This document shows positions 1 through 64,000 of a DNA stretch of 64,000 nucleotides, in pieces; within the stretch, counting starts at the first letter, position 1; every line of letters starts with the position of its first letter. Under the pieces are notes generated by a model, which was given only the letters and a program-made list of their open reading frames with translations, was not told the DNA's origin and ran no database searches. Position numbers and translations under genes: made by a program. This stretch comes from Fimbriimonadaceae bacterium. GTDB lineage: Bacteria; Armatimonadota; Fimbriimonadia; Fimbriimonadales; Fimbriimonadaceae. The stretch is from NCBI GenBank assembly GCA_023957775.1, contig JAMLGR010000007.1:1-64000 (forward strand), in the 5' to 3' direction.

Positions 1-2415
1 GCCCAACTCGTTGCGCACGTGCAGCATCGCGAGTTTGATCATGTCCGCGGCGGTGCCCTGGATCGGCGCGTTCATCGCCTGGCGCTCGGCGTACATGCGC
101 TCGTTGCGGTTCAGGGCGTGGATGTCGGGGAAGTGGCGCCGGCGCCCATACAGCGTGGTGGTAAACCCTTTGCTCTTGGCCTCCTGCACCACCGAATCCG
201 TGAACGCCTTGATGCTCGGGAAGCGCTCGCGGTACTGCTCGATGAGCGCCTTGGCCTCCGAAATCGAAAACGCGCCGCCGAGCTGGTTCGCCAGCCCGAA
301 GTCCGTTACGCCGTACAGCACCGCGTAGTTGAGCATCTTTGAGTAGCCGCGCTGCTCGCGCGTCACCTCCGTCAAGGGCACGCCGTACATCAGCGACGCG
401 GTGACCGTATGCACGTCCTCGTGGCGCTGGAAGGCCCCGACCAACGCCTCGTCGCCGCACATGTGCGCGAGCACGCGCAACTCGATCTGCGAGTAGTCGA
501 ACGACGCAAGCGTGAATCCCGGCGCGGCCACGAACGCCTGCCGGATCTGGCGGCCGAGTTCGGTGCGGATCGGAATGTTCTGGAGGTTGGGCTCGTTCGA
601 GGAGAGCCGCCCGGTGGCCGCGACCGTCTGCGAGTAGTTCGTGTGGATGCGCCCGTCCTCGCCGATCATCTTGGGCAGCGAGTCCGCATAGGTGGACTTC
701 AGCTTCGACAGTTCGCGCCAAGCCAACACTTCGCCACAAATGGGGTGCGCGGGGGCGAGCACCTGCAGGATCTCGACCCCGGTGGCGTAGCCCGTCTTCG
801 TCTTCTTGGGAGCGGGAATCGACAGCTTCTCGAAGAGAATCTCTCCGAGCTGCTTGGGCGAGCCGATGTTGAACTCCTCGCCCGCATACTCGTACACCTC
901 GCGCGTCTTCTTCTCGATCTCGATCTGGAGCGACTTCGAGAACTCCAACAGGAACTCGCGGCTCACCGCGATGCCGTGCGCCTCCATCTCCGCGAGCACC
1001 GGCACAAGCGGCAGCTCGATCTCGTCCAGCACCTTGCGCTGCGACTCCTTGTCCAGCCGCTCGCCCATCGCCTTCTCAAGGTGCCAGAGCGCCGCCGTCG
1101 CTTGTTCGGTGGAACCCGGCGCGCCGAAGTCCGTGTAGCCCTGGATCAGGTCGCGCAACGCGTACTGCGAGCGGCCGGATTGGAGCACGTAGCCCGCAAG
1201 CATCGTGTCGAACCGCGGAGCCTGCAATGTCGGCTCGAGGTGCTTGTAGAGCGGCTTGGCGTCGTGGAGGATCGCCCGCGGCAGGGCGGCGTCGAGCAGT
1301 TGGAACCCGAACGCTTCGGGTCCGCGCCGCACCTCGTTTCCGACCGCCACGTAGGCCGTGCGGGTGGGCTCGTCGAACATGCTCCCCTGCTCGCCCTTCA
1401 CCTCGAACGTGAGCGCGAACGGACGGTCCCCGACCCACGCGAGAAGCTGCTCGAAGGTACCGGCCTCGGCGAGCTTCACCTCGAGGGACTCCTCCACGAC
1501 TTCCGCCGCGGTCGCGTCCGTGCGGGGCGGGGCGCCGTCCCGGTAGGGCCCCAGCACGAGGTCCATGCGCCGCACGGCCGTTCGGAACTCGAACGATTCC
1601 AGCATCGCCTTCGCGGCCTCGAACTCGTTGTCGTCGAGGATGAACGGCTCGAAATCGTACTCGAGCGGGACCTCGCGGTTGATCGTCGCCAGCCACTTGG
1701 ACTTGAGCATCTGCTCCTTCACCGGCTCGATCTTCTTCTGGAACTTGGGCTCCAGTTCGTCGAACCGTTCAAGGACCTGCTCGATCGGCCCGAACTGCTG
1801 GAGGATCGTCGTGGCGCCTTTGTCGCCGATGCCGGGCACACCGGGGATGTTGTCGCTGGTGTCGCCGCAGATGGCTTTGTAGTCCGGCACGAGTTCGGGC
1901 CCGAAGCCGTACCGCTCGTGCACCTTGGCGGTGTCGTAGGTGATGGTCTCCGTCACGCCGCGCTGCATGGTGAGGACCGACACATGGTCGTCCACGAGTT
2001 GGAGACTGTCGAGGTCGCCCGTGACGATGGTGGTCTCGTACCCGTTCTCCTCGCCGAGGCGGCTGATGGTGCCCACCACGTCGTCGGCCTCGAACCCTTC
2101 GACCTCGATGCTGGGAATGCCGAGGGCGGCGATCAGGCCGCGCGCTTCGGGCAGTTGCACCTTGAGCTCCGGCGGTGTCTCGCGTCGGGTGCCCTTGTAC
2201 TCGGCGTACTCTTTGTGCCGAAACGTCTTTCCGGGCGCATCCAGCGCGACGACGATCGCGTCGGGCTTCACATTCTCCAGAAGGTAGAAGAGCATGCTCG
2301 TGAACCCGTAGAGGGCGTTCGTGGGGCGGCCGTCCGCAGTAGAGAGGAAGCGCGTGGCGAAGAACGCCCGGTAGAGGAGGCTGTACCCGTCGATCACCAC
2401 CAAGCGCTTGGCCAT
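1..2415 (-). CDS. polA: DNA polymerase I, 3' end outside window
   Basis: DNA polymerase I, for gap filling and RNA primer removal. The 805 codons seen run off the left edge; compared with about 930 residues in E. coli, roughly the last 100, including polymerase motif C, are missing. The N-terminal third is a 5'-3' exonuclease (starts MAKRLVVIDGYSLLYRAFF; later GDTSDNIPGVPGIGDKGA). The central domain resembles a 3'-5' exonuclease, but the first motif reads TFEVKG where DxE is expected, so proofreading is probably lost as in Taq. The polymerase domain has TGRLSSNEPNLQNIP and motif A (SFDYSQIELRVLAH). The ATG at 2415 is chosen because it is the family start and has a TAAGGT hexamer 6 nt upstream. 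Transcribed alone, divergent from the TfoX-N gene. Confidence 0.97.
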   Translation of the reverse strand, partial: MAKRLVVIDGYSLLYRAFFATRFLSTADGRPTNALYGFTSMLFYLLENVKPDAIVVALDAPGKTFRHKEYAEYKGTRRETPPELKVQLPEARGLIAALGIPSIEVEGFEADDVVGTISRLGEENGYETTIVTGDLDSLQLVDDHVSVLTMQRGVTETITYDTAKVHERYGFGPELVPDYKAICGDTSDNIPGVPGIGDKGATTILQQFGPIEQVLERFDELEPKFQKKIEPVKEQMLKSKWLATINREVPLEYDFEPFILDDNEFEAAKAMLESFEFRTAVRRMDLVLGPYRDGAPPRTDATAAEVVEESLEVKLAEAGTFEQLLAWVGDRPFALTFEVKGEQGSMFDEPTRTAYVAVGNEVRRGPEAFGFQLLDAALPRAILHDAKPLYKHLEPTLQAPRFDTMLAGYVLQSGRSQYALRDLIQGYTDFGAPGSTEQATAALWHLEKAMGERLDKESQRKVLDEIELPLVPVLAEMEAHGIAVSREFLLEFSKSLQIEIEKKTREVYEYAGEEFNIGSPKQLGEILFEKLSIPAPKKTKTGYATGVEILQVLAPAHPICGEVLAWRELSKLKSTYADSLPKMIGEDGRIHTNYSQTVAATGRLSSNEPNLQNIPIRTELGRQIRQAFVAAPGFTLASFDYSQIELRVLAHMCGDEALVGAFQRHEDVHTVTASLMYGVPLTEVTREQRGYSKMLNYAVLYGVTDFGLANQLGGAFSISEAKALIEQYRERFPSIKAFTDSVVQEAKSKGFTTTLYGRRRHFPDIHALNRNERMYAERQAMNAPIQGTAADMIKLAMLHVRNELG

Positions 2416-2421
2416 GCCCGT

Positions 2422-2427
2422 ACCTTA
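2422..2427 (-). promoter_or_regulatory. Putative -10 of polA, leaderless arrangement
   Basis: TAAGGT fits the TANNNT -10 rule and ends 6 nt before the polA ATG. No Shine-Dalgarno sequence lies between. The transcript would then start at or next to the start codon. No convincing -35 is seen. Confidence 0.45.
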
Positions 2428-2476
2428 CCTTCGCATCCGCGAGCCGGACAGGAGGACGAAACGGCCGGTTTTCAGG

Positions 2477-2482
2477 TACAAT
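2477..2482 (+). promoter_or_regulatory. Putative -10 of the TfoX-N gene
   Basis: TACAAT in a GC-rich setting, about 67 nt before the likely ATG of the downstream gene. No clear -35 is found. It is the only good -10 between the divergent polA and TfoX-N genes on this strand. Confidence 0.4.
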
Positions 2483-2548
2483 TGAGCGTCGGCGGGGTTG
2501 CTCGTCGGCAACGATTCGGGCCACCTTGGCCTTGGTGTTGGACAGACG

Positions 2549-2887
2549 ATGTCGATGGTTTACCGCCCCCTGCGTTACGAGCAGATGATGAAGGCTGCTG
2601 AGAACTACGATGTGCGTGCGCGTCGCATGTTCGGCGGAATGGGGATTTACACGGGCGAGAAGATGTTCGCCTTCCTCTACGAGGACGAGATCGGCCTGAA
2701 GCTGGCACCCGAAGACCGCGAGGCCGCGATGGGTCTCGACGGCGCGGGCCCGCTGATCCCGGAAGAGGGCGCCGAGCCCATGCGCGAGTACGTGCAGATG
2801 CCCCGCACGGTGCTGGACAACTACGAAGCGTTCATGGAGTGGGTCGAGAAGTCCGCCCAATACGCGTTGCGCAAAAAGGTCCACTAG
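2549..2887 (+). CDS. TfoX N-terminal domain protein
   Basis: Small protein of 112 residues made of a single TfoX/Sxy N-terminal domain. The signature is RRMFGGMGIYTGEKMFAF, followed by LKLAPEDREAA, a GA.PL.PE stretch and an EYVQMP motif. In E. coli, Sxy with both N and C domains co-activates competence genes with CRP. Stand-alone N-domain proteins like this one are common and mostly uncharacterised, so a competence role is not claimed. The frame is open from 2498 (TTG), but the ATG at 2549 gives the usual N-terminus. Confidence 0.8.
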   Translation: MSMVYRPLRYEQMMKAAENYDVRARRMFGGMGIYTGEKMFAFLYEDEIGLKLAPEDREAAMGLDGAGPLIPEEGAEPMREYVQMPRTVLDNYEAFMEWVEKSAQYALRKKVH

Positions 2888-2927
2888 CCACGCAGAACGA
2901 AGGCTCTCGTACCCGCGTCCCCAAGGT

Positions 2928-4304
2928 ATGAAGCGCGTTCGCAAGGTTGGACGGTTCCTTGTCTTGCTTTGCCTCTCGGCATTCGGGGTTGGCCTTGCAG
3001 CCCTTTGGGTGACCTATTGGCTTGCCGCGCGCGATTACGACAGGCAGCTGGAACGGGCCAAGTCCCTTGGGCTGACCTATTCCTACGACTCGCTGGTACC
3101 TGACCCGCCGCTCGCCGAAGCCGAAAATGCCGCCCCGTTGTACGAAGCCGCGATCGTGAAGTTGGAGGCGCATGGGCCCGACGACGAATCGATTCGCGTG
3201 ATTCGGGATTCCTTGAGGACAGGCCCGCAGAATTGGGAAGCACTCCGCAAAGCGGTGGCGGATTGGGAACCCTACCTTCCCACCTTCCAACGAGGTGCGG
3301 CGTTGGCGCACTGCCGGTTTGAACGGGAATGGGCCGAGGGGGTGATGCTCCCGTTTCCGGAGTTTCCGCCGCTCCGTCAGGCTGCCGAGGCCCTTTGCGG
3401 AAGGGCGTTGCTCCAAGCGCGCGATCATGCGGTGCCCGATGCGGTGGAAGACCTTCGGCTGGCGGTCGCCATCGGGCGGCATTGCGGTGAAGAGCCCGTG
3501 ATGATCGGTTCCTTGGTGCAGTTGGCGGTTCAAGCGCGTGTCTTGTCCGTCGCCAACCTTGTCGTCGATCTCGGCGGGACTCCGGCAATCCAACCCGTCC
3601 AGGGGTTGCTCGCCACGATGGGACAGGGACCGGACCTCGCCTACGCGTTGCGCGGGGAAGTCGCGTTCCAGTTCAACGTGTTCTCCTCGTTGGACGAACT
3701 TGAGGCGGAGCAGTCAGACAGTGATGCGGTCTTTATGCCGCCGATGCTTCTAGTGAAGCCGCTGTTCGTGAGCTCCTCGCTTGTGCAGCGCGCCTATGAG
3801 GCGAGAACCCTCAAACGTTGGTGCGATGCCTTCGAATCCCAGGCGAAGATTGCGGACCCGATCGCGCTCTCGGCGGCCCTCGACCTCGCCGGCGTCGAGC
3901 TTGAGCGTAGCCACCACCCGGCCGATCTCCTGGCCAAGATCCTGTTCCCCGTGTTCACCCATGCGGGGGAGGCCTTTGTGCGATTGGAGGCCAACAAGCG
4001 CTTACTCGCCGCGTCTTTGGACCTTCGGATGATGCACGCGTTTGAGGCGAGCTACCCTGACACACCGCCGGTGTTACCCAAGGATCCGTTCGACGGCCAG
4101 CCGCTGCGGTACCGGCGTGAGGGGGATGGATCCCTGCTGTACTCGGTCGGTGGGGACCGGGAGGATGATGGGGGCCGGGAGAAGGCTGGCTTAGCGAATG
4201 GTCAGACAGGCACGGATCTGGCGCTCCACGTTCCGGCCCTTCGCGGGCGGGACACCCGCGCCACATCTGAACCCGGGGTCTTGCTCCGCTCGACCCCTGG
4301 CTAA
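2928..4304 (+). CDS. Membrane-anchored protein of unknown function
   Basis: Unrecognised protein of 458 residues. One signal anchor (about residues 8-33, FLVLLCLSAFGVGLAALWV) is followed by a helical extracytoplasmic region rich in Ala, Leu and Glu. Near the C-terminus is KDPFDGQPLRYRREGDGSLL then YSVG and DDGG, a pattern I know from the ends of large uncharacterised planctomycete and armatimonad proteins. That block normally ends a few dozen residues later at a VP; here the frame runs on about 20 residues through a GC-rich hairpin (4242-4260), so the tail may be accidental. No Shine-Dalgarno is well placed; AAGG touches the ATG. Confidence 0.75.
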   Translation: MKRVRKVGRFLVLLCLSAFGVGLAALWVTYWLAARDYDRQLERAKSLGLTYSYDSLVPDPPLAEAENAAPLYEAAIVKLEAHGPDDESIRVIRDSLRTGPQNWEALRKAVADWEPYLPTFQRGAALAHCRFEREWAEGVMLPFPEFPPLRQAAEALCGRALLQARDHAVPDAVEDLRLAVAIGRHCGEEPVMIGSLVQLAVQARVLSVANLVVDLGGTPAIQPVQGLLATMGQGPDLAYALRGEVAFQFNVFSSLDELEAEQSDSDAVFMPPMLLVKPLFVSSSLVQRAYEARTLKRWCDAFESQAKIADPIALSAALDLAGVELERSHHPADLLAKILFPVFTHAGEAFVRLEANKRLLAASLDLRMMHAFEASYPDTPPVLPKDPFDGQPLRYRREGDGSLLYSVGGDREDDGGREKAGLANGQTGTDLALHVPALRGRDTRATSEPGVLLRSTPG

Positions 4305-4400
4305 ACCATGGGACCCTTCAGGGTCCTCCTACGCAGGTGCATCGCCTGCAGGCACGGACGGCGATTCGAATGCTGGATGCCCGATGTCCGAACGGGGCAT
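4305..4400. other. Convergent gap with three hairpins
   Basis: Between two convergent genes lie three inverted repeats: GGACCC/GGGTCC with a TTCA loop (4311-4326), GCAGG/CCTGC (4333-4349) and ATGCCC/GGGCAT (4377-4400). The last lies directly beyond the stop codon of the minus-strand gene. None has a T-run, so they are at best weak or Rho-assisted terminators. Confidence 0.4.
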
Positions 4401-5654
4401 TTAGGACTCGCGCTCGGATCGCAGGGTGGGGAGTTGGTCGTTCGACCAGATCTTCCGCATGAATCTCGGGTTCTTGGAGGACATGTCGATCTGGTAGAAG
4501 CTGTCGCCGCTCGGTGCGGGAAGGCCCAGGATCTCGGCGAGGTTTCTTGCCAGCCAGCGCTCGATCTTCAGGACGACCATCTTCTTGCGCAGGCGACCCT
4601 GCACGTCGCGGTTCAGCACCGTCGGAAGCGTGTTGAGGGTGAGGATCTCGTCGATCGCGGTGCTCGCCATCTTCTCCCGGCCCTCGGCGCTCGCGTAGAA
4701 ATGGGTGACGCCGAACACGATGCGGCCAGGGTGGATCTGCTTGAGGAACTGGCAGGTCTTCACGACCGTCGAGCCGGTGCGGACCATGTCGTCGAGCAGC
4801 ACGATGTCGTGCCCCTGGATCTCCTCGAAGGTCGACTCGCTCTTGGGATGCAGCGAGATTTCGACTTGCCGCTCGTCGGTGCGCTTCTTGTCCAGAAGCA
4901 CGAACTTCGCTTTCGGCATCGCGAGTTGGACGAACATCTCCTTGACGAAGCTGCGTACGCCCTGGTCCGGCGCGCAGAGCGCCAGCCCTTCGCCCTCGGC
5001 CCCGAACCGGACGATGTCGGAGTTGCGGAGGTAGTCGATGTAGATGTCGTAGGGGATGAGGTTGTGGAACTTCTTCCCAAACTCCTCGCAGAACAGCGTC
5101 TGGACCGCCAGCGAGTGGTTGTGTACGGTCAGAACCCGATCGACGCCAGCGAGGCGGAGCATCTGGGCGTAGAGCTTCGCGGTGAACGGTTGGCCGTCGA
5201 ACTTCTTGAGGTCCTGGATGTCGCGATCTTCTTCGGTGACTCCCGGTTCGCGGTGGGGGCCCCGATCCTGCGCGCTGTAGAAGAGGTCGGGTTCGAGGAG
5301 AATCACCTCTTGCGCGCCGTTCTCTTTGGCGCTGCGCGCGATCAGCATGTTGCGCATCGCGAGGCTTTGGCGGCTGAGGGTCGGGCTCGACGTGCTGACG
5401 ATCACGACCGTCTTTCCGTCCAGTCGTTGCCCGATGCGGGTGAGGTCGAGTTCGTCGGAGATGAAGCGCGGGCAGAACTCGGAGTTCGCGAACGTCTTCA
5501 TGCTGATGATGTCCGCGATGTCTTCGGTTTGGCCGACGGCGTACGCCATGTCGATCGCGAAGGGATCTTCAGACGTATTGCTGACCAGAACGACGTTCGG
5601 TGCTCCCGTGGTTGTGGTCAAACGATCTCCATCCATCCCTGCCCCGCGCCTCAT
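4401..5654 (-). CDS. Ribose-phosphate pyrophosphokinase-like protein
   Basis: Homologue of PRPP synthetase (ribose 5-phosphate plus ATP to PRPP plus AMP), 417 residues, about 100 longer than E. coli Prs. It has the N-terminal half-domain with ISMKTFANSEFCPRF and the C-terminal phosphoribosyltransferase half with the PRPP loop IVLLDDMVRTGST, close to the usual VDDIIDTGGT type. An insert around residues 125-160 and a C-terminal extension of about 60 residues with basic segments make it divergent, so another PRPP-using activity cannot be excluded. ATGs at 5654 and 5636 are both possible; neither has a well-spaced Shine-Dalgarno. It follows pdxS by 27 nt on the same strand, so probably one transcript; PLP synthesis uses the related pentose 5-phosphates. 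Confidence 0.75.
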   Translation of the reverse strand: MRRGAGMDGDRLTTTTGAPNVVLVSNTSEDPFAIDMAYAVGQTEDIADIISMKTFANSEFCPRFISDELDLTRIGQRLDGKTVVIVSTSSPTLSRQSLAMRNMLIARSAKENGAQEVILLEPDLFYSAQDRGPHREPGVTEEDRDIQDLKKFDGQPFTAKLYAQMLRLAGVDRVLTVHNHSLAVQTLFCEEFGKKFHNLIPYDIYIDYLRNSDIVRFGAEGEGLALCAPDQGVRSFVKEMFVQLAMPKAKFVLLDKKRTDERQVEISLHPKSESTFEEIQGHDIVLLDDMVRTGSTVVKTCQFLKQIHPGRIVFGVTHFYASAEGREKMASTAIDEILTLNTLPTVLNRDVQGRLRKKMVVLKIERWLARNLAEILGLPAPSGDSFYQIDMSSKNPRFMRKIWSNDQLPTLRSERES

Positions 5655-5681
5655 CCTCTGCCCGCGCGGGAGGCCGGATAC

Positions 5682-6569
5682 CTACCAGCCGCGGGGGGCC
5701 AGCAGGTCTGCCTCGGGTATCGACGCCGCGCTGATGCCGACCATCGGCTCGCCAAGATCTCGACTGATCTCCGCGAGCTTCTTCGCGTCCTTGTAGAACA
5801 GGACGGCCTCGACCATCGCCTTGGCGCGCCGTTCTGGGTTGCCGGACTTGAAGATGCCGCTGCCGACGAAAACGGTCTCCGCGCCGAGCTTCATCATCAA
5901 GGCCGCGTCGGCGGGTGTGGCGATGCCGCCCGCGGAGAAATTGGGGACGGGCAGGCGCCCGTGCTCGTGCACGTGCTGGATCATCTCGAGCGGCGCCTGA
6001 TGCTCTTTGGCGAGGACGTACAACTCGTCTTCTCGAGAGTTTTGGACCTGGCGGATCTCGGCCATGATCGTGCGCATGTGCCGCACGGCCTCGACGACGT
6101 CGCCGGTGCCTGCTTCGCCTTTGGTTCGGATCATCGCGGCACCCTCCGCGCAGCGGCGAAGCGCCTCCCCGAGGTTGCGCGCGCCGCACACGAAGGGCAC
6201 CGTGAACGCGTGCTTGTCCACGTGGTTCGCCACGTCGGCGGGGGTCAAGACCTCGCTCTCGTCGATGAAGTCCACCTCGAGCGCCTCGAGGATCTCGGCC
6301 TCGGCGAAGTGGCCGATGCGGCACTTGGCCATCACCGGAATCGTGACGGTCTTCTTGATGTTGAGGATCATCTCGGGGTCGCTCATGCGGGCGACACCGC
6401 CGTCGCGGCGGATGTCCGCGGGGACGCGTTCGAGCGCCATGACCGCCACCGCGCCCGCCTGCTCGGCGATACGGGCCTGATCGGCGTTGACGACGTCCAT
6501 GATCACGCCGCCTTTCAGCATCTCCGCCAAGCCGACCTTTTCCCGCCACGTCTTCATTGCCGCACCCAT
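5682..6569 (-). CDS. pdxS: Pyridoxal 5'-phosphate synthase, PdxS subunit
   Basis: PdxS (295 residues) makes pyridoxal 5'-phosphate from ribose 5-phosphate, glyceraldehyde 3-phosphate and ammonia, with PdxT as glutaminase partner. The TIM-barrel family signature is strong: [35 protein letters not shown], the substrate lysine region [38 protein letters not shown] and [17 protein letters not shown]. The start is set at 6569 (MGAAMKTW) because family similarity begins there and GAGGTGA precedes it. The upstream frame contains only array and ATPase-remnant sequence. PdxT is not in the window. Confidence 0.97.
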
Positions 6570-6592
6570 TTTCAGGTTCACCTCAGGTTGCA

Positions 6593-6598
6593 ATTGTA
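6593..6598 (-). promoter_or_regulatory. Putative -10 of pdxS
   Basis: TACAAT on the minus strand, 23 nt before the pdxS ATG, with GAGGTGA between them. The -35 position would fall inside the adjacent heptamer array. Confidence 0.5.
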
Positions 6599-6603
6599 CC
6601 TCT

Positions 6604-6672
6604 GGGGACGGGAATCGGGAATCGGGAATCGGGAGACGGGGGACGGGAGACGGGAATCGGGAATCGGGAGTG
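6604..6672. repeat. Heptamer array A
   Basis: About ten 7-bp units, G-rich on the plus strand (GGGAATC, GGGAGAC, GGGGGAC variants). On the C-rich strand it ends in GATTCCC then GTCCCC, a few bases from the pdxS -10. Runs of three G with 4-nt loops allow a G-quadruplex on the plus strand. Confidence 0.95.
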
Positions 6673-6701
6673 TGGGAGTGCGCGCGCTTGCGCGACGCCT
6701 T
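6673..6701 (-). repeat. 29-bp array leader, copy 1
   Basis: On the minus strand this 29-bp segment precedes array A and matches 26 of 29 positions with 8140-8168, which precedes array B. It begins AAGGCG and ends GCGCACTCCCA. Just outside it lie overlapping palindromes (GAGTTCG/CGAACTC at 6702-6716 and GCCGAAC/GTTCGGC at 6708-6723). Confidence 0.75.
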
Positions 6702-6965
6702 GAGTTCGCCGAACTCGTTCGGCTCCGGCATGCTCGCAGTCGGTCCCCCGCCCAAAGGGCCGAGGGCATCCCGCCCTCTTCGAGCAGCCCTTCGGCCAGA
6801 CGTCCCTCCGCCGCGTTGCGGAGAAGGGCCATGGACCGATACAGGTTGGTCTTGCCGCAGCCGTTGGCTCCCACGATGAGGTTCGCACTCTTTAGGGGGA
6901 GCGTCAGCGCTCGAATCGAGCGATAGTTCTCCACGCGCAATTCGGTGACGGGCACGGCAACATCG

Positions 6966-6973
6966 AGTATAAG
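6966..6973. promoter_or_regulatory. Overlapping divergent -10 elements
   Basis: One AT-rich patch gives TATACT on the minus strand (6971-6966, 10 nt before the ATPase-remnant GTG) and TATAAG on the plus strand (6968-6973, 8 nt before the methyltransferase ATG). The two start codons are only 26 nt apart, so both transcripts would be nearly leaderless and could not initiate at the same moment. Confidence 0.5.
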
Positions 6974-6981
6974 CCGATTCG

Positions 6982-8097
6982 ATGGACGATCTCCGCGAGC
7001 GGGCGCTTCGCCTCGCCGAAGGGCAGGCAGCCACGCCCTCGTCGATCGAGCGCGTGGCGGCGGCGACGTCGCCCGAGGCGGCGCGGTGGGCGTTCACGCA
7101 GTGGGAGCTTCGCAAACGCGGTTCCGCGAAGTTCGGGCAGGCGGGCGAGATGCTGTTCGTCCGGGAGGCCCTGGAGCAGGCGACGCACGAAGCCCTCGCC
7201 GCCTACCACGCATCCCGGTTCCCGCAGGGCGAACTCGTCGCCGACCTGACCTGCGGCATCGGCGCAGACCTCGTGGCGCTTGCCGCCCGCGGCCCTGCGG
7301 TGGGTTTCGAACTGGACGCGGAGCGCGCGGCGTGCGCGCGCCACAACCTCGCGGTGCATGGTCTGAGCGCCGAGGTACATGAGCAAGATAGTTTCGGTGC
7401 CGAATGGTCTTGGGAGTACGCGGCGGCCGACCCGGCCCGCCGCGCCGGCGGGCGACGGCTGCGCGATCCCGAGGCGTTCGAGCCCGATCCGCGTTCCCTC
7501 GCCGAGCGGATGGGCGCCCTGCGTCTCGGGATGCTCAAGCTCTCGCCGATGCTCGCGGACACGTACCTCGAGTCCCTGGGCGGGGCCCTGGAGTTCGTCT
7601 CGTTCGGGGGCGAGTGCCGCGAGGCGCTGGTGTGGCTTGGCCAACTGGCTACCCCGGGTCGGTGGGCGGTTTTGGTGGAGAGTGGCGAGCGCCTCGCCGC
7701 CGGGGAACCGCCGTTTCCCGTGGACGGCCCGGACGCGGTGGTGTGCGAGGCGGACCCCGCGGCGATCCGCGCCCACGCGCTCGGCACCTTGTGCGAGCAA
7801 CATGCGCTCACCCCGCTTGGGGACTCGAACGGGTACCTCACCGGCGCATCGCCGCCGGATTCGCCCTGGCTGCGCTCCTACCGCGTGCTGGCGCGTGGCG
7901 CGTGGGACCTCAAAGCGCTGCGCTCGTTGCTAGCGGAGCGACGGTGCCGCACACCGGAGATCAAGGTGAGGGGCTGTCCGATCGACGTCGAGAAGACGCG
8001 CCGTTCGCTTCGTGCCGACGGGTCGGAGCCCGCCGTCGTGTTGAGCTATCCGGTCGGGAAGCAGATTCGCTATGCGTTAGGGTTGGAGGTGCGATGA
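6982..8097 (+). CDS. SAM methyltransferase with THUMP-like domain
   Basis: Class I methyltransferase of 371 residues. SAM motif I is [16 protein letters not shown] (about residues 85-100), with an acidic GFELDAERA at the end of strand 2. The C-terminus ([12 protein letters not shown] then [18 protein letters not shown]) matches the THUMP-like ferredoxin fold found at the end of this family. The target is unknown, likely an RNA or ribosomal component. The usual NPPF/DPPY catalytic motif is replaced by DPARR at about residue 150. Transcribed alone. Confidence 0.85.
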
Positions 8098-8139
8098 ATG
8101 TCGCTCGGTGCCAGGGACTCGCGGCAAGCCGCTCGGGGC

Positions 8140-8168
8140 AAGGCGACGAGCAAGCTCGCGCACTCCCA
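8140..8168 (+). repeat. 29-bp array leader, copy 2
   Basis: Matches 26 of 29 positions of the segment flanking array A (6673-6701), in the same orientation relative to its array. In between it and the first clean heptamer there are about 25 nt of imperfect units. Confidence 0.75.
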
Positions 8169-8194
8169 GAAACGGCCTCCGACTCCCGCCACCG

Positions 8195-8358
8195 TCTCCC
8201 GACTCCCGACTCCCGACTCCCGATTCCCGATTCCCGTCTCCCGACTCCCGATTCCCGATTCCCGTCTCCCGACTCCCGATTCCCGATTCCCGTCTCCCGA
8301 CTCCCGATTCCCGATTCCCGTCTCCCGATTCCCGATTCCCGTCTCCCGTCTCCCGTCC
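8195..8358. repeat. Heptamer array B with 28-bp higher-order repeat
   Basis: About 23 units of CCCG[AT][CT]T, C-rich on the plus strand. Three exact 28-bp blocks (8236-8263, 8264-8291, 8292-8319) each hold one GTCTCCC, one GACTCCC and two GATTCCC. The array ends GTCCCC, touching the sdhA stop codon. The stretch 8098-8359 holds the leader, this array and no gene. Confidence 0.97.
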
Positions 8359-8359
8359 C

Positions 8360-10261
<1,902 letters not shown>

Positions 10262-10273
10262 AGCGGTCTTTGG

Positions 10274-10279
10274 ATTGTA
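10274..10279 (-). promoter_or_regulatory. Putative -10 of sdhA
   Basis: TACAAT on the minus strand, 12 nt before the sdhA ATG, leaving a leader of only about 5 nt and no Shine-Dalgarno. Confidence 0.45.
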
Positions 10280-10321
10280 CCGGGGGGTGGAAACCTGAAG
10301 TGGAATGCGAGGTTCTCGGCC

Positions 10322-10349
10322 TAAACCCCGCAAGATTGCGTGCCGATCT
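10322..10349 (+). promoter_or_regulatory. Possible sigma-28 promoter before flgF
   Basis: TAAA, 16 nt, then GCCGATCT resembles the flagellar sigma-28 consensus (TAAA, 15 nt, GCCGATAA). It lies just before the first flagellar gene. Against it: the predicted start point would fall downstream of the good Shine-Dalgarno (AAGGTGGG) that ends one base before the ATG region. Confidence 0.3.
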
Positions 10350-10358
10350 GAAGGTGGG

Positions 10359-11072
10359 ATGAACCGAGGAATCTACGCCACGGCCGCCGGGATGTCGGCA
10401 GCGCAAAGCCAACTGGACGTGCTCACGCACAACCTCGCCAACGCTTCGACCCATGGGTTCAAGCAGGACGCGCTGGCCTTCGCCGACAACTACGCGGTCC
10501 AGCTCAAGGCGGGCGGTGCACCGATCGGCTCGATGGGCTACGGGCCCTCGCTCCAATCGCAGTACACCGACTTCTCTGTGGGTTCGATCGAGCCGACGGG
10601 CAACCCGCTGGACGTCGCGATTCCCAATCCAAGGGGCTTCTTTGCGGTCCAGACGCCGGACGGCGTGCGGTACACGCGGGATGGGGCGTTTACGCTCACG
10701 GACGGCACGCTGACCACGCAAAACGGTTTCCCGGTGCTGGACGATCGGGGGACCCCGATCCTCGTGCCCGACGGGGAGATCGCCGTCAGCTCTACGGGCG
10801 AAATCGCCGTCAACGGAATTCCGGCCGGCACGTTGGGGGTCTACGAGGGCACCTTCGCCCACGAGGGCCACAACCTCTACACCGCTCCCGATGCCCTCCC
10901 CATGGACGCGCCCGAGGTGCGTTCAGGGGCTTTGGAAAGCTCCAACGTCAACCCGGTGACCTCGATGGTCTCCATGGTGGAGATCCACCGCATCTTCGAA
11001 CTCTCGCAACGCACGATCACGCAACAGGACGAATTGACCCAACGACTCATTCAAAGCCTTCAAGACCGCTGA
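10359..11072 (+). CDS. flgF: Flagellar basal-body rod protein FlgF
   Basis: Rod protein of 237 residues. The N-terminus MNRGIYATAAGMSAAQSQLD then HNLANASTHGFKQD is the flagellar rod/hook signature; the D1 part has VAIPNPRGFFAVQTPDG and RYTRDGAF; the C-terminal helix has ALESSNVNPVTSMVSMVEIHR. It is called FlgF rather than FlgG because a fuller FlgG follows directly. The start is set by AAGGTGGG just upstream. First gene of a co-directional flagellar operon that runs to csrA. Confidence 0.9.
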   Translation: MNRGIYATAAGMSAAQSQLDVLTHNLANASTHGFKQDALAFADNYAVQLKAGGAPIGSMGYGPSLQSQYTDFSVGSIEPTGNPLDVAIPNPRGFFAVQTPDGVRYTRDGAFTLTDGTLTTQNGFPVLDDRGTPILVPDGEIAVSSTGEIAVNGIPAGTLGVYEGTFAHEGHNLYTAPDALPMDAPEVRSGALESSNVNPVTSMVSMVEIHRIFELSQRTITQQDELTQRLIQSLQDR

Positions 11073-11169
11073 GGCCGGACCCGCAAGGGAGGCAGCCGGC
11101 TCGCCCGAACGGCGAACCGCAAGCACCGTCTGAAGGCGACGACGCACACCGACAGGAGACATCGCCGCC

Positions 11170-11958
11170 ATGATTCGATCGCTCACCACCGCTGGGACAG
11201 GCATGATTGCCCAGCAAACCAACCTGGACACCATCGCCAACAACCTGGCCAACGTCAACACCACTGCCTACAAGCAGCAACGGGCCGAGTTCCAGGACAT
11301 GATGTACCAGACCCTCGCCGCGCCCGGCGCGCCCACCGGGGCGAACTCCAGCCAGCCGGTGGGACTCCAGATCGGCCTCGGCTCGATGTTCTCCGCGAGC
11401 GCCACGAACTTCGACCAAGGCTCCCTGCAGAGCACGGGCAACCCCTACGACATCGGCATCAGCGGGGAGGGCTTCTTCCAAGTCCAGATGCCGGACGGCA
11501 CGACGGCCTACACGCGAGACGGCTCCTTCAAGACCGACGCCAACGGGCTGCTCGTCACGAGCGAAGGGTACGCCGTGGAGCCGAACATCACGGTTCCGGC
11601 CGGTGTCACCAACTTCACGGTTTCGCCCGGCGGCATCGTCTCCGTCACCGCGCCCGGGCAGAACGAGCCTCAGGAGCTCGGCCAGATCACGCTCGCAAAG
11701 TTCGTGAACCCCGCGGGCCTGCAGCGGCTGGGTCAGAACCTCTACGCGCAGACGGGGGCGAGCGGCGACCCCCAGGTCGTCAACCCCGGCGAAGAGGGTT
11801 CGGGGCAGTTGATGGGCGGCGTCCTGGAGGGTTCGAACGTGCAGATCGTCGAGGAGATGGTCCGGATGATCCTCGCCCAGCGGGCCTACGAGATCAACTC
11901 GAAGGCCATCCAGACCGCCGACGACATGCTCCAGGTCCTCAACAGCCTCAAGAGGTAA
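11170..11958 (+). CDS. flgG: Flagellar distal rod protein FlgG
   Basis: Distal rod protein, 262 residues, the usual length. Signature MIRSLTTAGTGMIAQQTNLD with NNLANVNTTAYKQQ at the N-terminus; the FlgG-type core GEGFFQVQMPDGTTAYTRDG; and the C-terminal helix SNVQIVEEMVRMILAQRAYE, which forms the coiled core of the axial structures. AGGAG lies upstream. The gap from flgF is 97 nt with no promoter I can support. Its core domain is copied at the start of the next gene. Confidence 0.95.
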   Translation: MIRSLTTAGTGMIAQQTNLDTIANNLANVNTTAYKQQRAEFQDMMYQTLAAPGAPTGANSSQPVGLQIGLGSMFSASATNFDQGSLQSTGNPYDIGISGEGFFQVQMPDGTTAYTRDGSFKTDANGLLVTSEGYAVEPNITVPAGVTNFTVSPGGIVSVTAPGQNEPQELGQITLAKFVNPAGLQRLGQNLYAQTGASGDPQVVNPGEEGSGQLMGGVLEGSNVQIVEEMVRMILAQRAYEINSKAIQTADDMLQVLNSLKR

Positions 11959-11961
11959 CTC

Positions 11962-13125
11962 ATGACGCTTCTCGCTCTCTTGCCAGCCCTGATCCTCGGC
12001 GCCGCGCACGTGGACGTGCGCGTCGATGGGGACGGCTACCTCCGCTTCGTGCGCGACGGCCGCGTCGCCTACGCCAAGCAAGCCGTGCTCGAAGCGCGCG
12101 ACGGCAAGCTGTGCCACGTGTCGGGCCCCGCGATCCTGCCCACGATTCGAGTGCCCGAAGGCGCCGAGGCGATCTCGGTCGATCTCGAGGGCCGCGTGAG
12201 CTGCACCGCCGCCGGGCGGACCAGTGAAGTCGGCCGACTGGTGCTCGCGTTGTTCGAGGGCGGCACGGCGATGCGCGAAGTGGACGGGCTGCTCGTCTCG
12301 CCCGACCGTCCCCACGTGGGCAACCCCGGCGAAGGGACGTGCGGCGTGATCCGCACGGATGGAGCCGCGGCGACGACCACGACGGCGGCCCCGCAGCGGA
12401 CCGCGACGCCCGCCCCTGCGTACTCGGGCAAGGGTGCCACGATCGTCGTGCGGCCGCAAACCGAAGTCTCGGGCGGTGCGATTCTGCTCGGCGACATCGC
12501 GGACATCCAGGCCGCGCCCGAGCTCCTCGACTCGCTCCGACAGGTCGTCCTTGGCGACACGCCTCCGATGGGCGTGCCGCGGATCCTCGATCGCGACCGG
12601 GTACTGACCCGTCTCCGCGCCGCGAAGATCGAGACGGCGGACCTCCTCCTCACGGTGCCCGAGAAGGCCGAGGTGCGGCGGCGTTCGGCGAAGGTCACCA
12701 ACGCGGAGTTCATCGACGCCGCGGCCCTTTACGCGAGACAGCAGTTGAGCTCCGAAGTGGCGCTCGAATCCAAGGACGAGTATCCCGAGATGGCCGTGCC
12801 CGAAGGCAAGCTCGAGCTCCGGGGCACGTCGATGACGCAGTACGGCGCGACGATCAGCGTCGTGGTGGCGGCCGTCGTGGACGGCAAGCCCGTGCGCTCG
12901 CGCACGGTTCGGTTCACGGCGAACCTCGCCGAAGCGGGGGTGCGCCAGGGTTCGGCGGTGAAGGTGCTTTTGAAGAGCGGGGGCGCGGTGGTCGAAGTTA
13001 CCGGGACCGCGCGCAAGACCGCTTTGGTGGGACAAAGCGTGGAGGTCGAGGTGAAGCTCGACCAGCGCACGACGCACGTCGGAGTCGTGACGGCTCCGGG
13101 CGTGGTGGAGGTGAAGCTTTCATGA
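11962..13125 (+). CDS. flgA: FlgA with an N-terminal FlgG-like domain
   Basis: P-ring assembly chaperone FlgA fused to an extra domain; 387 residues against about 220 for E. coli FlgA. After a short signal peptide (MTLLALLPALILGAA), residues about 17-135 align by eye with the FlgG core encoded just upstream: DGDGYLRF for GEGFFQV, ILPTIRVPEGAEAISV for VEPNITVPAGVTNFTV, then VGRLVLALF for LGQITLAKF and GNPGEG for NPGEEG. A Thr/Ala-rich linker (about 133-152) leads to the SAF/FlgA domain (about 155-387; GGAILLGDIADI, GQSVEVEV near the end). It begins 4 nt after flgG and overlaps flgH. Whether the FlgG-like part packs on the rod is unknown. Confidence 0.85.
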   Translation: MTLLALLPALILGAAHVDVRVDGDGYLRFVRDGRVAYAKQAVLEARDGKLCHVSGPAILPTIRVPEGAEAISVDLEGRVSCTAAGRTSEVGRLVLALFEGGTAMREVDGLLVSPDRPHVGNPGEGTCGVIRTDGAAATTTTAAPQRTATPAPAYSGKGATIVVRPQTEVSGGAILLGDIADIQAAPELLDSLRQVVLGDTPPMGVPRILDRDRVLTRLRAAKIETADLLLTVPEKAEVRRRSAKVTNAEFIDAAALYARQQLSSEVALESKDEYPEMAVPEGKLELRGTSMTQYGATISVVVAAVVDGKPVRSRTVRFTANLAEAGVRQGSAVKVLLKSGGAVVEVTGTARKTALVGQSVEVEVKLDQRTTHVGVVTAPGVVEVKLS

Positions 13126-13727
13126 AGACGTTGATGCTGGGCTTGGCGCTGGGCTGCGCGGGATGGAGCGCGGCGCAGGGCTGGACCGGCGGAGTGGACG
13201 ACCAAAACCCGGGCTCGCTTTGGAATCGATCGAGCCGCAACTCGTTCATGGACCGCACGGCCAAGCAGGAGGGCGACCTCCTCACCATTCTCATCCGCGA
13301 AGTCTCTAGCTCGAGCTTCGCCGCACAGACGACGACCAGCAAGTCGGACTCCAACACGATCACCAAGGCCCTCGGGCCCCTCATCCAGTCGCTGATCCCA
13401 GCGGCGTCGACGAGCGGATCGGGGAGTTCGGCCGGCAAGGGCTCGACTTCGCAGACCGGAAGCTTCACGGCGCGCATGACCGCCGTGGTGAAGCAGGTGA
13501 TGCCCAACGGGAACCTCGTGATCGAGGGCACGCGCTGGGTGCATATCAACAAGGACACGCAGGTGTTTACACTGACCGGCATCGTGCGCCGAGACGACGT
13601 GCGCAGCGACAACACGATCTTCAGCGAGCAGATCGCCGAGGCGGAGATCAAAGCCACGGGATCGGGCGCGATCTCGGACCGGCAGCGCCGCGGCATTCTC
13701 ACCCGCCTCTTGGACTGGCTTTTCTGA
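13122..13727 (+). CDS. flgH: Flagellar L-ring protein FlgH
   Basis: L-ring protein, 201 residues, forming the outer-membrane bushing of the basal body. Family motifs: GSLWNRSSRNSFMDRTAKQEGDLLTILI in pieces, SFTARMTAVVKQVMPNGNL, VIEGTR and GIVRRDDVRSDNTI with an SEQIAEAEI strand. FlgH is normally a lipoprotein; here the only Cys of the signal region is residue 12 (ALGC, a poor lipobox), and a signal peptidase I site after SAAQG looks as likely. The ATG overlaps the flgA stop (ATGA). Confidence 0.93.
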   Translation: MKTLMLGLALGCAGWSAAQGWTGGVDDQNPGSLWNRSSRNSFMDRTAKQEGDLLTILIREVSSSSFAAQTTTSKSDSNTITKALGPLIQSLIPAASTSGSGSSAGKGSTSQTGSFTARMTAVVKQVMPNGNLVIEGTRWVHINKDTQVFTLTGIVRRDDVRSDNTIFSEQIAEAEIKATGSGAISDRQRRGILTRLLDWLF

Positions 13728-14920
13728 TGGTGCAACCGATGAAGAACTCGATGGTGTTACTCGTTTTGGCCGCGCTGGTCGCTTCGGCGGCCGGCCAGGC
13801 GGTCTCGAAAGAGCCCCCCGCGCAGGACCCGGGCGCCGCCCAGCGCGCGGCGATCCAGAACGCCGAGCAGATGGGCATCGAAGTGCGCATCAAAGACATC
13901 GCCCGATTCCGCGGCGTGCGTTCGAACCAGCTCTTCGGCTTCGGCATCGTCGTGGGCCTCGCAGGCAACGGCGACACGAAGAAGACCCCGTTCACGGCGA
14001 CCCTGATCGCCAACGCGCTCAAGGACGCGGGCACGACCTCGGACCCGAGCACGTTCGGGCTCAAGAACGTCGCCGTCGTCTCGGTGACCGCCGAGCTGCC
14101 TCCGTTCGCCATGCCCGGCAACCGGATCCCGGTCACCGTGCAGTCGATCGGCGACGCGAAGACGCTGCAGGGCGGCTCGCTGCTCCCCGCTCCCCTCTAT
14201 CCGGCGGGCAACAAGGAGACGGCTTACGCCGTGGCGTTCGGCGAACTGAGCATCGGCGGCTTTTCCGCCGAAGGGGGCGGAAGCTCGGTCTCGAAGAACC
14301 ACCCCACGGTCGGCATCATCCCCGACGGCGGGTTCGTCGAGGCCAGCGTGCCCACGAAGACCGTGTTCGCGGACGGCTCGATGTACCTCGAGCTGAACGA
14401 CGCCGACTTCACCACGGCCGCACGGCTCGCCGAGAAGTTGCGCGAGAACCTCCCGCAGTACCAGGCGTTCGCGATCGACGGCGGGTCGATCCGACTCACG
14501 CTGCCCGACGGCGTCAGCCCCGTGCGCGCCATGGCGGAGATCGAGGGACAGAAGTTCTTCGCCGACACCGTGGCCGTCATCGTGATCAACGAGCGCACCG
14601 GCACGATCGTGGTCGGCGGGAACGTGCGCATCGGGCCGGCGATGGTCGCCAAGGGGAGCTTGAACGTGCGGATCGATCGCGAGACGATCGTCAACCAGCC
14701 CAACACGCCGTTCACGAAGGGCCAGACCGTCGTGACGAACCAGACGACGGTCAATGCCGGCGAGGACACGGCCCAAGTGGCGCTGATTCCGCCGTCGACC
14801 ACCGTCGGGGACCTCGCGCGGCTGTTCCAGACGCTGAAGGTGAGCCCCACGGACGTCATCGCCATCCTCGAAGCCCTCCAGGCGCAAGGCGCCCTGAAGG
14901 CGAGGATCAAGGTGCAGTGA
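13727..14920 (+). CDS. flgI: Flagellar P-ring protein FlgI
   Basis: Periplasmic P-ring subunit, 397 residues with a signal peptide (VLLVLAALVASAAG). Family motifs are clear: VRIKDIARFRGVRSNQLFGF, GIVVGLAGNGD, KNVAVVSVTAELPPFA, GNRIPVTVQSIGDAKTLQGG, and the C-terminal VGDLARLFQTLKVSPTDVIAILEALQ. The start overlaps the flgH stop (TGATG); an internal Met four codons on could also serve. The presence of both FlgH and FlgI indicates an outer membrane. Confidence 0.96.
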   Translation: MVQPMKNSMVLLVLAALVASAAGQAVSKEPPAQDPGAAQRAAIQNAEQMGIEVRIKDIARFRGVRSNQLFGFGIVVGLAGNGDTKKTPFTATLIANALKDAGTTSDPSTFGLKNVAVVSVTAELPPFAMPGNRIPVTVQSIGDAKTLQGGSLLPAPLYPAGNKETAYAVAFGELSIGGFSAEGGGSSVSKNHPTVGIIPDGGFVEASVPTKTVFADGSMYLELNDADFTTAARLAEKLRENLPQYQAFAIDGGSIRLTLPDGVSPVRAMAEIEGQKFFADTVAVIVINERTGTIVVGGNVRIGPAMVAKGSLNVRIDRETIVNQPNTPFTKGQTVVTNQTTVNAGEDTAQVALIPPSTTVGDLARLFQTLKVSPTDVIAILEALQAQGALKARIKVQ

Positions 14921-15258
14921 TGCGGCTCGACGCGATGCTCCAGGTCGGCGAGGCGGTCCACATGGCCGCCCCCGAGTTCGCGAAGCTCAAGCGCGCCACG
15001 CAGCAGATCGAGGCGATGTTCTTCAAGGACATGCTGGCCACGATGGGTGCGGGCAAGGCGGACTCGAGCGGCGGGGGGTTCGGCGCCGACATCTACAAGG
15101 ACATGTTCAACCAATCGCTTTCAGAGACGCTGTCGCAGCGCGGCTCCCTCGGCATCGGGCAGATGATCTACCGGCCGATGGGCAAGGCCCTGCTGGGACA
15201 GCAACTGATGAAACTCCATTTGAGCGGCGGCGCGGAGCGCATCGACCGCAAGGAATAA
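14920..15258 (+). CDS. flgJ: FlgJ-like rod-binding protein
   Basis: Protein of 112 residues equal to the N-terminal rod-binding half of FlgJ (QQIEAMFFKDMLATM, then MFNQSLSETLSQRGSLGIGQMI). The muramidase half found in gamma-proteobacterial FlgJ is absent, as in many phyla, so peptidoglycan opening needs another enzyme. The ATG overlaps the flgI stop (TGATG); a GTG one codon earlier is possible but less likely. Confidence 0.85.
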   Translation: MRLDAMLQVGEAVHMAAPEFAKLKRATQQIEAMFFKDMLATMGAGKADSSGGGFGADIYKDMFNQSLSETLSQRGSLGIGQMIYRPMGKALLGQQLMKLHLSGGAERIDRKE

Positions 15259-15260
15259 CT

Positions 15261-15731
15261 ATGAAGACAAGAGAACTCCAAACCCTGTGGTGGGACTGGC
15301 TCGGCACCTCCGAGAGGCTGCTGCGCTCCCTCCACGAGCAGACCGCCGCGCTCACGCTGCGGGACGTCGCCCGCGTCGAGCGGATCCAGCCCGAAGTGGA
15401 CCAGATGCTCGAGCGCATGCGATCGATCGACACCAACGCTGCGGCGTGCGCCCAGAAGCTGGCCGTTGAGATGGAGACCGAACCCTCTCTTCGAGGCTTG
15501 GTGCGCGTGCTGGAAAAGGCCGAAGCGCAGCAGGTCCAGTCGATCGCGAACCGCGTCACCGTGGCCGCACGCAACGTGCAGCACGTGATCAAGAAGAACC
15601 AGGCGCTCATCGAGAACGAGATGGTGTATCTGAACGGCACCCTCACGCTGATCGCCAGGACCGCGACGGAGGCGCAAGGCCCCTACAAGCCGTCGGCACA
15701 TGCCGCCGTGCTCGTGGACCAGGCCGCGTAA
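15261..15731 (+). CDS. flgN: FlgN-type flagellar export chaperone
   Basis: All-helical protein of 156 residues with heptad-like spacing, placed between flgJ and flgK as FlgN usually is. FlgN holds FlgK and FlgL before export. Sequence support is modest (RLLRSLHEQTAALTLRDVARV, then a helix ending VIKKNQALIENEMVYLNG), so the call rests on fold, size and position. It starts 2 nt after the flgJ stop. Confidence 0.75.
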   Translation: MKTRELQTLWWDWLGTSERLLRSLHEQTAALTLRDVARVERIQPEVDQMLERMRSIDTNAAACAQKLAVEMETEPSLRGLVRVLEKAEAQQVQSIANRVTVAARNVQHVIKKNQALIENEMVYLNGTLTLIARTATEAQGPYKPSAHAAVLVDQAA

Positions 15732-15738
15732 CAACGCC

Positions 15739-17127
15739 ATGCCCTCTCCCTTCCAAGGAATCGACATCGCCACGCGGGCCCTGCGGGCGTTCCAGCGCCA
15801 ACAGGAGGTCGCCGGCAACAACGTCGCCAACGTCAACACGCCCGGCTACTCGCGGCAGTCCGCAGACCTGTCCGCCACCCGGGGGCTCGACGTGTACGGC
15901 GTCCAGCACTACACGTTGGGAACCGGCGTTTCGGTCACGACGGTCAACCGCATCCGAGACCTCTTCCTCGAGGGTCGGATGCAGACGGCCCAATCGGATC
16001 TGAGCCGCCTCGGCACGATGGCGGACAACCTCGCGCGTGTCGAACCGATGTTGAGCGATTCCGCGGGCGGAGGGGTTTCGACCGCTCTGAACCGCTTCTT
16101 TTCGGCCTGGTCGGGGCTTGCGAGCGGCGCGAACGATCCGGCCGCACGGCTCGAGGTTCAGCAGTCCGGTGCGTCCCTTGCGATGCAGATCCGGTCGACG
16201 TACCAGCAGCTTTCTTCGCAGGAGGCGCAGATCTCGAACGACCTGTCGTCGAACGTCTCCCAGATCAACGAGCTGACGCAGCACATCGCCGCGCTCAACA
16301 ACGAAATCCGGTCGAAGCTCGGCGCGGGGATCACACCGAACGAGTTGTTGGATGCCCGCGACCTTGCCGTCGGGCAGCTCAGCAATCTGGTGGACGTCCG
16401 CACCGTGGACCAGCCGGATGGATCGATGAACGTCTATATCGATCAGTACACGGCGGTCGAGGGCAAGGTCTCGCGGCCGATCCCGGCGACGATCGATCCC
16501 GGCACGTCGAGTTTCACGGTCGACGGCAAAACGTACACGGTGCGGGGAGGGACGCTCGCGGGCCTCGCCCAGAGCCAGAACAACCTCGCCGCCTATCGAG
16601 GATCGCTCGACACCCTGGCCAACACGCTTCGGACCGAGGTCAACGCCCTGCACCAGACCGGTATCAACAAACTGGGCAACACCGGGGTCAACTTCTTCAA
16701 CGACGCCACGCCCCCCGACCCGCAAACGGGCGCCGTGGACTTCAACCTGAGCGCCGAGGTGGCGGGAAGCCTCGATGCCATCGCGGCGGGCACGAGCGGG
16801 GCCGCGGGAGACGGCGGCGTGGCCCTCGCGCTGTCGAGGGTCCGCGACCAGTCGATTCCCGCGCTGGGCAATCGCTCTCCCACGCAGTTCTACGGCGATC
16901 TCGTGTCGTCGGTGGGTCGCGACGTCGCGTTCTATCGCGACTCGGCCGACACCCAGACGTCGGTGGTGGATCAGATCGAGCAGCAGCGCCAATCGGTGAG
17001 CGGCGTGTCGCTCGACGACGAGATGGCGGACATGCTCCGTTTTCAGCGCAGCTACCAGGCCGCGGCGAAACTCCTCTCGGTTTTCGACCAGATGACCAAT
17101 GATTTGATTAACATGCTGAACCGCTAA
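15739..17127 (+). CDS. flgK: Flagellar hook-associated protein FlgK
   Basis: Hook-filament junction protein HAP1, 462 residues. The N-terminus has FQGIDIATRALRAFQRQQ and NNVANVNTPGYSRQ; the FlgK-specific stretch DLFLEGRMQTAQSDL and LNRFFSAWSGLASG follow; the C-terminus has MADMLRFQRSYQAAAKLLSV. The start is the ATG at 15739, which gives the standard N-terminus; the frame is open further upstream but only overlaps flgN. No cysteine is present, as usual for axial proteins. Confidence 0.95.
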   Translation: MPSPFQGIDIATRALRAFQRQQEVAGNNVANVNTPGYSRQSADLSATRGLDVYGVQHYTLGTGVSVTTVNRIRDLFLEGRMQTAQSDLSRLGTMADNLARVEPMLSDSAGGGVSTALNRFFSAWSGLASGANDPAARLEVQQSGASLAMQIRSTYQQLSSQEAQISNDLSSNVSQINELTQHIAALNNEIRSKLGAGITPNELLDARDLAVGQLSNLVDVRTVDQPDGSMNVYIDQYTAVEGKVSRPIPATIDPGTSSFTVDGKTYTVRGGTLAGLAQSQNNLAAYRGSLDTLANTLRTEVNALHQTGINKLGNTGVNFFNDATPPDPQTGAVDFNLSAEVAGSLDAIAAGTSGAAGDGGVALALSRVRDQSIPALGNRSPTQFYGDLVSSVGRDVAFYRDSADTQTSVVDQIEQQRQSVSGVSLDDEMADMLRFQRSYQAAAKLLSVFDQMTNDLINMLNR

Positions 17128-17147
17128 CCGCAGAATTGCCAGGAACC

Positions 17148-18032
17148 ATGAGAATCAGCACCGCCTACCAATACGACCGCTACTCGTCGCAGATCGCGTC
17201 GAGCCAGGCGCGGTACATGGAGGCCCAGATGCGCGTCTCGACCGGCAAGCGGATCAACAAACCCAGCGACGATCCGTCGGGCGTGTCGACGATCCTCAAC
17301 GTGAAAACCCTTCAGGCGGCGACGAAGCAGTACGCGAAGAACGTGCAAACGGCCAAGGGGGTGCTCGGCTTCACCGAGTCGGCCCTCTCGGAGGCGGCGA
17401 CGATGACCCGCAGAGCCTACGAGCTCACCCTCAGCGCGGCGAACTCCACCACGACCCAGCCGGCGCGCGACGCGATGATCCAGGAGATCGAGCAGATGCA
17501 GCGCAATCTGGTCGACCTGGCGAACACGCAAGGGCCCAAGGGCGAGTACGTGTTCGGCGGCCAGAAGAACGACGCCCGACCCTTCACCGTCACGGGCTCG
17601 ACGCTTGTTTACAACGGAGATTCCGGAGACATCCTCGTCGAGACCGGCGCAGTCGAGACGATGACCGTCAACTCCAAAGGCGATCCCCTTTTCACCAACG
17701 CCTATGCGGAGCTCGAGAGCCTGAAGGCGGATCTCAGCGGAGGCAACATCCCCGCGCTGAGCGGCGTGCACGTCGGCGCGATCCAAGACGTGCTGAACCA
17801 GATTCAACAGGAGCGCGGCGTGGTAGGCGCCAAACTCCAAACGGTCGACGATCTGACTTCGCGCTACACGCGGATGCAGGACGACTTCACCAAGCACATC
17901 GCCGACGTCGAGGAAGTGGACGTCGACCAGGCGATCGTCCAATACCGCCTCGCAGAAACTGCGTACTCGGCGGCACTCCAGGTGGCCAGCCAGGGATTCA
18001 GGCTCAGCCTCATGGACTTTATCAACGGATAA
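17148..18032 (+). CDS. flgL: Flagellar hook-associated protein FlgL
   Basis: HAP3, 294 residues, flagellin-like. N-terminal MRISTAYQYDRYSSQI and STGKRINKPSDDPSGV, central VDLANTQGPKGEYVFGG, C-terminal coil ending LQVASQGFRLSLMDF. AGGA lies 5 nt before the ATG at 17148; a TTG at 17136 is in frame but less likely. It completes the hook-filament junction set with flgK. Flagellin itself is not in the window. Confidence 0.94.
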   Translation: MRISTAYQYDRYSSQIASSQARYMEAQMRVSTGKRINKPSDDPSGVSTILNVKTLQAATKQYAKNVQTAKGVLGFTESALSEAATMTRRAYELTLSAANSTTTQPARDAMIQEIEQMQRNLVDLANTQGPKGEYVFGGQKNDARPFTVTGSTLVYNGDSGDILVETGAVETMTVNSKGDPLFTNAYAELESLKADLSGGNIPALSGVHVGAIQDVLNQIQQERGVVGAKLQTVDDLTSRYTRMQDDFTKHIADVEEVDVDQAIVQYRLAETAYSAALQVASQGFRLSLMDFING

Positions 18033-18038
18033 GCACAC

Positions 18039-18497
18039 ATGAGCACAACGCAATCCCGATTCGGACCCATCGACTACCACGAGAGCGATCTCGTCACGCT
18101 TTCCGACGGCCTCGTCGGCTTTTCCAATCTCACGCGCTTTCTCATCCTCGAGCACAAGCCCGGCAGTCCCTTCCGTTGGCTGCAATCGATCGACGAGCCT
18201 GCGACGGCCTTCCTGGTCGCCGATCCGTTCCACTACGTGGCGGACTACGCGCCGACGCTGACCGACACGCAGGTGGCGGTTCTCGGACTGACGCCTGAGA
18301 CGGCGACGCTGATCTTCGCGACGGCTTCGATTCCGCGCGGCAAGCCGGAAGAGCTGAAGCTGAATCTCGCGGGGCCCATCGTCATCAACGCTGAGACGCG
18401 GATGGGGCGTCAGGTCGTCTTAGAGGACGAAGCGTATACTACTCAACACCGGGTGTTCCAAACGGCCGATCAAAACGACACGAGCGCAGCAGCCTAG
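18039..18497 (+). CDS. fliW: Flagellar assembly factor FliW
   Basis: FliW, 152 residues. It binds flagellin and, when free of it, inhibits CsrA, so flagellin synthesis follows export. Family features: LSDGLVGFSNLTRFLILEH near the start, FRWLQSIDEPATAFLVADP, then LNLAGPIVINAETRMGRQVVL. Located 6 nt after flgL and 53 nt before csrA, the standard arrangement. Confidence 0.95.
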   Translation: MSTTQSRFGPIDYHESDLVTLSDGLVGFSNLTRFLILEHKPGSPFRWLQSIDEPATAFLVADPFHYVADYAPTLTDTQVAVLGLTPETATLIFATASIPRGKPEELKLNLAGPIVINAETRMGRQVVLEDEAYTTQHRVFQTADQNDTSAAA

Positions 18498-18533
18498 TCC
18501 GCGGCGTTCGCGAGTCCTGACCAGCCAACAGCC

Positions 18534-18540
18534 ACGGAGG
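18534..18540 (+). promoter_or_regulatory. csrA ribosome-binding site with CsrA-like GGA motif
   Basis: ACGGAGG precedes the csrA ATG by 10 nt. The core ACGGA fits the CsrA target consensus (GGA in an ACANGGANG context), so CsrA could repress its own translation. Only the motif is seen; structure was not modelled. Confidence 0.35.
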
Positions 18541-18550
18541 GCGCACAAGC

Positions 18551-18757
18551 ATGCTGGTGCTCACGAGAAAAATACAACAGAGCATTATGATCGGCGATGA
18601 AGTTGAGATCGTCGTTCTCGAGGTTCGCGGAGAGCAGGTTCGGCTTGGCATCCGCGCACCCAAGAACGTCACGGTCCACCGCAAGGAGATCTTCGAGCAG
18701 ATCCACGAGGAGAACCGCGAGGCGGCCGACGTCGACCCCAAAGACGTGCCCGACTAG
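18551..18757 (+). CDS. csrA: Carbon storage regulator CsrA
   Basis: RNA-binding dimer of 68 residues; [38 protein letters not shown] and the following EQI are the full CsrA core, with the conserved Arg in VHRKE and the tail DVDPKDVPD. It blocks translation of target mRNAs such as flagellin. With FliW upstream, it forms the FliW-CsrA-flagellin switch. Confidence 0.97.
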
Positions 18758-19186
18758 ATGACGGCCAACGCGCGCCTCGTCACCTCGTCCTTTCTGGCGG
18801 CCGTTCTGTTCTTGTGCAGCGCGGGCGTCGTGGTGTTACAGCCTGCGGGAATGGGTGCGGACACGCTACGGGGCTGGCTGTTGGCGCTTGCGGTTCCCCT
18901 CTCGGCCTCGGCATCGTTGCCCCTCCTCAGCTCGCTCTTCCCCTCGCTGGTCCCCGATGGGCGCTTCCGCTTCCCTTTGAATCTGACTTGGCCCGCGGTC
19001 CACGGTGCGTTGCTCGTCGCTTTTGCGGCCCTGTACGGAACGACCGGGGTGGGCGTCGTCGCCGTCCCGGAACCGCTTCAGGGCGCGGTCTCCTGGTCGC
19101 AGCCGGGCCGGTGGGGCGTTTCGGTCGCGGTTCAGATCGTCGTGCTGACGGCGGCGCTCCTCGCCGGCGGACGGAGACGTCGGTAG
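18758..19186 (+). CDS. Small membrane protein of unknown function
   Basis: 142 residues with four likely membrane helices (about 8-28, 38-60, 76-98 and 115-138) and a C-terminal GGRRRR. I recognise no family. It starts directly after the csrA stop, so it is probably co-transcribed with the flagellar genes, but nothing in its sequence links it to motility. Its TAG stop codon is also the first half of the putative ribF -10. Confidence 0.6.
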   Translation: MTANARLVTSSFLAAVLFLCSAGVVVLQPAGMGADTLRGWLLALAVPLSASASLPLLSSLFPSLVPDGRFRFPLNLTWPAVHGALLVAFAALYGTTGVGVVAVPEPLQGAVSWSQPGRWGVSVAVQIVVLTAALLAGGRRRR

Positions 19187-19189
19187 AAT
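19184..19189 (+). promoter_or_regulatory. Putative -10 of ribF, leaderless arrangement
   Basis: TAGAAT ends 7 nt before the ribF ATG; no Shine-Dalgarno lies between. The first three bases are the stop codon of the preceding gene. Confidence 0.55.
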
Positions 19190-19196
19190 CGCTCCC

Positions 19197-20105
19197 ATGC
19201 GGGTCCATTTCGGCCTGGAGCAGCTAGCCGCGGAGTGGGACGCCGCCGTCGGGTGCGTCGGCACGTTCGATGGAGTGCACCTCGGGCATCAGGCGGTCAT
19301 CGGCCAGGCGGTCGCGCGGGCCCGGGAACACCGGCTTCCCTGCGTCTTGGCGACGTTCGATCGCCACCCTCTTGCAACCTTGGCGCCCGATCGCTGCCCG
19401 CCGACCCTGGCCACGATCGGGGCCAACCTCGGCTGTTTCGAGCGCCTGGGCGTCGACGTGGCGCTGGTGCTTCCCTTCGACCGCGCCATGAGCGAGATGC
19501 CCGCAACCCGGTTCCTGGAGGACGTGCTCCAGGGTGCGCTGCGGGTGGACCGCATGGTGGTCGGCCACGATTTCGCCTTCGGGCATGGACGCGAGGGGAC
19601 TTCGGCGTGGCTCGCTCCGAGGCTCCCGACGGAGACCGTGCCTCCGATGCTGGTCGACGGCGAGCGGGCGAGCAGCAGCGCGATTCGTGCGGCGATCGCG
19701 GAAGGCTCGGTCGAGGCCGCGGGAAGGATGCTCGGCCGGCCCTACGCGCTGGAAGGCGTGGTGGTCGCGGGCGAGCAGCTGGGGCGCCGATTGGGATATC
19801 CCACCCTCAACCTGGCGCGCTCCTCGAACCAGGTCGTTCCGGCTCACGGCGTCTACGCTGGTTCGTGCGGGACGCCACTGGGGGAGTATCGCGCGGCGGT
19901 TTCCATCGGCGTCCGCCCCGCGGTCGGAGGGACCCGCCGAACGATCGAGGCGTATCTTCTCGACTATCCAGGTGAGAGCCTCTATGGGCGCCCGGTCGAG
20001 CTGGCGGTGAGCCGCAGGCTGCGGGGCGAGCAAGATTTCGCGTCCCTGGAAGCGCTCGTCGAGCAGATCGCGCGCGACGTCGAGAACGTCGCGACGGGAG
20101 GCTGA
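19197..20105 (+). CDS. ribF: Riboflavin kinase / FMN adenylyltransferase RibF
   Basis: Bifunctional enzyme of 302 residues turning riboflavin into FMN and then FAD. The N-terminal nucleotidyltransferase has GCVGTFDGVHLGHQAVI with the HxGH motif and, later, MVVGHDFAFGHGREG and an SSSAIRAAI motif. The C-terminal kinase has LGRRLGYPTLNL with the catalytic TxN and GVYAGS, then IEAYLLDYPGESLYGR. Both halves look complete. Confidence 0.96.
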   Translation: MRVHFGLEQLAAEWDAAVGCVGTFDGVHLGHQAVIGQAVARAREHRLPCVLATFDRHPLATLAPDRCPPTLATIGANLGCFERLGVDVALVLPFDRAMSEMPATRFLEDVLQGALRVDRMVVGHDFAFGHGREGTSAWLAPRLPTETVPPMLVDGERASSSAIRAAIAEGSVEAAGRMLGRPYALEGVVVAGEQLGRRLGYPTLNLARSSNQVVPAHGVYAGSCGTPLGEYRAAVSIGVRPAVGGTRRTIEAYLLDYPGESLYGRPVELAVSRRLRGEQDFASLEALVEQIARDVENVATGG

Positions 20106-20106
20106 G

Positions 20107-20598
20107 ATGCAAAGGTCAACCAAACTCGTTGCGGGAATCGTGGCCCTCTTGGTGGTGGTCGGCGTGCCCGCGCTGAAGGTCTATCCCGGGCCCAGCGAGC
20201 GCGAACGGATCGCCGTGGCCCTGGACGAATCGCTTCGTGCCAGCAAGGAGGGGCGCCCCGGGGGCGTCCTGGAGTACCTGACCGATCAGTTCCGCATCAA
20301 CGAAGAGAGCCCGGGGACGCGCAACCAGATCGCCAAGCTGATTCGGGACAGTCGGCCGGACGTCGTCGTGGAGAACCGCGAGCCGGAGATCTTCGGGGAC
20401 CAGGCGAAAATCGTCTCGGACGTCGAAGTCAAAGCGTCGTTTCTGGGCCAGTCGTTGAACCAGCGGTTCGGCAATGTGACCCTGGTCTTCAAGCGCGAGC
20501 CGACCCGCAAGTACCTCGTGTTTCCAACCCACACGTGGAGGTTGGACCAGGTGTTTCTCCCGGAGGGCCAGGTCGACGCTCTGAGAGAGGGATTCTAA
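20107..20598 (+). CDS. Membrane-anchored NTF2-like protein, unknown function
   Basis: 163 residues: a signal anchor (about 7-25, LVAGIVALLVVVGVPALKV), then an alpha/beta domain about 130 residues long that ends in strands (KIVSDVEVKASFLG, GNVTLVFKREPTRKYLVF, THTWRLDQVFL). The layout suggests an NTF2/SnoaL-like fold; this is a guess from pattern. It starts 1 nt after ribF. Confidence 0.65.
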   Translation: MQRSTKLVAGIVALLVVVGVPALKVYPGPSERERIAVALDESLRASKEGRPGGVLEYLTDQFRINEESPGTRNQIAKLIRDSRPDVVVENREPEIFGDQAKIVSDVEVKASFLGQSLNQRFGNVTLVFKREPTRKYLVFPTHTWRLDQVFLPEGQVDALREGF

Positions 20599-20626
20599 CC
20601 TGGAAGGGGGCTTTTGGGCCTGACAT

Positions 20627-20655
20627 TTGGACCTGGTAGGGTTCGGTGGTATATT
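20627..20655 (+). promoter_or_regulatory. Sigma-70-type promoter of the lipoprotein gene
   Basis: TTGGAC (20627-20632), exactly 17 nt, then TATATT (20650-20655). This is the best classic promoter in the window. The leader of about 55 nt holds a CGGCG/CGCCG hairpin and AGGAGG at 20703-20708. Confidence 0.75.
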
Positions 20656-20717
20656 AGCCCCAGTTCCCGTTGGTGGAACGGCGGTAGCTCAACGCCGCTC
20701 ACAGGAGGTTACGAAAA

Positions 20718-20990
20718 ATGAAGAAATGGATTGCTCTGCTGTTCGCAGGCGTTCTGATGTCGTCGGTGATGCTCGGCTGTGCCAAGGCCGAGGAAGGTGA
20801 CACGACCGGTGGCACGACCACCACGACTCCGGCCGAGGGTGCTGCCACCCCGCCCGCCGAGGCCACTCCGGCGCCGACCGATGGGACTGCAAACACCCCG
20901 CCGGCCGCCGATGGTGCCGCGGCTCCCGCCGATGGCGCCGCCGCTCCGGATGGCGCCGCCGCTCCCGCCGAGGGCGGAACGACCGGCTAA
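20718..20990 (+). CDS. Small Ala/Pro/Thr-rich lipoprotein
   Basis: 90 residues. Signal peptide MKKWIALLFAGVLMSSVMLGC with lipobox VMLGC (Cys21). The mature part is low-complexity: a TGGTTTTTPAEG stretch, then PPA, APTDG and repeated DGAAAP units. No fold or catalytic residues. Strong promoter, AGGAGG ribosome site and strong terminator suggest a short, abundant, single-gene message, like abundant small envelope lipoproteins. Function unknown. Confidence 0.85.
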   Translation: MKKWIALLFAGVLMSSVMLGCAKAEEGDTTGGTTTTTPAEGAATPPAEATPAPTDGTANTPPAADGAAAPADGAAAPDGAAAPAEGGTTG

Positions 20991-21010
20991 CGTCTGACGT
21001 CCACTCGACC

Positions 21011-21052
21011 GAGAAGCGTCCGCGCTCCCAGCGCGGGCGCTTCTCTTGTTTT
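21011..21052 (+). terminator. Rho-independent terminator of the lipoprotein gene
   Basis: A 16-bp stem (GAGAAGCG, a T-G wobble, CCGCGCT) with a CCC loop at 21011-21045, followed by TTGTTTT. It lies 20 nt after the lipoprotein stop. Confidence 0.93.
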
Positions 21053-21062
21053 GCGGTGGCGG

Positions 21063-21068
21063 TAACCT
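21063..21068 (+). promoter_or_regulatory. Putative -10 of nfo, leaderless arrangement
   Basis: TAACCT ends 7 nt before the nfo ATG, 10 nt after the preceding terminator. No Shine-Dalgarno. Confidence 0.45.
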
Positions 21069-21075
21069 GCCCGCA

Positions 21076-21924
21076 ATGCCAGCCCAACTCCTTGGCGCCC
21101 ACATGCCCATCAAGGGCGGAGTCGGCAACGGACTTCGCGCAGGCAAGGCCATCGGGTGCAGCGCCGTGCAGGTCTTCACCTCCAGCCCGCGCCAGTGGTA
21201 CTGCGCGCCGGTCGAAGAGGAGAAGGTCCGCGATTTCGCCAAGGCCCGCCAGGAGACCGGGATCGACTCCGTCGTCAGCCACGACAGCTATCTCGTGAAC
21301 CTGTGCGCGCCCGACGAGGCGCTCGCGGCCAAGAGCTATCGCGCGCTCAAAGAGGAGATCGAACGGTGCGCGCGCTACGGGATTCCGTACGTCGTCTCGC
21401 ACATGGGCGCGCACAAGGGCGCGGGCGAAGCCGAGGGCCTGTTGGGCATCGCCGAGGCCGCCCGCACGCTGCTGGACGAGACCCCCGACTCGGTGACGCT
21501 GCTCATGGAAACCACGGCGGGCCAAGGCACCGACCTGAACTGCCGCTTCGAACATCTGGCGGTCGTGCTCGAGCAGTGCGGCGCGCCCGAACGGTTGGGG
21601 GTGTGCCTCGACACGTGCCACGTCTTCGTCGCGGGGTACGACCTGCGAACCCCCGAGGCGTACGAGCGCACGTTCGCCGAGTTCGAGCGGCTCGTCGGCA
21701 TCGACCGCCTCAAGGTGATCCACTGCAACGACAGCAAGCGCGAGTTGGGCTCGCGCGTCGATCGGCACGAGGCCATCGGCGAGGGCTGCTTGGGCGAGGA
21801 GGCGTTCCGACTGCTCGTGAACGACCCGCGCTTCGAGCGCGTTCCCATCCTCCTCGAGACGCCGGGCGACGAACAGGAGCACAAACGCAACCTCGACCGC
21901 CTGAAGGCCCTGCGCGAAGCGTAG
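21076..21924 (+). CDS. nfo: Deoxyribonuclease IV (endonuclease IV)
   Basis: AP endonuclease of base-excision repair, 282 residues, TIM barrel with three zinc ions. Metal-binding motifs: LLGAHMPIKGG, FTSSPRQW, SHDSYLVNLC, VSHMGAHKGAG, LLMETTAGQGT, GVCLDTCHVFVAGYDL, IHCNDSKRELGSRVDRHEAI and ILLETPG near the end. The start at 21076 is chosen since it precedes the first conserved strand directly and avoids the terminator hairpin. Confidence 0.96.
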   Translation: MPAQLLGAHMPIKGGVGNGLRAGKAIGCSAVQVFTSSPRQWYCAPVEEEKVRDFAKARQETGIDSVVSHDSYLVNLCAPDEALAAKSYRALKEEIERCARYGIPYVVSHMGAHKGAGEAEGLLGIAEAARTLLDETPDSVTLLMETTAGQGTDLNCRFEHLAVVLEQCGAPERLGVCLDTCHVFVAGYDLRTPEAYERTFAEFERLVGIDRLKVIHCNDSKRELGSRVDRHEAIGEGCLGEEAFRLLVNDPRFERVPILLETPGDEQEHKRNLDRLKALREA

Positions 21925-21951
21925 GGCGAACGATCGGGTATCACCCTCCGC

Positions 21952-23313
21952 ATGGGCCAGTGGTTGCCTTGCTTCAAGGCTTACGACGTGCGGGGGAAGG
22001 TCCCCAGCGAACTCGATCCCGATCTCGCATATGCGATCGGAAGGGCCTATGCCGACAACACCGGGGCCGCCAAGGTGTGCGTTGGCTACGACATTCGGCT
22101 TTCCGGTCCGGACCTCGCCGACGCGCTTGCCCGCGGACTGAACGACGCGGGGGTGGATGTGGTGCGGCTGGGGCTGGTCGGCACCGAGATGGTGTACTTC
22201 GCGACGGCCTACTACGGTTTCGACGGCGGCGTGATGATCACCGCCAGCCACAACCCGCCGGAGTACAACGGCATGAAGATGGTGCGCGCCGAGAGCCGGC
22301 CCATCAGCGGCGACACGGGGCTGCTCGACATCGAGCGGAGGGCGTTTGAGAAGCGGTGGGAGCGCCAAGGGAACGGGTCCATCGAGGCTTTGGACTGCTA
22401 CGCGGATTTCGTCGCCCACCTGCTCAAGGTCACCCGGTCCGAGGGGAATCTGAACCCCCTGAAACTGCTCGCAGATCCCGGAAACGGCGCGGCGGGATTG
22501 GCCTTGGACGCGCTGCTGCCATTTCTCCCGCTCGACGTCGAGGTCCTACGCGGCGAACCCGACGGCCGATTTCCCAACGGCGTCCCGAACCCGATCCTCG
22601 AGGAGTCGCGCGCGCCGACCGAGGCGCGCCTGAGGCAAGCCCGCGACGCAGGCAAACCCTTCGACTTCGGCGTGGCATGGGACGGCGACTACGACCGTTG
22701 CTTCTTCCTGGACGGCGACGGCCGGTTCATCGAGGGTTACTACATCGTGGGACTGCTCGCCCAGGCGCTGCTCAGCGAAGATCCCAACCAGACGGTGATC
22801 TACGATCCGCGGCTCACGTGGAACACGCTCGACATCGTGGGTCGGCTCGGGGGCCGGGCGGTCGTCTGCAAGAGCGGCCACGCCTTCATCAAAGAGAAGA
22901 TGCGCCTCGAGGACGCCAGCTACGGCGGGGAGATGAGCGCGCACCACTACTTCCGCGATCACTGGTACTGCGATTCCGGCATGATCCCAATGCTGCTGGT
23001 GGCCAAGCTGGTCTCGCGCAGCGGCTCGTCGCTCGCCGAGCTGGTCGATCAGATGATCCGCAGCTATCCGTGCAGTGGCGAGATCAACTCGACGGTCGCC
23101 AGCGTGCCCGAAGTGCTCCGGCGCGTCGAGGCCGAGTATGCCGACGGCTCGATCGACCACTTGGACGGCCTGAGCGTGGAGTTCCCGCAGTGGCGGTTCA
23201 ATCTTCGGGGTTCGAACACCGAACCCGTGATCCGGCTCAACGTCGAGACCCGCGGCGACGAGGCGTTGCTCCGAGAGAAGGTCGACGCCTTGCTCGCCTT
23301 GATTCGCGCCTGA
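21952..23313 (+). CDS. manB: Phosphomannomutase/phosphoglucomutase
   Basis: Alpha-D-phosphohexomutase, 453 residues, converting hexose 6-phosphates to 1-phosphates for nucleotide-sugar synthesis. All four domains are seen: FKAYDVRGKVP at the start, the phosphoserine loop MITASHNPPEYNG, the magnesium loop WDGDYDRCFF, the sugar-binding loop GEMSAHHYF (GEMS type, typical of PMM/PGM), and the phosphate-binding FNLRGSNTEPVIRLNVE. Specificity between mannose and glucose is not decided by sequence here. Confidence 0.93.
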   Translation: MGQWLPCFKAYDVRGKVPSELDPDLAYAIGRAYADNTGAAKVCVGYDIRLSGPDLADALARGLNDAGVDVVRLGLVGTEMVYFATAYYGFDGGVMITASHNPPEYNGMKMVRAESRPISGDTGLLDIERRAFEKRWERQGNGSIEALDCYADFVAHLLKVTRSEGNLNPLKLLADPGNGAAGLALDALLPFLPLDVEVLRGEPDGRFPNGVPNPILEESRAPTEARLRQARDAGKPFDFGVAWDGDYDRCFFLDGDGRFIEGYYIVGLLAQALLSEDPNQTVIYDPRLTWNTLDIVGRLGGRAVVCKSGHAFIKEKMRLEDASYGGEMSAHHYFRDHWYCDSGMIPMLLVAKLVSRSGSSLAELVDQMIRSYPCSGEINSTVASVPEVLRRVEAEYADGSIDHLDGLSVEFPQWRFNLRGSNTEPVIRLNVETRGDEALLREKVDALLALIRA

Positions 23314-23369
23314 ACCGGCAATCTTCCCGGGCGGAAGCCGCGCCGCGGCGCCAACCATAAGGGGAGACG

Positions 23370-24143
23370 ATGGTACGTCGCGCCTTCACTTTGATGGAGC
23401 TGATGATCACTGTGAGCATTATCGCGGTGCTCTCGGCGATCTCCGTTCCCGCGCTCGTCTCGGTACGCGACGCCGCCTACCAGTTCGCGGCCGTGCAGTC
23501 CATCCGGGGCCTGATGATGGCCACGAACCTCTACACGGCCGACAACGACGACACGTTCCCGCTGGCGACCTACGCCTCGGCCGAAGGCACGGTGGCGTGG
23601 TTTGGCGCCCAGGATACGTCCGGAACCTACGATCCCAAGCGTGGACTCCTTGCCCCGTACACCCAGGGAAGGCCCGCGCTCGACCGCTCGTTCCAGGCGC
23701 TCGACTACATGGGGGACCACTCCGGCTTCGGCTACAACTGGGGCTACCTCGGCAGCGATTTCAACCTCACGGAGGACTACCGGGGCTTCCCGAACAGCCG
23801 CAACCCCGCGCATGCCTCCGAGATCGAGCGGCCGAGCGAGACCGTCGCTTTCGCGACCAGCGCTTTCTTCTTCGCGCCGTGGCTTCCGGGAGGCGACGGC
23901 AAGACGTACGATTTCGGGTTCATCGACCCTCCGAAGTTCTGGTACGGGAGGCCCAACGTCGACTTCCGGTTCGGAGGAAAGAAGGTGGTCGACGAGGGGA
24001 CCCAGACCGTCACCCCGCATGGGAACGCGGTCTTCCTGAACGTGGACGGTTCAGTGCGCGTCCTCAAGATCGAAAAGGTGAACGACGCGATGTTCCGACG
24101 CGCCGGGCCGGCGGCGGAGGACGATTCCGGAGACGGGTCCTAA
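23370..24143 (+). CDS. Type II/IV pseudopilin-like protein
   Basis: Pseudopilin-like protein of 257 residues. The class III signal is RRAFTLMELMITVSIIAVLSAI: short basic leader, cleavage before Phe, Glu at +5 and the hydrophobic N-helix. The residue before the cleavage point is Ala rather than the usual Gly. The large C-terminal domain ends with HGNAVFLNVDGSV, like the H-x-DG ending of planctomycete and armatimonad pseudopilins. GGGGAG precedes the ATG. No secretion ATPase or other pilin gene is near. Confidence 0.85.
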   Translation: MVRRAFTLMELMITVSIIAVLSAISVPALVSVRDAAYQFAAVQSIRGLMMATNLYTADNDDTFPLATYASAEGTVAWFGAQDTSGTYDPKRGLLAPYTQGRPALDRSFQALDYMGDHSGFGYNWGYLGSDFNLTEDYRGFPNSRNPAHASEIERPSETVAFATSAFFFAPWLPGGDGKTYDFGFIDPPKFWYGRPNVDFRFGGKKVVDEGTQTVTPHGNAVFLNVDGSVRVLKIEKVNDAMFRRAGPAAEDDSGDGS

Positions 24144-24210
24144 CGCGCCCCCTCCGCATGGCGTATTCTCTACGGAGGCCGGATCGCCCGCGCGGTCGTC
24201 CTTTCGAACC

Positions 24211-25380
24211 ATGCCTGCGAATTCCGTCGCCGACCTTTACGCCGTTCTCGGTGTGAAGCGCAATGTCGAACCTGCCGTTTTGCGGCAGGCGTACCGACGC
24301 CTTGCCCGGAAGTACCACCCCGACGTGAACCCCGATCCGCGGAGCCACACGATGATGGCGCGGATCAACGAGGCGTTCGAGACGCTCATCGACCCCATCC
24401 GGAAGATGGAGTACGACGCGATGCTCGCCGGCGGACTGCTGGACCAGGAGCCGGGGCCGCCGCCCAAATCGCCCAAAAAGCCGGTGGTCGTGCGGCTTCT
24501 TCACCGGTTCAAGGCGCACCGGACCCCGATCTACGGGCTGGACTTCGCCCCGGATACCGGGTTGCTGATCTCCAGCTCCTTCGACAACGAGATGATCTGG
24601 TGGGACGCTCGGCGCGGTGAGTCCGTGCGCCGGCTGCGCGTCGATTCCGCCTCGGTGTCGACCGTGTGCGCGCTCGAGCGCGGCGACGTCGTTGCGGCCG
24701 GCTCCTCGGAGAACCTGGTGAGCGTCAGCCGGGTCGCCGGCGGCGCAATCGAATCGTGGCGCAACTCGTGCACGGAGTGGGTGTCGTGCCTGGCGATCTC
24801 GGACGACGGCGAGGCGGTGGCGACCGGCTCGGTGCACCGCGGCCTGTCCGTGTCGCGCGCGGTGGACGGCAAGAACCTCTACGCGCGGTACGACCACAGC
24901 GAGTCCGTGACGGCCGTGGCGTGGAGTCCGGACGGCAAGTTCCTCGCGTCGGGTTCGGCGGATGCGACCGTGAAGCTAAGGCACGGGGCGAGCGGGGCCG
25001 TGCTCCACACGTTCAACGCCGTGCGGTCCGCGGTGACCGCCCTCTCGTTCAGCCCGGACGGCGCCTTCCTGTCCGTGGCCTCCGTGGACCTCTCGGTGAG
25101 GGTGTTCCGCCTGTCCGACGGCTTTCTCCAGAAGGTGATGTTCGGGCACACGCGTCCCATCGAGGCCTTGGCGTTCCACCCGAACGGCTGGCTGTTCGCG
25201 AGCGCGGGGCGAGACGGCGCGGTGAAGCTGTGGAACGCCGCCGAAGGCGTGGGCGAACTCCATCTCGACGCGGGCGGCCGGGCGATCGCGGCCGTCACGT
25301 TCAGCTCCGACGGCACGCTGGTGGCCGCGGCGGGCCTCGACCGCATCGTGCGCGTGTGGAGCCTCGAAGTGCGCCGGTAG
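24211..25380 (+). CDS. J-domain protein fused to a WD40 propeller
   Basis: 389 residues. Residues about 5-70 are a J domain with the HPD tripeptide (RRLARKYHPDVNPDP) that stimulates DnaK. After a Pro/Lys-rich linker (about 80-95) comes a WD40 propeller of about seven blades; the best repeats read HSESVTAVAWSPDGKFLASG, AVTALSFSPDGAFLSV, PIEALAFHPNGWLFASAGRD and DRIVRVWSLEVRR. No zinc-finger or DnaJ C-terminal substrate domain exists, so the propeller is probably the client- or partner-binding part. Client unknown. Confidence 0.88.
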   Translation: MPANSVADLYAVLGVKRNVEPAVLRQAYRRLARKYHPDVNPDPRSHTMMARINEAFETLIDPIRKMEYDAMLAGGLLDQEPGPPPKSPKKPVVVRLLHRFKAHRTPIYGLDFAPDTGLLISSSFDNEMIWWDARRGESVRRLRVDSASVSTVCALERGDVVAAGSSENLVSVSRVAGGAIESWRNSCTEWVSCLAISDDGEAVATGSVHRGLSVSRAVDGKNLYARYDHSESVTAVAWSPDGKFLASGSADATVKLRHGASGAVLHTFNAVRSAVTALSFSPDGAFLSVASVDLSVRVFRLSDGFLQKVMFGHTRPIEALAFHPNGWLFASAGRDGAVKLWNAAEGVGELHLDAGGRAIAAVTFSSDGTLVAAAGLDRIVRVWSLEVRR

Positions 25381-25384
25381 CTGG

Positions 25385-25424
25385 GGCGTGAGGCGTGAGG
25401 CGTGAGGCGTGAGGCGGGAGGCGG
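25385..25424. repeat. Heptamer array C (GTGAGGC type)
   Basis: Four to five copies of GCGTGAG, then two degenerate units (GCGGGAG, GCGGGGT). It fills the 46-nt gap between two convergent genes. The unit is 7 bp, like arrays A, B, D, E and F, but unrelated in sequence. Confidence 0.9.
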
Positions 25425-25426
25425 GG

Positions 25427-26098
25427 TTAGTTGGGTGTGATCCACTCCGCGAGCTCGCTGCTGTTGAGCCGGCGGTGCGAGAGGGCGGGCTTCGCCTCGA
25501 CGAGCTGGCGTTCGAGGATGGGGATCAGGTGCCGGATGCGTTCGACGGTGTCGGTGGTCTCCAGCAGCCTCTGCTTGTCGAGGTTCTCCATGGGGACGAG
25601 GTTCGCGATCGTGAACGAGAGCACGACCGGATCGCTCGGGAACAGGACTTGAACGTTCACGTCCTGGCTGGAGAACAGGCCCTCCACGAGCATCTGGAAG
25701 TCCTCGCGCGCCTTCATGACCAGCGCCTCTTCGCGCGGCGATCCCTCGGGTTCGATCTCGACCACCGGCTCGACGAAGCCGCGCATGTAGGGGCCGTCGT
25801 CCTCGAGGCGCCTGATCCGAAAGCGGCGCTCGCCCTGGACGTGGATGTCCATACGCCCGTCGTCGAAGTGGTGGACCTGCTGGATGCGCACCGCCGTGCC
25901 GACGAGATACGGCTCGGCGAGACCGCCCACCTCCTCCCCGGATCGAATGAGAACGATGCCGAAGGGACGGTCATATTCCAGGCAGTCGTGAACCAAACGG
26001 CGGTAGCGGTCTTCAAACACATGAAGTTGAACCGAGGCGTACGGAAACAGGACGGTGTTCAAAGGGAACAACGGCAATTCTTCGAGTTCAACCGACAT
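25427..26098 (-). CDS. LON substrate-binding domain protein
   Basis: 223 residues covering only the N-terminal PUA-like domain of Lon: LPLFPLNTVLFPYASVQLHVFEDRYRRLV, read in pieces, with FGIVLI, VGTAVRI and GERRFRI following. The AAA ATPase and Ser-Lys protease domains are absent. Such stand-alone proteins are widespread and poorly understood; binding of unfolded segments is the usual guess. TATAAT lies 9 nt before the ATG and no Shine-Dalgarno is seen. Confidence 0.9.
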   Translation of the reverse strand: MSVELEELPLFPLNTVLFPYASVQLHVFEDRYRRLVHDCLEYDRPFGIVLIRSGEEVGGLAEPYLVGTAVRIQQVHHFDDGRMDIHVQGERRFRIRRLEDDGPYMRGFVEPVVEIEPEGSPREEALVMKAREDFQMLVEGLFSSQDVNVQVLFPSDPVVLSFTIANLVPMENLDKQRLLETTDTVERIRHLIPILERQLVEAKPALSHRRLNSSELAEWITPN

Positions 26099-26107
26099 TC
26101 ACTGGAA

Positions 26108-26113
26108 ATTATA
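26108..26113 (-). promoter_or_regulatory. Putative -10 of the LON-domain gene
   Basis: A perfect TATAAT on the minus strand, 9 nt before the ATG, so the leader would be about 2-3 nt. No -35 match. Confidence 0.55.
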
Positions 26114-26195
26114 ACGCCTGTGCAGGTTCGCGCGGGGGCCCCGCAGGGGGCTCCCCGGTCGGAGCAACGCTGGCGGGTAAGCTGAGGAGGTAGAT

Positions 26196-27941
26196 TTGGG
26201 AGTGCCTGTTGGAGTGTCTTCGGAGATGAGCGAGGGATCGGGGTCAGAGCAGAGGTTGCAGCAGATGCAAGCTCAGCTCGCCGGTGCACTCAAACGCATC
26301 CAAGAGCTTGAGTCCGAGCGCCAAGGTCTCGAAGACCGCATCAAGGCGTCTCCCCAATCCGGCCGCATGGCCGAGACCGTCGACGTCGCGCCGATCAACG
26401 AAGCCGACGTCACCCTTCGCCGCTTGGTGCAGCGCATCGCGATGATTCTCCAGGCGGAGAAGATCGTGATCATGTTCTTCGACCGGGAGCGCGGCGAACT
26501 GATCGGGATTCCTCCCGCCTACGGCGTCGACGAGGATCTGTTGAGCGTCTTCCGGGTGCGGGCGACCCAGGGCGTCTCCGGACTCGTTTTCCGAGACACG
26601 GAGCCGGTGATCTTCCACGACGCCACCTCCGACCCGAGGACCCAAAAAGACCCTTTTTCGCTTCTTCACGTCAATAACGGCATCACCGTGCCTCTTGTGA
26701 TCGAGCGCCGCGACGAGGAGAACCGGGTCGTCGAGCGGACGGTCATCGGAGTCCTGCACGCCTTCAACAAGCGGCACGGCGAGGACTTCAACGACGAAGA
26801 CGTGCGCCTGCTCGAGCGGATGGCGCGAAACGTCGGCTCGATCATCGCCAATCTCCAGCTTTACCGCGAGGTCGTCGAAGAGCGCGAAGAACTTCTCCAG
26901 ACGTTCGAGTCCCTCACCGCCGGCTTGATCCTCGTGTCGATGGAAGGCAAGATCAGCCAGATGAACGCGTCGGCTCGGGCAATCTTCGGATTCCCTAACG
27001 ACGTGATCGGCAAACCCTACCAAGACGTGATGGGCCAGGCCGAACTTCGGGACGTCTTCGAGGCAGGCCTCCGAGGCGAAGAGAAGACCAAGCCCGACGT
27101 CACGCTGCTCATCAACGGGATGGAGCGCATCTTCCAGGTCCAATCGGCCCAGGTGCGCAACGAGGACGGCAAGCCCCTCGGGATCGTCGCGATCCTCAAC
27201 GACTACACCGAGATCAAGAACATCGAGCGGATGAAGAGCTCGTTCGTGGCCATGGCCTCGCACGAACTCCGTACCCCGCTCACGGCCATCAAGGGGTTCG
27301 TCAGCACACTGCTGATGGACGACGGCTTCTCGAACGACGAGCGCCGCGAGTTCTACATGATCATCGACCAGGAGTGCGACCGTCTGACGCGCCTGATCAA
27401 CGACCTGCTGAACACGGCGCGCATCGAAGCGGGCGAGAGCCTGAAGCCCAACTACAGCAACGTGCATTTCCGACAGCTTCTGGAGAAGGTGCTCATGATC
27501 CAGAAGCAGAGCACGTCCCGGCACACGCTGGTGCTCAAGGCGCCCGAGACCATTCCGGAGATCGTGGGCGACGAGGACAAACTCGACCAGGTGCTGACGA
27601 ACCTGCTGAACAACGCCATCAAATACTCGCCGAACGGCGGACAGATCACCCTGTCGTGCGAGGTCGACGGGAACGAGCTGCTCGTGGGGGTCCAAGACGA
27701 GGGCTTGGGGATCCCGAAGGAGCACCAGGCCCGCGTGTTCGACAAGTTCCACCGCGTGAACAACGACGACAACAGGCGCATCTACGGGACGGGTTTGGGC
27801 CTTTACTTGGTGAAGCACTTGGTGGAGACCGTCCACCTTGGGAAGATCTGGGTGGAGTCGGAGGTCGGCAAGGGCTCGACGTTCTACTTCCGGATTCCGA
27901 CCAACCTCGACATCGAGCACGCCAAGGCGCTGAACACCTAG
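26196..27941 (+). CDS. Cytoplasmic sensor histidine kinase, GAF-PAS-HisKA-HATPase
   Basis: 581 residues without a membrane segment. A coiled coil (about 14-50) leads to a GAF domain (about 65-225), a PAS domain (about 232-345; ILVSMEGKISQMNASARAIF), the dimerisation helix with the phospho-acceptor His in SHELRTPLTAI (His356) and the ATPase domain (NLLNNAIKYSPNGG, DEGLGIPKE, GTGLGLYLVKHLVE). The TTG at 26196 is chosen because GAGGAGGT lies 4 nt upstream; ATG at 26226 is the alternative. No response regulator is adjacent, so it is an orphan kinase whose ligand is unknown. Confidence 0.93.
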   Translation: MGVPVGVSSEMSEGSGSEQRLQQMQAQLAGALKRIQELESERQGLEDRIKASPQSGRMAETVDVAPINEADVTLRRLVQRIAMILQAEKIVIMFFDRERGELIGIPPAYGVDEDLLSVFRVRATQGVSGLVFRDTEPVIFHDATSDPRTQKDPFSLLHVNNGITVPLVIERRDEENRVVERTVIGVLHAFNKRHGEDFNDEDVRLLERMARNVGSIIANLQLYREVVEEREELLQTFESLTAGLILVSMEGKISQMNASARAIFGFPNDVIGKPYQDVMGQAELRDVFEAGLRGEEKTKPDVTLLINGMERIFQVQSAQVRNEDGKPLGIVAILNDYTEIKNIERMKSSFVAMASHELRTPLTAIKGFVSTLLMDDGFSNDERREFYMIIDQECDRLTRLINDLLNTARIEAGESLKPNYSNVHFRQLLEKVLMIQKQSTSRHTLVLKAPETIPEIVGDEDKLDQVLTNLLNNAIKYSPNGGQITLSCEVDGNELLVGVQDEGLGIPKEHQARVFDKFHRVNNDDNRRIYGTGLGLYLVKHLVETVHLGKIWVESEVGKGSTFYFRIPTNLDIEHAKALNT

Positions 27942-27963
27942 CGCCCACGGGGGACGGCACCGC

Positions 27964-30392
<2,429 letters not shown>

Positions 30393-30457
30393 GAAACAGG
30401 ATACCCGGACGGGCGGGTTTCTCAGGTTCAAACAGAGCCCAAGACCCGCCCCCGATA

Positions 30458-30466
30458 TGCTACTAT
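30458..30466 (+). promoter_or_regulatory. Putative extended -10 of efp
   Basis: TGCTACTAT fits TGnTAnnnT. It lies 35 nt before the efp start. No -35 at standard spacing. Confidence 0.4.
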
Positions 30467-30501
30467 CGTGCGCGAATCACATTCGAAGAGGGGATTGAGT
30501 T

Positions 30502-31068
30502 TTGGCGATCGACACCAGCGATTTCAAGAACGGCATGCACATCGAGTTGGACGGCGAGGTTTACACCATCGTCGACTTCCAGCACGTGAAACCCGGCAAG
30601 GGCGGCGCGTTCGTCCGCACGCGCCTCAAGAAGGTGCGGACGGGACAAGCGATTGAAAAAACTTTCCGATCGGGTGAGCGCGTCGAACCCGTGTTCATCG
30701 AGAAGCAGGCGATGCAGTTCCTCTATCGGCAGGGCACCGACCTCGTGATGATGGATCTGGACTCTTACGAACAGATTCCTGTCGCGGAGGAAGCGCTCGG
30801 AGACCAGGGGAAGTATCTCAAAGAAGAGATGGAGATCGTGAGGCTCATGGCGAACGGCGAGGCCCTGGGCTACGAGCTTCCCAATTTTGTGGAGTTGGAG
30901 GTTGTGGAAACAGATCCGGGATACAAAGGCGACACGGTCAGCGGAAGCACCAAGCCCGCGAAGTTGGAGACCGGCGCGATGGTCCTGGTTCCGTTTCACA
31001 TCAACGAAGGCGACGTCGTGAAGATCGACACGCGATCTGACAGCTATCTGGAGCGGGTGAAAAAGTAG
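30502..31068 (+). CDS. efp: Translation elongation factor P
   Basis: EF-P, 188 residues, which rescues ribosomes stalled at proline runs. Three OB/KOW domains: NGMHIELDGEVYTIVDFQHV, the tip loop KPGKGGAF with Lys33 at the modified position, then NFVELEVVETDPGYKGDT and the C-terminal FHINEGDVVKIDTRSDSYLERV. The Lys tip with Gly rather than Pro neighbours is of the PGKGGAF kind; no EpmA or other modifying enzyme is in the window. TTG start at 30502. Confidence 0.97.
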   Translation: MAIDTSDFKNGMHIELDGEVYTIVDFQHVKPGKGGAFVRTRLKKVRTGQAIEKTFRSGERVEPVFIEKQAMQFLYRQGTDLVMMDLDSYEQIPVAEEALGDQGKYLKEEMEIVRLMANGEALGYELPNFVELEVVETDPGYKGDTVSGSTKPAKLETGAMVLVPFHINEGDVVKIDTRSDSYLERVKK

Positions 31069-31084
31069 GAGTGACGCGCGAGGA

Positions 31085-32167
31085 ATGAGCAAGCCAGCCG
31101 GCTACGGACCCAGTCGGGACCTTGAGGATGCGCTTCAGGGCGCCCTCGACAGCATCGCCCGGTTTCTCGTCTATGCGGGCGGATTGGCCACGCTCATCTC
31201 GGTCGGATTCCTGATCTACACGTTCATCGTTTTCTCCGGGCCTTCGCAGGCGAGCGTGGCTCAGGCCGCCAGCAACATCGAGATCTTCAGGAAGATCCTG
31301 ATGGCCGGAATCGCCGCGCTGGGCGTTGGTACGACGTACTCGTTCTGGGGCGAAGAGACGCTTGGCGTGCTGCAGCTCATGGTTGCGGCGGTCCTCTACT
31401 TGGCGCCGCTGTTTGTTCCCTCGCTGATCTCGGGCGGCAACGTGGCCCCGGTGGGCGCGAGAGCCCTATCGGCCCTGCAGACCGGCGGTCTTATTCTCGG
31501 CCTGATCGCCGTGTGCGTGCTGATCGTGGACGCGTCGCTTCGTGTGCGGGACCGGGCGAATCAGGGCGCCCGCGCGGACCAGCTCAAGTACGGAAAGGGG
31601 CTCAAAGAGGAGAAGGACATCCAGAACGTCTTTCTCGGCAAGTGCTGGCAGCTCCCCTACTGTCGGAAGTTCGTCCGCGAGCGGTGCCCGATCTACCACA
31701 GCCGGCGCACGTGCTGGCGCGAGCGGGTCGGATGCATGTGCGAAGAAGAGGTCATTCGGAACGCGATGGAGAACAAGCCCATCCCGAAGGACATGGTCGC
31801 CGCCGCCCGCTTCATCCCCTACAACAACCGGGTGACGCTCGAGCAGAAGAAGGAGCGATGTCGCCAGTGCGTGATCTACAACGAGCACCAGAAGCACAAG
31901 TACAAGGCCATCATGCCCGTCACCGTGCTGGCGTTCGCCGGGTTCTACGTGCTGTTCCGCCCCCAGCTTCTCGCCGCGACGGGTGCCTTCGTGCAGAAGA
32001 TCGACGCGATCGTCGGCACGGCGACTTTTCGACCGGACGGCGTCCAGGAGACTTCGACGTTCACCACGGGCATCTTCCAAGAGATGCTCCTGGTGTGCTT
32101 CATGATCGTCGCGCTCACATACGCGATGAAGATCATCGAGTTCCTGATCTTCAAGCTCAAGGTGTAA
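31085..32167 (+). CDS. Cysteine-rich multi-pass membrane protein, unknown
   Basis: 360 residues, no family recognised. Likely membrane helices at about 27-50, 71-88, 95-117, 132-152, 276-294 and 335-355. Between the fourth and fifth lies a soluble loop with clustered cysteines (187, 193, 201, 210, 217, 219) and a CRQC pair (259, 262), in a setting of many Arg and Tyr (WQLPYCRKFVRERCPIY). The spacing suggests a metal or Fe-S site, but no known ferredoxin or zinc-ribbon pattern is matched. It begins 16 nt after efp and ends 1 nt before the rtcA-like gene. Confidence 0.75.
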   Translation: MSKPAGYGPSRDLEDALQGALDSIARFLVYAGGLATLISVGFLIYTFIVFSGPSQASVAQAASNIEIFRKILMAGIAALGVGTTYSFWGEETLGVLQLMVAAVLYLAPLFVPSLISGGNVAPVGARALSALQTGGLILGLIAVCVLIVDASLRVRDRANQGARADQLKYGKGLKEEKDIQNVFLGKCWQLPYCRKFVRERCPIYHSRRTCWRERVGCMCEEEVIRNAMENKPIPKDMVAAARFIPYNNRVTLEQKKERCRQCVIYNEHQKHKYKAIMPVTVLAFAGFYVLFRPQLLAATGAFVQKIDAIVGTATFRPDGVQETSTFTTGIFQEMLLVCFMIVALTYAMKIIEFLIFKLKV

Positions 32168-32168
32168 G

Positions 32169-33230
32169 GTGGCCGTCCTAGGCGCCCCACTGATCATCGA
32201 CGGTTCGCACGGCGAGGGGGGCGGGGCACTCGTCCGGACCGCTCTGGCGATGGCCGCCCTCACCCAACAGCCGGTCCGGATCGTGAACGTGCGCGGCGGA
32301 ACGGGTGCCCCGGGGCTCAATCCCGAGGATCTGACGGTGCTTCGTGCCGTGGCGTGGTGCTCTGGAGCCGAGGTGCTCGGCGCCGATCCCGGCTCCAACA
32401 GCGTCAGCTTCTTGCCGACCCGACGCCCGCGAGGGATGAACGAACTGCTCGACATCAGCGAGGGGCAGGATGGGCCGGGCTTCGCCAACGCCCTCGTGGT
32501 GCTCAACTCGTTGCTGCCGCTGTTGGCGCGCACGGGCAGCTACTCCTCGCTGAGCGCGCAAGGGGAGACCTACGCCAGCCGCGTGCTCAGCTACGACTAC
32601 TTCGCGAACGTGACGCTGCGGGCCGCGCGCAGCTTTGGGCTCTACGCGGTGCCGGACCTGCCGTTCGCCGGGTTTGGGCGGGGCAGCAGGGGCGAAGTAC
32701 GGCTCGAGGTGGAGCCCAGCGCCCTGACCGGCGTCGATTGGCAAACCCGCGGAGCGTTGGTCGGAGTGCGGGCGCTGGTGACCACGGGAGAGCTTCCCGA
32801 GCAGGTCGCCGCCCGTGGGCTTCAGCATCTGGGGCGCTTGGCCTTCTACGCGGGTTTCGAGGTCGAGGCGGACGCGAACCTCGTGCCTTCCAAGGGGCCC
32901 GGCGCCATGGTCACCGTGTGGGGAGAGTTCGAGCGGGGATTGGGCGGGTGCGCCGTGATGGGCCAGCGCGGTGTGCGCATCGAGGCGGTCGCCCAGCAGG
33001 CGTTCGAGGGCTTCGCCCAGTGGATGCGAACGGACGCGACCGTCGACGAGTACCTGGCGGACCAGATCCTCATTCTCGCCGCGATGGCGGAGGGGCAAAC
33101 GCGGTTCCGGACCCCGAACCTCACGCCGCGGTTCCTCACCAGCGCGTGGGTGATCAAGCAGTTCCTGCCGATCCACATCACGATTCGAGGCGCCGAAGGA
33201 GAGCCCGGGGACGTGACGATCAGGCGATAG
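32169..33230 (+). CDS. rtcA: RNA 3'-phosphate cyclase homologue lacking the catalytic His
   Basis: 353 residues, RtcA/Rcl1 fold: IIDGSHGEGGGALVRTALAMA at the start, RGGTGAPGLNPEDLT, then GYGRGS-like GFGRGSRGEV, and DEYLADQILILAAMAEG near the end. RtcA converts RNA 3'-phosphate to a 2',3'-cyclic phosphate through a His-AMP. In E. coli the nucleophile lies in SCHLLTN, about 10 residues before a conserved RFLP. Here the same place reads TPRFLTS before QFLP, so His is replaced by Arg (residue 321). As in eukaryotic Rcl1, the protein may be non-catalytic. GTG start 1 nt after the previous gene. Confidence 0.88.
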   Translation: MAVLGAPLIIDGSHGEGGGALVRTALAMAALTQQPVRIVNVRGGTGAPGLNPEDLTVLRAVAWCSGAEVLGADPGSNSVSFLPTRRPRGMNELLDISEGQDGPGFANALVVLNSLLPLLARTGSYSSLSAQGETYASRVLSYDYFANVTLRAARSFGLYAVPDLPFAGFGRGSRGEVRLEVEPSALTGVDWQTRGALVGVRALVTTGELPEQVAARGLQHLGRLAFYAGFEVEADANLVPSKGPGAMVTVWGEFERGLGGCAVMGQRGVRIEAVAQQAFEGFAQWMRTDATVDEYLADQILILAAMAEGQTRFRTPNLTPRFLTSAWVIKQFLPIHITIRGAEGEPGDVTIRR

Positions 33231-33242
33231 GGGTGTTTGGCA

Positions 33243-33270
33243 AGCACGCCCGTCGAGCGGGCGTGGCACC
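33243..33270. repeat. Dispersed 28-bp palindrome, copy 1
   Basis: Stem CACGCCCG/CGGGCGTG with a 5-nt loop, extended to 28 bp that match 43574-43601 in reverse with one mismatch. It lies between convergent stop codons and may serve as a two-way terminator. Confidence 0.85.
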
Positions 33271-33281
33271 TCTTCGGGGGG

Positions 33282-34559
33282 CTACTTCTTGACCTGGGGG
33301 CTGTACTGCGGGTGGCCGAAGTCGCCGAGCTGCCCCGTGATGTTGCGAAGGCCCGTGCCGTCCCGGCGGATCTCGTGAATAGCGCGCTTGCCCTGGTCCG
33401 TCATCACGAACAGGATGCGGTCGCTGTCCGGCGCCCACGACGGATCCTGGATCGCCCCCTTGATGACCGCGGTGGCCGTCTTGCCACCCTCGCCACGTGC
33501 CGGCATGACCACCAGGTCGGCCGATTCCACCTGGCCGCTTCCCGTGTGCTTGCCCGTGACGAGCATCAGGGTGGACCCGTCGGGCGAGACGCGGGGAAGG
33601 GTGAAGGCCAGATCGTCGGTGTTGCTCGCCGCGATCGGGGGTTGGGCGTTCTTCAAGTCGTTGGGATCGATCACGCCGACCATGTGCTGGAACGGCTTCT
33701 TGATCCGGCCGTTCTCGATGAACTGCTCGGGAATATTCTCACGGTCGGGGAATTGAAAACCGATGGCCACGTAGACGACCTCGCCCGTCTTGGGATTCAC
33801 GTCGAACTCGACGCGCTCGCCGGCGATGACGGCGAAGGGGGGCTGCAACTGCTCTCCGCCCAAGTTCTGGAGGATGAGCACCTCCCCGAGGTCGTTGCGC
33901 ATCACGGCGACGATCCAGTCCCGCCCGTTGCCTGCCCACCTCGCTCGCCGGACGCTGCTGCCAAAGTGCTCGTAGAGGGCGTCGAACTGGCTGCCGACCC
34001 CGCCTTCGCTTGTGGCGGACCGCTCTCGGCCCACCGGAGGCAGCACCTGGGGCGTGGAGCCGTCGGTGGGGTCGAGCTGGAGCACGAATCCGCCGGACGT
34101 GATGAGGGCGAAGTCGTTGGCGTTGGGCACCATGGGCGAAGGGAACTCGATCGTGGTCTTGGCCCGGCTGCCGAAGGTGCGGCGGGTCACCGTTTGGCTG
34201 CCGGGGTTCCAGCGGAAGATGTTGTACGTGTTGTCTTCGCGATCGCTGCTGAAGAAGATTCGGTTTCCGTCCGGACGCCAAACGGGGTCGCGGTCCGACG
34301 CGGGGGCCTTGTAGCCTGGGCTGGGGACCAACTTCCCCTGGGGATCGATCAGGACGACCTGGTTGCCGTCCTCCACCTCTTGGACGGCGGCGATCATGCC
34401 CACCGTATCCACGGAGAACGGCAGATCGATGTCCCCGCCCAGCCCGCGATACCACTGATAACCCAGCAACAGCGCGGCGATCGTAAAGAGACCGCCCACA
34501 AAGCGGATCATCATCTTGCGGGTGACGAGGGGCGGACGGGTGCCAGTGGATTTATCCAT
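33282..34559 (-). CDS. Membrane-anchored TolB-like propeller protein
   Basis: 425 residues. One membrane anchor (about 16-38, MMIRFVGGLFTIAALLLGY) is followed by a periplasmic beta-propeller with TolB/PD40 repeats: DRDPVWRPDGNRIFFSSDRE, FTLPRVSPDGSTLMLVTG, IQDPSWAPDSDRILFVMTD and a last GHPQYSP. Such propellers scaffold protein contacts. No Tol-Pal genes are near, so it is not called tolB. It overlaps the fmt end by 8 nt and closes a def-fmt operon. Confidence 0.8.
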   Translation of the reverse strand: MDKSTGTRPPLVTRKMMIRFVGGLFTIAALLLGYQWYRGLGGDIDLPFSVDTVGMIAAVQEVEDGNQVVLIDPQGKLVPSPGYKAPASDRDPVWRPDGNRIFFSSDREDNTYNIFRWNPGSQTVTRRTFGSRAKTTIEFPSPMVPNANDFALITSGGFVLQLDPTDGSTPQVLPPVGRERSATSEGGVGSQFDALYEHFGSSVRRARWAGNGRDWIVAVMRNDLGEVLILQNLGGEQLQPPFAVIAGERVEFDVNPKTGEVVYVAIGFQFPDRENIPEQFIENGRIKKPFQHMVGVIDPNDLKNAQPPIAASNTDDLAFTLPRVSPDGSTLMLVTGKHTGSGQVESADLVVMPARGEGGKTATAVIKGAIQDPSWAPDSDRILFVMTDQGKRAIHEIRRDGTGLRNITGQLGDFGHPQYSPQVKK

Positions 34560-35478
34560 CGTTCTCCTTCAACAGCGAATCGCCGGCTCGGATCCTCGCC
34601 CCATTGGCAAAATCCCGTCCCGACATGCGCTTTTTACCTTCCGGCTGAACTTCGAGCCACGCCATGGCTCCGTCGGCGAAGGCCACGACCAGTTCGGGCG
34701 ACGTCGCCACGACGTCGCCAGGCGAGCCCTGGCCCGTCCTCCTCCTCGCGTCCCACACCCGGAGGCGGCCGTGGGCCGTTTCAACGAACGCCCCGGGGTT
34801 GGGTGTGAACGCACGGTACCGGTTGTACTCCCCCGAAAGCGGGGCGGCGAGCCGCAGCCGCGCCTCGTGGCGTTCGACCTTCGGTGCCAGCGTGGCTCGC
34901 GAGGAATCCTGAGGCCTGCGAGTGTAGGCGCCCGCGGCCAGGCGAGCCGCCCACAGCACGACCTGCGCGGCGGCGACCCGGGCCAATCGTTCCTCCAACA
35001 TCCCGTAGGTCTCGTCCGGGTCGATCGGGACCCGGCACACGTTGATGAGATCGCCCGTGTCCATCCCGCGGTCCATCTGCATGAGCGTGACCCCGGTCAC
35101 GGTTTCGCCCGCCTCCAGGCACCGCTGGATGGGTGCGGCGCCCCGCCAGGCGGGAAGGATGGAGCCGTGCAGGTTGATTCCTCCTTGGCGGGCGCTGTCC
35201 AGGACCGCCTGGGAGAGGATCTGCCCGTAGCTGGCGACCAAGAGAAAATCAGCGTCGAGCGAACGGAGATGCTCCACGAACTCCGGGGCGCGGCTGCGTT
35301 CGGGCGTCTCCACGTGCAGGCCCAGCTCGAGCGCCCGCTGCTTGACCGGGGAAGCGTGCAGACGGAGCCCCCGACCCGATGGACGGTCCGGCTGGCTGAC
35401 CACAAGAACGAGGTGGGGCGCCATCGACTCGAGGGCGGGGACGGCGAACGCCCCCGTGCCGAAGAAGACGACCCTCAT
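34552..35478 (-). CDS. fmt: Methionyl-tRNA formyltransferase
   Basis: 308 residues. It formylates initiator Met-tRNA with 10-formyl-tetrahydrofolate. Motifs: VVFFGTGAFAVPALESM, VVSQPDRPSGRGLRL, VKQRALELGL, LLVASYGQILSQAVLD, then the folate/catalytic block INLHGSILPAWRGAAPIQR and GVTLMQMDRGMDTGD. The C-terminal OB part has FTPNPGAFVE. Its start overlaps the def stop (ATGA), the usual def-fmt pairing. Confidence 0.97.
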   Translation of the reverse strand: MRVVFFGTGAFAVPALESMAPHLVLVVSQPDRPSGRGLRLHASPVKQRALELGLHVETPERSRAPEFVEHLRSLDADFLLVASYGQILSQAVLDSARQGGINLHGSILPAWRGAAPIQRCLEAGETVTGVTLMQMDRGMDTGDLINVCRVPIDPDETYGMLEERLARVAAAQVVLWAARLAAGAYTRRPQDSSRATLAPKVERHEARLRLAAPLSGEYNRYRAFTPNPGAFVETAHGRLRVWDARRRTGQGSPGDVVATSPELVVAFADGAMAWLEVQPEGKKRMSGRDFANGARIRAGDSLLKENDG

Positions 35479-36011
35479 TCGGCCTCATCGGGCTTGACCG
35501 AGGGGTGCATCCAGTGCAGGGTCGCCAGGTCCACCTTGTCTAGGAACAGCACCCCGTTGAGATGGTCGATCTCGTGGAGGACGACGCGCGCGTGGATGCC
35601 CTCAAGCTCGAAGGTGACCTCGCGGCCACGCCGGTCCAACGCCTCGACTTCGACGTACTCGGCACGCTTGACGTCGCCGTACAGACCGGGGATGCTCAGG
35701 CACCCTTCTTCGCCGATCTGCTCGCCCTCGCTCTTGACCACGACCGGGTTGATCAAGCCCGTCGGGCGCATTCCCTCGGCGGCGATCACGATCACCCGCT
35801 GCAGGATGCCCAGTTGCGGGGCGGCGAGCCCGATGCCGTTGGCGCGCCGCATCACCGAAGCCATCTGGTCCACGAGCAATTGGGTCTTCTTCGTGAACTT
35901 CACGATCTCGGTCGCCGTTTGCCGGAGGCGAGGATCGGGCACCTTGATGATCGGCCGCTCCTCGTCGGTCACGTAAAGGTGTTTGAACTCCTGAGGAACC
36001 ACGACGTCCAT
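35475..36011 (-). CDS. def: Peptide deformylase
   Basis: Metalloenzyme of 178 residues removing the N-formyl group of new proteins. The three motifs are complete: GIGLAAPQLG, EEGCLSIPG with the metal-binding Cys, and HEIDHLNGVLF with two metal His and the catalytic Glu. An N-terminal extension of about 20 residues (MDVVVPQEFKHLYVTDEERP) precedes the usual start IIKVPDPRLRQ. Followed by fmt with a 4-nt overlap. Confidence 0.97.
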   Translation of the reverse strand: MDVVVPQEFKHLYVTDEERPIIKVPDPRLRQTATEIVKFTKKTQLLVDQMASVMRRANGIGLAAPQLGILQRVIVIAAEGMRPTGLINPVVVKSEGEQIGEEGCLSIPGLYGDVKRAEYVEVEALDRRGREVTFELEGIHARVVLHEIDHLNGVLFLDKVDLATLHWMHPSVKPDEAE

Positions 36012-36021
36012 GCCTTGCCGA

Positions 36022-36843
36022 TTATGGCATTCGCAGCGTCACGACCCGGGGGATGCCCCCCAAGTCGGAGGCGGTGCCGACGTGCTCCCACCCCGCGACT
36101 TCGAAGAGGTCCCGGACCCGCTCGGACTGTCCCATCCCCACTTCGGCGACCAGCAGGCCGCCCTTGTCGAGGATGCGGGGGGCTTCGCGGGCCAGCCGCA
36201 TGTAGCAGGCGAAGCCGCCCTCCCCCGCCCAGAGGGCGCCCGGAGGTTCCCACTCCGCGATTTCGCGCGGAAGCGGGTCCGCATGGGCGATATAGGGCGG
36301 GTTCGTCGCGATTACGTGGATCGACTGGTCGCGCAAGGGCGCCACCAGATCGCCCGCGAGGAGATCCACGTCGGCTCCGAGCTCCTCCCGGTTGCGGATG
36401 GCCCATCGGAGCGCGTCCGGAGAGACGTCGATGCCGGCGACGCGGAGGTCGGGTCGTTCGAGCTTCGCGGTGATGGCGATGCATCCGCTACCCGTTCCCA
36501 CATCGAGCACCGTTGCGCCAATCGGTGCCGCGCCGAGGAGCACCTCCACGAGGGTCTCGGTTTCGTGGCGAGGCACCAGGACCCCCGGTCCGACGTGGAA
36601 CGGACGGCCGTAGAACTCGCGCACGCCTCGGATGTAAGCCAGAGGTTCCCCTTCGAGGCGCCTTTCCAGGAGCTGGTCGGCGGCGGCCCTGTTGGCCATC
36701 GGCTCCCCGAGGTGTGGCAGGAGCTGCGATCGCTCGAGTCCCAGAGCGGTGGCGGCGAGGAGTTGTGCCTCGAGCCTGGGCGCCTCGACGCCCGCGAGCG
36801 CCAACCGGTCTTCGGCGACCCGTATCCACTCGCTCCGCGTCAT
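36022..36843 (-). CDS. prmC: Release factor glutamine methyltransferase PrmC
   Basis: 273 residues. It methylates the Gln of the GGQ motif in RF1 and RF2. SAM motif VLDVGTGSGCIAITAKLE, catalytic NPPYIAHADPLP and the PrmC N-domain signature EPLAYIRGVREFYGRPFHV with VLVPRHETE. The ATG at 36843 overlaps the stop of hflX by 4 nt. def lies 10 nt further on, so hflX-prmC-def-fmt are probably one transcript. Confidence 0.95.
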   Translation of the reverse strand: MTRSEWIRVAEDRLALAGVEAPRLEAQLLAATALGLERSQLLPHLGEPMANRAAADQLLERRLEGEPLAYIRGVREFYGRPFHVGPGVLVPRHETETLVEVLLGAAPIGATVLDVGTGSGCIAITAKLERPDLRVAGIDVSPDALRWAIRNREELGADVDLLAGDLVAPLRDQSIHVIATNPPYIAHADPLPREIAEWEPPGALWAGEGGFACYMRLAREAPRILDKGGLLVAEVGMGQSERVRDLFEVAGWEHVGTASDLGGIPRVVTLRMP

Positions 36844-38111
36844 GGCTTCGCGCGGTAAGGCTCCAGACGCGAGCGCATGGCGTCCGCCAGCTCGGCCTCC
36901 AGGTGGATTCCGTCCTGCCCGTACTCCACGCTCAGGACGCGGCCGAAGTCGTAGCACATCTGCACCAGCGCGGATTCGGAGTACGGGATCACCGCGTCCA
37001 CGCGTGTCAGCAGCGCGCGCACCTGTTCGGTGAGCGCCTGCATGAAGACGCTCATCCCCTTGCCTGTCTTGGCGCTGATTGCCACGGATTGCGGCCACTC
37101 GCGGGCCAGGGATTCCCCGAGATCGGGCGGGGCGGCGTCGATCTTGTTGAAGACGGTGAGCATCGGCTTGTCGCCTGCTCCGAGGTTGGCCAGCGTCTCG
37201 AGCACCGCGTCGCGTTGAAGCTCCCAAGCCGGTTGCGAGACGTCGATCACGTGCAGGACGAAGTCGGCGAACACGACCTCCTCCAGCGTCGAGCGAAACG
37301 CTGCGACGAGCTGGGTCGGGAGGTTGCGGATGAAGCCGACCGTATCGGTCAGGAAGACGGCGTACCCCTCGGGCAGATCGATCTTCCGCGTCGTGGGATC
37401 GAGCGTCGCGAACGGCATGGCGTCGACCAGGAGCTCGGTTTCGGCCAGCCGGTTCATCAAGGTGGACTTGCCGGCGCTCGTGTAGCCGACGATCGAGCCC
37501 CAGGGGTACGGGTTGCGGCGGCGGGCGGCGCGCTGCTGTTCGCGGTGGCGCTTGACCTCCTCGATCTCCTCCCCCAATCGGGCGATGCGGTCGGAGATCA
37601 TGCGCCGGTCCGCCTCGAGCTTGGTTTCACCGGGGCCGCGAAGGCCGATGCCTCCCTTCTGCCGCTCGAACTTCGTGTAGACGGACATGAGCTTGGGCAG
37701 CATGTAGGTGAGCTGAGCCAGTTCGACTTGGAGCATGCCCTCGCGCGTCTTGGCGCGCCGCGCGAAGATGTCGAGGATCAGTTGGGTGCGGTCGATGACC
37801 CGCACTCCCACGGCCTCCATTACGTTTCGATGCTGGTTGCCCCGAAGGTCGCCGTCGAACAAGAGGACGTCGGCGCGGGTCTCCTGGACCAGTGCGGCCA
37901 TCTCCTCGAGCTTGCCCTTGCCCACGTAGGTCGCCCGGTGGGGCTTGTCCACCCGTTGGCGGATCGAGGCGACGGGCTCGACCCCTGCGGCTTCGCAGAG
38001 ACCCTCCATCTCCATTTCCACATAGAGGTCCTCCGACTCGTCCTCGTTCACGTACACGAGCACCGCGCGCTCGGTCGGGGAGGAGGTCTCGGAGCCGGAG
38101 TCGCGAGCCAT
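36840..38111 (-). CDS. hflX: GTPase HflX
   Basis: Ribosome-splitting GTPase, 423 residues. N-terminal HflX domain (YVGKGKLEEMAALVQE, DVLLFDGDLRGNQHRN, RTQLILDIFARRAKTREGMLQ in parts), then a glycine-rich linker QKGGIGLRGPGETKLE, the G domain (VGYTSAGKSTLMNRLA, DPTTRKIDLP, DTVGFIRNLP, NKID) and a short C-terminal domain. ATG at 38111 follows the barrel gene by 2 nt. Longer upstream frames are not supported. Confidence 0.95.
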   Translation of the reverse strand: MARDSGSETSSPTERAVLVYVNEDESEDLYVEMEMEGLCEAAGVEPVASIRQRVDKPHRATYVGKGKLEEMAALVQETRADVLLFDGDLRGNQHRNVMEAVGVRVIDRTQLILDIFARRAKTREGMLQVELAQLTYMLPKLMSVYTKFERQKGGIGLRGPGETKLEADRRMISDRIARLGEEIEEVKRHREQQRAARRRNPYPWGSIVGYTSAGKSTLMNRLAETELLVDAMPFATLDPTTRKIDLPEGYAVFLTDTVGFIRNLPTQLVAAFRSTLEEVVFADFVLHVIDVSQPAWELQRDAVLETLANLGAGDKPMLTVFNKIDAAPPDLGESLAREWPQSVAISAKTGKGMSVFMQALTEQVRALLTRVDAVIPYSESALVQMCYDFGRVLSVEYGQDGIHLEAELADAMRSRLEPYRAKP

Positions 38112-38113
38112 GG

Positions 38114-38665
38114 TTAGAAGCGGGCCACCAGGAACGACGCGCTCAGTGTCAAGCCATCGAAGTGGAACCCGTCCGTTTCCGAATAGAGGTCGTACCGCGC
38201 CTGGAGCTGGAACCGCTGGTTGAACGTGATGCCCGCTCGAACATTGCCGTTCCAGCCGATGCGCCTCGCGGCGAACCGCTCCGGAACGCCGCCTTCCATC
38301 CGCACGATCGAGTAGTCGTAGTACGTGGGACCGGCTGCCACGGCCACGTAGGGCACCTGGCCGCGACCCTGGTCGAACTGCATTTCGGCACCCACCGTGA
38401 CCGGAATGGCCAGGAGTCGGTTTCCGTCCCGATCGGCGGTCAGAAGCGCGAAGTTGACCCGGAGCTTCCAGCGCTTGGGGGTGGCAAACGTGATCGGTTG
38501 GAGTCCGAACGAGAGCCACGTGTCGCCGAAGATGTCGCGCACCGTTCGGTCGCTGGGCAAGAATACGCCGCCGTTGAGACCCCATCCCCGCTGGGTCTCG
38601 TTTCCCTGCGCGTGCGCTCCCGCCGAGGCAAGGGCGACCGCGAGCACCATCCACGAATGTCTCAT
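38114..38665 (-). CDS. Putative outer-membrane beta-barrel protein
   Basis: 183 residues with a signal peptide (MRHSWMVLAVALASAGAHAQ) and alternating strands such as WKLRVNFALLTA, VPYVAVAAGPTYYDYS, GNVRAGITFNQRFQLQARYDLYS and a last strand LTLSASFLVARF ending in Phe, the classic barrel C-terminus. Small, probably an eight-stranded barrel of unknown function. TAACGT lies 6 nt before the ATG. First gene ahead of hflX. Confidence 0.7.
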   Translation of the reverse strand: MRHSWMVLAVALASAGAHAQGNETQRGWGLNGGVFLPSDRTVRDIFGDTWLSFGLQPITFATPKRWKLRVNFALLTADRDGNRLLAIPVTVGAEMQFDQGRGQVPYVAVAAGPTYYDYSIVRMEGGVPERFAARRIGWNGNVRAGITFNQRFQLQARYDLYSETDGFHFDGLTLSASFLVARF

Positions 38666-38671
38666 GGGAGC

Positions 38672-38677
38672 ACGTTA
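38672..38677 (-). promoter_or_regulatory. Putative -10 of the barrel gene, leaderless arrangement
   Basis: TAACGT on the minus strand ends 6 nt before the ATG. No Shine-Dalgarno. Confidence 0.45.
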
Positions 38678-38694
38678 CCGGATCGGGATGGCAC

Positions 38695-39435
38695 TCAGCC
38701 TCGGAGAACGTAACCGTCCGCCAGGGCTTCGATCTCGCGCGCCGCGGCCCCCACGGCCCCCTCGAAGAGGATTCTCCCCTTCTCGGCGGTCGCTCGGCTT
38801 GCGTATCCGTACGAGCCCTCCTCGGTGATCTCGTCGAAATGGTGCACGACGCTGGAGAGGGGTGGTTCGCTGTGAAGTCCGTCGTCCCGGAGCTTGTCGG
38901 TTCGGACGGACTCGGGACGGAGGTGCAGCATCAAGCTCGCCTCGGCCTCGCACGCATGCCGCATCTCTTTGAGCGGTCCTTCGAGGGTTTCCGCGATCAG
39001 CGGCCGGATCAGTGCGGCATAGCTCGTGTGCGCAAAGGAGAGGTTCGGAAACTCGGCTTTCAGGCTTCGCAGGGCCACGCCGTTGGGCTCGGTGTTGCCT
39101 CCGTGCGCGTTCAGCACGAAGTATTTGGCGAACCCGTGGGGGATCAGCGACCGCACGACGCTTTGCAGGGCCGCTCCGTAGGCCTCGAAGCTGGCCGAGA
39201 GCGTTCCCGGGAATCTCAGGTGGTGGCCGGACGCCCCCAACCACAGGGTGGGAGTCAAGAGCGTCTTGTGGGGAAGGCGTGCTTCCACGGCTTCGGCCAC
39301 GGCCGTGGCGAGCAGGGTGTCCGTCAAGAGCGGCAGGTGCGGCCCGTGCTGCTCGATCGAGCCCGTAGGGATCACGACCACCGATGCCCGGTCGGCACCC
39401 TCAACGTCCTGCCACGTCGCCTCGGCCAGTTTCAT
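38695..39435 (-). CDS. Creatininase family amidohydrolase
   Basis: 246 residues. Metal-binding motifs of the creatininase/FAPy hydrolase family: VVIPTGSIEQHGPHLPLLTD (Glu, His, Asp ligands), GASGHHLRFPGTLS, VLNAHGGN and HACEAEASLML. Members act on creatinine, on formamidopyrimidine intermediates of deazaflavin and riboflavin routes, or in mycofactocin maturation; nothing here selects one. It starts 3 nt after dnaA and is probably co-transcribed with it. Confidence 0.9.
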   Translation of the reverse strand: MKLAEATWQDVEGADRASVVVIPTGSIEQHGPHLPLLTDTLLATAVAEAVEARLPHKTLLTPTLWLGASGHHLRFPGTLSASFEAYGAALQSVVRSLIPHGFAKYFVLNAHGGNTEPNGVALRSLKAEFPNLSFAHTSYAALIRPLIAETLEGPLKEMRHACEAEASLMLHLRPESVRTDKLRDDGLHSEPPLSSVVHHFDEITEEGSYGYASRATAEKGRILFEGAVGAAAREIEALADGYVLRG

Positions 39436-39438
39436 GGC

Positions 39439-40812
39439 TTACTGTTCGGGCCGCAGATCGCGCAGGATCCGAGAGACCCGTTCGCGCAGTTCGGGGTCGT
39501 GCGCCATGTCGGAGGTCAGCTTCTGGTACGCATACATCATCGATGTGTGGTCCATCTCGAACTGGTCGCCGATGGTGGTCCAACTGTCGCCCCGGATCTC
39601 CCGAATGAGATAGACCGACACTTGCCGCGCGCGAACGATCTCGGCCTTGCGCTTCTTCGACTTGATCGTCTCGGGCGGGATCTGCGTCAGGTCTGCGACG
39701 GCCCGGAAGATGTCGTCGCACGAGGGCGTCCGAGACGTGTGCCGGTAGTAGCGCTCCACGAGCTCGCGGGCCAATTCGAAATCAAGGGGCCGACCCTCGA
39801 TCCCGCCGATCGCCGCAAACTTCGTGAGGCAGCCCTCCAGCACGCGGATGTTGCCCGGCACCTGTTCGGCGAGGTACATGGCCACCGACGTTTCCAGATC
39901 GATGCTCTCGGCTCTGGCTTTGTTGATCAAGATGGCGGATCGCGTTTCGGTGTCTGGCGGCTGGATGTCCGCGACCAGGCCCGCTTCGAAGCGCGAGCGA
40001 AGGCGCTCGTCCACCAGGTGCAGCTCGCGAGGGGGGCGGTCGCCGGCGAGCACGATCTGCTTGCCTTGCTGGTAGAGGTGGTTGAAGGTGTGGAACACCT
40101 CCTCGACGGTCTTGTCCTTTCCGGCGATGAACTGGATGTCGTCAACCAGCCACATCTGGACGTTGCGCTGCTCCCGCCGGAACGCCTCGATGCGCTGGCC
40201 GCGCAACGCTTCGATGAATCGCTCGGCGAACTCCTGCGCCGTCACATAGACGATCTTGAACTTCGGCTCGCGCCTCAACACCGACTGGGCGATGGCGTGG
40301 AGCAGGTGGGTCTTGCCAAGGCCCGACCCACCGTAGATGAACAGCGGGTTGTACAGCCTGCCGGGCTGGTCGGCTACCGCCTTGGCTCCGGCATGGGCCA
40401 TGCGGTTGCTCTGCCCGACCACGAACGTGTCGAAGCTGTACCGATCGCAGGGCGCAAAGGATGGCTCGGACGCCGGGCTCGAGAGCACGGTCGGTTTGGC
40501 CTCGTGCACGACCGGTTCGATGTCCCGTCGGGAGACGATGGTCAGCTCGATCTGCAAGGGAGCTCCCATTTCGTCGGACACCCGCTGCTCCAGGGACTGG
40601 AGGTACTTGCGCTTGACCCAATCGTGGACGAACGTGCCCGGACACTCGACCAGCACCGAGCCGTCCCGCACCTCGACCGGCCGAAGCGGTTTGAGAAACC
40701 TCTCGAACCACGACGGGGGGGCCTCCCCCTGGAGTCGCGTCAGGACACGATCCCAAGCGGCCCTGAGTTGCACGGTGTCGATGTCATCTTCGAGCGAGAG
40801 CTGGTCCTTCAT
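39439..40812 (-). CDS. dnaA: Chromosomal replication initiator DnaA
   Basis: 457 residues. Domain I (about 1-85, WDRVLTRLQGEAPPSWFERF), a short linker, the AAA+ domain III (FVVGQSNRMAHAGAKAV, Walker A YGGSGLGKTHLLHAI, Walker B WLVDDIQFIAGKD, arginine finger region LRSRFEAGLVADIQPPD) and domain IV with the DNA-binding helix-turn-helix and signature DHTSMMYAYQKL. The ATG at 40812 fits the family; earlier codons in the frame are not conserved. dnaN does not follow; a creatininase-family gene does. Confidence 0.97.
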   Translation of the reverse strand: MKDQLSLEDDIDTVQLRAAWDRVLTRLQGEAPPSWFERFLKPLRPVEVRDGSVLVECPGTFVHDWVKRKYLQSLEQRVSDEMGAPLQIELTIVSRRDIEPVVHEAKPTVLSSPASEPSFAPCDRYSFDTFVVGQSNRMAHAGAKAVADQPGRLYNPLFIYGGSGLGKTHLLHAIAQSVLRREPKFKIVYVTAQEFAERFIEALRGQRIEAFRREQRNVQMWLVDDIQFIAGKDKTVEEVFHTFNHLYQQGKQIVLAGDRPPRELHLVDERLRSRFEAGLVADIQPPDTETRSAILINKARAESIDLETSVAMYLAEQVPGNIRVLEGCLTKFAAIGGIEGRPLDFELARELVERYYRHTSRTPSCDDIFRAVADLTQIPPETIKSKKRKAEIVRARQVSVYLIREIRGDSWTTIGDQFEMDHTSMMYAYQKLTSDMAHDPELRERVSRILRDLRPEQ

Positions 40813-40864
40813 GGCAAGCAAAAAACCCAGGGTGCGGCGACCGACGATGCTGGGCAGAGAGGGC

Positions 40865-40870
40865 AGTATA
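40865..40870 (-). promoter_or_regulatory. Putative -10 of dnaA
   Basis: TATACT on the minus strand, 52 nt before the dnaA ATG, with a weak CTGCAA 17 nt upstream. The gap 40813-41038 holds this, one poor DnaA-box-like sequence and an ACCTGG/CCAGGT palindrome (40975-40990). Confidence 0.4.
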
Positions 40871-41038
40871 CACATGCCCGGCTGCGATTGCAGGGGTCGC
40901 ATTCCCGATGGGAAAGCAAGTCCAGTTTCGCACAGGCGGACCAAAACGACAACCCCCCTTTTTGAACCTATGGAACCTGGAAATCCAGGTAGAAATACCA
41001 GGGTCCTTCCGACCGGCGCCCCGTTGCGTTCGGACGGC

Positions 41039-41044
41039 TACAAT
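41039..41044 (+). promoter_or_regulatory. Putative -10 of thiN, leaderless arrangement
   Basis: TACAAT ends 5 nt before the GTG start of the thiamine pyrophosphokinase gene. No -35 at standard spacing; GGGG lies too close to act as a Shine-Dalgarno. Confidence 0.5.
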
Positions 41045-41049
41045 GGGGT

Positions 41050-41694
41050 GTGGCGACGCGCGTGCTGGGGGTCCTCGCAGGCGAGGACCAGGACGTAGGC
41101 GACCTCGTCCGCTGGGCTCGCTCGGCCGAGGTCGTCTTGGCCGCCGACAGTGCCGCGGACCGGTTGTTGGAGGGGGGCATCACGCCCCACCGCATCGTTG
41201 GCGATATGGACTCGGCCAGCCCGGCGGCCCTCGCCAGCGGTGCGGAGCTGATACGAGACGACGACGTGCATCGCTCGGATTGCGACAAGCTCCTCGACCA
41301 CGCTTGGCGTTCGGGCTGGAAGCAGATCACGCTGGCGGGCATCGAGGGAGACCGCCTCGACCACCTTTTGGCGGCGCTTCTGAGCGCCGCTCGCTCCCCG
41401 TTGGAGATTCGTCTCGCGCTGCGGGACGGAACGGGCTTGCTGGTGCGCGAAGGAGGCGAGTCGGTGGTTGGGGCGCGCGTCGGTCAGCTCGTTTCTCTGT
41501 TGCCCATCGGCGGTCCGTGCCGCGCAACGCTCACGGGGGTGCGCTGGCCCGTGTCCGACGCGGAGTTCGGTCCCACCGGCACGTGGAGCCTCTCCAACGA
41601 AGCCGTCGAGGAGTGCGTAAGCGCCCATGTCCACCTGGGGTGCGCGCTTCTGGTGTTGGGGGGACCCCCGGACGAGGCGTTGCCTTGGCCTTGA
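41050..41694 (+). CDS. thiN: Thiamine pyrophosphokinase
   Basis: 214 residues, converting thiamine to thiamine diphosphate. Motifs: VVLAADSAADRLLEGGI, TPHRIVGDMDSAS (the DGDFDS-type loop), RSDCDKLLDHA where TD-K is usual, and GDRLDHLLA for G-RxDH. A C-terminal beta domain has TLTGVRWPV and GTWSLSNEA. GTG start. Its stop overlaps the start region of the symporter gene. Confidence 0.9.
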   Translation: MATRVLGVLAGEDQDVGDLVRWARSAEVVLAADSAADRLLEGGITPHRIVGDMDSASPAALASGAELIRDDDVHRSDCDKLLDHAWRSGWKQITLAGIEGDRLDHLLAALLSAARSPLEIRLALRDGTGLLVREGGESVVGARVGQLVSLLPIGGPCRATLTGVRWPVSDAEFGPTGTWSLSNEAVEECVSAHVHLGCALLVLGGPPDEALPWP

Positions 41695-43109
41695 CTCTGG
41701 GGCCGCTCGACACGGCCGTCGTGCTGGTGTTCGTGGCGGCGCTGCTGGCCCTTGGGTTCAGCGCGCGTCTACGGGACCACTCGGTGCTCCAGTTTCTTGC
41801 CGCCGGTCGAGGATTGACCTTGCCCGTGTTCGTGGCCACGCTGGTCAGCACGTGGTACGGCGGAATCCTCGGGATCGGGGAGTCGGTCAGTTACTACGGG
41901 CTGGGCACGTGGGTGTTGCTGGGCGTCCCTTACTACGTCTTCGCCCTGCTCTACGCCACCAAGTTCGCCGAGCGCGTCCGGGAGGCGGACCAGATCAGTC
42001 TTCCCGAGCGTCTCGGCCAGCGCTTCGGCAACACCGCGGCACTCGTGGGCGGCGCGCTGGTCTTCCTGTTGGCTGTGCCCTCGTTCCACGTCCTGATGCT
42101 GGGGACGCTCGTTCAGGCGTTCACGGGCTGGAGCTTCGGCGTCGCCGTCGTCGTCGGCGCGGGCGTGGGGACCCTGTTTCTCTACCGAGGCGGGCTGCTG
42201 GCGGACGCGCGGGCCTCGCTCCTGGCGTTTGCGATGATGTACGTCGGCTTCGCGGTGATGGCCGTCTACTGCCTGGTTCGGTACCCCTTGGGCAAGACTC
42301 TGGGGTCGCTGGAACCGCACCTGCTGACGTGGGACGGGGGGACGGGCGTTCCTTACGTGCTCAGCTTCCTCATCCTGGGCGCGTGGACCTTGGTCGATCC
42401 GGGGTTCCACCAGCGCGTGGCGAGCGCTGCGACGCCTCGTATCGGTCGTCGCGGCGTCTTCATCTCGGTCGGGTTCTGGTTCGTGTTCGACGCGATGTCC
42501 ATCGTCAGCGCGATGTACGCGCTGGCATTGCTGAAGCCGGTTCCCGAGAACCGGCTGATGGTGTTCCCAGCGCTCGGGGAGGCCGTCCTTCCGCCCGGGT
42601 TGAAGGCCATGTTCGTGTGCGGGATGGTGGGAACGATCGTTTCGGCGATGGTGGGCTACACGCTGGTTGGCGGCTCGTCCCTCGGCCGCGACCTCGTCGC
42701 CCGCGCCAAGGGCGGCCTCGACGACGCCCAAGTCAAGGCCTGGACCCGTTTCGGCATCGGCGTCGCAACGGTCGTTGCGATCGTATTGGCTTCGCAGATC
42801 CAGTCGGTCGTGCAGTTGTGGTACATGTGGGGCGGAGCGATCGTGGGCGCGTTGCTGCTTCCCGTCGCGTCGTCGTACGGGCTGTTGCCTTTGCGCGCGG
42901 GGAACCGGTGGGTGGTGGGTTCGATGGCGGGGGCGTTCGCTCTGTCGTTCGCGTTGCTCGTTTACGGTATAAGAACCCAAAACCCGTTCCTCGACGTCCA
43001 AGTGGGAGAAACGAGTTTCAACCTCGGAACCCTTTTGCCGGGACTCGCGCTCTCCGCGCTGGTGCTTGGCGTGGGGGAGTGGTTGGCCAGGAGGCCCGAG
43101 CATGCATAG
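41685..43109 (+). CDS. Sodium:solute symporter family protein
   Basis: 474 residues with about 12-13 membrane helices, SSS family (LeuT fold). The family helix-1 region is VSTWYGGILGIGESVSYYG, followed by FALLYATKFAERVREAD and SLPERLGQRFG, as in PutP/PanF relatives. Substrate unknown; position after thiN is no proof of thiamine transport. The start is a TTG (41685, with GAGG 7 nt upstream) or the TTG at 41691, overlapping the thiN stop. Confidence 0.85.
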   Translation: MALTLGPLDTAVVLVFVAALLALGFSARLRDHSVLQFLAAGRGLTLPVFVATLVSTWYGGILGIGESVSYYGLGTWVLLGVPYYVFALLYATKFAERVREADQISLPERLGQRFGNTAALVGGALVFLLAVPSFHVLMLGTLVQAFTGWSFGVAVVVGAGVGTLFLYRGGLLADARASLLAFAMMYVGFAVMAVYCLVRYPLGKTLGSLEPHLLTWDGGTGVPYVLSFLILGAWTLVDPGFHQRVASAATPRIGRRGVFISVGFWFVFDAMSIVSAMYALALLKPVPENRLMVFPALGEAVLPPGLKAMFVCGMVGTIVSAMVGYTLVGGSSLGRDLVARAKGGLDDAQVKAWTRFGIGVATVVAIVLASQIQSVVQLWYMWGGAIVGALLLPVASSYGLLPLRAGNRWVVGSMAGAFALSFALLVYGIRTQNPFLDVQVGETSFNLGTLLPGLALSALVLGVGEWLARRPEHA

Positions 43110-43524
43110 CGACGAAGAGTTGGATTCGCCGGTCGAAGCTCCCGAGGAGCAAAACGAACTGGAGGAGGGGGCGAGCGAGCCTGAAGTCGAAGCGGAACCG
43201 TCCGCGGGTCCCCGCCTGATTCTCCGCCGCTCCGGGGCCGACACGGAGTTCGTCTTCCCGCTGAGTTCCCCGGCGGTTGTGGGCCGATTCGATCCCGCCG
43301 TCGGACCCGTCGACGTCGATCTGGGACCTCTCGACGAAGGCGTTTACGTTTCGCGCAAGCATGCCCAATTCGAACTGGAGGACGGCGTGTGGAAGCTCCG
43401 GGACCTCGGTTCGTCCAACGGAACGTTCGTGCTGAGGGACGATTTTGAGCGGATCGAGGAGGCCGAGCTTGAGGACGGCACCGAGATCGCCTTTGGCAAC
43501 GCGCGATTCGTGTTCCGGCTGTAG
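43102..43524 (+). CDS. FHA domain protein
   Basis: 140 residues: an acidic N-terminal tail (about 1-45, many Glu) and one forkhead-associated domain binding phosphothreonine peptides (VVGRFDPAVG, then VSRKHAQFEL and LGSSNGTFVL, the GR/SxxH/NGT signature). No kinase is adjacent. It overlaps the symporter end by 8 nt. ATG at 43102 is chosen over a GTG at 43066. Confidence 0.9.
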   Translation: MHSDEELDSPVEAPEEQNELEEGASEPEVEAEPSAGPRLILRRSGADTEFVFPLSSPAVVGRFDPAVGPVDVDLGPLDEGVYVSRKHAQFELEDGVWKLRDLGSSNGTFVLRDDFERIEEAELEDGTEIAFGNARFVFRL

Positions 43525-43573
43525 CTGACGCGCCCGACTCGCGGGAGTTGCACCTGCGTGGAACCAAGTGATG

Positions 43574-43601
43574 GGTGCCACGCCCGCTAGACGGGCGTGC
43601 T
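43574..43601. repeat. Dispersed 28-bp palindrome, copy 2
   Basis: Reverse-oriented copy of 33243-33270 with one mismatch; stem CACGCCCG/CGGGCGTG, loop CTAGA. Again between convergent stop codons, 5 nt from the purM stop. Confidence 0.85.
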
Positions 43602-43605
43602 CTTC

Positions 43606-44646
43606 CTAGACGATCTGCACGTCGTGGGCGCCCTTCTGGATGTAGCCGATCTTCGCGGCGGCCTCCCCGCTCTCGTTCAGCCGGCCCACCACCTCGTCCG
43701 CTACGTCCTTCGAGACGACGAGGGCCATGCCGATCCCCATGTTGAAGGTCGTGAACATCTCCACGTCCGAGACGTTTCCGGCCTCCTGGATCAACCGGAA
43801 GATCGGCAGCGGCGTCCACGACCGGCGGTCGAGCACCGCCTGAACGTTCGCGTGCATGGCGCGCGGGAGGTTGCCGTAAAGCCCTCCCCCGGTGATGTGG
43901 GCCGCGCCGCGCACCCCCTCGATCTCCTGCAAGATCGGATAGACCGCGTTGAAGTAGCTCTTGTGGGGCCGGAGAAGCTCCTCCCCGATCGTCGTTTCCA
44001 TGCCGGGCACGAGGTCCCGGACCGACAGCCCGCCGTGCTCGAAGAGCGCGGTGCGGGCGAGCGAGAAGCCGTTGGTGTGCAGCCCCACGCTGGCGATCCC
44101 GATCACCGCGTCGCCCGGAAGAATCTTGCCGCGCGGAAGCCGACGTTCCATGTCGACCACTCCCACGATCGAGCCCACGAGGTCGATCTCCTCGTCGAGG
44201 TAGACGCCGGGCATCTCGGCGGTCTCGCCGCCGAGGAGTACCGCGCCCACCGCCATGCACGCCTCTGCCGCGCCCCCGAGCACCTGGGTGAACACCGCGG
44301 GGTCGATGCGCGAGGAGGCGAAGTAGTCCATGAAGAACAGCGGCCGCGCCCCTTGGCACAGGATGTCGTTCACGCAGTGGTTCACGATGTCCTTCCCGAG
44401 GCCTGAGAAGTCGCCGACCATGGCCGCGACCTTCGTCTTGGTGCCGACCCCGTCGATGCTGCTGACCAGCACGGGACGCTCCAAATCGGGGAATTCGCCT
44501 TGGAACAGCCCGCCGAACCCTCCGACGCCGGCAATCACCCGATCGTTGTAGGTCGCTTGAATCGAGGGCATCACGGCTCGAAGCGATCGCTCCGCACCAC
44601 CGATGTCCACGCCCGCGTCGCGGTACGTGAGCTGGTCGTCGGCCAT
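43606..44646 (-). CDS. purM: Phosphoribosylformylglycinamidine cyclo-ligase
   Basis: AIR synthetase, 346 residues, fifth step of purine synthesis. Motifs: YRDAGVDIGGAERSLRA, VSSIDGVGTKTKVA, NHCVNDILCQGARPLFFMDY, LLGGETAEMPGVY, GLHTNGFSLAR and HITGGGLYGNLPR. The ATG at 44646 has TAAATT 7 nt upstream and no Shine-Dalgarno; the family N-terminus starts here. Single gene, divergent from tRNA-Lys. Confidence 0.97.
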   Translation of the reverse strand: MADDQLTYRDAGVDIGGAERSLRAVMPSIQATYNDRVIAGVGGFGGLFQGEFPDLERPVLVSSIDGVGTKTKVAAMVGDFSGLGKDIVNHCVNDILCQGARPLFFMDYFASSRIDPAVFTQVLGGAAEACMAVGAVLLGGETAEMPGVYLDEEIDLVGSIVGVVDMERRLPRGKILPGDAVIGIASVGLHTNGFSLARTALFEHGGLSVRDLVPGMETTIGEELLRPHKSYFNAVYPILQEIEGVRGAAHITGGGLYGNLPRAMHANVQAVLDRRSWTPLPIFRLIQEAGNVSDVEMFTTFNMGIGMALVVSKDVADEVVGRLNESGEAAAKIGYIQKGAHDVQIV

Positions 44647-44653
44647 GGGAGGC

Positions 44654-44659
44654 AATTTA
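44654..44659 (-). promoter_or_regulatory. Putative -10 of purM, leaderless arrangement
   Basis: TAAATT on the minus strand ends 7 nt before the purM ATG. Confidence 0.5.
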
Positions 44660-44688
44660 CCAGAGAGTCCGCCCATCCGGGGCCAAGG

Positions 44689-44694
44689 TAGTAT
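44689..44694 (+). promoter_or_regulatory. Putative -10 of tRNA-Lys
   Basis: TAGTAT, 11 nt before the first base of the tRNA, so the primary transcript would start about 5 nt upstream of it. Confidence 0.5.
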
Positions 44695-44705
44695 TCGGTC
44701 TTGGC

Positions 44706-44778
44706 GAGCCGGTAGCTCAGTTGGTAGAGCAACGCCCTTTTAAGGCGTGGGTCCTGGGTTCGAGTCCCAGCCGGCTCA
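44706..44778 (+). tRNA. tRNA-Lys (anticodon UUU)
   Basis: Complete cloverleaf: acceptor GAGCCGG/CCGGCTC, D arm GCTC-AGTTGGTA-GAGC, anticodon stem ACGCC/GGCGT with loop CTTTTAA, variable loop GGGTC, T arm CTGGG-TTCGAGT-CCCAG, discriminator A. CCA is not encoded. The AI-2E family gene starts 8 nt after it. Confidence 0.98.
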
Positions 44779-44786
44779 CTTGCCAC

Positions 44787-45926
44787 ATGGAGTCTGGAGT
44801 CGTGCAAGACGTGCAGTGGGTCCGCAAAGTCGTCCAATGGCTCGTGATCGGGTTGCCGGTCGTGGCGCTCGTCTGGATCTGGCTGCCGTTCCTGAACGCG
44901 ATCCTCCTGGCGACGGTCATCTCCGTCCTCGCCTACGGCCCCTACCAGCGCTCGAGGAGCTGGTGGCTCTCCCGATTGCGCAAACGGGGGGAAGGAATGG
45001 CCGACAACATGGCGTCGTTGACGATCATCATGGGCCTTTTGGTCGCAGTCGCCGTGCCCCTCACCCTCATCGGCATCCTGCTCGTCGCCCAGGTCAATTC
45101 GGTGGTGCAGGACTTCAAAGCCTCCGCGCCGAACGCGGGCACCGCGTTTTCGGTGGACAGCGTCGTCGCCCAGGCGAACGATGCGCTTGCACCGGTTCTT
45201 CAACGGATGGCGGGCACCCAGTTCGATCTCGAAAGCTGGTTTCAAGCCAACCGCCAAGGCCTGACCTCCACGTTGGGCAAGGCCGCGGGTTCCCTTGCCT
45301 ACACCTTGGGACACGGCATGCTGATGCTCGTGATCGCGTTCCTGACCGCGTTCTTCATGCTGCGGGACGGGCACCGGCTTCGCGAGCCGCTGATGCGCTT
45401 CATCCCCCTTCCCCGCGATGGTATCCAACGGATTCTCGATCGCATGCAGGGGACGGTCTCGGCGGTGTTCGTCGGCGTGCTTTTGGTCGGTGTGGCGCAA
45501 GGATCGTTGGCGGGAGTCGCTTACGGCATCGCGGGGATTCCCAACGCGTTGATGTGGAGCGTCGTCACGATCGTGCTCTGTTGGATTCCCCTTCTGGGGG
45601 CACCGTTGATCTACGTCCCGATGTCGCTGCTGCTGATGTCTCAAGGGCGCGTGGTGCCCGGCGTGCTGCTCTTGGCTTTCGGGTTCGGCGTGGTGAGCCA
45701 GATCGACAACCTGCTCAAGCCCCTGGTGATCGGGGCGCGGACCCAGTTGCACACGATGGCCGTGTTCTTCAGCCTGCTTGGAGGCGTCCTCGTGATGGGT
45801 CCGATCGGGCTTTTCGCAGGTCCGATCGTGCTGACCCTGGTGCTGTCGCTCTACGACGTCGTGTGCGGAGGCGAGGAGGGGATCGCTACTGCGACACCGT
45901 CCGCTGACGCCACGTCTTCACCTTGA
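44787..45926 (+). CDS. AI-2E family transporter (PerM/TqsA-like)
   Basis: 379 residues, seven to eight membrane helices. Family features: the pair of N-terminal helices, a long soluble region (about 105-170), then FFMLRDGHRLREPLMRFIPLP, GTVSAVFVGVLLVGVAQGSLAG, AGIPNALMWSVVTIVLCWIP and the last LLGGVLVMGPIGLFAGPIV. Members include AI-2 exporters and Na+/H+ antiporters; the substrate is open. ATG at 44787; longer frames would overlap the tRNA. Confidence 0.9.
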   Translation: MESGVVQDVQWVRKVVQWLVIGLPVVALVWIWLPFLNAILLATVISVLAYGPYQRSRSWWLSRLRKRGEGMADNMASLTIIMGLLVAVAVPLTLIGILLVAQVNSVVQDFKASAPNAGTAFSVDSVVAQANDALAPVLQRMAGTQFDLESWFQANRQGLTSTLGKAAGSLAYTLGHGMLMLVIAFLTAFFMLRDGHRLREPLMRFIPLPRDGIQRILDRMQGTVSAVFVGVLLVGVAQGSLAGVAYGIAGIPNALMWSVVTIVLCWIPLLGAPLIYVPMSLLLMSQGRVVPGVLLLAFGFGVVSQIDNLLKPLVIGARTQLHTMAVFFSLLGGVLVMGPIGLFAGPIVLTLVLSLYDVVCGGEEGIATATPSADATSSP

Positions 45927-46014
45927 GGGTGTAGTAGCTCTTGTCTCCCCGGCATCTTCAGTTGCCCCGCCGTCGCCCGTGGCCAATTCGATGTTCCGGC
46001 CGGTTCTGCGGAAG

Positions 46015-47643
46015 CTACAGCACTTGAACGCGTCCGCGCCGCTCCACCGCCGCCTTCACCATGCCGCGGAAAAGCGGGTGGGGACGGTTCGGGCGCGATT
46101 TGAATTCGGGGTGCGCCTGCGTGCCGATGAAGAACGGGTGCGACGGCAGTTCCACCATCTCGACGAGCCGGTAGTCGGGCGACACGCCCGAGACGATGAG
46201 CCCCGCTTCTTGCAGCATCTCGCGAAACTCGTTGTTCACCTCGTAGCGGTGTCGATGGCGCTCTTCCACCCTCGTGGTGCCGTAAAGCGTGTGGGCGAGG
46301 GTCCCCGCGACGATGTTGCAGGGCCAGGCGCCCAGGCGCATCGTGGCCCCCTTCTCGGTGACGTCGTGCTGTTCGGGAAGCAGGTGGATCACGGGATAGG
46401 CGGGGCCGTTGGGCGCGTCCACCATCTCCTCGCTGTTGGCGCCCTCGAGTCCGCACACGTTGCGGGCGTACTCGATGACCGCCATCTGCAGGCCGAGGCA
46501 GATGCCGAGGAACGGCAGTCCGGTTTCGCGAGCGTATCGGATCGCCTCGATCTTGCCCTCGATGCCACGCGCGCCGAATCCTGGAGCAATCACCAACCCG
46601 TCCAGACCCTCGAGAGCCTCTTCGGGAGGGCGGCCCTCCTCTAGGGAGTCGCTTTCGATCCACTGGATCTCCACGTTGGCGTCGTTCGGGATGCCCGCGT
46701 GGATCAGCGCCTCGTTGATCGACTTGTAGGCGTCTCCGTTGCTCGTGTATTTGCCCACGACCCCGATGCGGCACGCGTTCTTGGGGTGCTTGAGCGTTTC
46801 GACCAGCGTCCTCCACTCGGACATCGTATCGGTTCGCGCCTCCAGCCCGAGCCGTTCCGTCACGAGTTCGCCCAATCCCGCATCCTCGTACTTGAGGGGG
46901 ACCTCGTAGATCGTCTCGACGTTCATCGACTCGATGACCGCGCGCTTGGGCACGTCGCAGAACAGACTGATCTTCTCCTTGACGTCGTCCGGCATCGGGA
47001 GGTCCGTGCGGCAGATCAGCACGTCCGGCGAGATGCCGATCTCGCGAAGGTTGATCACGCTGTGCTGGGTGGGCTTGGTCTTGATCTCGCCCCACGGCCC
47101 AACCTGGGGGATGAGCGTCACGTGGAAGTAAAGGGTGTTCTCGGCGCCCACGTCCTTGCGCATCTGCCGGATCGCTTCGAGGAACGGGAGGCTCTCGATG
47201 TCGCCGACCGTGCCGCCGATTTCAGCGATCACGACGTCGGCCTCCTGCTCCTTCGCGTGCAGTCGGATGAGACGCTTGATCTCGTTCGTGACATGTGGGA
47301 TGACCTGGACCGTCGCGCCGAGGTAGTCCCCTCGCCGCTCGGCCTCGATGACCTTGAGGTAGACCTTGCCCGTGGTGATCGAGGAGCCGCGGGAGCAGTT
47401 CACGTCCATGAACCGCTCGTAGTGGCCCAGGTCGAGGTCGGTTTCGGCGCCGTCGTCGGTCACGAACACTTCGCCGTGCTGGTATGGGTTCATCGTGCCC
47501 GCGTCCACGTTGATGTAGGGGTCGAGCTTGACGGGCGCAACCGTGAGTCCGCGGTTGCGGAGGAGTCTGCCGAGGCTGGCGGTGGCGATCCCCTTGCCGA
47601 TCGAACTCACCACGCCTCCGGTGACGAAGATGTACTTGGTCAC
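46015..47643 (-). CDS. pyrG: CTP synthase
   Basis: 542 residues, making CTP from UTP, ATP and glutamine. Synthetase domain: [69 protein letters not shown]. Glutaminase domain: [38 protein letters not shown] with the nucleophile Cys, and the His-Glu pair in [15 protein letters not shown] start. The leader holds a terminator hairpin between promoter and gene. The gap 45927-46014 shows nothing else. Confidence 0.98.
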
Positions 47644-47695
47644 GATATCGCCCTTGCCCTAGACGTTCCCCTTGCCCAAGACGAGGAGAACGCAC

Positions 47696-47727
47696 AAAAA
47701 AAACCTCGCGCCGAGACGTCGCAGAGG
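47696..47727 (-). terminator. Terminator hairpin in the pyrG leader
   Basis: On the minus strand, CCTC, a bulged T, GCG pair with CGCGAGG around a 9-nt loop (47727-47704) and are followed by eight T (47703-47696). It lies after the metallophosphatase stop and about 52 nt before the pyrG start. It can end the upstream transcript, or act as an attenuator for a transcript begun at 47737-47742. Confidence 0.75.
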
Positions 47728-47736
47728 GTTTCTGAA

Positions 47737-47742
47737 AGTATA
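47737..47742 (-). promoter_or_regulatory. Putative -10 upstream of the pyrG terminator
   Basis: TATACT on the minus strand. A transcript from here would begin about at 47730 and run straight into the hairpin. No other -10 is seen closer to pyrG. Confidence 0.45.
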
Positions 47743-47767
47743 GCGCAGGGGTCGGCCAAAAGCGCGG

Positions 47768-48490
47768 TCAATCGAGCGGAACGAGCCGCCCCTCGACGCC
47801 GCCGCGCCCGGATTCCCAGGAGTAGACGCCGACGAATCGCGCGTGCGATCCGCCTTGGCAAACCGCGGTCTTCCCGACCAAGACCGGCTGCTCGAGCACG
47901 GTGTGCGAGTGCCCTCCGAGGATCACGTCGATTTCCGGACACGCCGCGGCGAGTTCCAGATCCTGGCGGTGGCCGATGTGGGTCAGCGCGATCAGCACGT
48001 CCACGTCTGGGCGCAGAGCTCGGGCGATGGCGGCCGCGCGGGGAAGGGGCGGATCCCAAAGGTAGTGGCTCGCTGCTTTGGAGGCCATCCGCTCGGTGAC
48101 CATCGGCACCATCACGCCGAGGATCCCCACGCGGACGCCCTTGTGCTGCAGCACGAGGGACCCGGGCAAGGGCGGCGGCTCTCCGGCTCCCTTGGCGCGC
48201 AGGTTGGCGCACAGCAGCGGGTGGCGTGCGCCCCTCAACTTGGCTTCGAACGCCGAGGCGAGTGGGTGCGTTTCCCGGTTCCCCAACACGCCAGCGGAAC
48301 AGCCGGCGGCGTGAAGCCTGCCCCACGCGGGATCCTCCCGCACCGGAATCGCGAGGTTGCCCGCCTTGATGCAGTCCCCAGAGTCGAGCAGGAGAGCGCC
48401 TTCTTGTTCGCGCAGCGTTCGCAACGCCTCGGCCTTGGCGTCGTCGAGCCGGCCGTGAAGATCGTTCGTGTGGAGAATCGTCAGTCTCAG
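47768..48490 (-). CDS. 5'-nucleotidase-like metallophosphatase
   Basis: About 240 residues, calcineurin-like phosphatase related to UshA/5'-nucleotidases. The first metal motif LTILHTNDLHGRL is followed by ALLLDSGD, GVLGNRETH (NRE for the usual NHE), LLCANL, ALTHIGH and VILGGHSHTVLEQP. The C-terminal nucleotidase domain and a signal peptide are absent. The essential HTND motif lies upstream of the first ATG/GTG/TTG in this frame; between the secG stop and the motif only CTG codons (48490, 48484) or ATT could start. CTG at 48490 is given as the likely start. No Shine-Dalgarno is seen. It follows secG by 9 nt. Confidence 0.8.
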   Translation of the reverse strand: MRLTILHTNDLHGRLDDAKAEALRTLREQEGALLLDSGDCIKAGNLAIPVREDPAWGRLHAAGCSAGVLGNRETHPLASAFEAKLRGARHPLLCANLRAKGAGEPPPLPGSLVLQHKGVRVGILGVMVPMVTERMASKAASHYLWDPPLPRAAAIARALRPDVDVLIALTHIGHRQDLELAAACPEIDVILGGHSHTVLEQPVLVGKTAVCQGGSHARFVGVYSWESGRGGVEGRLVPLD

Positions 48491-48499
48491 GACCGGATT

Positions 48500-48739
48500 C
48501 TACTTCGGCGTTCGGTTGGCGATGATGTCGAGGAGCAGCATGATGCCCATGAACGAAACGCCAAGGATGAAGCTGAGCCGCGAGATAAAGTCGTCGAAGT
48601 TCGCCTTTCCGCGGAACGTCGTGCGGACGCCCGACCCGCCGGACATCGCGTCGCCCTTGCCCGTGAAGAACACGAGCGCCGAGAAGACGAAGGCGACGAT
48701 GATCCCAATGACGAGAAGAGTGGTGTAGAGCGCTTGCAC
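48500..48739 (-). CDS. secG: Protein-export membrane protein SecG
   Basis: 79 residues with two membrane helices (YTTLLVIGIIVAFVFSALVFF and LSFILGVSFMGIMLLLDII) joined by a Gly-rich loop with GDAMSGGSG, the SecG hallmark. Subunit of the SecYEG translocon. GTG start at 48739. Followed by the metallophosphatase. Confidence 0.9.
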   Translation of the reverse strand: MQALYTTLLVIGIIVAFVFSALVFFTGKGDAMSGGSGVRTTFRGKANFDDFISRLSFILGVSFMGIMLLLDIIANRTPK

Positions 48740-48762
48740 GGTAGAGGTGGCCTCGGCGGGGG

Positions 48763-48768
48763 AGTATA
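48763..48768 (-). promoter_or_regulatory. Putative -10 of secG
   Basis: TATACT on the minus strand, 23 nt before the GTG. Heptamer array D begins 3 bp upstream, so the -35 region lies in the array. Confidence 0.5.
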
Positions 48769-48770
48769 CC

Positions 48771-48890
48771 TGGGGGACGGGAATCGGGAATCGGGAATCG
48801 GGAGTCGGGGGACGGGAATCGGGAGTCGGGAATCGGGAGTCGGGAGTCGGGAGTCGGGAATTGGGAGTTGGGAGTTGGGAGTTGGGGGTG
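48771..48890. repeat. Heptamer array D
   Basis: About 16 units, G-rich on the plus strand. On the C-rich strand it begins with drifted AACTCCC units near the stop of the next gene and ends with GATTCCC and GTCCCC next to the secG -10. It fills the gap between the two genes. Confidence 0.96.
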
Positions 48891-48894
48891 GAGT

Positions 48895-50001
48895 TTAGAT
48901 GGGGATCTCCAGACCCAGCATGCCGGACAGCCAGGCGACGGCGGCGCCCGCCAGCAGCGCGCCTCCCATGACGTGGAACAGGCCGCTGCGCCAAAGCCGC
49001 ATCGGAAACGCGGGCGCGACCACGGAAACGGTCTGGTACCGATCGAGCAGCTCCTGGCCGGTCCTCACAGCGGATTGCACCTGGCGGTCCGTGGGGGGCT
49101 TCGTGGTCACAAACCACTGCATCGCGCCCCCGAGAGGCCGCCAGAGCATCAGCGTCGCCAAGCCGGCGACAAGCAGCCGCAACTGCTCGTCCGGGATGAA
49201 CCCGGCGTGGAACAGCCCGAGGAACACCGCCGCCCCTACCGCGAGGTTCGTGCCGCAGCGCGGATGGACGCGCGGCATGCGCTTGACCGTCTGCGGTTCG
49301 AGCCGCTCGCCGCGTTCGATCGCATGGACGACCATGTGCTCCGAAGCGTGCGTTCCGGCCAGCGGAAGCAGCCGCATGCCCAGGAGAAACAACCCGACCG
49401 GAAGGAGCTCGCGCATCGCGTTGGCCCAGGACTCCGACAGTCCCTGCATCCAAAGGCGGGTGGCCAGAAGATCTGAGATCGTCGCCGCGCCGAAGAACAG
49501 CGTGAACAGCAGCATCCCCGTCGTGACCAGGGCAAAGTGACCCGCTCCGGCGGAGACCGCGCCGGTTGTCAGGTAGACGCCGAACGGGGTGGCCATGCCC
49601 CCGATCGCCGGTGGACGGATTGGCTCTTGGAACTTCGGAAAGAGGTCCGACGGCGCGAGGATGCCCAGGACGCGCCCGTGCTCGTCCGCGACCACCAAGG
49701 TCGACGGATCCTCGTCGAACCGACGCAACGCGTCCGCGCCCGTCGCGTGCGGCGCGATGACCCTGGCCGGACGAACCGCCGCATCCAGCGGGTCGTCGGG
49801 AACCATGCCCTCCGCCAGACACTGCGCGAGCGACGCCTCGGTCACGATCCCGGCCAAGACCGGTTCATCCAGCACCACGACCAAACCGCCCTCCGCGTGG
49901 CGCAACTTGGAGGCCGCGACTTCGAGCGATTGCCCGAGGTGCGCGGTCTCCGCAAAGCGCAACAGCGCGCCAACCGGGTGCGCGAGGGGATTACCAGCCA
50001 T
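48895..50001 (-). CDS. CBS-pair protein fused to DUF1385
   Basis: 368 residues. Residues about 1-125 form two CBS motifs (GGLVVVLDEPVLAGIVTE and STLVVADEHGRVLGILAPSDL), which usually bind adenosyl nucleotides. The rest is a DUF1385 membrane domain: AIGGMATPFGVYL, FALVTTGMLLFTLFFG, EHMVVHAIERGE, then MPRVHPRCGTNLAVG. Four or five membrane helices. DUF1385 is usually a stand-alone protein of unknown function; the CBS pair suggests nucleotide control. TACAAT lies 11 nt before the ATG. Confidence 0.85.
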   Translation of the reverse strand: MAGNPLAHPVGALLRFAETAHLGQSLEVAASKLRHAEGGLVVVLDEPVLAGIVTEASLAQCLAEGMVPDDPLDAAVRPARVIAPHATGADALRRFDEDPSTLVVADEHGRVLGILAPSDLFPKFQEPIRPPAIGGMATPFGVYLTTGAVSAGAGHFALVTTGMLLFTLFFGAATISDLLATRLWMQGLSESWANAMRELLPVGLFLLGMRLLPLAGTHASEHMVVHAIERGERLEPQTVKRMPRVHPRCGTNLAVGAAVFLGLFHAGFIPDEQLRLLVAGLATLMLWRPLGGAMQWFVTTKPPTDRQVQSAVRTGQELLDRYQTVSVVAPAFPMRLWRSGLFHVMGGALLAGAAVAWLSGMLGLEIPI

Positions 50002-50012
50002 GGGAAGCGTCC

Positions 50013-50018
50013 ATTGTA
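50013..50018 (-). promoter_or_regulatory. Putative -10 of the CBS-DUF1385 gene
   Basis: TACAAT on the minus strand, 11 nt before the ATG; the leader would be about 4-5 nt. Confidence 0.4.
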
Positions 50019-50071
50019 CTTCCACGTGCGCGACGAAGCGAACGTGCCGAGAGTCTTTCCATTGGGGGCGC

Positions 50072-51052
50072 ATGCGCCCGGGTGGAACCTTGAAGAAAAT
50101 CGGAGTGCTGACGAGCGGCGGCGACGCCCCGGGGATGAACGCCGCGATTCGGGGAGTCGTGCGGACGGCCGTCGGGCGCGGAGCCAAGGTGCTGGGGTTC
50201 AAGCATGGCTACGAGGGTCTCGTGGCCAACGAATTCGAGCCGCTGAAGTCCGTCAGCGTCGGAGGCATCATCAGTCGCGGAGGGACCATTCTCCGCACCG
50301 CCCGGAGCGAGGAGTTCCGAACGGGGGATGGCCGCGTCAAGGCCGTCGAGAACCTGAAGAAGAACGGGGTCGAGGGGCTGGTCGTCATCGGGGGCGACGG
50401 ATCGCTGACCGGCGCCCTGCTTCTCCACGAGGAGTTCGGGTTTCCCGTGATGGGCGTTCCCGGGTCGATCGACAACGACATCAGCGGGACGGACTTCTCC
50501 ATCGGGTTCGACACGGCGGTCAACACGGCGGTGGAGGCCATCGACCGCGTGCGCGACACAGCCTACTCGCACGAGCGGGTGTTTGTGATCGAGGTGATGG
50601 GGCGATCCAACGGGTTCATCGCGGTCGAGGCCGGGTTGGCTTCCGGTGCCGAGGCCATTCTCATTCCCGAGATTCCCTACTCGATCCTCGAGGTGTGCCA
50701 CGGCATCCGCAGCGCGGCCGGAAAGGGCAAGCTCAGCAGCCTCATCATCGTGGCCGAAGGCGCTGCCAAAGCCTCGGACATCAAGGACTTCATCCAGAAG
50801 AACACGGGGTTTGATGCCCGCTACCTCGTCCTCGGCCACATGCAACGGGGCGGGAGTCCCACCGCGTTCGACCGCGTCTTGTCGTTGAGGCTGGGCGCGT
50901 TTGCGGCAACGCGCCTTCTCGACGGCGTGCGCGGCGAGATGGTGGGGGTCGAAGGGAGTCGGCTCGTCTCCCATCCCTTGGACTACGTGCTGCACACCGA
51001 GAGGGCCGTGGACCCCAAAAAGCTGCTGCTGGCCGAAGTGATGGCCCAATGA
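50072..51052 (+). CDS. pfkA: ATP-dependent 6-phosphofructokinase
   Basis: PfkA, about 326 residues. Motifs: KKIGVLTSGGDAPGMNAAIR, VVIGGDGSLTGA, catalytic PGSIDNDISGTDFSIGFDTA, EVMGRSNGFIAVEAGLA, LGHMQRGGSPTAFDR. GGDGS and the Gly of PGSIDND (rather than GGDD and PKTIDND) mark the ATP-dependent type. The ATG at 50072 is used; the family start aligns with a TTG at 50090. Overlaps the next gene by 4 nt, so two sugar-phosphate kinases are co-translated. Confidence 0.95.
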   Translation: MRPGGTLKKIGVLTSGGDAPGMNAAIRGVVRTAVGRGAKVLGFKHGYEGLVANEFEPLKSVSVGGIISRGGTILRTARSEEFRTGDGRVKAVENLKKNGVEGLVVIGGDGSLTGALLLHEEFGFPVMGVPGSIDNDISGTDFSIGFDTAVNTAVEAIDRVRDTAYSHERVFVIEVMGRSNGFIAVEAGLASGAEAILIPEIPYSILEVCHGIRSAAGKGKLSSLIIVAEGAAKASDIKDFIQKNTGFDARYLVLGHMQRGGSPTAFDRVLSLRLGAFAATRLLDGVRGEMVGVEGSRLVSHPLDYVLHTERAVDPKKLLLAEVMAQ

Positions 51053-51999
51053 TCGCCACCGTCACGCTCAATCCGTCGATCGATCACAGCTTGTTCGTCA
51101 AGCGGTTGTGCGTGGGCGACACGAACCCCGTTCTCCGCACGGAGATCGATGCGGGCGGTAAGGGAATCAACTTGGCCCGGGTGGCCGCCGAGATGGGAGC
51201 GACGACCCTCGCCGTCGGATTTCTCGGAGGTGGGCCCGGGGCGTATGTCCGGCGCGTTCTCGACGACCAGGGCGTTCGGCACGCGTTCGTCGAGACGCGG
51301 GAACCCACTCGCGAGAACTTCAGCGTCGAGGACGAGTCCGATGCTCCACCCACCACCTTCAACGCGCGAGGTCCGCGCATCGAAAGCGACGAGCTCGAAC
51401 GGTTGATGGCGCTTTGCGGCGAAGTCGCGGGCAAGTGCCGCTGGGCCGCGATGGGAGGTTCCGTTCCCCCTGGCGTTCCGTCCGGGATCTACCAGGAGCT
51501 GGCGGCCCTCTTCCTCCGCTCCGGCTGCCGAGTCCTGGTGGACGCCGACGGCGACGCGCTTCGGGAAGCCCTGGAGGCCGGCCCGGACCTGTGCAAACCC
51601 AATGCCAAGGAGGCGTCGAGACTCCTCGGGCGCCCGGTCGCGTCGACGCACGACGCGGTGGCCGCCGCACACGAGATCCTCGCGCGCCAGGGCTCCCACC
51701 GGGGCCGGATGACGATCGTCTCCCTCGGCGCGGACGGGGCCGTTCTGGCGACGCCCGAAGGGACGTGGATCGGCGAGACGCCGAAAGTCAAGGCGCGCAG
51801 CACGATCGGGAGCGGCGATTCGATGCTGGGAGCGTTCCTTTGGGCCCTCGAGGAAGGCCGGCCTCTGACCGAGGCCTTTCGCTGGGGCCTTGCCGCCGGC
51901 GCGGCGACCGCGACCACGGACGGTTCGGAGATCGCGCGAAGACCGGTCGTCGAGAGGCTCTTCGCCGAGGCGTCGATCACCGCGGCGACGCCCCCCTAA
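51049..51999 (+). CDS. PfkB-family sugar-phosphate kinase (1-phosphofructokinase type)
   Basis: 316 residues, ribokinase fold, of the FruK/LacC/PfkB branch: TVTLNPSIDHSLFV at the start, GGKGINLARVAAEMG, and the C-terminal IGSGDSMLGAFLWALEEG with the catalytic Asp. Substrates in this branch are fructose 1-phosphate, tagatose 6-phosphate or fructose 6-phosphate. No PTS gene is nearby, which argues mildly against a FruK role. The start overlaps the pfkA stop (ATGA). Confidence 0.88.
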   Translation: MIATVTLNPSIDHSLFVKRLCVGDTNPVLRTEIDAGGKGINLARVAAEMGATTLAVGFLGGGPGAYVRRVLDDQGVRHAFVETREPTRENFSVEDESDAPPTTFNARGPRIESDELERLMALCGEVAGKCRWAAMGGSVPPGVPSGIYQELAALFLRSGCRVLVDADGDALREALEAGPDLCKPNAKEASRLLGRPVASTHDAVAAAHEILARQGSHRGRMTIVSLGADGAVLATPEGTWIGETPKVKARSTIGSGDSMLGAFLWALEEGRPLTEAFRWGLAAGAATATTDGSEIARRPVVERLFAEASITAATPP

Positions 52000-52020
52000 A
52001 GAAACCAGGACGCGAACCGA

Positions 52021-52075
52021 CAATCCTAACAGGCCGCATTTGTCGCGGCCGAAGAAACCTGAAGTGGATTGTTAG
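52021..52075 (+). other. Structured leader before the zinc-finger gene
   Basis: Outer pairing CAATCC/GGATTG (52021-52026, 52066-52071) encloses a GGCCGC/GCGGCC hairpin (52032-52050). CTAACA (52026-52031) can instead pair with TGTTAG (52070-52075). Two mutually exclusive folds directly before the start codon are thus possible. Confidence 0.4.
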
Positions 52076-52077
52076 AG

Positions 52078-52833
52078 ATGTCGGTTCAAAACGTCGAGTG
52101 CCAGATCGCGCAGGCCCAAATCGGGCGCTATCTCACGGGGGGAGCCCTCTCGCCCGAAGCGCTCGACCAACTCGAGGGCCACATCGGCGAGTGCGCCGCG
52201 TGCACGGAGCTGCTGCGCCAACGGCGGGAAGGACTCCAAGCGATGCTTGGCGGACACGCCGCCGTCCACGCCCCCGAAACGAATTCCCGCCCCGAGGCGG
52301 AGTCGAACCCCGCCCCGACCGGATCCCTGGTCGGACGGCTCCGCGAACAACTCATCCAGGCCGCGACGGCGCCTGCGCCCCCACGCGAGGGGGCGCCGGA
52401 AGGGCGCGCGCTGCTCAAACCCCTCCTGTGGTCCGGCGCGCTCGCGGTCGTTCTTGTTGCGATGACCGTGCTCTCCAAGAACCCGACCCTGGTGTTCGGG
52501 GAGAAGGCCGCGCCGCCGACCGCGAGCGAGAAGGCGCAGCCCGACGCTGAGCCCGCCGCACCCCCCTCGTCCCCTCCAAAGCCTGCCGAGAAGACGCCCG
52601 AGCCGGTGGCGACGGCCACCCCCGAGACCAAGCAGGCCGGCGCGGATCCTGTTTCACAAGCCAATCCGACACCGGCGCAACCCAAGCCGACGCCGGCGAA
52701 ACCCAATCCGGCGCGCCCCGCCGCGACCCCACCCAGAGTCGAATCCAAGGCACCCCCGCCCAAGCCCGCAAGCGGCACGATCCGCGTCTACGACGCGAAC
52801 GGCAACCCCATCACTCCCAGGAGCCAATCATGA
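52078..52833 (+). CDS. Zinc-finger anti-sigma-like protein with Pro-rich periplasmic tail
   Basis: 251 residues. N-terminal zf-HC2-type module (CQIAQAQIGRYLTGG, then HIGECAACTELL with HxxxCxxC), as in anti-sigma factors; a membrane helix (about 122-138, LLWSGALAVVLVAMTVL); then a periplasmic linker of over 80 residues rich in Pro, Ala, Lys and Glu, like TonB; and a short end GTIRVYDANGNPITPRSQS. No sigma factor gene is adjacent, so the partner is unknown. The stop overlaps the next gene (ATGA), which encodes STN domains. Confidence 0.75.
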   Translation: MSVQNVECQIAQAQIGRYLTGGALSPEALDQLEGHIGECAACTELLRQRREGLQAMLGGHAAVHAPETNSRPEAESNPAPTGSLVGRLREQLIQAATAPAPPREGAPEGRALLKPLLWSGALAVVLVAMTVLSKNPTLVFGEKAAPPTASEKAQPDAEPAAPPSSPPKPAEKTPEPVATATPETKQAGADPVSQANPTPAQPKPTPAKPNPARPAATPPRVESKAPPPKPASGTIRVYDANGNPITPRSQS

Positions 52834-53495
52834 AGAAGACCCTACTTGCCCTCGTCCTCCTCCTCGCCTCCGTCTCCGCATTCGCCCAGGACGGACCCAA
52901 GGTCGAGCAGGACGCCGCCGGAACCGTGACGATCAGCGCGTCGGGAGACGACGTGCGAAAGGTCCTGCACCAACTCTTCACGCAAGCCAAGAAGAACTAC
53001 GTCTGCGACCCCTACTCGTCGTTCGTGTTGCACCTTTCGCTGACGGGGGTCGAGTTCGAAGAGGCCCTCCAGATCGTCTGCAAGCTCGCCTCCCTCGAGT
53101 ACGAGGTGCAGAACGGCATCTACTTTGTGAGCCGCAAGAAGACGCCGGTGCAGACGAAGGCCGCCGAGAACGTCAAGGCGGCGCAGGCGGTCGAGAAGCC
53201 CAAGGGCAAGCTGCCGGCGAGCGTGCTGGACAAGATCGTGAACACGCGCCTCGACAAGACCGACCTCAAGCTCGTCTTCAGCGCGTTTGCGAAGCAGGCC
53301 GGAATCACCATCGAAGTTGCGCCGTCGGTCCCCGCCTACAAGATCGACGCGTACCTGGTGAACACGTCGCTCAAGTACGCGTTGGACGTGGTGACCGAAG
53401 CGACGGCCCTGAAGTATCGGTTCACTGAGAACCAGACCCTCGAGATCTACAAGCCGGAACCCGAGAACCACGTCAAGGTCGTGAGCGGGGGGTAG
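52830..53495 (+). CDS. Periplasmic protein with two STN-like domains
   Basis: 221 residues. Signal peptide MKKTLLALVLLLASVSAFAQ, then two copies of a secretin/TonB short N-terminal-like fold (about 40-105 and 143-210). Corresponding parts are DVRKVLHQLFTQAKKNYVC / DLKLVFSAFAKQAGITIEV and FEEALQIVCKLASLEYEV / LKYALDVVTEATALKYRF. A secretin channel is absent, so it is not PilQ itself. It may interact with the preceding transmembrane protein. Confidence 0.78.
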   Translation: MKKTLLALVLLLASVSAFAQDGPKVEQDAAGTVTISASGDDVRKVLHQLFTQAKKNYVCDPYSSFVLHLSLTGVEFEEALQIVCKLASLEYEVQNGIYFVSRKKTPVQTKAAENVKAAQAVEKPKGKLPASVLDKIVNTRLDKTDLKLVFSAFAKQAGITIEVAPSVPAYKIDAYLVNTSLKYALDVVTEATALKYRFTENQTLEIYKPEPENHVKVVSGG

Positions 53496-53590
53496 CCGAC
53501 GCCGTCTGCCGTCCGTGATTCCGGGGCTGGGAACCGAGGTGTTTGTCCTCGCCCCAGCCCTCTTCCATGCCGTCGTGCCAAAATGCTCGC

Positions 53591-54334
53591 ATGGCAGGCC
53601 ACTCCAAGTGGAAAAACATCAAGATCCGCAAGGGGAAGCAGGATGCGATCCGAGGCAAGATCTTTACGAAACTCAGCCGCGAGATCATCGTGGCCGCCCG
53701 CATGGGTGGGGGCGACCCCGACTCGAATCCCCGTCTGAGGCTCGCGATCTCCAAAGCGCGCGAAAACTCGGTTCCCAAGGAGAACATCGAGCGCTCGATC
53801 CAGCGCGGCACGGGCGAGATCGAAGGGGCGGCGTACGAGGAGCTGACCTACGAAGGGTACGGCCCTGGCGGCGCCGCGATCATGCTCGAGTGCTACACGG
53901 AGAACAAGAACCGCACGGTGGCCGAAGTGAGGCATGCGTTCAGCAAGTCCGGCGGGAACCTGGCCGAGAACGGATCGGTGAGCTGGCAGTTCAAGCACGT
54001 CGGGCAGATCGTGGTTCCCGCCGAGGGCGTGGACGAGGAGGAGCTGACCCTGCAGGCGCTCGAAGCCGGCGGCGACGACGTATCTTCGGAGGACGGCACG
54101 TTCGTGATCACCACCGCGATCGAGTCGCTGCACAGCGTCAACGACGCGCTGGAGAAGATGGGTGTGAAGACCACCGACGTGGGTTTGAGCTACGTGGCGA
54201 CCAACAAGGCGGAGCCCACGGGCGACGACATTCCCAAACTGCTGCGGCTGCTGGACGCCCTCGATGACCTCGACGATGTTCAGGAGACGTATGTCAACGT
54301 CGATGTGCAAGAGGAGTGGCTTCAGGACGAGTGA
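53591..54334 (+). CDS. yebC: YebC/PmpR family protein
   Basis: 247 residues with the family signature AGHSKWKNIKIRKGKQDA, ARMGGGDPDSNPRLRLAI, YEGYGPGGAAIMLECYTEN KNRT region, FSKSGGNLAENGSVSWQF and YVATNKAE. Long described as a transcription regulator; some members act on translation of proline-rich stretches. The end overlaps the rhomboid gene (GTGA). Confidence 0.95.
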   Translation: MAGHSKWKNIKIRKGKQDAIRGKIFTKLSREIIVAARMGGGDPDSNPRLRLAISKARENSVPKENIERSIQRGTGEIEGAAYEELTYEGYGPGGAAIMLECYTENKNRTVAEVRHAFSKSGGNLAENGSVSWQFKHVGQIVVPAEGVDEEELTLQALEAGGDDVSSEDGTFVITTAIESLHSVNDALEKMGVKTTDVGLSYVATNKAEPTGDDIPKLLRLLDALDDLDDVQETYVNVDVQEEWLQDE

Positions 54335-55416
54335 GCAAGGCGGGCCGCATTCCGATCGTGGCCCTCATCCTGGTGGCTGCCAACTTGGTCGCGGCATTCG
54401 CGGCCGCGTTCCGACCTGAGCTCGTGGCTCAGTTCGGCTTTGTTGCGGCCCGGCCTTCCACAACGACGATCTTCGCGAGCCAGTTCCTTCACCTCAACCT
54501 GTTGCATCTGTTGGGGAACATGGTCTTTCTGGCGGCGGTCGGGCCGGCGGTCGAGCTGGCGGCGGGTTCGCTTCGGTTTGCCACGGTCTACCTCTTGGGA
54601 GGCCTGGGTGGAGTCGGCGCCCACGCGCTCCTGGCGGCCCCGGACGCGGCCCCGATGATCGGCGCCAGCGGCGCGGTCGCCGCCTGCGCGGCGTACTACT
54701 CGCTGCACTACCTCTCCCTGCGCGTTCCGCTCGCTCCGAAGCTCGGCGCATCGATCGCGGCGCTGGTTGGCGTATGGCTGGTGCTCCAAGTGGCGGGCGC
54801 CTTCCTCTCCTGGGGGGGCTCCGGCGGCACGGCCTACTGGGCCCACCTCGGGGGCTTCGCCACCGGATTGGTGCTCGGTCTCGTGATGAAGGCGCCCAGC
54901 ATGGCGCGCCTCGAGCTGGGCCATGCCGTCCTGCGCGAAATGAACGCACGAAGCCCCGCCGCGGCCGTCGCGGCCGCGCGACGCCACCTGGAGGAGCATC
55001 CGAGCGACCTTGCCGCGATGAGGGAGCTTGCCGCCGCCTTGGGTCGTCTGGGGGACATCGACGAGGAGGCCGCGGTCTGGTGCCGGATCCTCGACCTCAC
55101 GCCCGAGTCCGGCCAGGCCCCGGCGTTGCGCGAACTGGATCGTCTGCAGCGACTGTCCGTCCTGCCTTCGCTTCGCCGAACCCTGCTGGCGGAGCGCTTC
55201 AAAGACCCGGACCCCGAGACGGCGCGGCGCCTGCTTCAGTCCGTGGTCGAGGGGTCCCAAGACGATCCGCAGCGCCCGGACGCGATGCTCGCCCTCGTCG
55301 CCCTGGAGCGCGAAACGAGCCCGTCGAGGGCGCAGGACCTGCTGGCTGAGCTCTTGCGCATCTATCCGATGCACCCGGCCGCGGAGCTCGCCCGCACCCG
55401 AGGGTGGGCCTCATGA
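54331..55416 (+). CDS. Rhomboid-family intramembrane protease with TPR-like tail
   Basis: 361 residues. Six membrane helices with the rhomboid signs: FLHLNLLHLLGNMVFL in helix 2, the catalytic Ser in IGASGAVAA, and the catalytic His in YWAHLGGFATG. After about residue 195 a cytosolic helical region (AAAVAAARRHLEEHPSDLAAMREL, in parts, then LGDIDEEAAVWCRIL) looks like tetratricopeptide repeats. GTG at 54331 overlaps the yebC stop; GTG at 54316 is the alternative. Confidence 0.88.
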   Translation: MSKAGRIPIVALILVAANLVAAFAAAFRPELVAQFGFVAARPSTTTIFASQFLHLNLLHLLGNMVFLAAVGPAVELAAGSLRFATVYLLGGLGGVGAHALLAAPDAAPMIGASGAVAACAAYYSLHYLSLRVPLAPKLGASIAALVGVWLVLQVAGAFLSWGGSGGTAYWAHLGGFATGLVLGLVMKAPSMARLELGHAVLREMNARSPAAAVAAARRHLEEHPSDLAAMRELAAALGRLGDIDEEAAVWCRILDLTPESGQAPALRELDRLQRLSVLPSLRRTLLAERFKDPDPETARRLLQSVVEGSQDDPQRPDAMLALVALERETSPSRAQDLLAELLRIYPMHPAAELARTRGWAS

Positions 55417-56090
55417 AGCGGGCTTGGCGCTACATCCGCCCGATCGTTCTCAGCGGCCTGGTTTACGGCTTGGCGCGGCTGTTGGGCTTGACGCTGCGGT
55501 TTCGAACCGAGGGGATGGAGCCGTTCAAGGCCTTGACGTGCGGCTGGATCGTGACGGGCTGGCACGGGAGATCGCTGCTTGCGGTGAACTTCTTCCGCAA
55601 ACGCGGAGCGTACGTGATCATCAGCTTGTCCCGCGACGGCGAGATGCAGAACCGAGTGTTCCGCTGGTTCGGGTTCAAGACGATTCGCGGCAGCACGGGA
55701 CGCGGAGGAGCCAGGGCGGCCATCGAGTCGATTAGGGTGCTTCGGAAGGGTGCAGGCATGACGATCTCGCCCGACGGGCCGCGGGGACCGAGCGGAGTCG
55801 TCCAGAACGGCGTGATGCTGATGGCGCAGAAGTCGGGTGCGGCGCTTGTGCCGGTCGGTTTCAGCGCCCACCCGCGGTGGCTGGCGCCGACGTGGGACCG
55901 CTATCTGGTGCCGTGGCCGTTCGCCAAGGTGCTCCTCGTCTTTGGCGAGCCCTTGTACGTTCCGCCGGAAGCCACGGCGGACGAGGTGGAGGTGCTGCGT
56001 TTGAAGCTGGAGGATCAGATGCACCAGTTGCAGGCCGATGCCGATCGCCGACTGGGCGTCCAACCGTGCGAGGTTGCCGGCGAGTCGTAG
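55413..56090 (+). CDS. DUF374-type lysophospholipid acyltransferase
   Basis: 225 residues, membrane-associated. Family motifs: TGWHGRSLLAV, SLSRDGEMQNRVFRWFGF, RGSTGRGGARA, MTISPDGPRGPSGVVQNGV and VPVGFSAHPRW. Related to LpxL-like acyltransferases of lipid A and phospholipid synthesis; the substrate is not known. Start overlaps the rhomboid stop (ATGA). Confidence 0.88.
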   Translation: MKRAWRYIRPIVLSGLVYGLARLLGLTLRFRTEGMEPFKALTCGWIVTGWHGRSLLAVNFFRKRGAYVIISLSRDGEMQNRVFRWFGFKTIRGSTGRGGARAAIESIRVLRKGAGMTISPDGPRGPSGVVQNGVMLMAQKSGAALVPVGFSAHPRWLAPTWDRYLVPWPFAKVLLVFGEPLYVPPEATADEVEVLRLKLEDQMHQLQADADRRLGVQPCEVAGES

Positions 56091-56123
56091 AGCCGCTTCC
56101 CGCCCGATTCTCGGCGCCCGGGC

Positions 56124-56129
56124 TAAACT
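56124..56129 (+). promoter_or_regulatory. Putative -10 of moaC, leaderless arrangement
   Basis: TAAACT ends 6 nt before the moaC ATG; no Shine-Dalgarno. Confidence 0.5.
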
Positions 56130-56135
56130 CCATCC

Positions 56136-56606
56136 ATGGCGGAGCTTTCGCACGTGAAGGCGGATGGAACGGTACAGATGGTCGACGTCGGGGGCAAGGC
56201 TTCCAGCTCGCGAAGGGCGGTGGCCGCGGGATTCCTCCGTTGGACCCCAGCCCATCGCGAGGCCGTTGGATCGTTGCCCAAGGGGGATGCGCTGACCATC
56301 GCGCAGGTGGCGGGCATCCAAGGCGGGAAGCGGTGTTCGGAACTGATTCCGCTTTGCCACCCGCTACCCCTTTCGCTGCTCGACGTGCGGCTGCAGGTGG
56401 AGGAGAGCGGCGTCCGTATCGAGGCGGAGGCGAGGACCGATGGGCCGACGGGCGTGGAGATGGAGGCGTACACCGCCGTGGTGGTCGCGGGCATCACGCT
56501 GATCGACATGCTCAAGGGGGTCAGCCCGGACCTGGTGCTTGAGGACGTGCGGCTGCTCGAGAAGACAGGAGGCAAGACGCCATGGAAGCGCGAGTCGGAG
56601 TCGTAA
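56136..56606 (+). CDS. moaC: Cyclic pyranopterin monophosphate synthase MoaC
   Basis: 156 residues, second step of molybdenum cofactor synthesis, after MoaA. Motifs: MVDVGGKASSSRRAVAAG, AGIQGGKRCSELIPLCHPLPL, GPTGVEMEAYTAVVVAGITL and IDMLKG with the catalytic Lys. Overlaps moaB by 25 nt. Other moa genes are not in the window. Confidence 0.97.
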   Translation: MAELSHVKADGTVQMVDVGGKASSSRRAVAAGFLRWTPAHREAVGSLPKGDALTIAQVAGIQGGKRCSELIPLCHPLPLSLLDVRLQVEESGVRIEAEARTDGPTGVEMEAYTAVVVAGITLIDMLKGVSPDLVLEDVRLLEKTGGKTPWKRESES

Positions 56607-57067
56607 CGGTCAGCGATTCCCGCTCGGCCGGACGGCAGGAGGACCAGAGCGGCCCCGCAGCCGTGGAAGCCCTGCGCGCACAAGGCTTTTGCGAGTGCGA
56701 GACGCGGCTCGTTCCCGACGAGATCTCGGCGATCCAAAGGGCGATCGCAGAACTCTGCGAGACCTGTGCGGCCGTGTTCACCACGGGAGGAACGGGCTTT
56801 TCGCCGCGCGACGTCACCCCGGAAGCCACCTCGACCTTGCTCGATCGGCGGGCCGACAACCTGGTGGAGCTCATGCGCCTGAGGGGGCTGGAGCACACGC
56901 CGATGAGCCACCTGAGCCGAGGCATCGCCGGGGTCCGCGGGGCGACGCTCGTCGTCAACCTCCCAGGCTCTCCGAAAGCGGTGCGCCAAGGGTTGGACGC
57001 GTTGGCGCCCTTGCTGCCGGACCTTCTCAGCGCCCTTCAAGGCGACGGATGCGGCCACGGATGCTGA
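56582..57067 (+). CDS. Molybdopterin adenylyltransferase-like MogA/MoaB
   Basis: 161 residues with the MoCF-binding signature: VGVVTVSDSRSAGRQEDQSG, AVFTTGGTGFSPRDVTPEAT, VNLPGSPKAVRQGLDAL. It activates molybdopterin with AMP before metal insertion. MogA and MoaB are not separable from sequence here. The C-terminus overlaps the tatD start. Confidence 0.92.
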   Translation: MEARVGVVTVSDSRSAGRQEDQSGPAAVEALRAQGFCECETRLVPDEISAIQRAIAELCETCAAVFTTGGTGFSPRDVTPEATSTLLDRRADNLVELMRLRGLEHTPMSHLSRGIAGVRGATLVVNLPGSPKAVRQGLDALAPLLPDLLSALQGDGCGHGC

Positions 57068-57831
57068 TCGACACGCACTGCCACCTGAACTTCGCCGACA
57101 AGTTTCCAGACCCGGCGGCCGAGATCGCCCTTGCCGCGCGCGAGGGCGTGGGACGACTTGTCGTCGTGGGATGCGACGAGGAGACGAGCCTGGCGGCGGT
57201 CGAGTTGGCGGACGCGCACGAGGGGGTCTACGCGGTGGTTGGGTGGCATCCGACCTCCGCCGCGAGCTTCAACTCCGCCGGCCTCCTGGCGATCGAAGCG
57301 ATGCTCGCGCATCCCAAGGTGGTGGCTGTCGGCGAGATCGGGCTCGATTTCTACTGGGACTTCTCCACCCCCGAGCAGCAGCATCGTTGTCTGCGGGACC
57401 AGCTCGATCTCGCCCGGGCGCACGCCATGCCCGTGGTCTTCCACTGTCGCGAGGCTTGGAACCCACTCCTGGACGTGTTGGAGGCCGATGCGCCGCAACC
57501 CTATCTCTTTCACTGCTTCTCGGGCGACGCCGCCCAAGCCGCCCGGGCGCTGGCGTTGGGAGGAGTGCTCGGGTTTGACGGGCCGATCACCTACAAGAAG
57601 AACGACGCGCTCCGCGCCATCGCCAGGGACACTCCCGCGGACCGCATCGTGTTGGAGACGGACAGCCCCTACCTGTCGCCCGAGCCGTTCCGCGGAAAGC
57701 CCAACCGCCCGGCGAACGTCAAGTTCGTCAACGCCGCCCTCGCGGCGGCGCGCGGGATCAGCGCAGAGGCGTGTGCAGAAATGACGACGGCCAACGCCAT
57801 AAGGTTCTTCCGGCTCACTCCCCCCGCCTGA
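57061..57831 (+). CDS. tatD: TatD family metal-dependent hydrolase
   Basis: 256 residues, amidohydrolase fold, DNase/exonuclease family. Metal ligands: LIDTHCHLNF, GEIGLDFYW, VFHCREAW, FHCFSG and ETDSPYLSPEPFRGKPNRP. ATG at 57061; longer frames run back through moaB. The stop is directly followed by heptamer array E. Confidence 0.95.
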   Translation: MLIDTHCHLNFADKFPDPAAEIALAAREGVGRLVVVGCDEETSLAAVELADAHEGVYAVVGWHPTSAASFNSAGLLAIEAMLAHPKVVAVGEIGLDFYWDFSTPEQQHRCLRDQLDLARAHAMPVVFHCREAWNPLLDVLEADAPQPYLFHCFSGDAAQAARALALGGVLGFDGPITYKKNDALRAIARDTPADRIVLETDSPYLSPEPFRGKPNRPANVKFVNAALAAARGISAEACAEMTTANAIRFFRLTPPA

Positions 57832-57832
57832 C

Positions 57833-57998
57833 CCCGACTCCCGATGCCCGTCTCCCGACTCCCGACTCCCGATTCCCGATTCCGACTCCCGATTCCCGTC
57901 TCCCGATTCCCGTCTCCCGACTCCCGATTCCCGTCTCCCGATTCCCGTCTCCCGACTCCCGATTCCCGTCTCCCGATTCCCGACTCCCGATTCCCGTT
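57833..57998. repeat. Heptamer array E
   Basis: About 23 units, C-rich on the plus strand, mixing GTCTCCC, GACTCCC and GATTCCC with two indels near the start. It ends GTTCCGAG and is followed at once by TACCCT and the peptidase start. It fills the gap after tatD. Confidence 0.96.
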
Positions 57999-58003
57999 CC
58001 GAG

Positions 58004-58009
58004 TACCCT
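58004..58009 (+). promoter_or_regulatory. Putative -10 of the M14 peptidase gene
   Basis: TACCCT, 11 nt before the ATG and 5 bp after the array. The -35 region would be array sequence. Confidence 0.35.
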
Positions 58010-58020
58010 ATTCGAATCGC

Positions 58021-60654
58021 ATGAAACGGTCTGCTCTCCTCCTGCTCGTCGTCCTTGCGTCCTTGGCCCAAGCCCAGACGTCGCCGAAAGCCGAGTTCGG
58101 CCACGCGCTCGGGGACGACTACTTCCTCGCCAACTACCAGCAGCTTGAACGCTACTGGAAGAAGCTGGATCGCGAGTCGCCCAGGTTCAAACTCGAGTCG
58201 ATCGGCAAGACCGAAGAGGGCCGCGAGCAGTACATGGCCATCGTCACCGACCCCTCCAACATGTCCCGGCTGGCACGGTACAAGGAGATCGCGCGCAAGC
58301 TGGCGCGCGCCGAAGGCGTCGACGAGTCGGAGGCGAAGGCCCTGGCCGCGGAGGGGAAGGCCGTCGTCTGGATCGACGGCGGGCTTCACGCGAGCGAGGT
58401 GCTCTGCGCACAGGCCCTCATGGAGATGGGGTGGCAGCTCGTGAGCCGCGACGACGAGGAGACGCGGCGGGTGTTGAGGGATTGCATCATCCTGCTCGTT
58501 CACGCGAACCCCGACGGACACGATCTGGTGGCGGACTGGTACATGCGGAATCCGGACCCCAGCAAGCGCTCGCTCAGCGGACTTCCCAGGCTCTACCAAA
58601 AGTACATCGGACACGACAACAACCGCGACTTCTTCGCCTCCACGCAGAGCGAGACGAAGAACATGAACCGGGTCATGTACAGCGAGTGGTATCCCGAGAT
58701 CGTCTACAACCATCACCAGACGGGCCCTGCGGGAACCGTGATGTTCTCGCCGCCGTTTCGCGACCCCTTCGCCTACGAGTGCGACCCGCTGGTGCGAACG
58801 GGACTGGACTTCGTGAGCTCCGCGATGCACGACCGGTTCCTCGCCGAGGACAAACCGGGCGTCACGATGCGGAGCGGCGCCACGTACTCGGGCTGGTGGA
58901 ACGGGGGCCTGAGGACCATGGCCTACTTCCACAACATGATCGGCATCCTGACCGAGACGATCGGCAGCCCGACGCCGACCCGGATTCCGTTCGTCAAATC
59001 GAAGCTGTTGCCGAGCCAAGACCTTCCCGCTCCCATCGAACCGCAGGAGTGGCACTTCCGCCAGTCGGTGGACTACTCGATCACCGCCAACTACGCGATT
59101 CTCGATTACGCGTCCCGCTACCGAGAGGAGCTGCTGCTCAATTTCTGGAAGATGGGCCGCAACTCCATCGAGAAGGGTCGAACGGACACGTGGACGCCGA
59201 ATCCGCGGAGAATCGAGGAAGCCCGAAGCTTCGCCGATCTTCGCAAGCCCGCCGACCGCGATCCTCGCGCGTTTCTCATTCCGGGGGACCAAGCGGACTA
59301 CGCGACCGCCGTCAAGTTCGTGAATACGCTCATGGAGACGGGTCTCGAAGTTCGCCGAAGCGCCGGATCGTTCTCCTACAAGGGCAAGACCTACCCCGCG
59401 GGGACTTTCGTGGTCCGCGCCGACCAAGCGTTCCGCCCGCACGTGCTCAGCATGTTCGAGCCGCAAGTGCACCCCGACGATTTCGAATACCCGGGCGCGC
59501 CACCGACGGCGCCCTACGACAACGCGGGCTGGACGCTGGCGTACACGATGGGGGTGCAGTTCGACCGCACGTTGGACGCCTTCGACCAGCCCCTCGACCT
59601 GCTGCGGACTCCCGCCAAGCCGACGGTGCCCTGCGATCTGCGGTCCGATTCGGCGGGCTACGTCATCGACCCACGGGTGAACGATGCGTTCCTGGCCATG
59701 AACCGAATGATGAACGATGGCGTGGACGTGTACCGCATGGCCGGCACGCAGGTTTCGGCCGAGGCCCCGGTTCCCCTCGGCGCGTTCTGGGTGCCCGCAA
59801 CCGAACGGACACGGCAGCTCCTCGAGGGTCTGGCGAGGGAGAAGGGGGTGCGAGCGTCCAATGCCGGTTCGAAGCCTTCGAGCGGCCTGGTCCGACTCCG
59901 TCAGCCTCGGATCGCCTTGCTGGATCGCTATGGCGGTTCGATGCCGTCGGGCTGGACCCGTTGGGTTCTCGAACAGTTTGAGTTTCCGTTCACTGTGGTG
60001 TATCCGCCCGAGATCGACCGGGGAGACCTCTCCAAGTTCGACGTGTTGGTGATGGTGGACGGCATGACGATCGGTGGCCGCGGGCGGGGCGGCGGCGGCG
60101 AAACGCTGGAAGGGGTCCCCGACGAGTGGCGGGTGCGGCAGGGCTCCCTTTCCGTCGACGAGTCCCTCCCAAGAGTGCGCGAGTTCGTCGAGCGCGGAGG
60201 GACGGTGGTCGCGATCGGAAGCGCGACGGGGATTGCCCAGCAGCTTGGCCTGCCCGTCGCCAACGCCCTGGTGGAAACCCAGAACGGCTTGGAGCGGCCG
60301 GTCTCGCGCGAGAAGTTCTATGTCCCAGGCTCGGTGTTGCGTGTGCGGCTGGACCCCTCGCACCCGCTGGCGTTCGGCATGCCCGAGCAAGTGGATGTGA
60401 TGTTCGACGCCAGCCCCAGCTTCCGGCTGACCGGAGACGCCGATCGGATCGCCTGGTACGACACCGACCATCCGTTGCGCAGCGGTTGGGCGTGGGGCCA
60501 GGAGCGTCTGGAGAACACGGTCGCGGCCGTCGCAACGAAGCTGGGAAAGGGGCGGGTCGTGCTGTACGGGCCCGAGATCCTCTTCCGGGGCCAACCCCAC
60601 GGGACGTTCAAGCTCCTCTTCAACGCGCTGCTCCTTGGCCAGGAGCAACCCTGA
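58021..60654 (+). CDS. Secreted M14 family zinc carboxypeptidase-like protein
   Basis: 877 residues with a signal peptide (MKRSALLLLVVLASLAQAQ). The M14 domain (about 35-370) has the zinc motif HxxE in GGLHASEVLC (His123, Glu126), then HANPDGHDL and HDNNRDFF typical of the large M14 group, and a later NHHQTGPAG. The rest (about 420-877) holds a GATase-like alpha/beta domain (RVREFVERGGTVVAIG, then GKGRVVLYGPEILFRGQPHG). Probably exported peptide digestion. The ATG at 58021 is chosen for the signal peptide; the frame is open back through array E. Confidence 0.88.
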   Translation: MKRSALLLLVVLASLAQAQTSPKAEFGHALGDDYFLANYQQLERYWKKLDRESPRFKLESIGKTEEGREQYMAIVTDPSNMSRLARYKEIARKLARAEGVDESEAKALAAEGKAVVWIDGGLHASEVLCAQALMEMGWQLVSRDDEETRRVLRDCIILLVHANPDGHDLVADWYMRNPDPSKRSLSGLPRLYQKYIGHDNNRDFFASTQSETKNMNRVMYSEWYPEIVYNHHQTGPAGTVMFSPPFRDPFAYECDPLVRTGLDFVSSAMHDRFLAEDKPGVTMRSGATYSGWWNGGLRTMAYFHNMIGILTETIGSPTPTRIPFVKSKLLPSQDLPAPIEPQEWHFRQSVDYSITANYAILDYASRYREELLLNFWKMGRNSIEKGRTDTWTPNPRRIEEARSFADLRKPADRDPRAFLIPGDQADYATAVKFVNTLMETGLEVRRSAGSFSYKGKTYPAGTFVVRADQAFRPHVLSMFEPQVHPDDFEYPGAPPTAPYDNAGWTLAYTMGVQFDRTLDAFDQPLDLLRTPAKPTVPCDLRSDSAGYVIDPRVNDAFLAMNRMMNDGVDVYRMAGTQVSAEAPVPLGAFWVPATERTRQLLEGLAREKGVRASNAGSKPSSGLVRLRQPRIALLDRYGGSMPSGWTRWVLEQFEFPFTVVYPPEIDRGDLSKFDVLVMVDGMTIGGRGRGGGGETLEGVPDEWRVRQGSLSVDESLPRVREFVERGGTVVAIGSATGIAQQLGLPVANALVETQNGLERPVSREKFYVPGSVLRVRLDPSHPLAFGMPEQVDVMFDASPSFRLTGDADRIAWYDTDHPLRSGWAWGQERLENTVAAVATKLGKGRVVLYGPEILFRGQPHGTFKLLFNALLLGQEQP

Positions 60655-60703
60655 GGGTCGCCTGTTTGGGGACGGGCGAACATCGCCGGTGGGCTGACGG
60701 GGC

Positions 60704-61921
60704 TCACCCGTGTCGGGGCGCGCGAGAGGAGTTCTGCAATCGCCTCGCCACCTCCTCTGCCTCGCGCATCACGCGAAGAACGTTGAGGCCGAGGAACTTC
60801 TTGACTTCTTCTTCCGAGTAGCCGCGGCGCAGCAACTCGGCGGTGAGAAGCGGATACTTCGACACGTCCTCCAGCCCCTCGACTCCACCGCCCCCGTCGA
60901 AGTCGCCACCAATTCCGACGTGGTCGATGCCCGCGACTTGGACGATATGGTCGATGTGATCCGCCACGCCCTTCAGGTTCGCTTTGGGCCGCGGATGATC
61001 GCGTTCCCACTGCTGCAGCATGGCGGCCGCATCGGCTTGATTCTGGAACCTGGCTTGCGCCGCCGAGCGATCTGCGCGCCAGGCGGAGGAGTCGGCGACG
61101 TAGGCTCCGAGGACGACCGCCATGACCACGCCGCCGTTCTTCTTGACGAGCCGCAGCACGTCGTCGGGGACGTTGCGCGGGTGGTCGCACACCGCCCGCG
61201 CTCCCGAGTGCGAGAAGATGACCGGTGCCTCGGTGACCCTCAGGGCATCGCGCATGGTGTCCGGTGAAACATGGGAGAGGTCCACCAACATGCCGATCCG
61301 GTTCATCTCGCGCACCACTTCCTCGCCGAACGGGGTGAGGCCCCCATGTTCGGGCTTGTCGGTGGCCGAGTCCGCCCACGGGGTGTTGAGCGAATGCGTG
61401 AGCGTCATGTACCGCGCACCCATGGCATACGTCATGCGAAGGACGGCGAGCGACGAGTCGATGGAATGCCCGCCTTCCATGCCGATGAGGCTCGCGATCT
61501 TGCCTTCGTGGAAGATCCGTTCGACATCCGCAGCGGTGCGCGCGACTTCGAAGGTATCCGGATAGCGGGCTGCAAGTCGGTGCACGGTGTCGATCTGTTC
61601 GGTCACCATCTTGACCGCAGCCGGCCCGGTCACGGTGGCGGGGATGTAGACCGACCAGAACTGCCCGCCCACCTCGCCCTGCCGCAACCGCGGGATGTCC
61701 GTTTGACCCGTGGGCAGGCCTTTGTCAAGCCCCGCGAGGTCGGGATTGCGAGACCGCGACGCCCACGGCAGGTCGTTGTGTCCGTCGATGAGCGGCACCT
61801 CGCGCTGAAGCGCCCGGGCCCGCGCCAGGACGTCCTGGCGCGACGGGGCCGCCCCCGTCGCCAAGAGCAGCGCCGCGATGCATACGATGCGGATCATAGA
61901 AGAAGGGTTCTGCGCACACAT
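60704..61921 (-). CDS. Membrane dipeptidase family M19, secreted
   Basis: 405 residues. Zinc dipeptidase motifs: [12 protein letters not shown] (His, Asp), GMEGGHSID with the bridging Glu, [32 protein letters not shown], and [11 protein letters not shown]. Signal peptide [17 protein letters not shown] begins at an internal Met (61897). The ATG at 61921 is preferred because AAGAGGGG lies 6 nt upstream, though that adds eight residues before the signal. The start region forms a hairpin. Confidence 0.93.
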
Positions 61922-61930
61922 GCAGAACCC
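61905..61930 (-). promoter_or_regulatory. Hairpin holding the dipeptidase start codon
   Basis: Perfect 9-bp stem GGGTTCTGC/GCAGAACCC with an 8-nt loop that contains the ATG (61919-61921). Part of the Shine-Dalgarno AAGAGGGG is in the stem. Confidence 0.5.
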
Positions 61931-61948
61931 CTCTTGCCGCAGGCGGCT

Positions 61949-62062
61949 CGACTCCCGACTCCCGACCGACTCCCGACTCCCGCCGACTCCCGACCGACTC
62001 CCGATTCCCGACTCCCGATTCCCGATTCCCGATTCCCGATTCCCGATTCCCGATTCCCGTCC
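61949..62062. repeat. Heptamer array F
   Basis: About 15 units, C-rich on the plus strand. The first half is broken by CGAC insertions (units of 11 bp), the second half is clean GATTCCC. It ends GTCCCC, overlapping the mscL stop region, as array B does at sdhA. Confidence 0.96.
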
Positions 62063-62063
62063 C

Positions 62064-62495
62064 CTACCCCTTCGCCCTCAGCGCGTCGCGGATCTCCGCG
62101 AGGAGCACCTCGGTCTTGGAGGGTTCGGGGGGCGCGGCGGGCGCGGCCTCTTCCTTCTTCTTCACGCGGTTCATCGCTTTCACCATCAAGAAGATCGCGA
62201 AGGCGACGATCACGAAGCTCACCACGTGGGTGATGAACGTGCCGTAGTTCAAGGTGACGGCGCCCGCTTCGGTGGCTGCCGCCGGCGACAGATAGGGGCC
62301 CGGTGTGGCCCCCTCCTTGAGCACGACGAACTGGTTCGAAAAGTCAAGGCCCCCGGTCAGCAGTCCGATCAACGGCATCAGAAGGTCTGCGACGAACGAA
62401 GACACGATCGTTCCGAACGCCGCGCCGATGACGATACCGATCGCCATGTCGAGGACGTTGCCCTTCATGGCGAATTCCTTAAACTCTTTTAGCAA
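62064..62495 (-). CDS. mscL: Large-conductance mechanosensitive channel MscL
   Basis: 143 residues, pentameric safety valve against hypo-osmotic shock. N-terminal [20 protein letters not shown], first membrane helix [22 protein letters not shown], second helix [16 protein letters not shown], then the charged KKKEE tail. The TTG at 62495 is chosen: GGAGGAG lies 7 nt upstream and the protein then starts like other MscL. Confidence 0.96.
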
Positions 62496-62589
62496 ATCTG
62501 ATCTCCTCCAATCTGGGGACGATCCAGCGTCCCCATTTGCAACGGTTGGACCGCAGACGGCAAACACGTGGTGTCTTGATTGCGCCCAC

Positions 62590-62595
62590 TATAAT
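62590..62595 (+). promoter_or_regulatory. Putative -10 of the deacetylase-like gene, leaderless
   Basis: A perfect TATAAT ending 5 nt before the ATG; no Shine-Dalgarno and no clear -35. Confidence 0.6.
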
Positions 62596-62600
62596 GGGCC

Positions 62601-63335
62601 ATGTCGGGGTCGGGACGGGTGTGGCCGGGCAAGGTGCGCGGAGGAGTGAGCCTCACCTACGACGGCACCCTCGAGGAGCACCTTTCCGACGTCGTTCCGG
62701 TGTTGGACGCGCACGGGCTGCGGGGCACGTTCTACGCGTATCCGCCCAACCTCGTCAAGCTTCCTTTGGACTGGATGAAGGTCGTGGAGAACGGGCACGA
62801 GGTGGGAAACCACAGCTTGATGGGGCTGACCGATCGCGACGGGATGCTTCCGGACCTGTCGCCTGAGCTTGCGCTCGAGGACGTGCTGGAGGGGGAGCGG
62901 TTGCTCGAAGAGCTGTTTCCCGAAGCGAACCACAGCTTTGCGCAACCGGCCGTTCGCGGGTTCACGGAGACCTTGAACCCCGTCGTTCCTCCCATCTTGC
63001 GCCGGTCGATTCTCCGACTCAACGACCAGGTGTGCGCCCTCGCAACCGATCGCTTTCCCGCCTCGCGAAGTGCGCACGACGGGCTGAACCCGGTCGGCGA
63101 CACGGCGCCGAACGCCGTCCGCTCGATGCTTGCCGACGGGATGGATGCCGAGGCGTTGATCCTCCTCGCCAAGATGGCGAGGACAGAGCGCGCGTGGCTG
63201 GTGCTCGTGTTCGGTGGGCTCCGGGACAGCGAGTTCGACCCCGATGCGCACGAGGGCCTGTGCCGATTCCTCGCGGACCAACGGGAGGCGTTGCTTGTTG
63301 CCCCCCTGGTTGAGGTCGCCGCGCGGTTTGGGTAG
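62601..63335 (+). CDS. Degenerate NodB-type polysaccharide deacetylase
   Basis: 244 residues with the start of a NodB fold: VSLTYDGTLEEHL, LDAHGLRGTFYAYP, NGHEVGNHSLMG. The first metal motif lacks one Asp (TYDG for TFDDG) and the second lacks the second His (HSLMG for HSxxH), so ordinary deacetylase activity is doubtful. The remainder has no other motif I know. Cytoplasmic by sequence (no signal peptide). Transcribed alone. Confidence 0.75.
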   Translation: MSGSGRVWPGKVRGGVSLTYDGTLEEHLSDVVPVLDAHGLRGTFYAYPPNLVKLPLDWMKVVENGHEVGNHSLMGLTDRDGMLPDLSPELALEDVLEGERLLEELFPEANHSFAQPAVRGFTETLNPVVPPILRRSILRLNDQVCALATDRFPASRSAHDGLNPVGDTAPNAVRSMLADGMDAEALILLAKMARTERAWLVLVFGGLRDSEFDPDAHEGLCRFLADQREALLVAPLVEVAARFG

Positions 63336-63382
63336 CCGGTCTTGGTAGGATGGAGGCGCCGCATCGGCGAAAAGGAATCCTC

Positions 63383-64000
63383 GTGACCCCCACGCGACAA
63401 GAGTTTCTGTTTCTCTCCGGTACCGAGAAGGCGCTGTTCTACGTGTTGGCGGCGCTCTCCGTCGCGGTGATGTTCGCCCAGATTTGGCAAAGGGCGAAGC
63501 TGTGGCGGGCGGGGCGGCCCATCGGCTGGAAGCCCACTCCGATCGCCTCGATCTGGACGTACGTGCTCGGACAGCGCAAGGTGCGCCAGCAGAGGCGCTC
63601 CAGCGGCGCGCCGATGCACCTGCTGATCTTTTACGGATTCCTGGCGCTCTTCATCGGAACCACGTTGCTGGGCATCAACACCTACTCGCCGTGGAAGTTC
63701 CACCAGGGCCTCTACTACTTGGTTTACGAGGCCACGCTCGACGTGCTGGGTTTGGGCTTCCTCGTCGGGGTGGCGTGGGCGTTCCTGCGCCGCGTGCGCT
63801 TCAAACCCGCGTCCATCACGTGCGAACCCGCGGACCTCTGGGCCCTGGCGCTCCTGTTCGTCGTCGGAGCGACCGGCTACGTGCTCGAGGCAGCCCGCAT
63901 GGCCGCGAACCCCCAGCCGTTCGACGTCTCCGCACCCATCGGCTGGGCGCTCTCCCTGCCGCTGAGCCTGGTCTCTCCCGACGTCTACCGGGGCGTGTGG
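63383..64000 (+). CDS. NarI-like membrane protein, 3' end outside window
   Basis: 206 codons seen, open to the right edge. At least four membrane helices: FYVLAALSVAVMFAQIW, LLIFYGFLALFIGTTLLGI, LDVLGLGFLVGVAWAFL and LWALALLFVVGATGYVLEAARM, with His residues (GAPMHLLIFYG, WKFHQGL) that could bind heme b as in NarI/HdrE proteins. In related proteins a cytoplasmic Fe-S (HdrD-like CCG) part follows; that would lie beyond the window. GTG start with AAGGA upstream. Confidence 0.6.
   Translation, partial: MTPTRQEFLFLSGTEKALFYVLAALSVAVMFAQIWQRAKLWRAGRPIGWKPTPIASIWTYVLGQRKVRQQRRSSGAPMHLLIFYGFLALFIGTTLLGINTYSPWKFHQGLYYLVYEATLDVLGLGFLVGVAWAFLRRVRFKPASITCEPADLWALALLFVVGATGYVLEAARMAANPQPFDVSAPIGWALSLPLSLVSPDVYRGVW

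Follow-up and report, generated by a model that had tools for sequence, protein, structure and literature searches.

An FlgG-type domain at the N-terminus of the P-ring chaperone FlgA in Fimbriimonadaceae

Why should the chaperone of the flagellar P ring, the bushing in the peptidoglycan, carry a domain of the rod, the drive shaft? The question is raised by a gene in the window, by which we mean the whole 64,000-nucleotide stretch of Fimbriimonadaceae DNA (order Fimbriimonadales, phylum Armatimonadota) analysed here. Flagellar genes in the window follow the order flgF-flgG-flgA-flgH-flgI-(rod-binding FlgJ)-flgN-flgK. Two questions have been stated to be open (PMC4895218, PMC8298488): how FlgI finds its way to the rod, and what restricts ring formation to that site. 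The relevant features of the locus are as follows.

11170..11958, + strand: flgG (262 aa), coding for the distal rod protein; its TIGR02488 match exceeds the cut-off (E 2e-107)
11962-13125, + strand: fused flgA open reading frame, 387 aa, with an ATG start 3 bp past the flgG stop
12007..12360, + strand: FlgG-type surface domain (FlgA residues about 16-133); rod helices and L-stretch absent
11962..12006, + strand: putative Sec-type signal peptide, FlgA residues 1 to about 15 (hydrophobic N-terminus)
12361..12429, + strand: flexible linker rich in Thr, Pro and Ala, residues 134-156 (pLDDT <50 at 135-150; its length varies in the alignment of relatives)
12430..13122, + strand: FlgA part, residues about 157-387, consisting of an N-terminal (D0/D1-like) region and a C-terminal D3, without D2
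13122..13727, + strand: flgH, L-ring protein (PF02107, E 2.6e-50), its start overlapping the flgA stop
13727..14920, + strand: flgI, P-ring protein and FlgA client (PF02119, E 4e-106), with an N-terminal arm

The FlgJ-like gene (14917-15258, + strand, 113 aa) encodes a rod-binding domain only, the muramidase domain being absent. Elsewhere in the window, a tandem array with a 7-base period occupies positions 8179-8366; its higher unit of 28 bases (TCCCGATTCCCGTCTCCCGACTCCCGAT) is present in 5.7 copies, and it lies just downstream of a succinate dehydrogenase/fumarate reductase flavoprotein gene (8360-10255, minus strand).

The first-pass annotation had proposed that the N-terminal region of this FlgA aligns with the central domain of FlgG and that the rod helices are missing from the copy. 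Both proposals hold. BLASTP aligns FlgA residues 18-128 with residues 94-212 of the window FlgG at 30% identity and 46% positives over 119 columns (E 1e-10, the value for a single comparison). The profile search suggested at the time gave a clear answer: FlgA residues 1-143 alone match the TIGR02488 FlgG profile over positions 90-184 of 259 at 4.8e-11, Pfam LlgE_F_G_D1 at 2.5e-6, above the Pfam cut-off, and solved FlgG at 4.3e-7. With a profile built from 25 relatives, the E-value is 3e-14 for solved FlgG and 1.3e-7 for the FlgA structure 3tee, and the family members themselves are matched by the FlgG profile in 21 of 25 cases and by LlgE_F_G_D1 in 19. In the AlphaFold model the N-terminal domain and the FlgA part are both confident, with a break (pLDDT <50) at residues 135-150; block-mean pLDDT is 81-93 across residues 21-130 and 75 in the block 11-20. 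A Foldseek search against the PDB ranks FlgG chains first (8wki, 7bin, 7cbm; E 2e-7) and superimposes the FlgG fragment 6jf2 with a TM score of 0.72 and an rmsd of 1.8; Salmonella FlgA (3vjp/3tee) appears lower in the list. The Flg_bb_rod and Flg_bbr_C helices, which hmmscan finds in the window FlgG and FlgF, are absent from the fused protein.

The domain shares with FlgG (6jf2, 7cbm, 8wki) the surface domain fold, at about 26-30% identity. Unlike FlgG, which leaves the cell by type III export, the fused copy carries a signal peptide, which we called by eye from the sequence and whose end is approximate. The hydrophobic N-terminus is retained in nearly all relatives aligned. As the signal peptide is of the Sec type, the fused domain would go out via Sec and not via the flagellar type III apparatus.

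Could the N-terminal part nevertheless be an ordinary FlgA N-domain, or its resemblance to FlgG a matter of chance? FlgA of Thermotoga maritima (D0-D3) likewise has an extra N-terminal region, D0, ahead of D1 (PMC4895218). However, the usual FlgA N-terminal region of the window protein stands separately, past the linker, and it is this region that we equate with Thermotoga D0, the FlgG domain preceding it; the equivalence is drawn from length and from alignment to FlgA of Atribacterota and Armatimonadota, not from the Thermotoga sequence itself. Fold and profile matches go to FlgG, and the tree described below agrees, so that the N-terminus neither fails the FlgG profiles nor folds as a normal FlgA N-domain. 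This explanation has been refuted and retains only a minimal probability. That flgG and flgA were joined artificially, in assembly or in gene calling, is less credible still, and can be dismissed for practical purposes: the two genes do adjoin in most bacteria examined, but a complete flgG lies upstream of the fused gene, and independent assemblies have yielded about 70 different fused genes, none of them interrupted by a stop.

The remainder of the protein had been described as a normal FlgA, which proved wrong. The window protein matches TIGR03170 (1.1e-6) and PF13144 (1.4e-4) below the curated cut-offs of both profiles, and the matches are partial, PF13144 starting at position 49 of 122 and TIGR03170 at position 62 of 137. 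In the relatives, the C-terminal ChapFlgA/D3 region is matched by TIGR03170 in 20 of 25 and by PF13144 in 18 of 25. In the three Fimbriimonadales FlgA proteins scanned (that of the window, L111 of family f2 and L114 of family f5), the PF13144 match begins no earlier than position 49-64 and PF08666 (SAF) was not found; in the FlgA proteins of Atribacterota, Negativicutes and other Armatimonadota, the match begins at position 2 or 3 and the PF08666 SAF domain is present. Aligned with FlgA of other Armatimonadota and other phyla, members of all five families of Fimbriimonadales, f1 to f5, have a single clean gap, about 65 aa long. The SAF/β-clip domain D2 is accordingly missing from FlgA of all Fimbriimonadales examined. 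In Salmonella FlgA, D2 has been proposed to target peptidoglycan, and D3 binds FlgI (PMC4895218).

Compared with Salmonella FlgA (3tee, 3vjp), the window protein has the same Sec signal, C-terminal D3 fold and neighbouring flagellar rod and ring genes. The Salmonella protein is built as D1-D2-D3 with a SAF/β-clip D2 and no FlgG domain, whereas in the window protein D2 is deleted and an FlgG domain and linker are added. We class it as a divergent FlgA, since its signal peptide, its location with flgH and flgI in the gene order, and the rest of the protein all fit. A gap of the same size, about 65 aa, is seen in FlgA of a genome from a separate Armatimonadota family (G112, locus L119, family f17); the losses of SAF there and in Fimbriimonadales are apparently independent events. 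The FlgA of another genome (L130, G240) is shorter still.

The fusion is a feature of the family and no local accident. It is found in 68 of the 69 Fimbriimonadaceae (f1) genomes with a scorable FlgA, the exception being G035, in five of the six genomes of f5, where G046 is without it, and in the single genome of f3. In nine further f1 genomes there was no match; these genomes probably lack flagella or, in two cases, are less complete. Two of the loci, L032 and L038, belong to Uphvl-Ar1 and Uphvl-Ar2, which have been placed in Fimbriimonadaceae (PMC5629041). The fusion is absent from f2 (14 genomes with an FlgA match) and f4 (one genome), and no fused match was seen among the other Armatimonadota families surveyed. 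Nor does it occur among the 58 FlgA genes, each next to flgG, that we took from other phyla (Atribacterota, Bacillota/Negativicutes, Synergistota, Calditrichota, Fibrobacterota, Geobacter and others), a sample consisting of the flgG neighbours of the best FlgG hits only. Wherever we checked, the fused flgA sits directly behind flgG. An flgG adjoining flgA is the common order in the bacteria examined, so the raw material for such a fusion is available. In G035 (L027/L125) and G046 (L114) the FlgG domain is gone from FlgA, while flgG, flgA and flgI are retained and FlgA still begins with a signal-peptide-like stretch.

Where did the domain come from? We built a tree from 102 surface domains (129 columns), in which the 45 fused domains form a single clade with an SH-aLRT value of 100 and a long stem. 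This clade is nested in FlgG, close to Fimbriimonadaceae FlgG and apart from FlgF. The source family of the domain, as read from the tree, is that of the flgG gene (11170..11958); an origin from FlgF is ruled out by the same tree. One ancient origin inside FlgG is indicated, with an attachment point that is imprecise at 129 columns. The earlier idea of a partial flgG duplication fused to flgA was therefore correct as to FlgG, but the event is ancient and family-wide, not recent. In a tree of the FlgA part, f1 and f5 form one group (96) in which G046 and G035 are nested as cases of loss, and f3 lies close to the base. The position of f3 implies either an older gain followed by losses in f2 and f4, or a transfer into f3.

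The domain has been maintained by purifying selection, comparable to that on the FlgA part, in close pairs. For five pairs of low divergence, omega in the fused domain (with that of the FlgA part in brackets) is 0.09 (0.12) for L024/L025, 0.07 (0.10) for L002/L131, 0.02 (0.11) for L161/L162, 0.04 (0.03) for L140/L141 and 0 (0.04) for L147/L148. A sixth close pair, L007/L132, has zero changes in the fused domain. In more distant pairs, omega is saturated or higher (up to 0.38).

To see what has been kept, we compared 71 fused domains with 152 FlgG domains column by column (FlgG numbering). Turns and core are retained: G99, G101, Tyr or Phe at 102 and 114, G155 and G171. The D117-G118 of FlgG (TRDGSF) is lost, as are the motifs N180-P181-x-G183-L184...N190 (NPxGLxxxGxN) and S198-G199. 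Among the gains, position 98 is acidic in 90% of the domains, position 104 is Arg in 93%, position 172 is Arg in 77% (basic in 83%) and position 200 is basic in 80%; Pro at 138 is invariant. In the window protein, Asp21, Arg28 and Arg92 belong to this newly conserved set. Acids at positions 117, 123 and 200 are lost, and the median net charge is +1, compared with -6 in FlgG of the same clade. The acids of the Salmonella rod that face FlgI are D109, D154 and E203 (PMC8298488). In the fused domains, position 109 is acidic in 61% and position 154 in 70%, the latter compared with 31% in the clade's own FlgG; position 203 aligns unreliably, the pairwise alignment of the window protein placing E124 there. 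The fused copy thus differs from FlgG in lacking rod helices, L-stretch, TRDGSF and NPxGL, and in its charge. With its rod-assembly motifs lost and its charge changed, it is a repurposed module that cannot be an ordinary rod subunit.

On the side of the client, the lysines K63 and K95 of FlgI (Salmonella numbering) act on the negative rod surface (PMC8298488). Alignment to solved FlgI shows their equivalents to be present in the window and in most clade members. In the window FlgI (13727-14920, + strand), the signal peptide is followed by an additional N-terminal arm, about 25-50 aa long, whose end is charged and probably helical (...AIQNAEQMGIEVRIKD). The AlphaFold model of this FlgI is poor (mean pLDDT 64) and only hints at helicity in the arm. 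Nearly all Fimbriimonadaceae examined have the arm, which is missing from f2, from f4 and from the majority of other bacteria. Coevolution of the arm with the fusion was considered, but is weakened by most f5 genomes and the f3 genome, which carry the fusion with a short FlgI spacer at most, and also by G035, which has retained the arm although it has lost the domain.

Taking these data together, we think it fairly probable that the ring chaperone of this SAF-less lineage uses a captured piece of the rod, either to find the rod or to show FlgI a false one. The former is our preferred reading, if a tentative one: the FlgG module may dock on FlgG of the distal rod and so deliver FlgI to the site of the P ring. 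In the following scheme, the binding partner and the delivery role are inferred. The signal peptide would take FlgA into the periplasm, where its C-terminal D3 would hold FlgI as it does in Salmonella. The FlgG-derived module, N-terminal and on a flexible tether, would provide a second contact at the place where FlgI meets FlgG. Its docking site would most likely be on FlgG in the distal rod while the latter grows, and docking would bring the FlgA-FlgI complex to the site of P ring formation. The known steps come from Salmonella, where FlgA D3 binds FlgI, the rod contacts FlgI, and FlgI assembles on the FlgG rod (PMC4895218, PMC8298488).

We prefer docking because the loss of the negative surface and the gain of basic residues, Arg at 104, 172 and 200 among them, suit the module to a negative rod; at +1 rather than -6, it should not be repelled. 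A further reason is that FlgG domains pack against one another in the rod. Several observations count against docking. FlgA of f2 and f4 has neither SAF nor FlgG domain, yet flgA and flgI are kept in these families, so that the module is an addition and not an obligatory replacement. G035 and G046 have lost the domain and kept flgG, flgA and flgI. Finally, the acids largely retained at the FlgI-facing positions 109 and 154 would suit binding to FlgI equally well.

These acids would also suit a role as a rod mimic, in which the FlgG domain would cover the rod-facing surface of FlgI and stop a premature ring until FlgG of the rod displaces it. Clade FlgI mostly retains the equivalents of K63 and K95, which act on the negative rod surface, position 154 is acidic more often than in the clade's own FlgG, and Fimbriimonadaceae FlgI has its new N-terminal arm. 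Against this, the net charge has gone from about -6 to +1, with acids 117, 123 and 200 lost and Arg gained, which weakens a simple electrostatic mimic; the Asp/Glu-Gly pairs at 109 and 154 double as structural turns, the alignment at 203 is unreliable, and the arm does not track the fusion across families. We consider mimicry rather unlikely, and it owes its standing to the persistence of the acids at 109 and 154. A purely structural role would mean that the domain serves to stabilise, dimerise or tether FlgA, or to bind peptidoglycan, and that its descent from FlgG is a mere coincidence. Such a role would agree with the loss of the FlgG assembly motifs, the new set of conserved residues and the dispensability of the domain in G035 and G046. 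It is harder to reconcile with a source gene that encodes the very protein encircled by FlgI, and with family-wide conservation under purifying selection, and we regard it as distinctly improbable.

The first-pass annotation knew of no described system with this architecture, and we likewise found no description of an FlgA with an FlgG domain in the openly licensed literature, which is no proof of its absence. It is a case of a domain of a structural subunit captured by the assembly factor of a neighbouring part of the machine. With an FlgG-domain FlgA throughout the family, natural losses in G035 and G046 and a loss of SAF across the order, the question of P-ring targeting becomes testable, both as to which parts of FlgA are required for placement and as to which surface, of FlgG or of FlgI, is recognised. 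The fused FlgA of Fimbriimonadaceae is a natural test case for how the P ring is placed around the rod.
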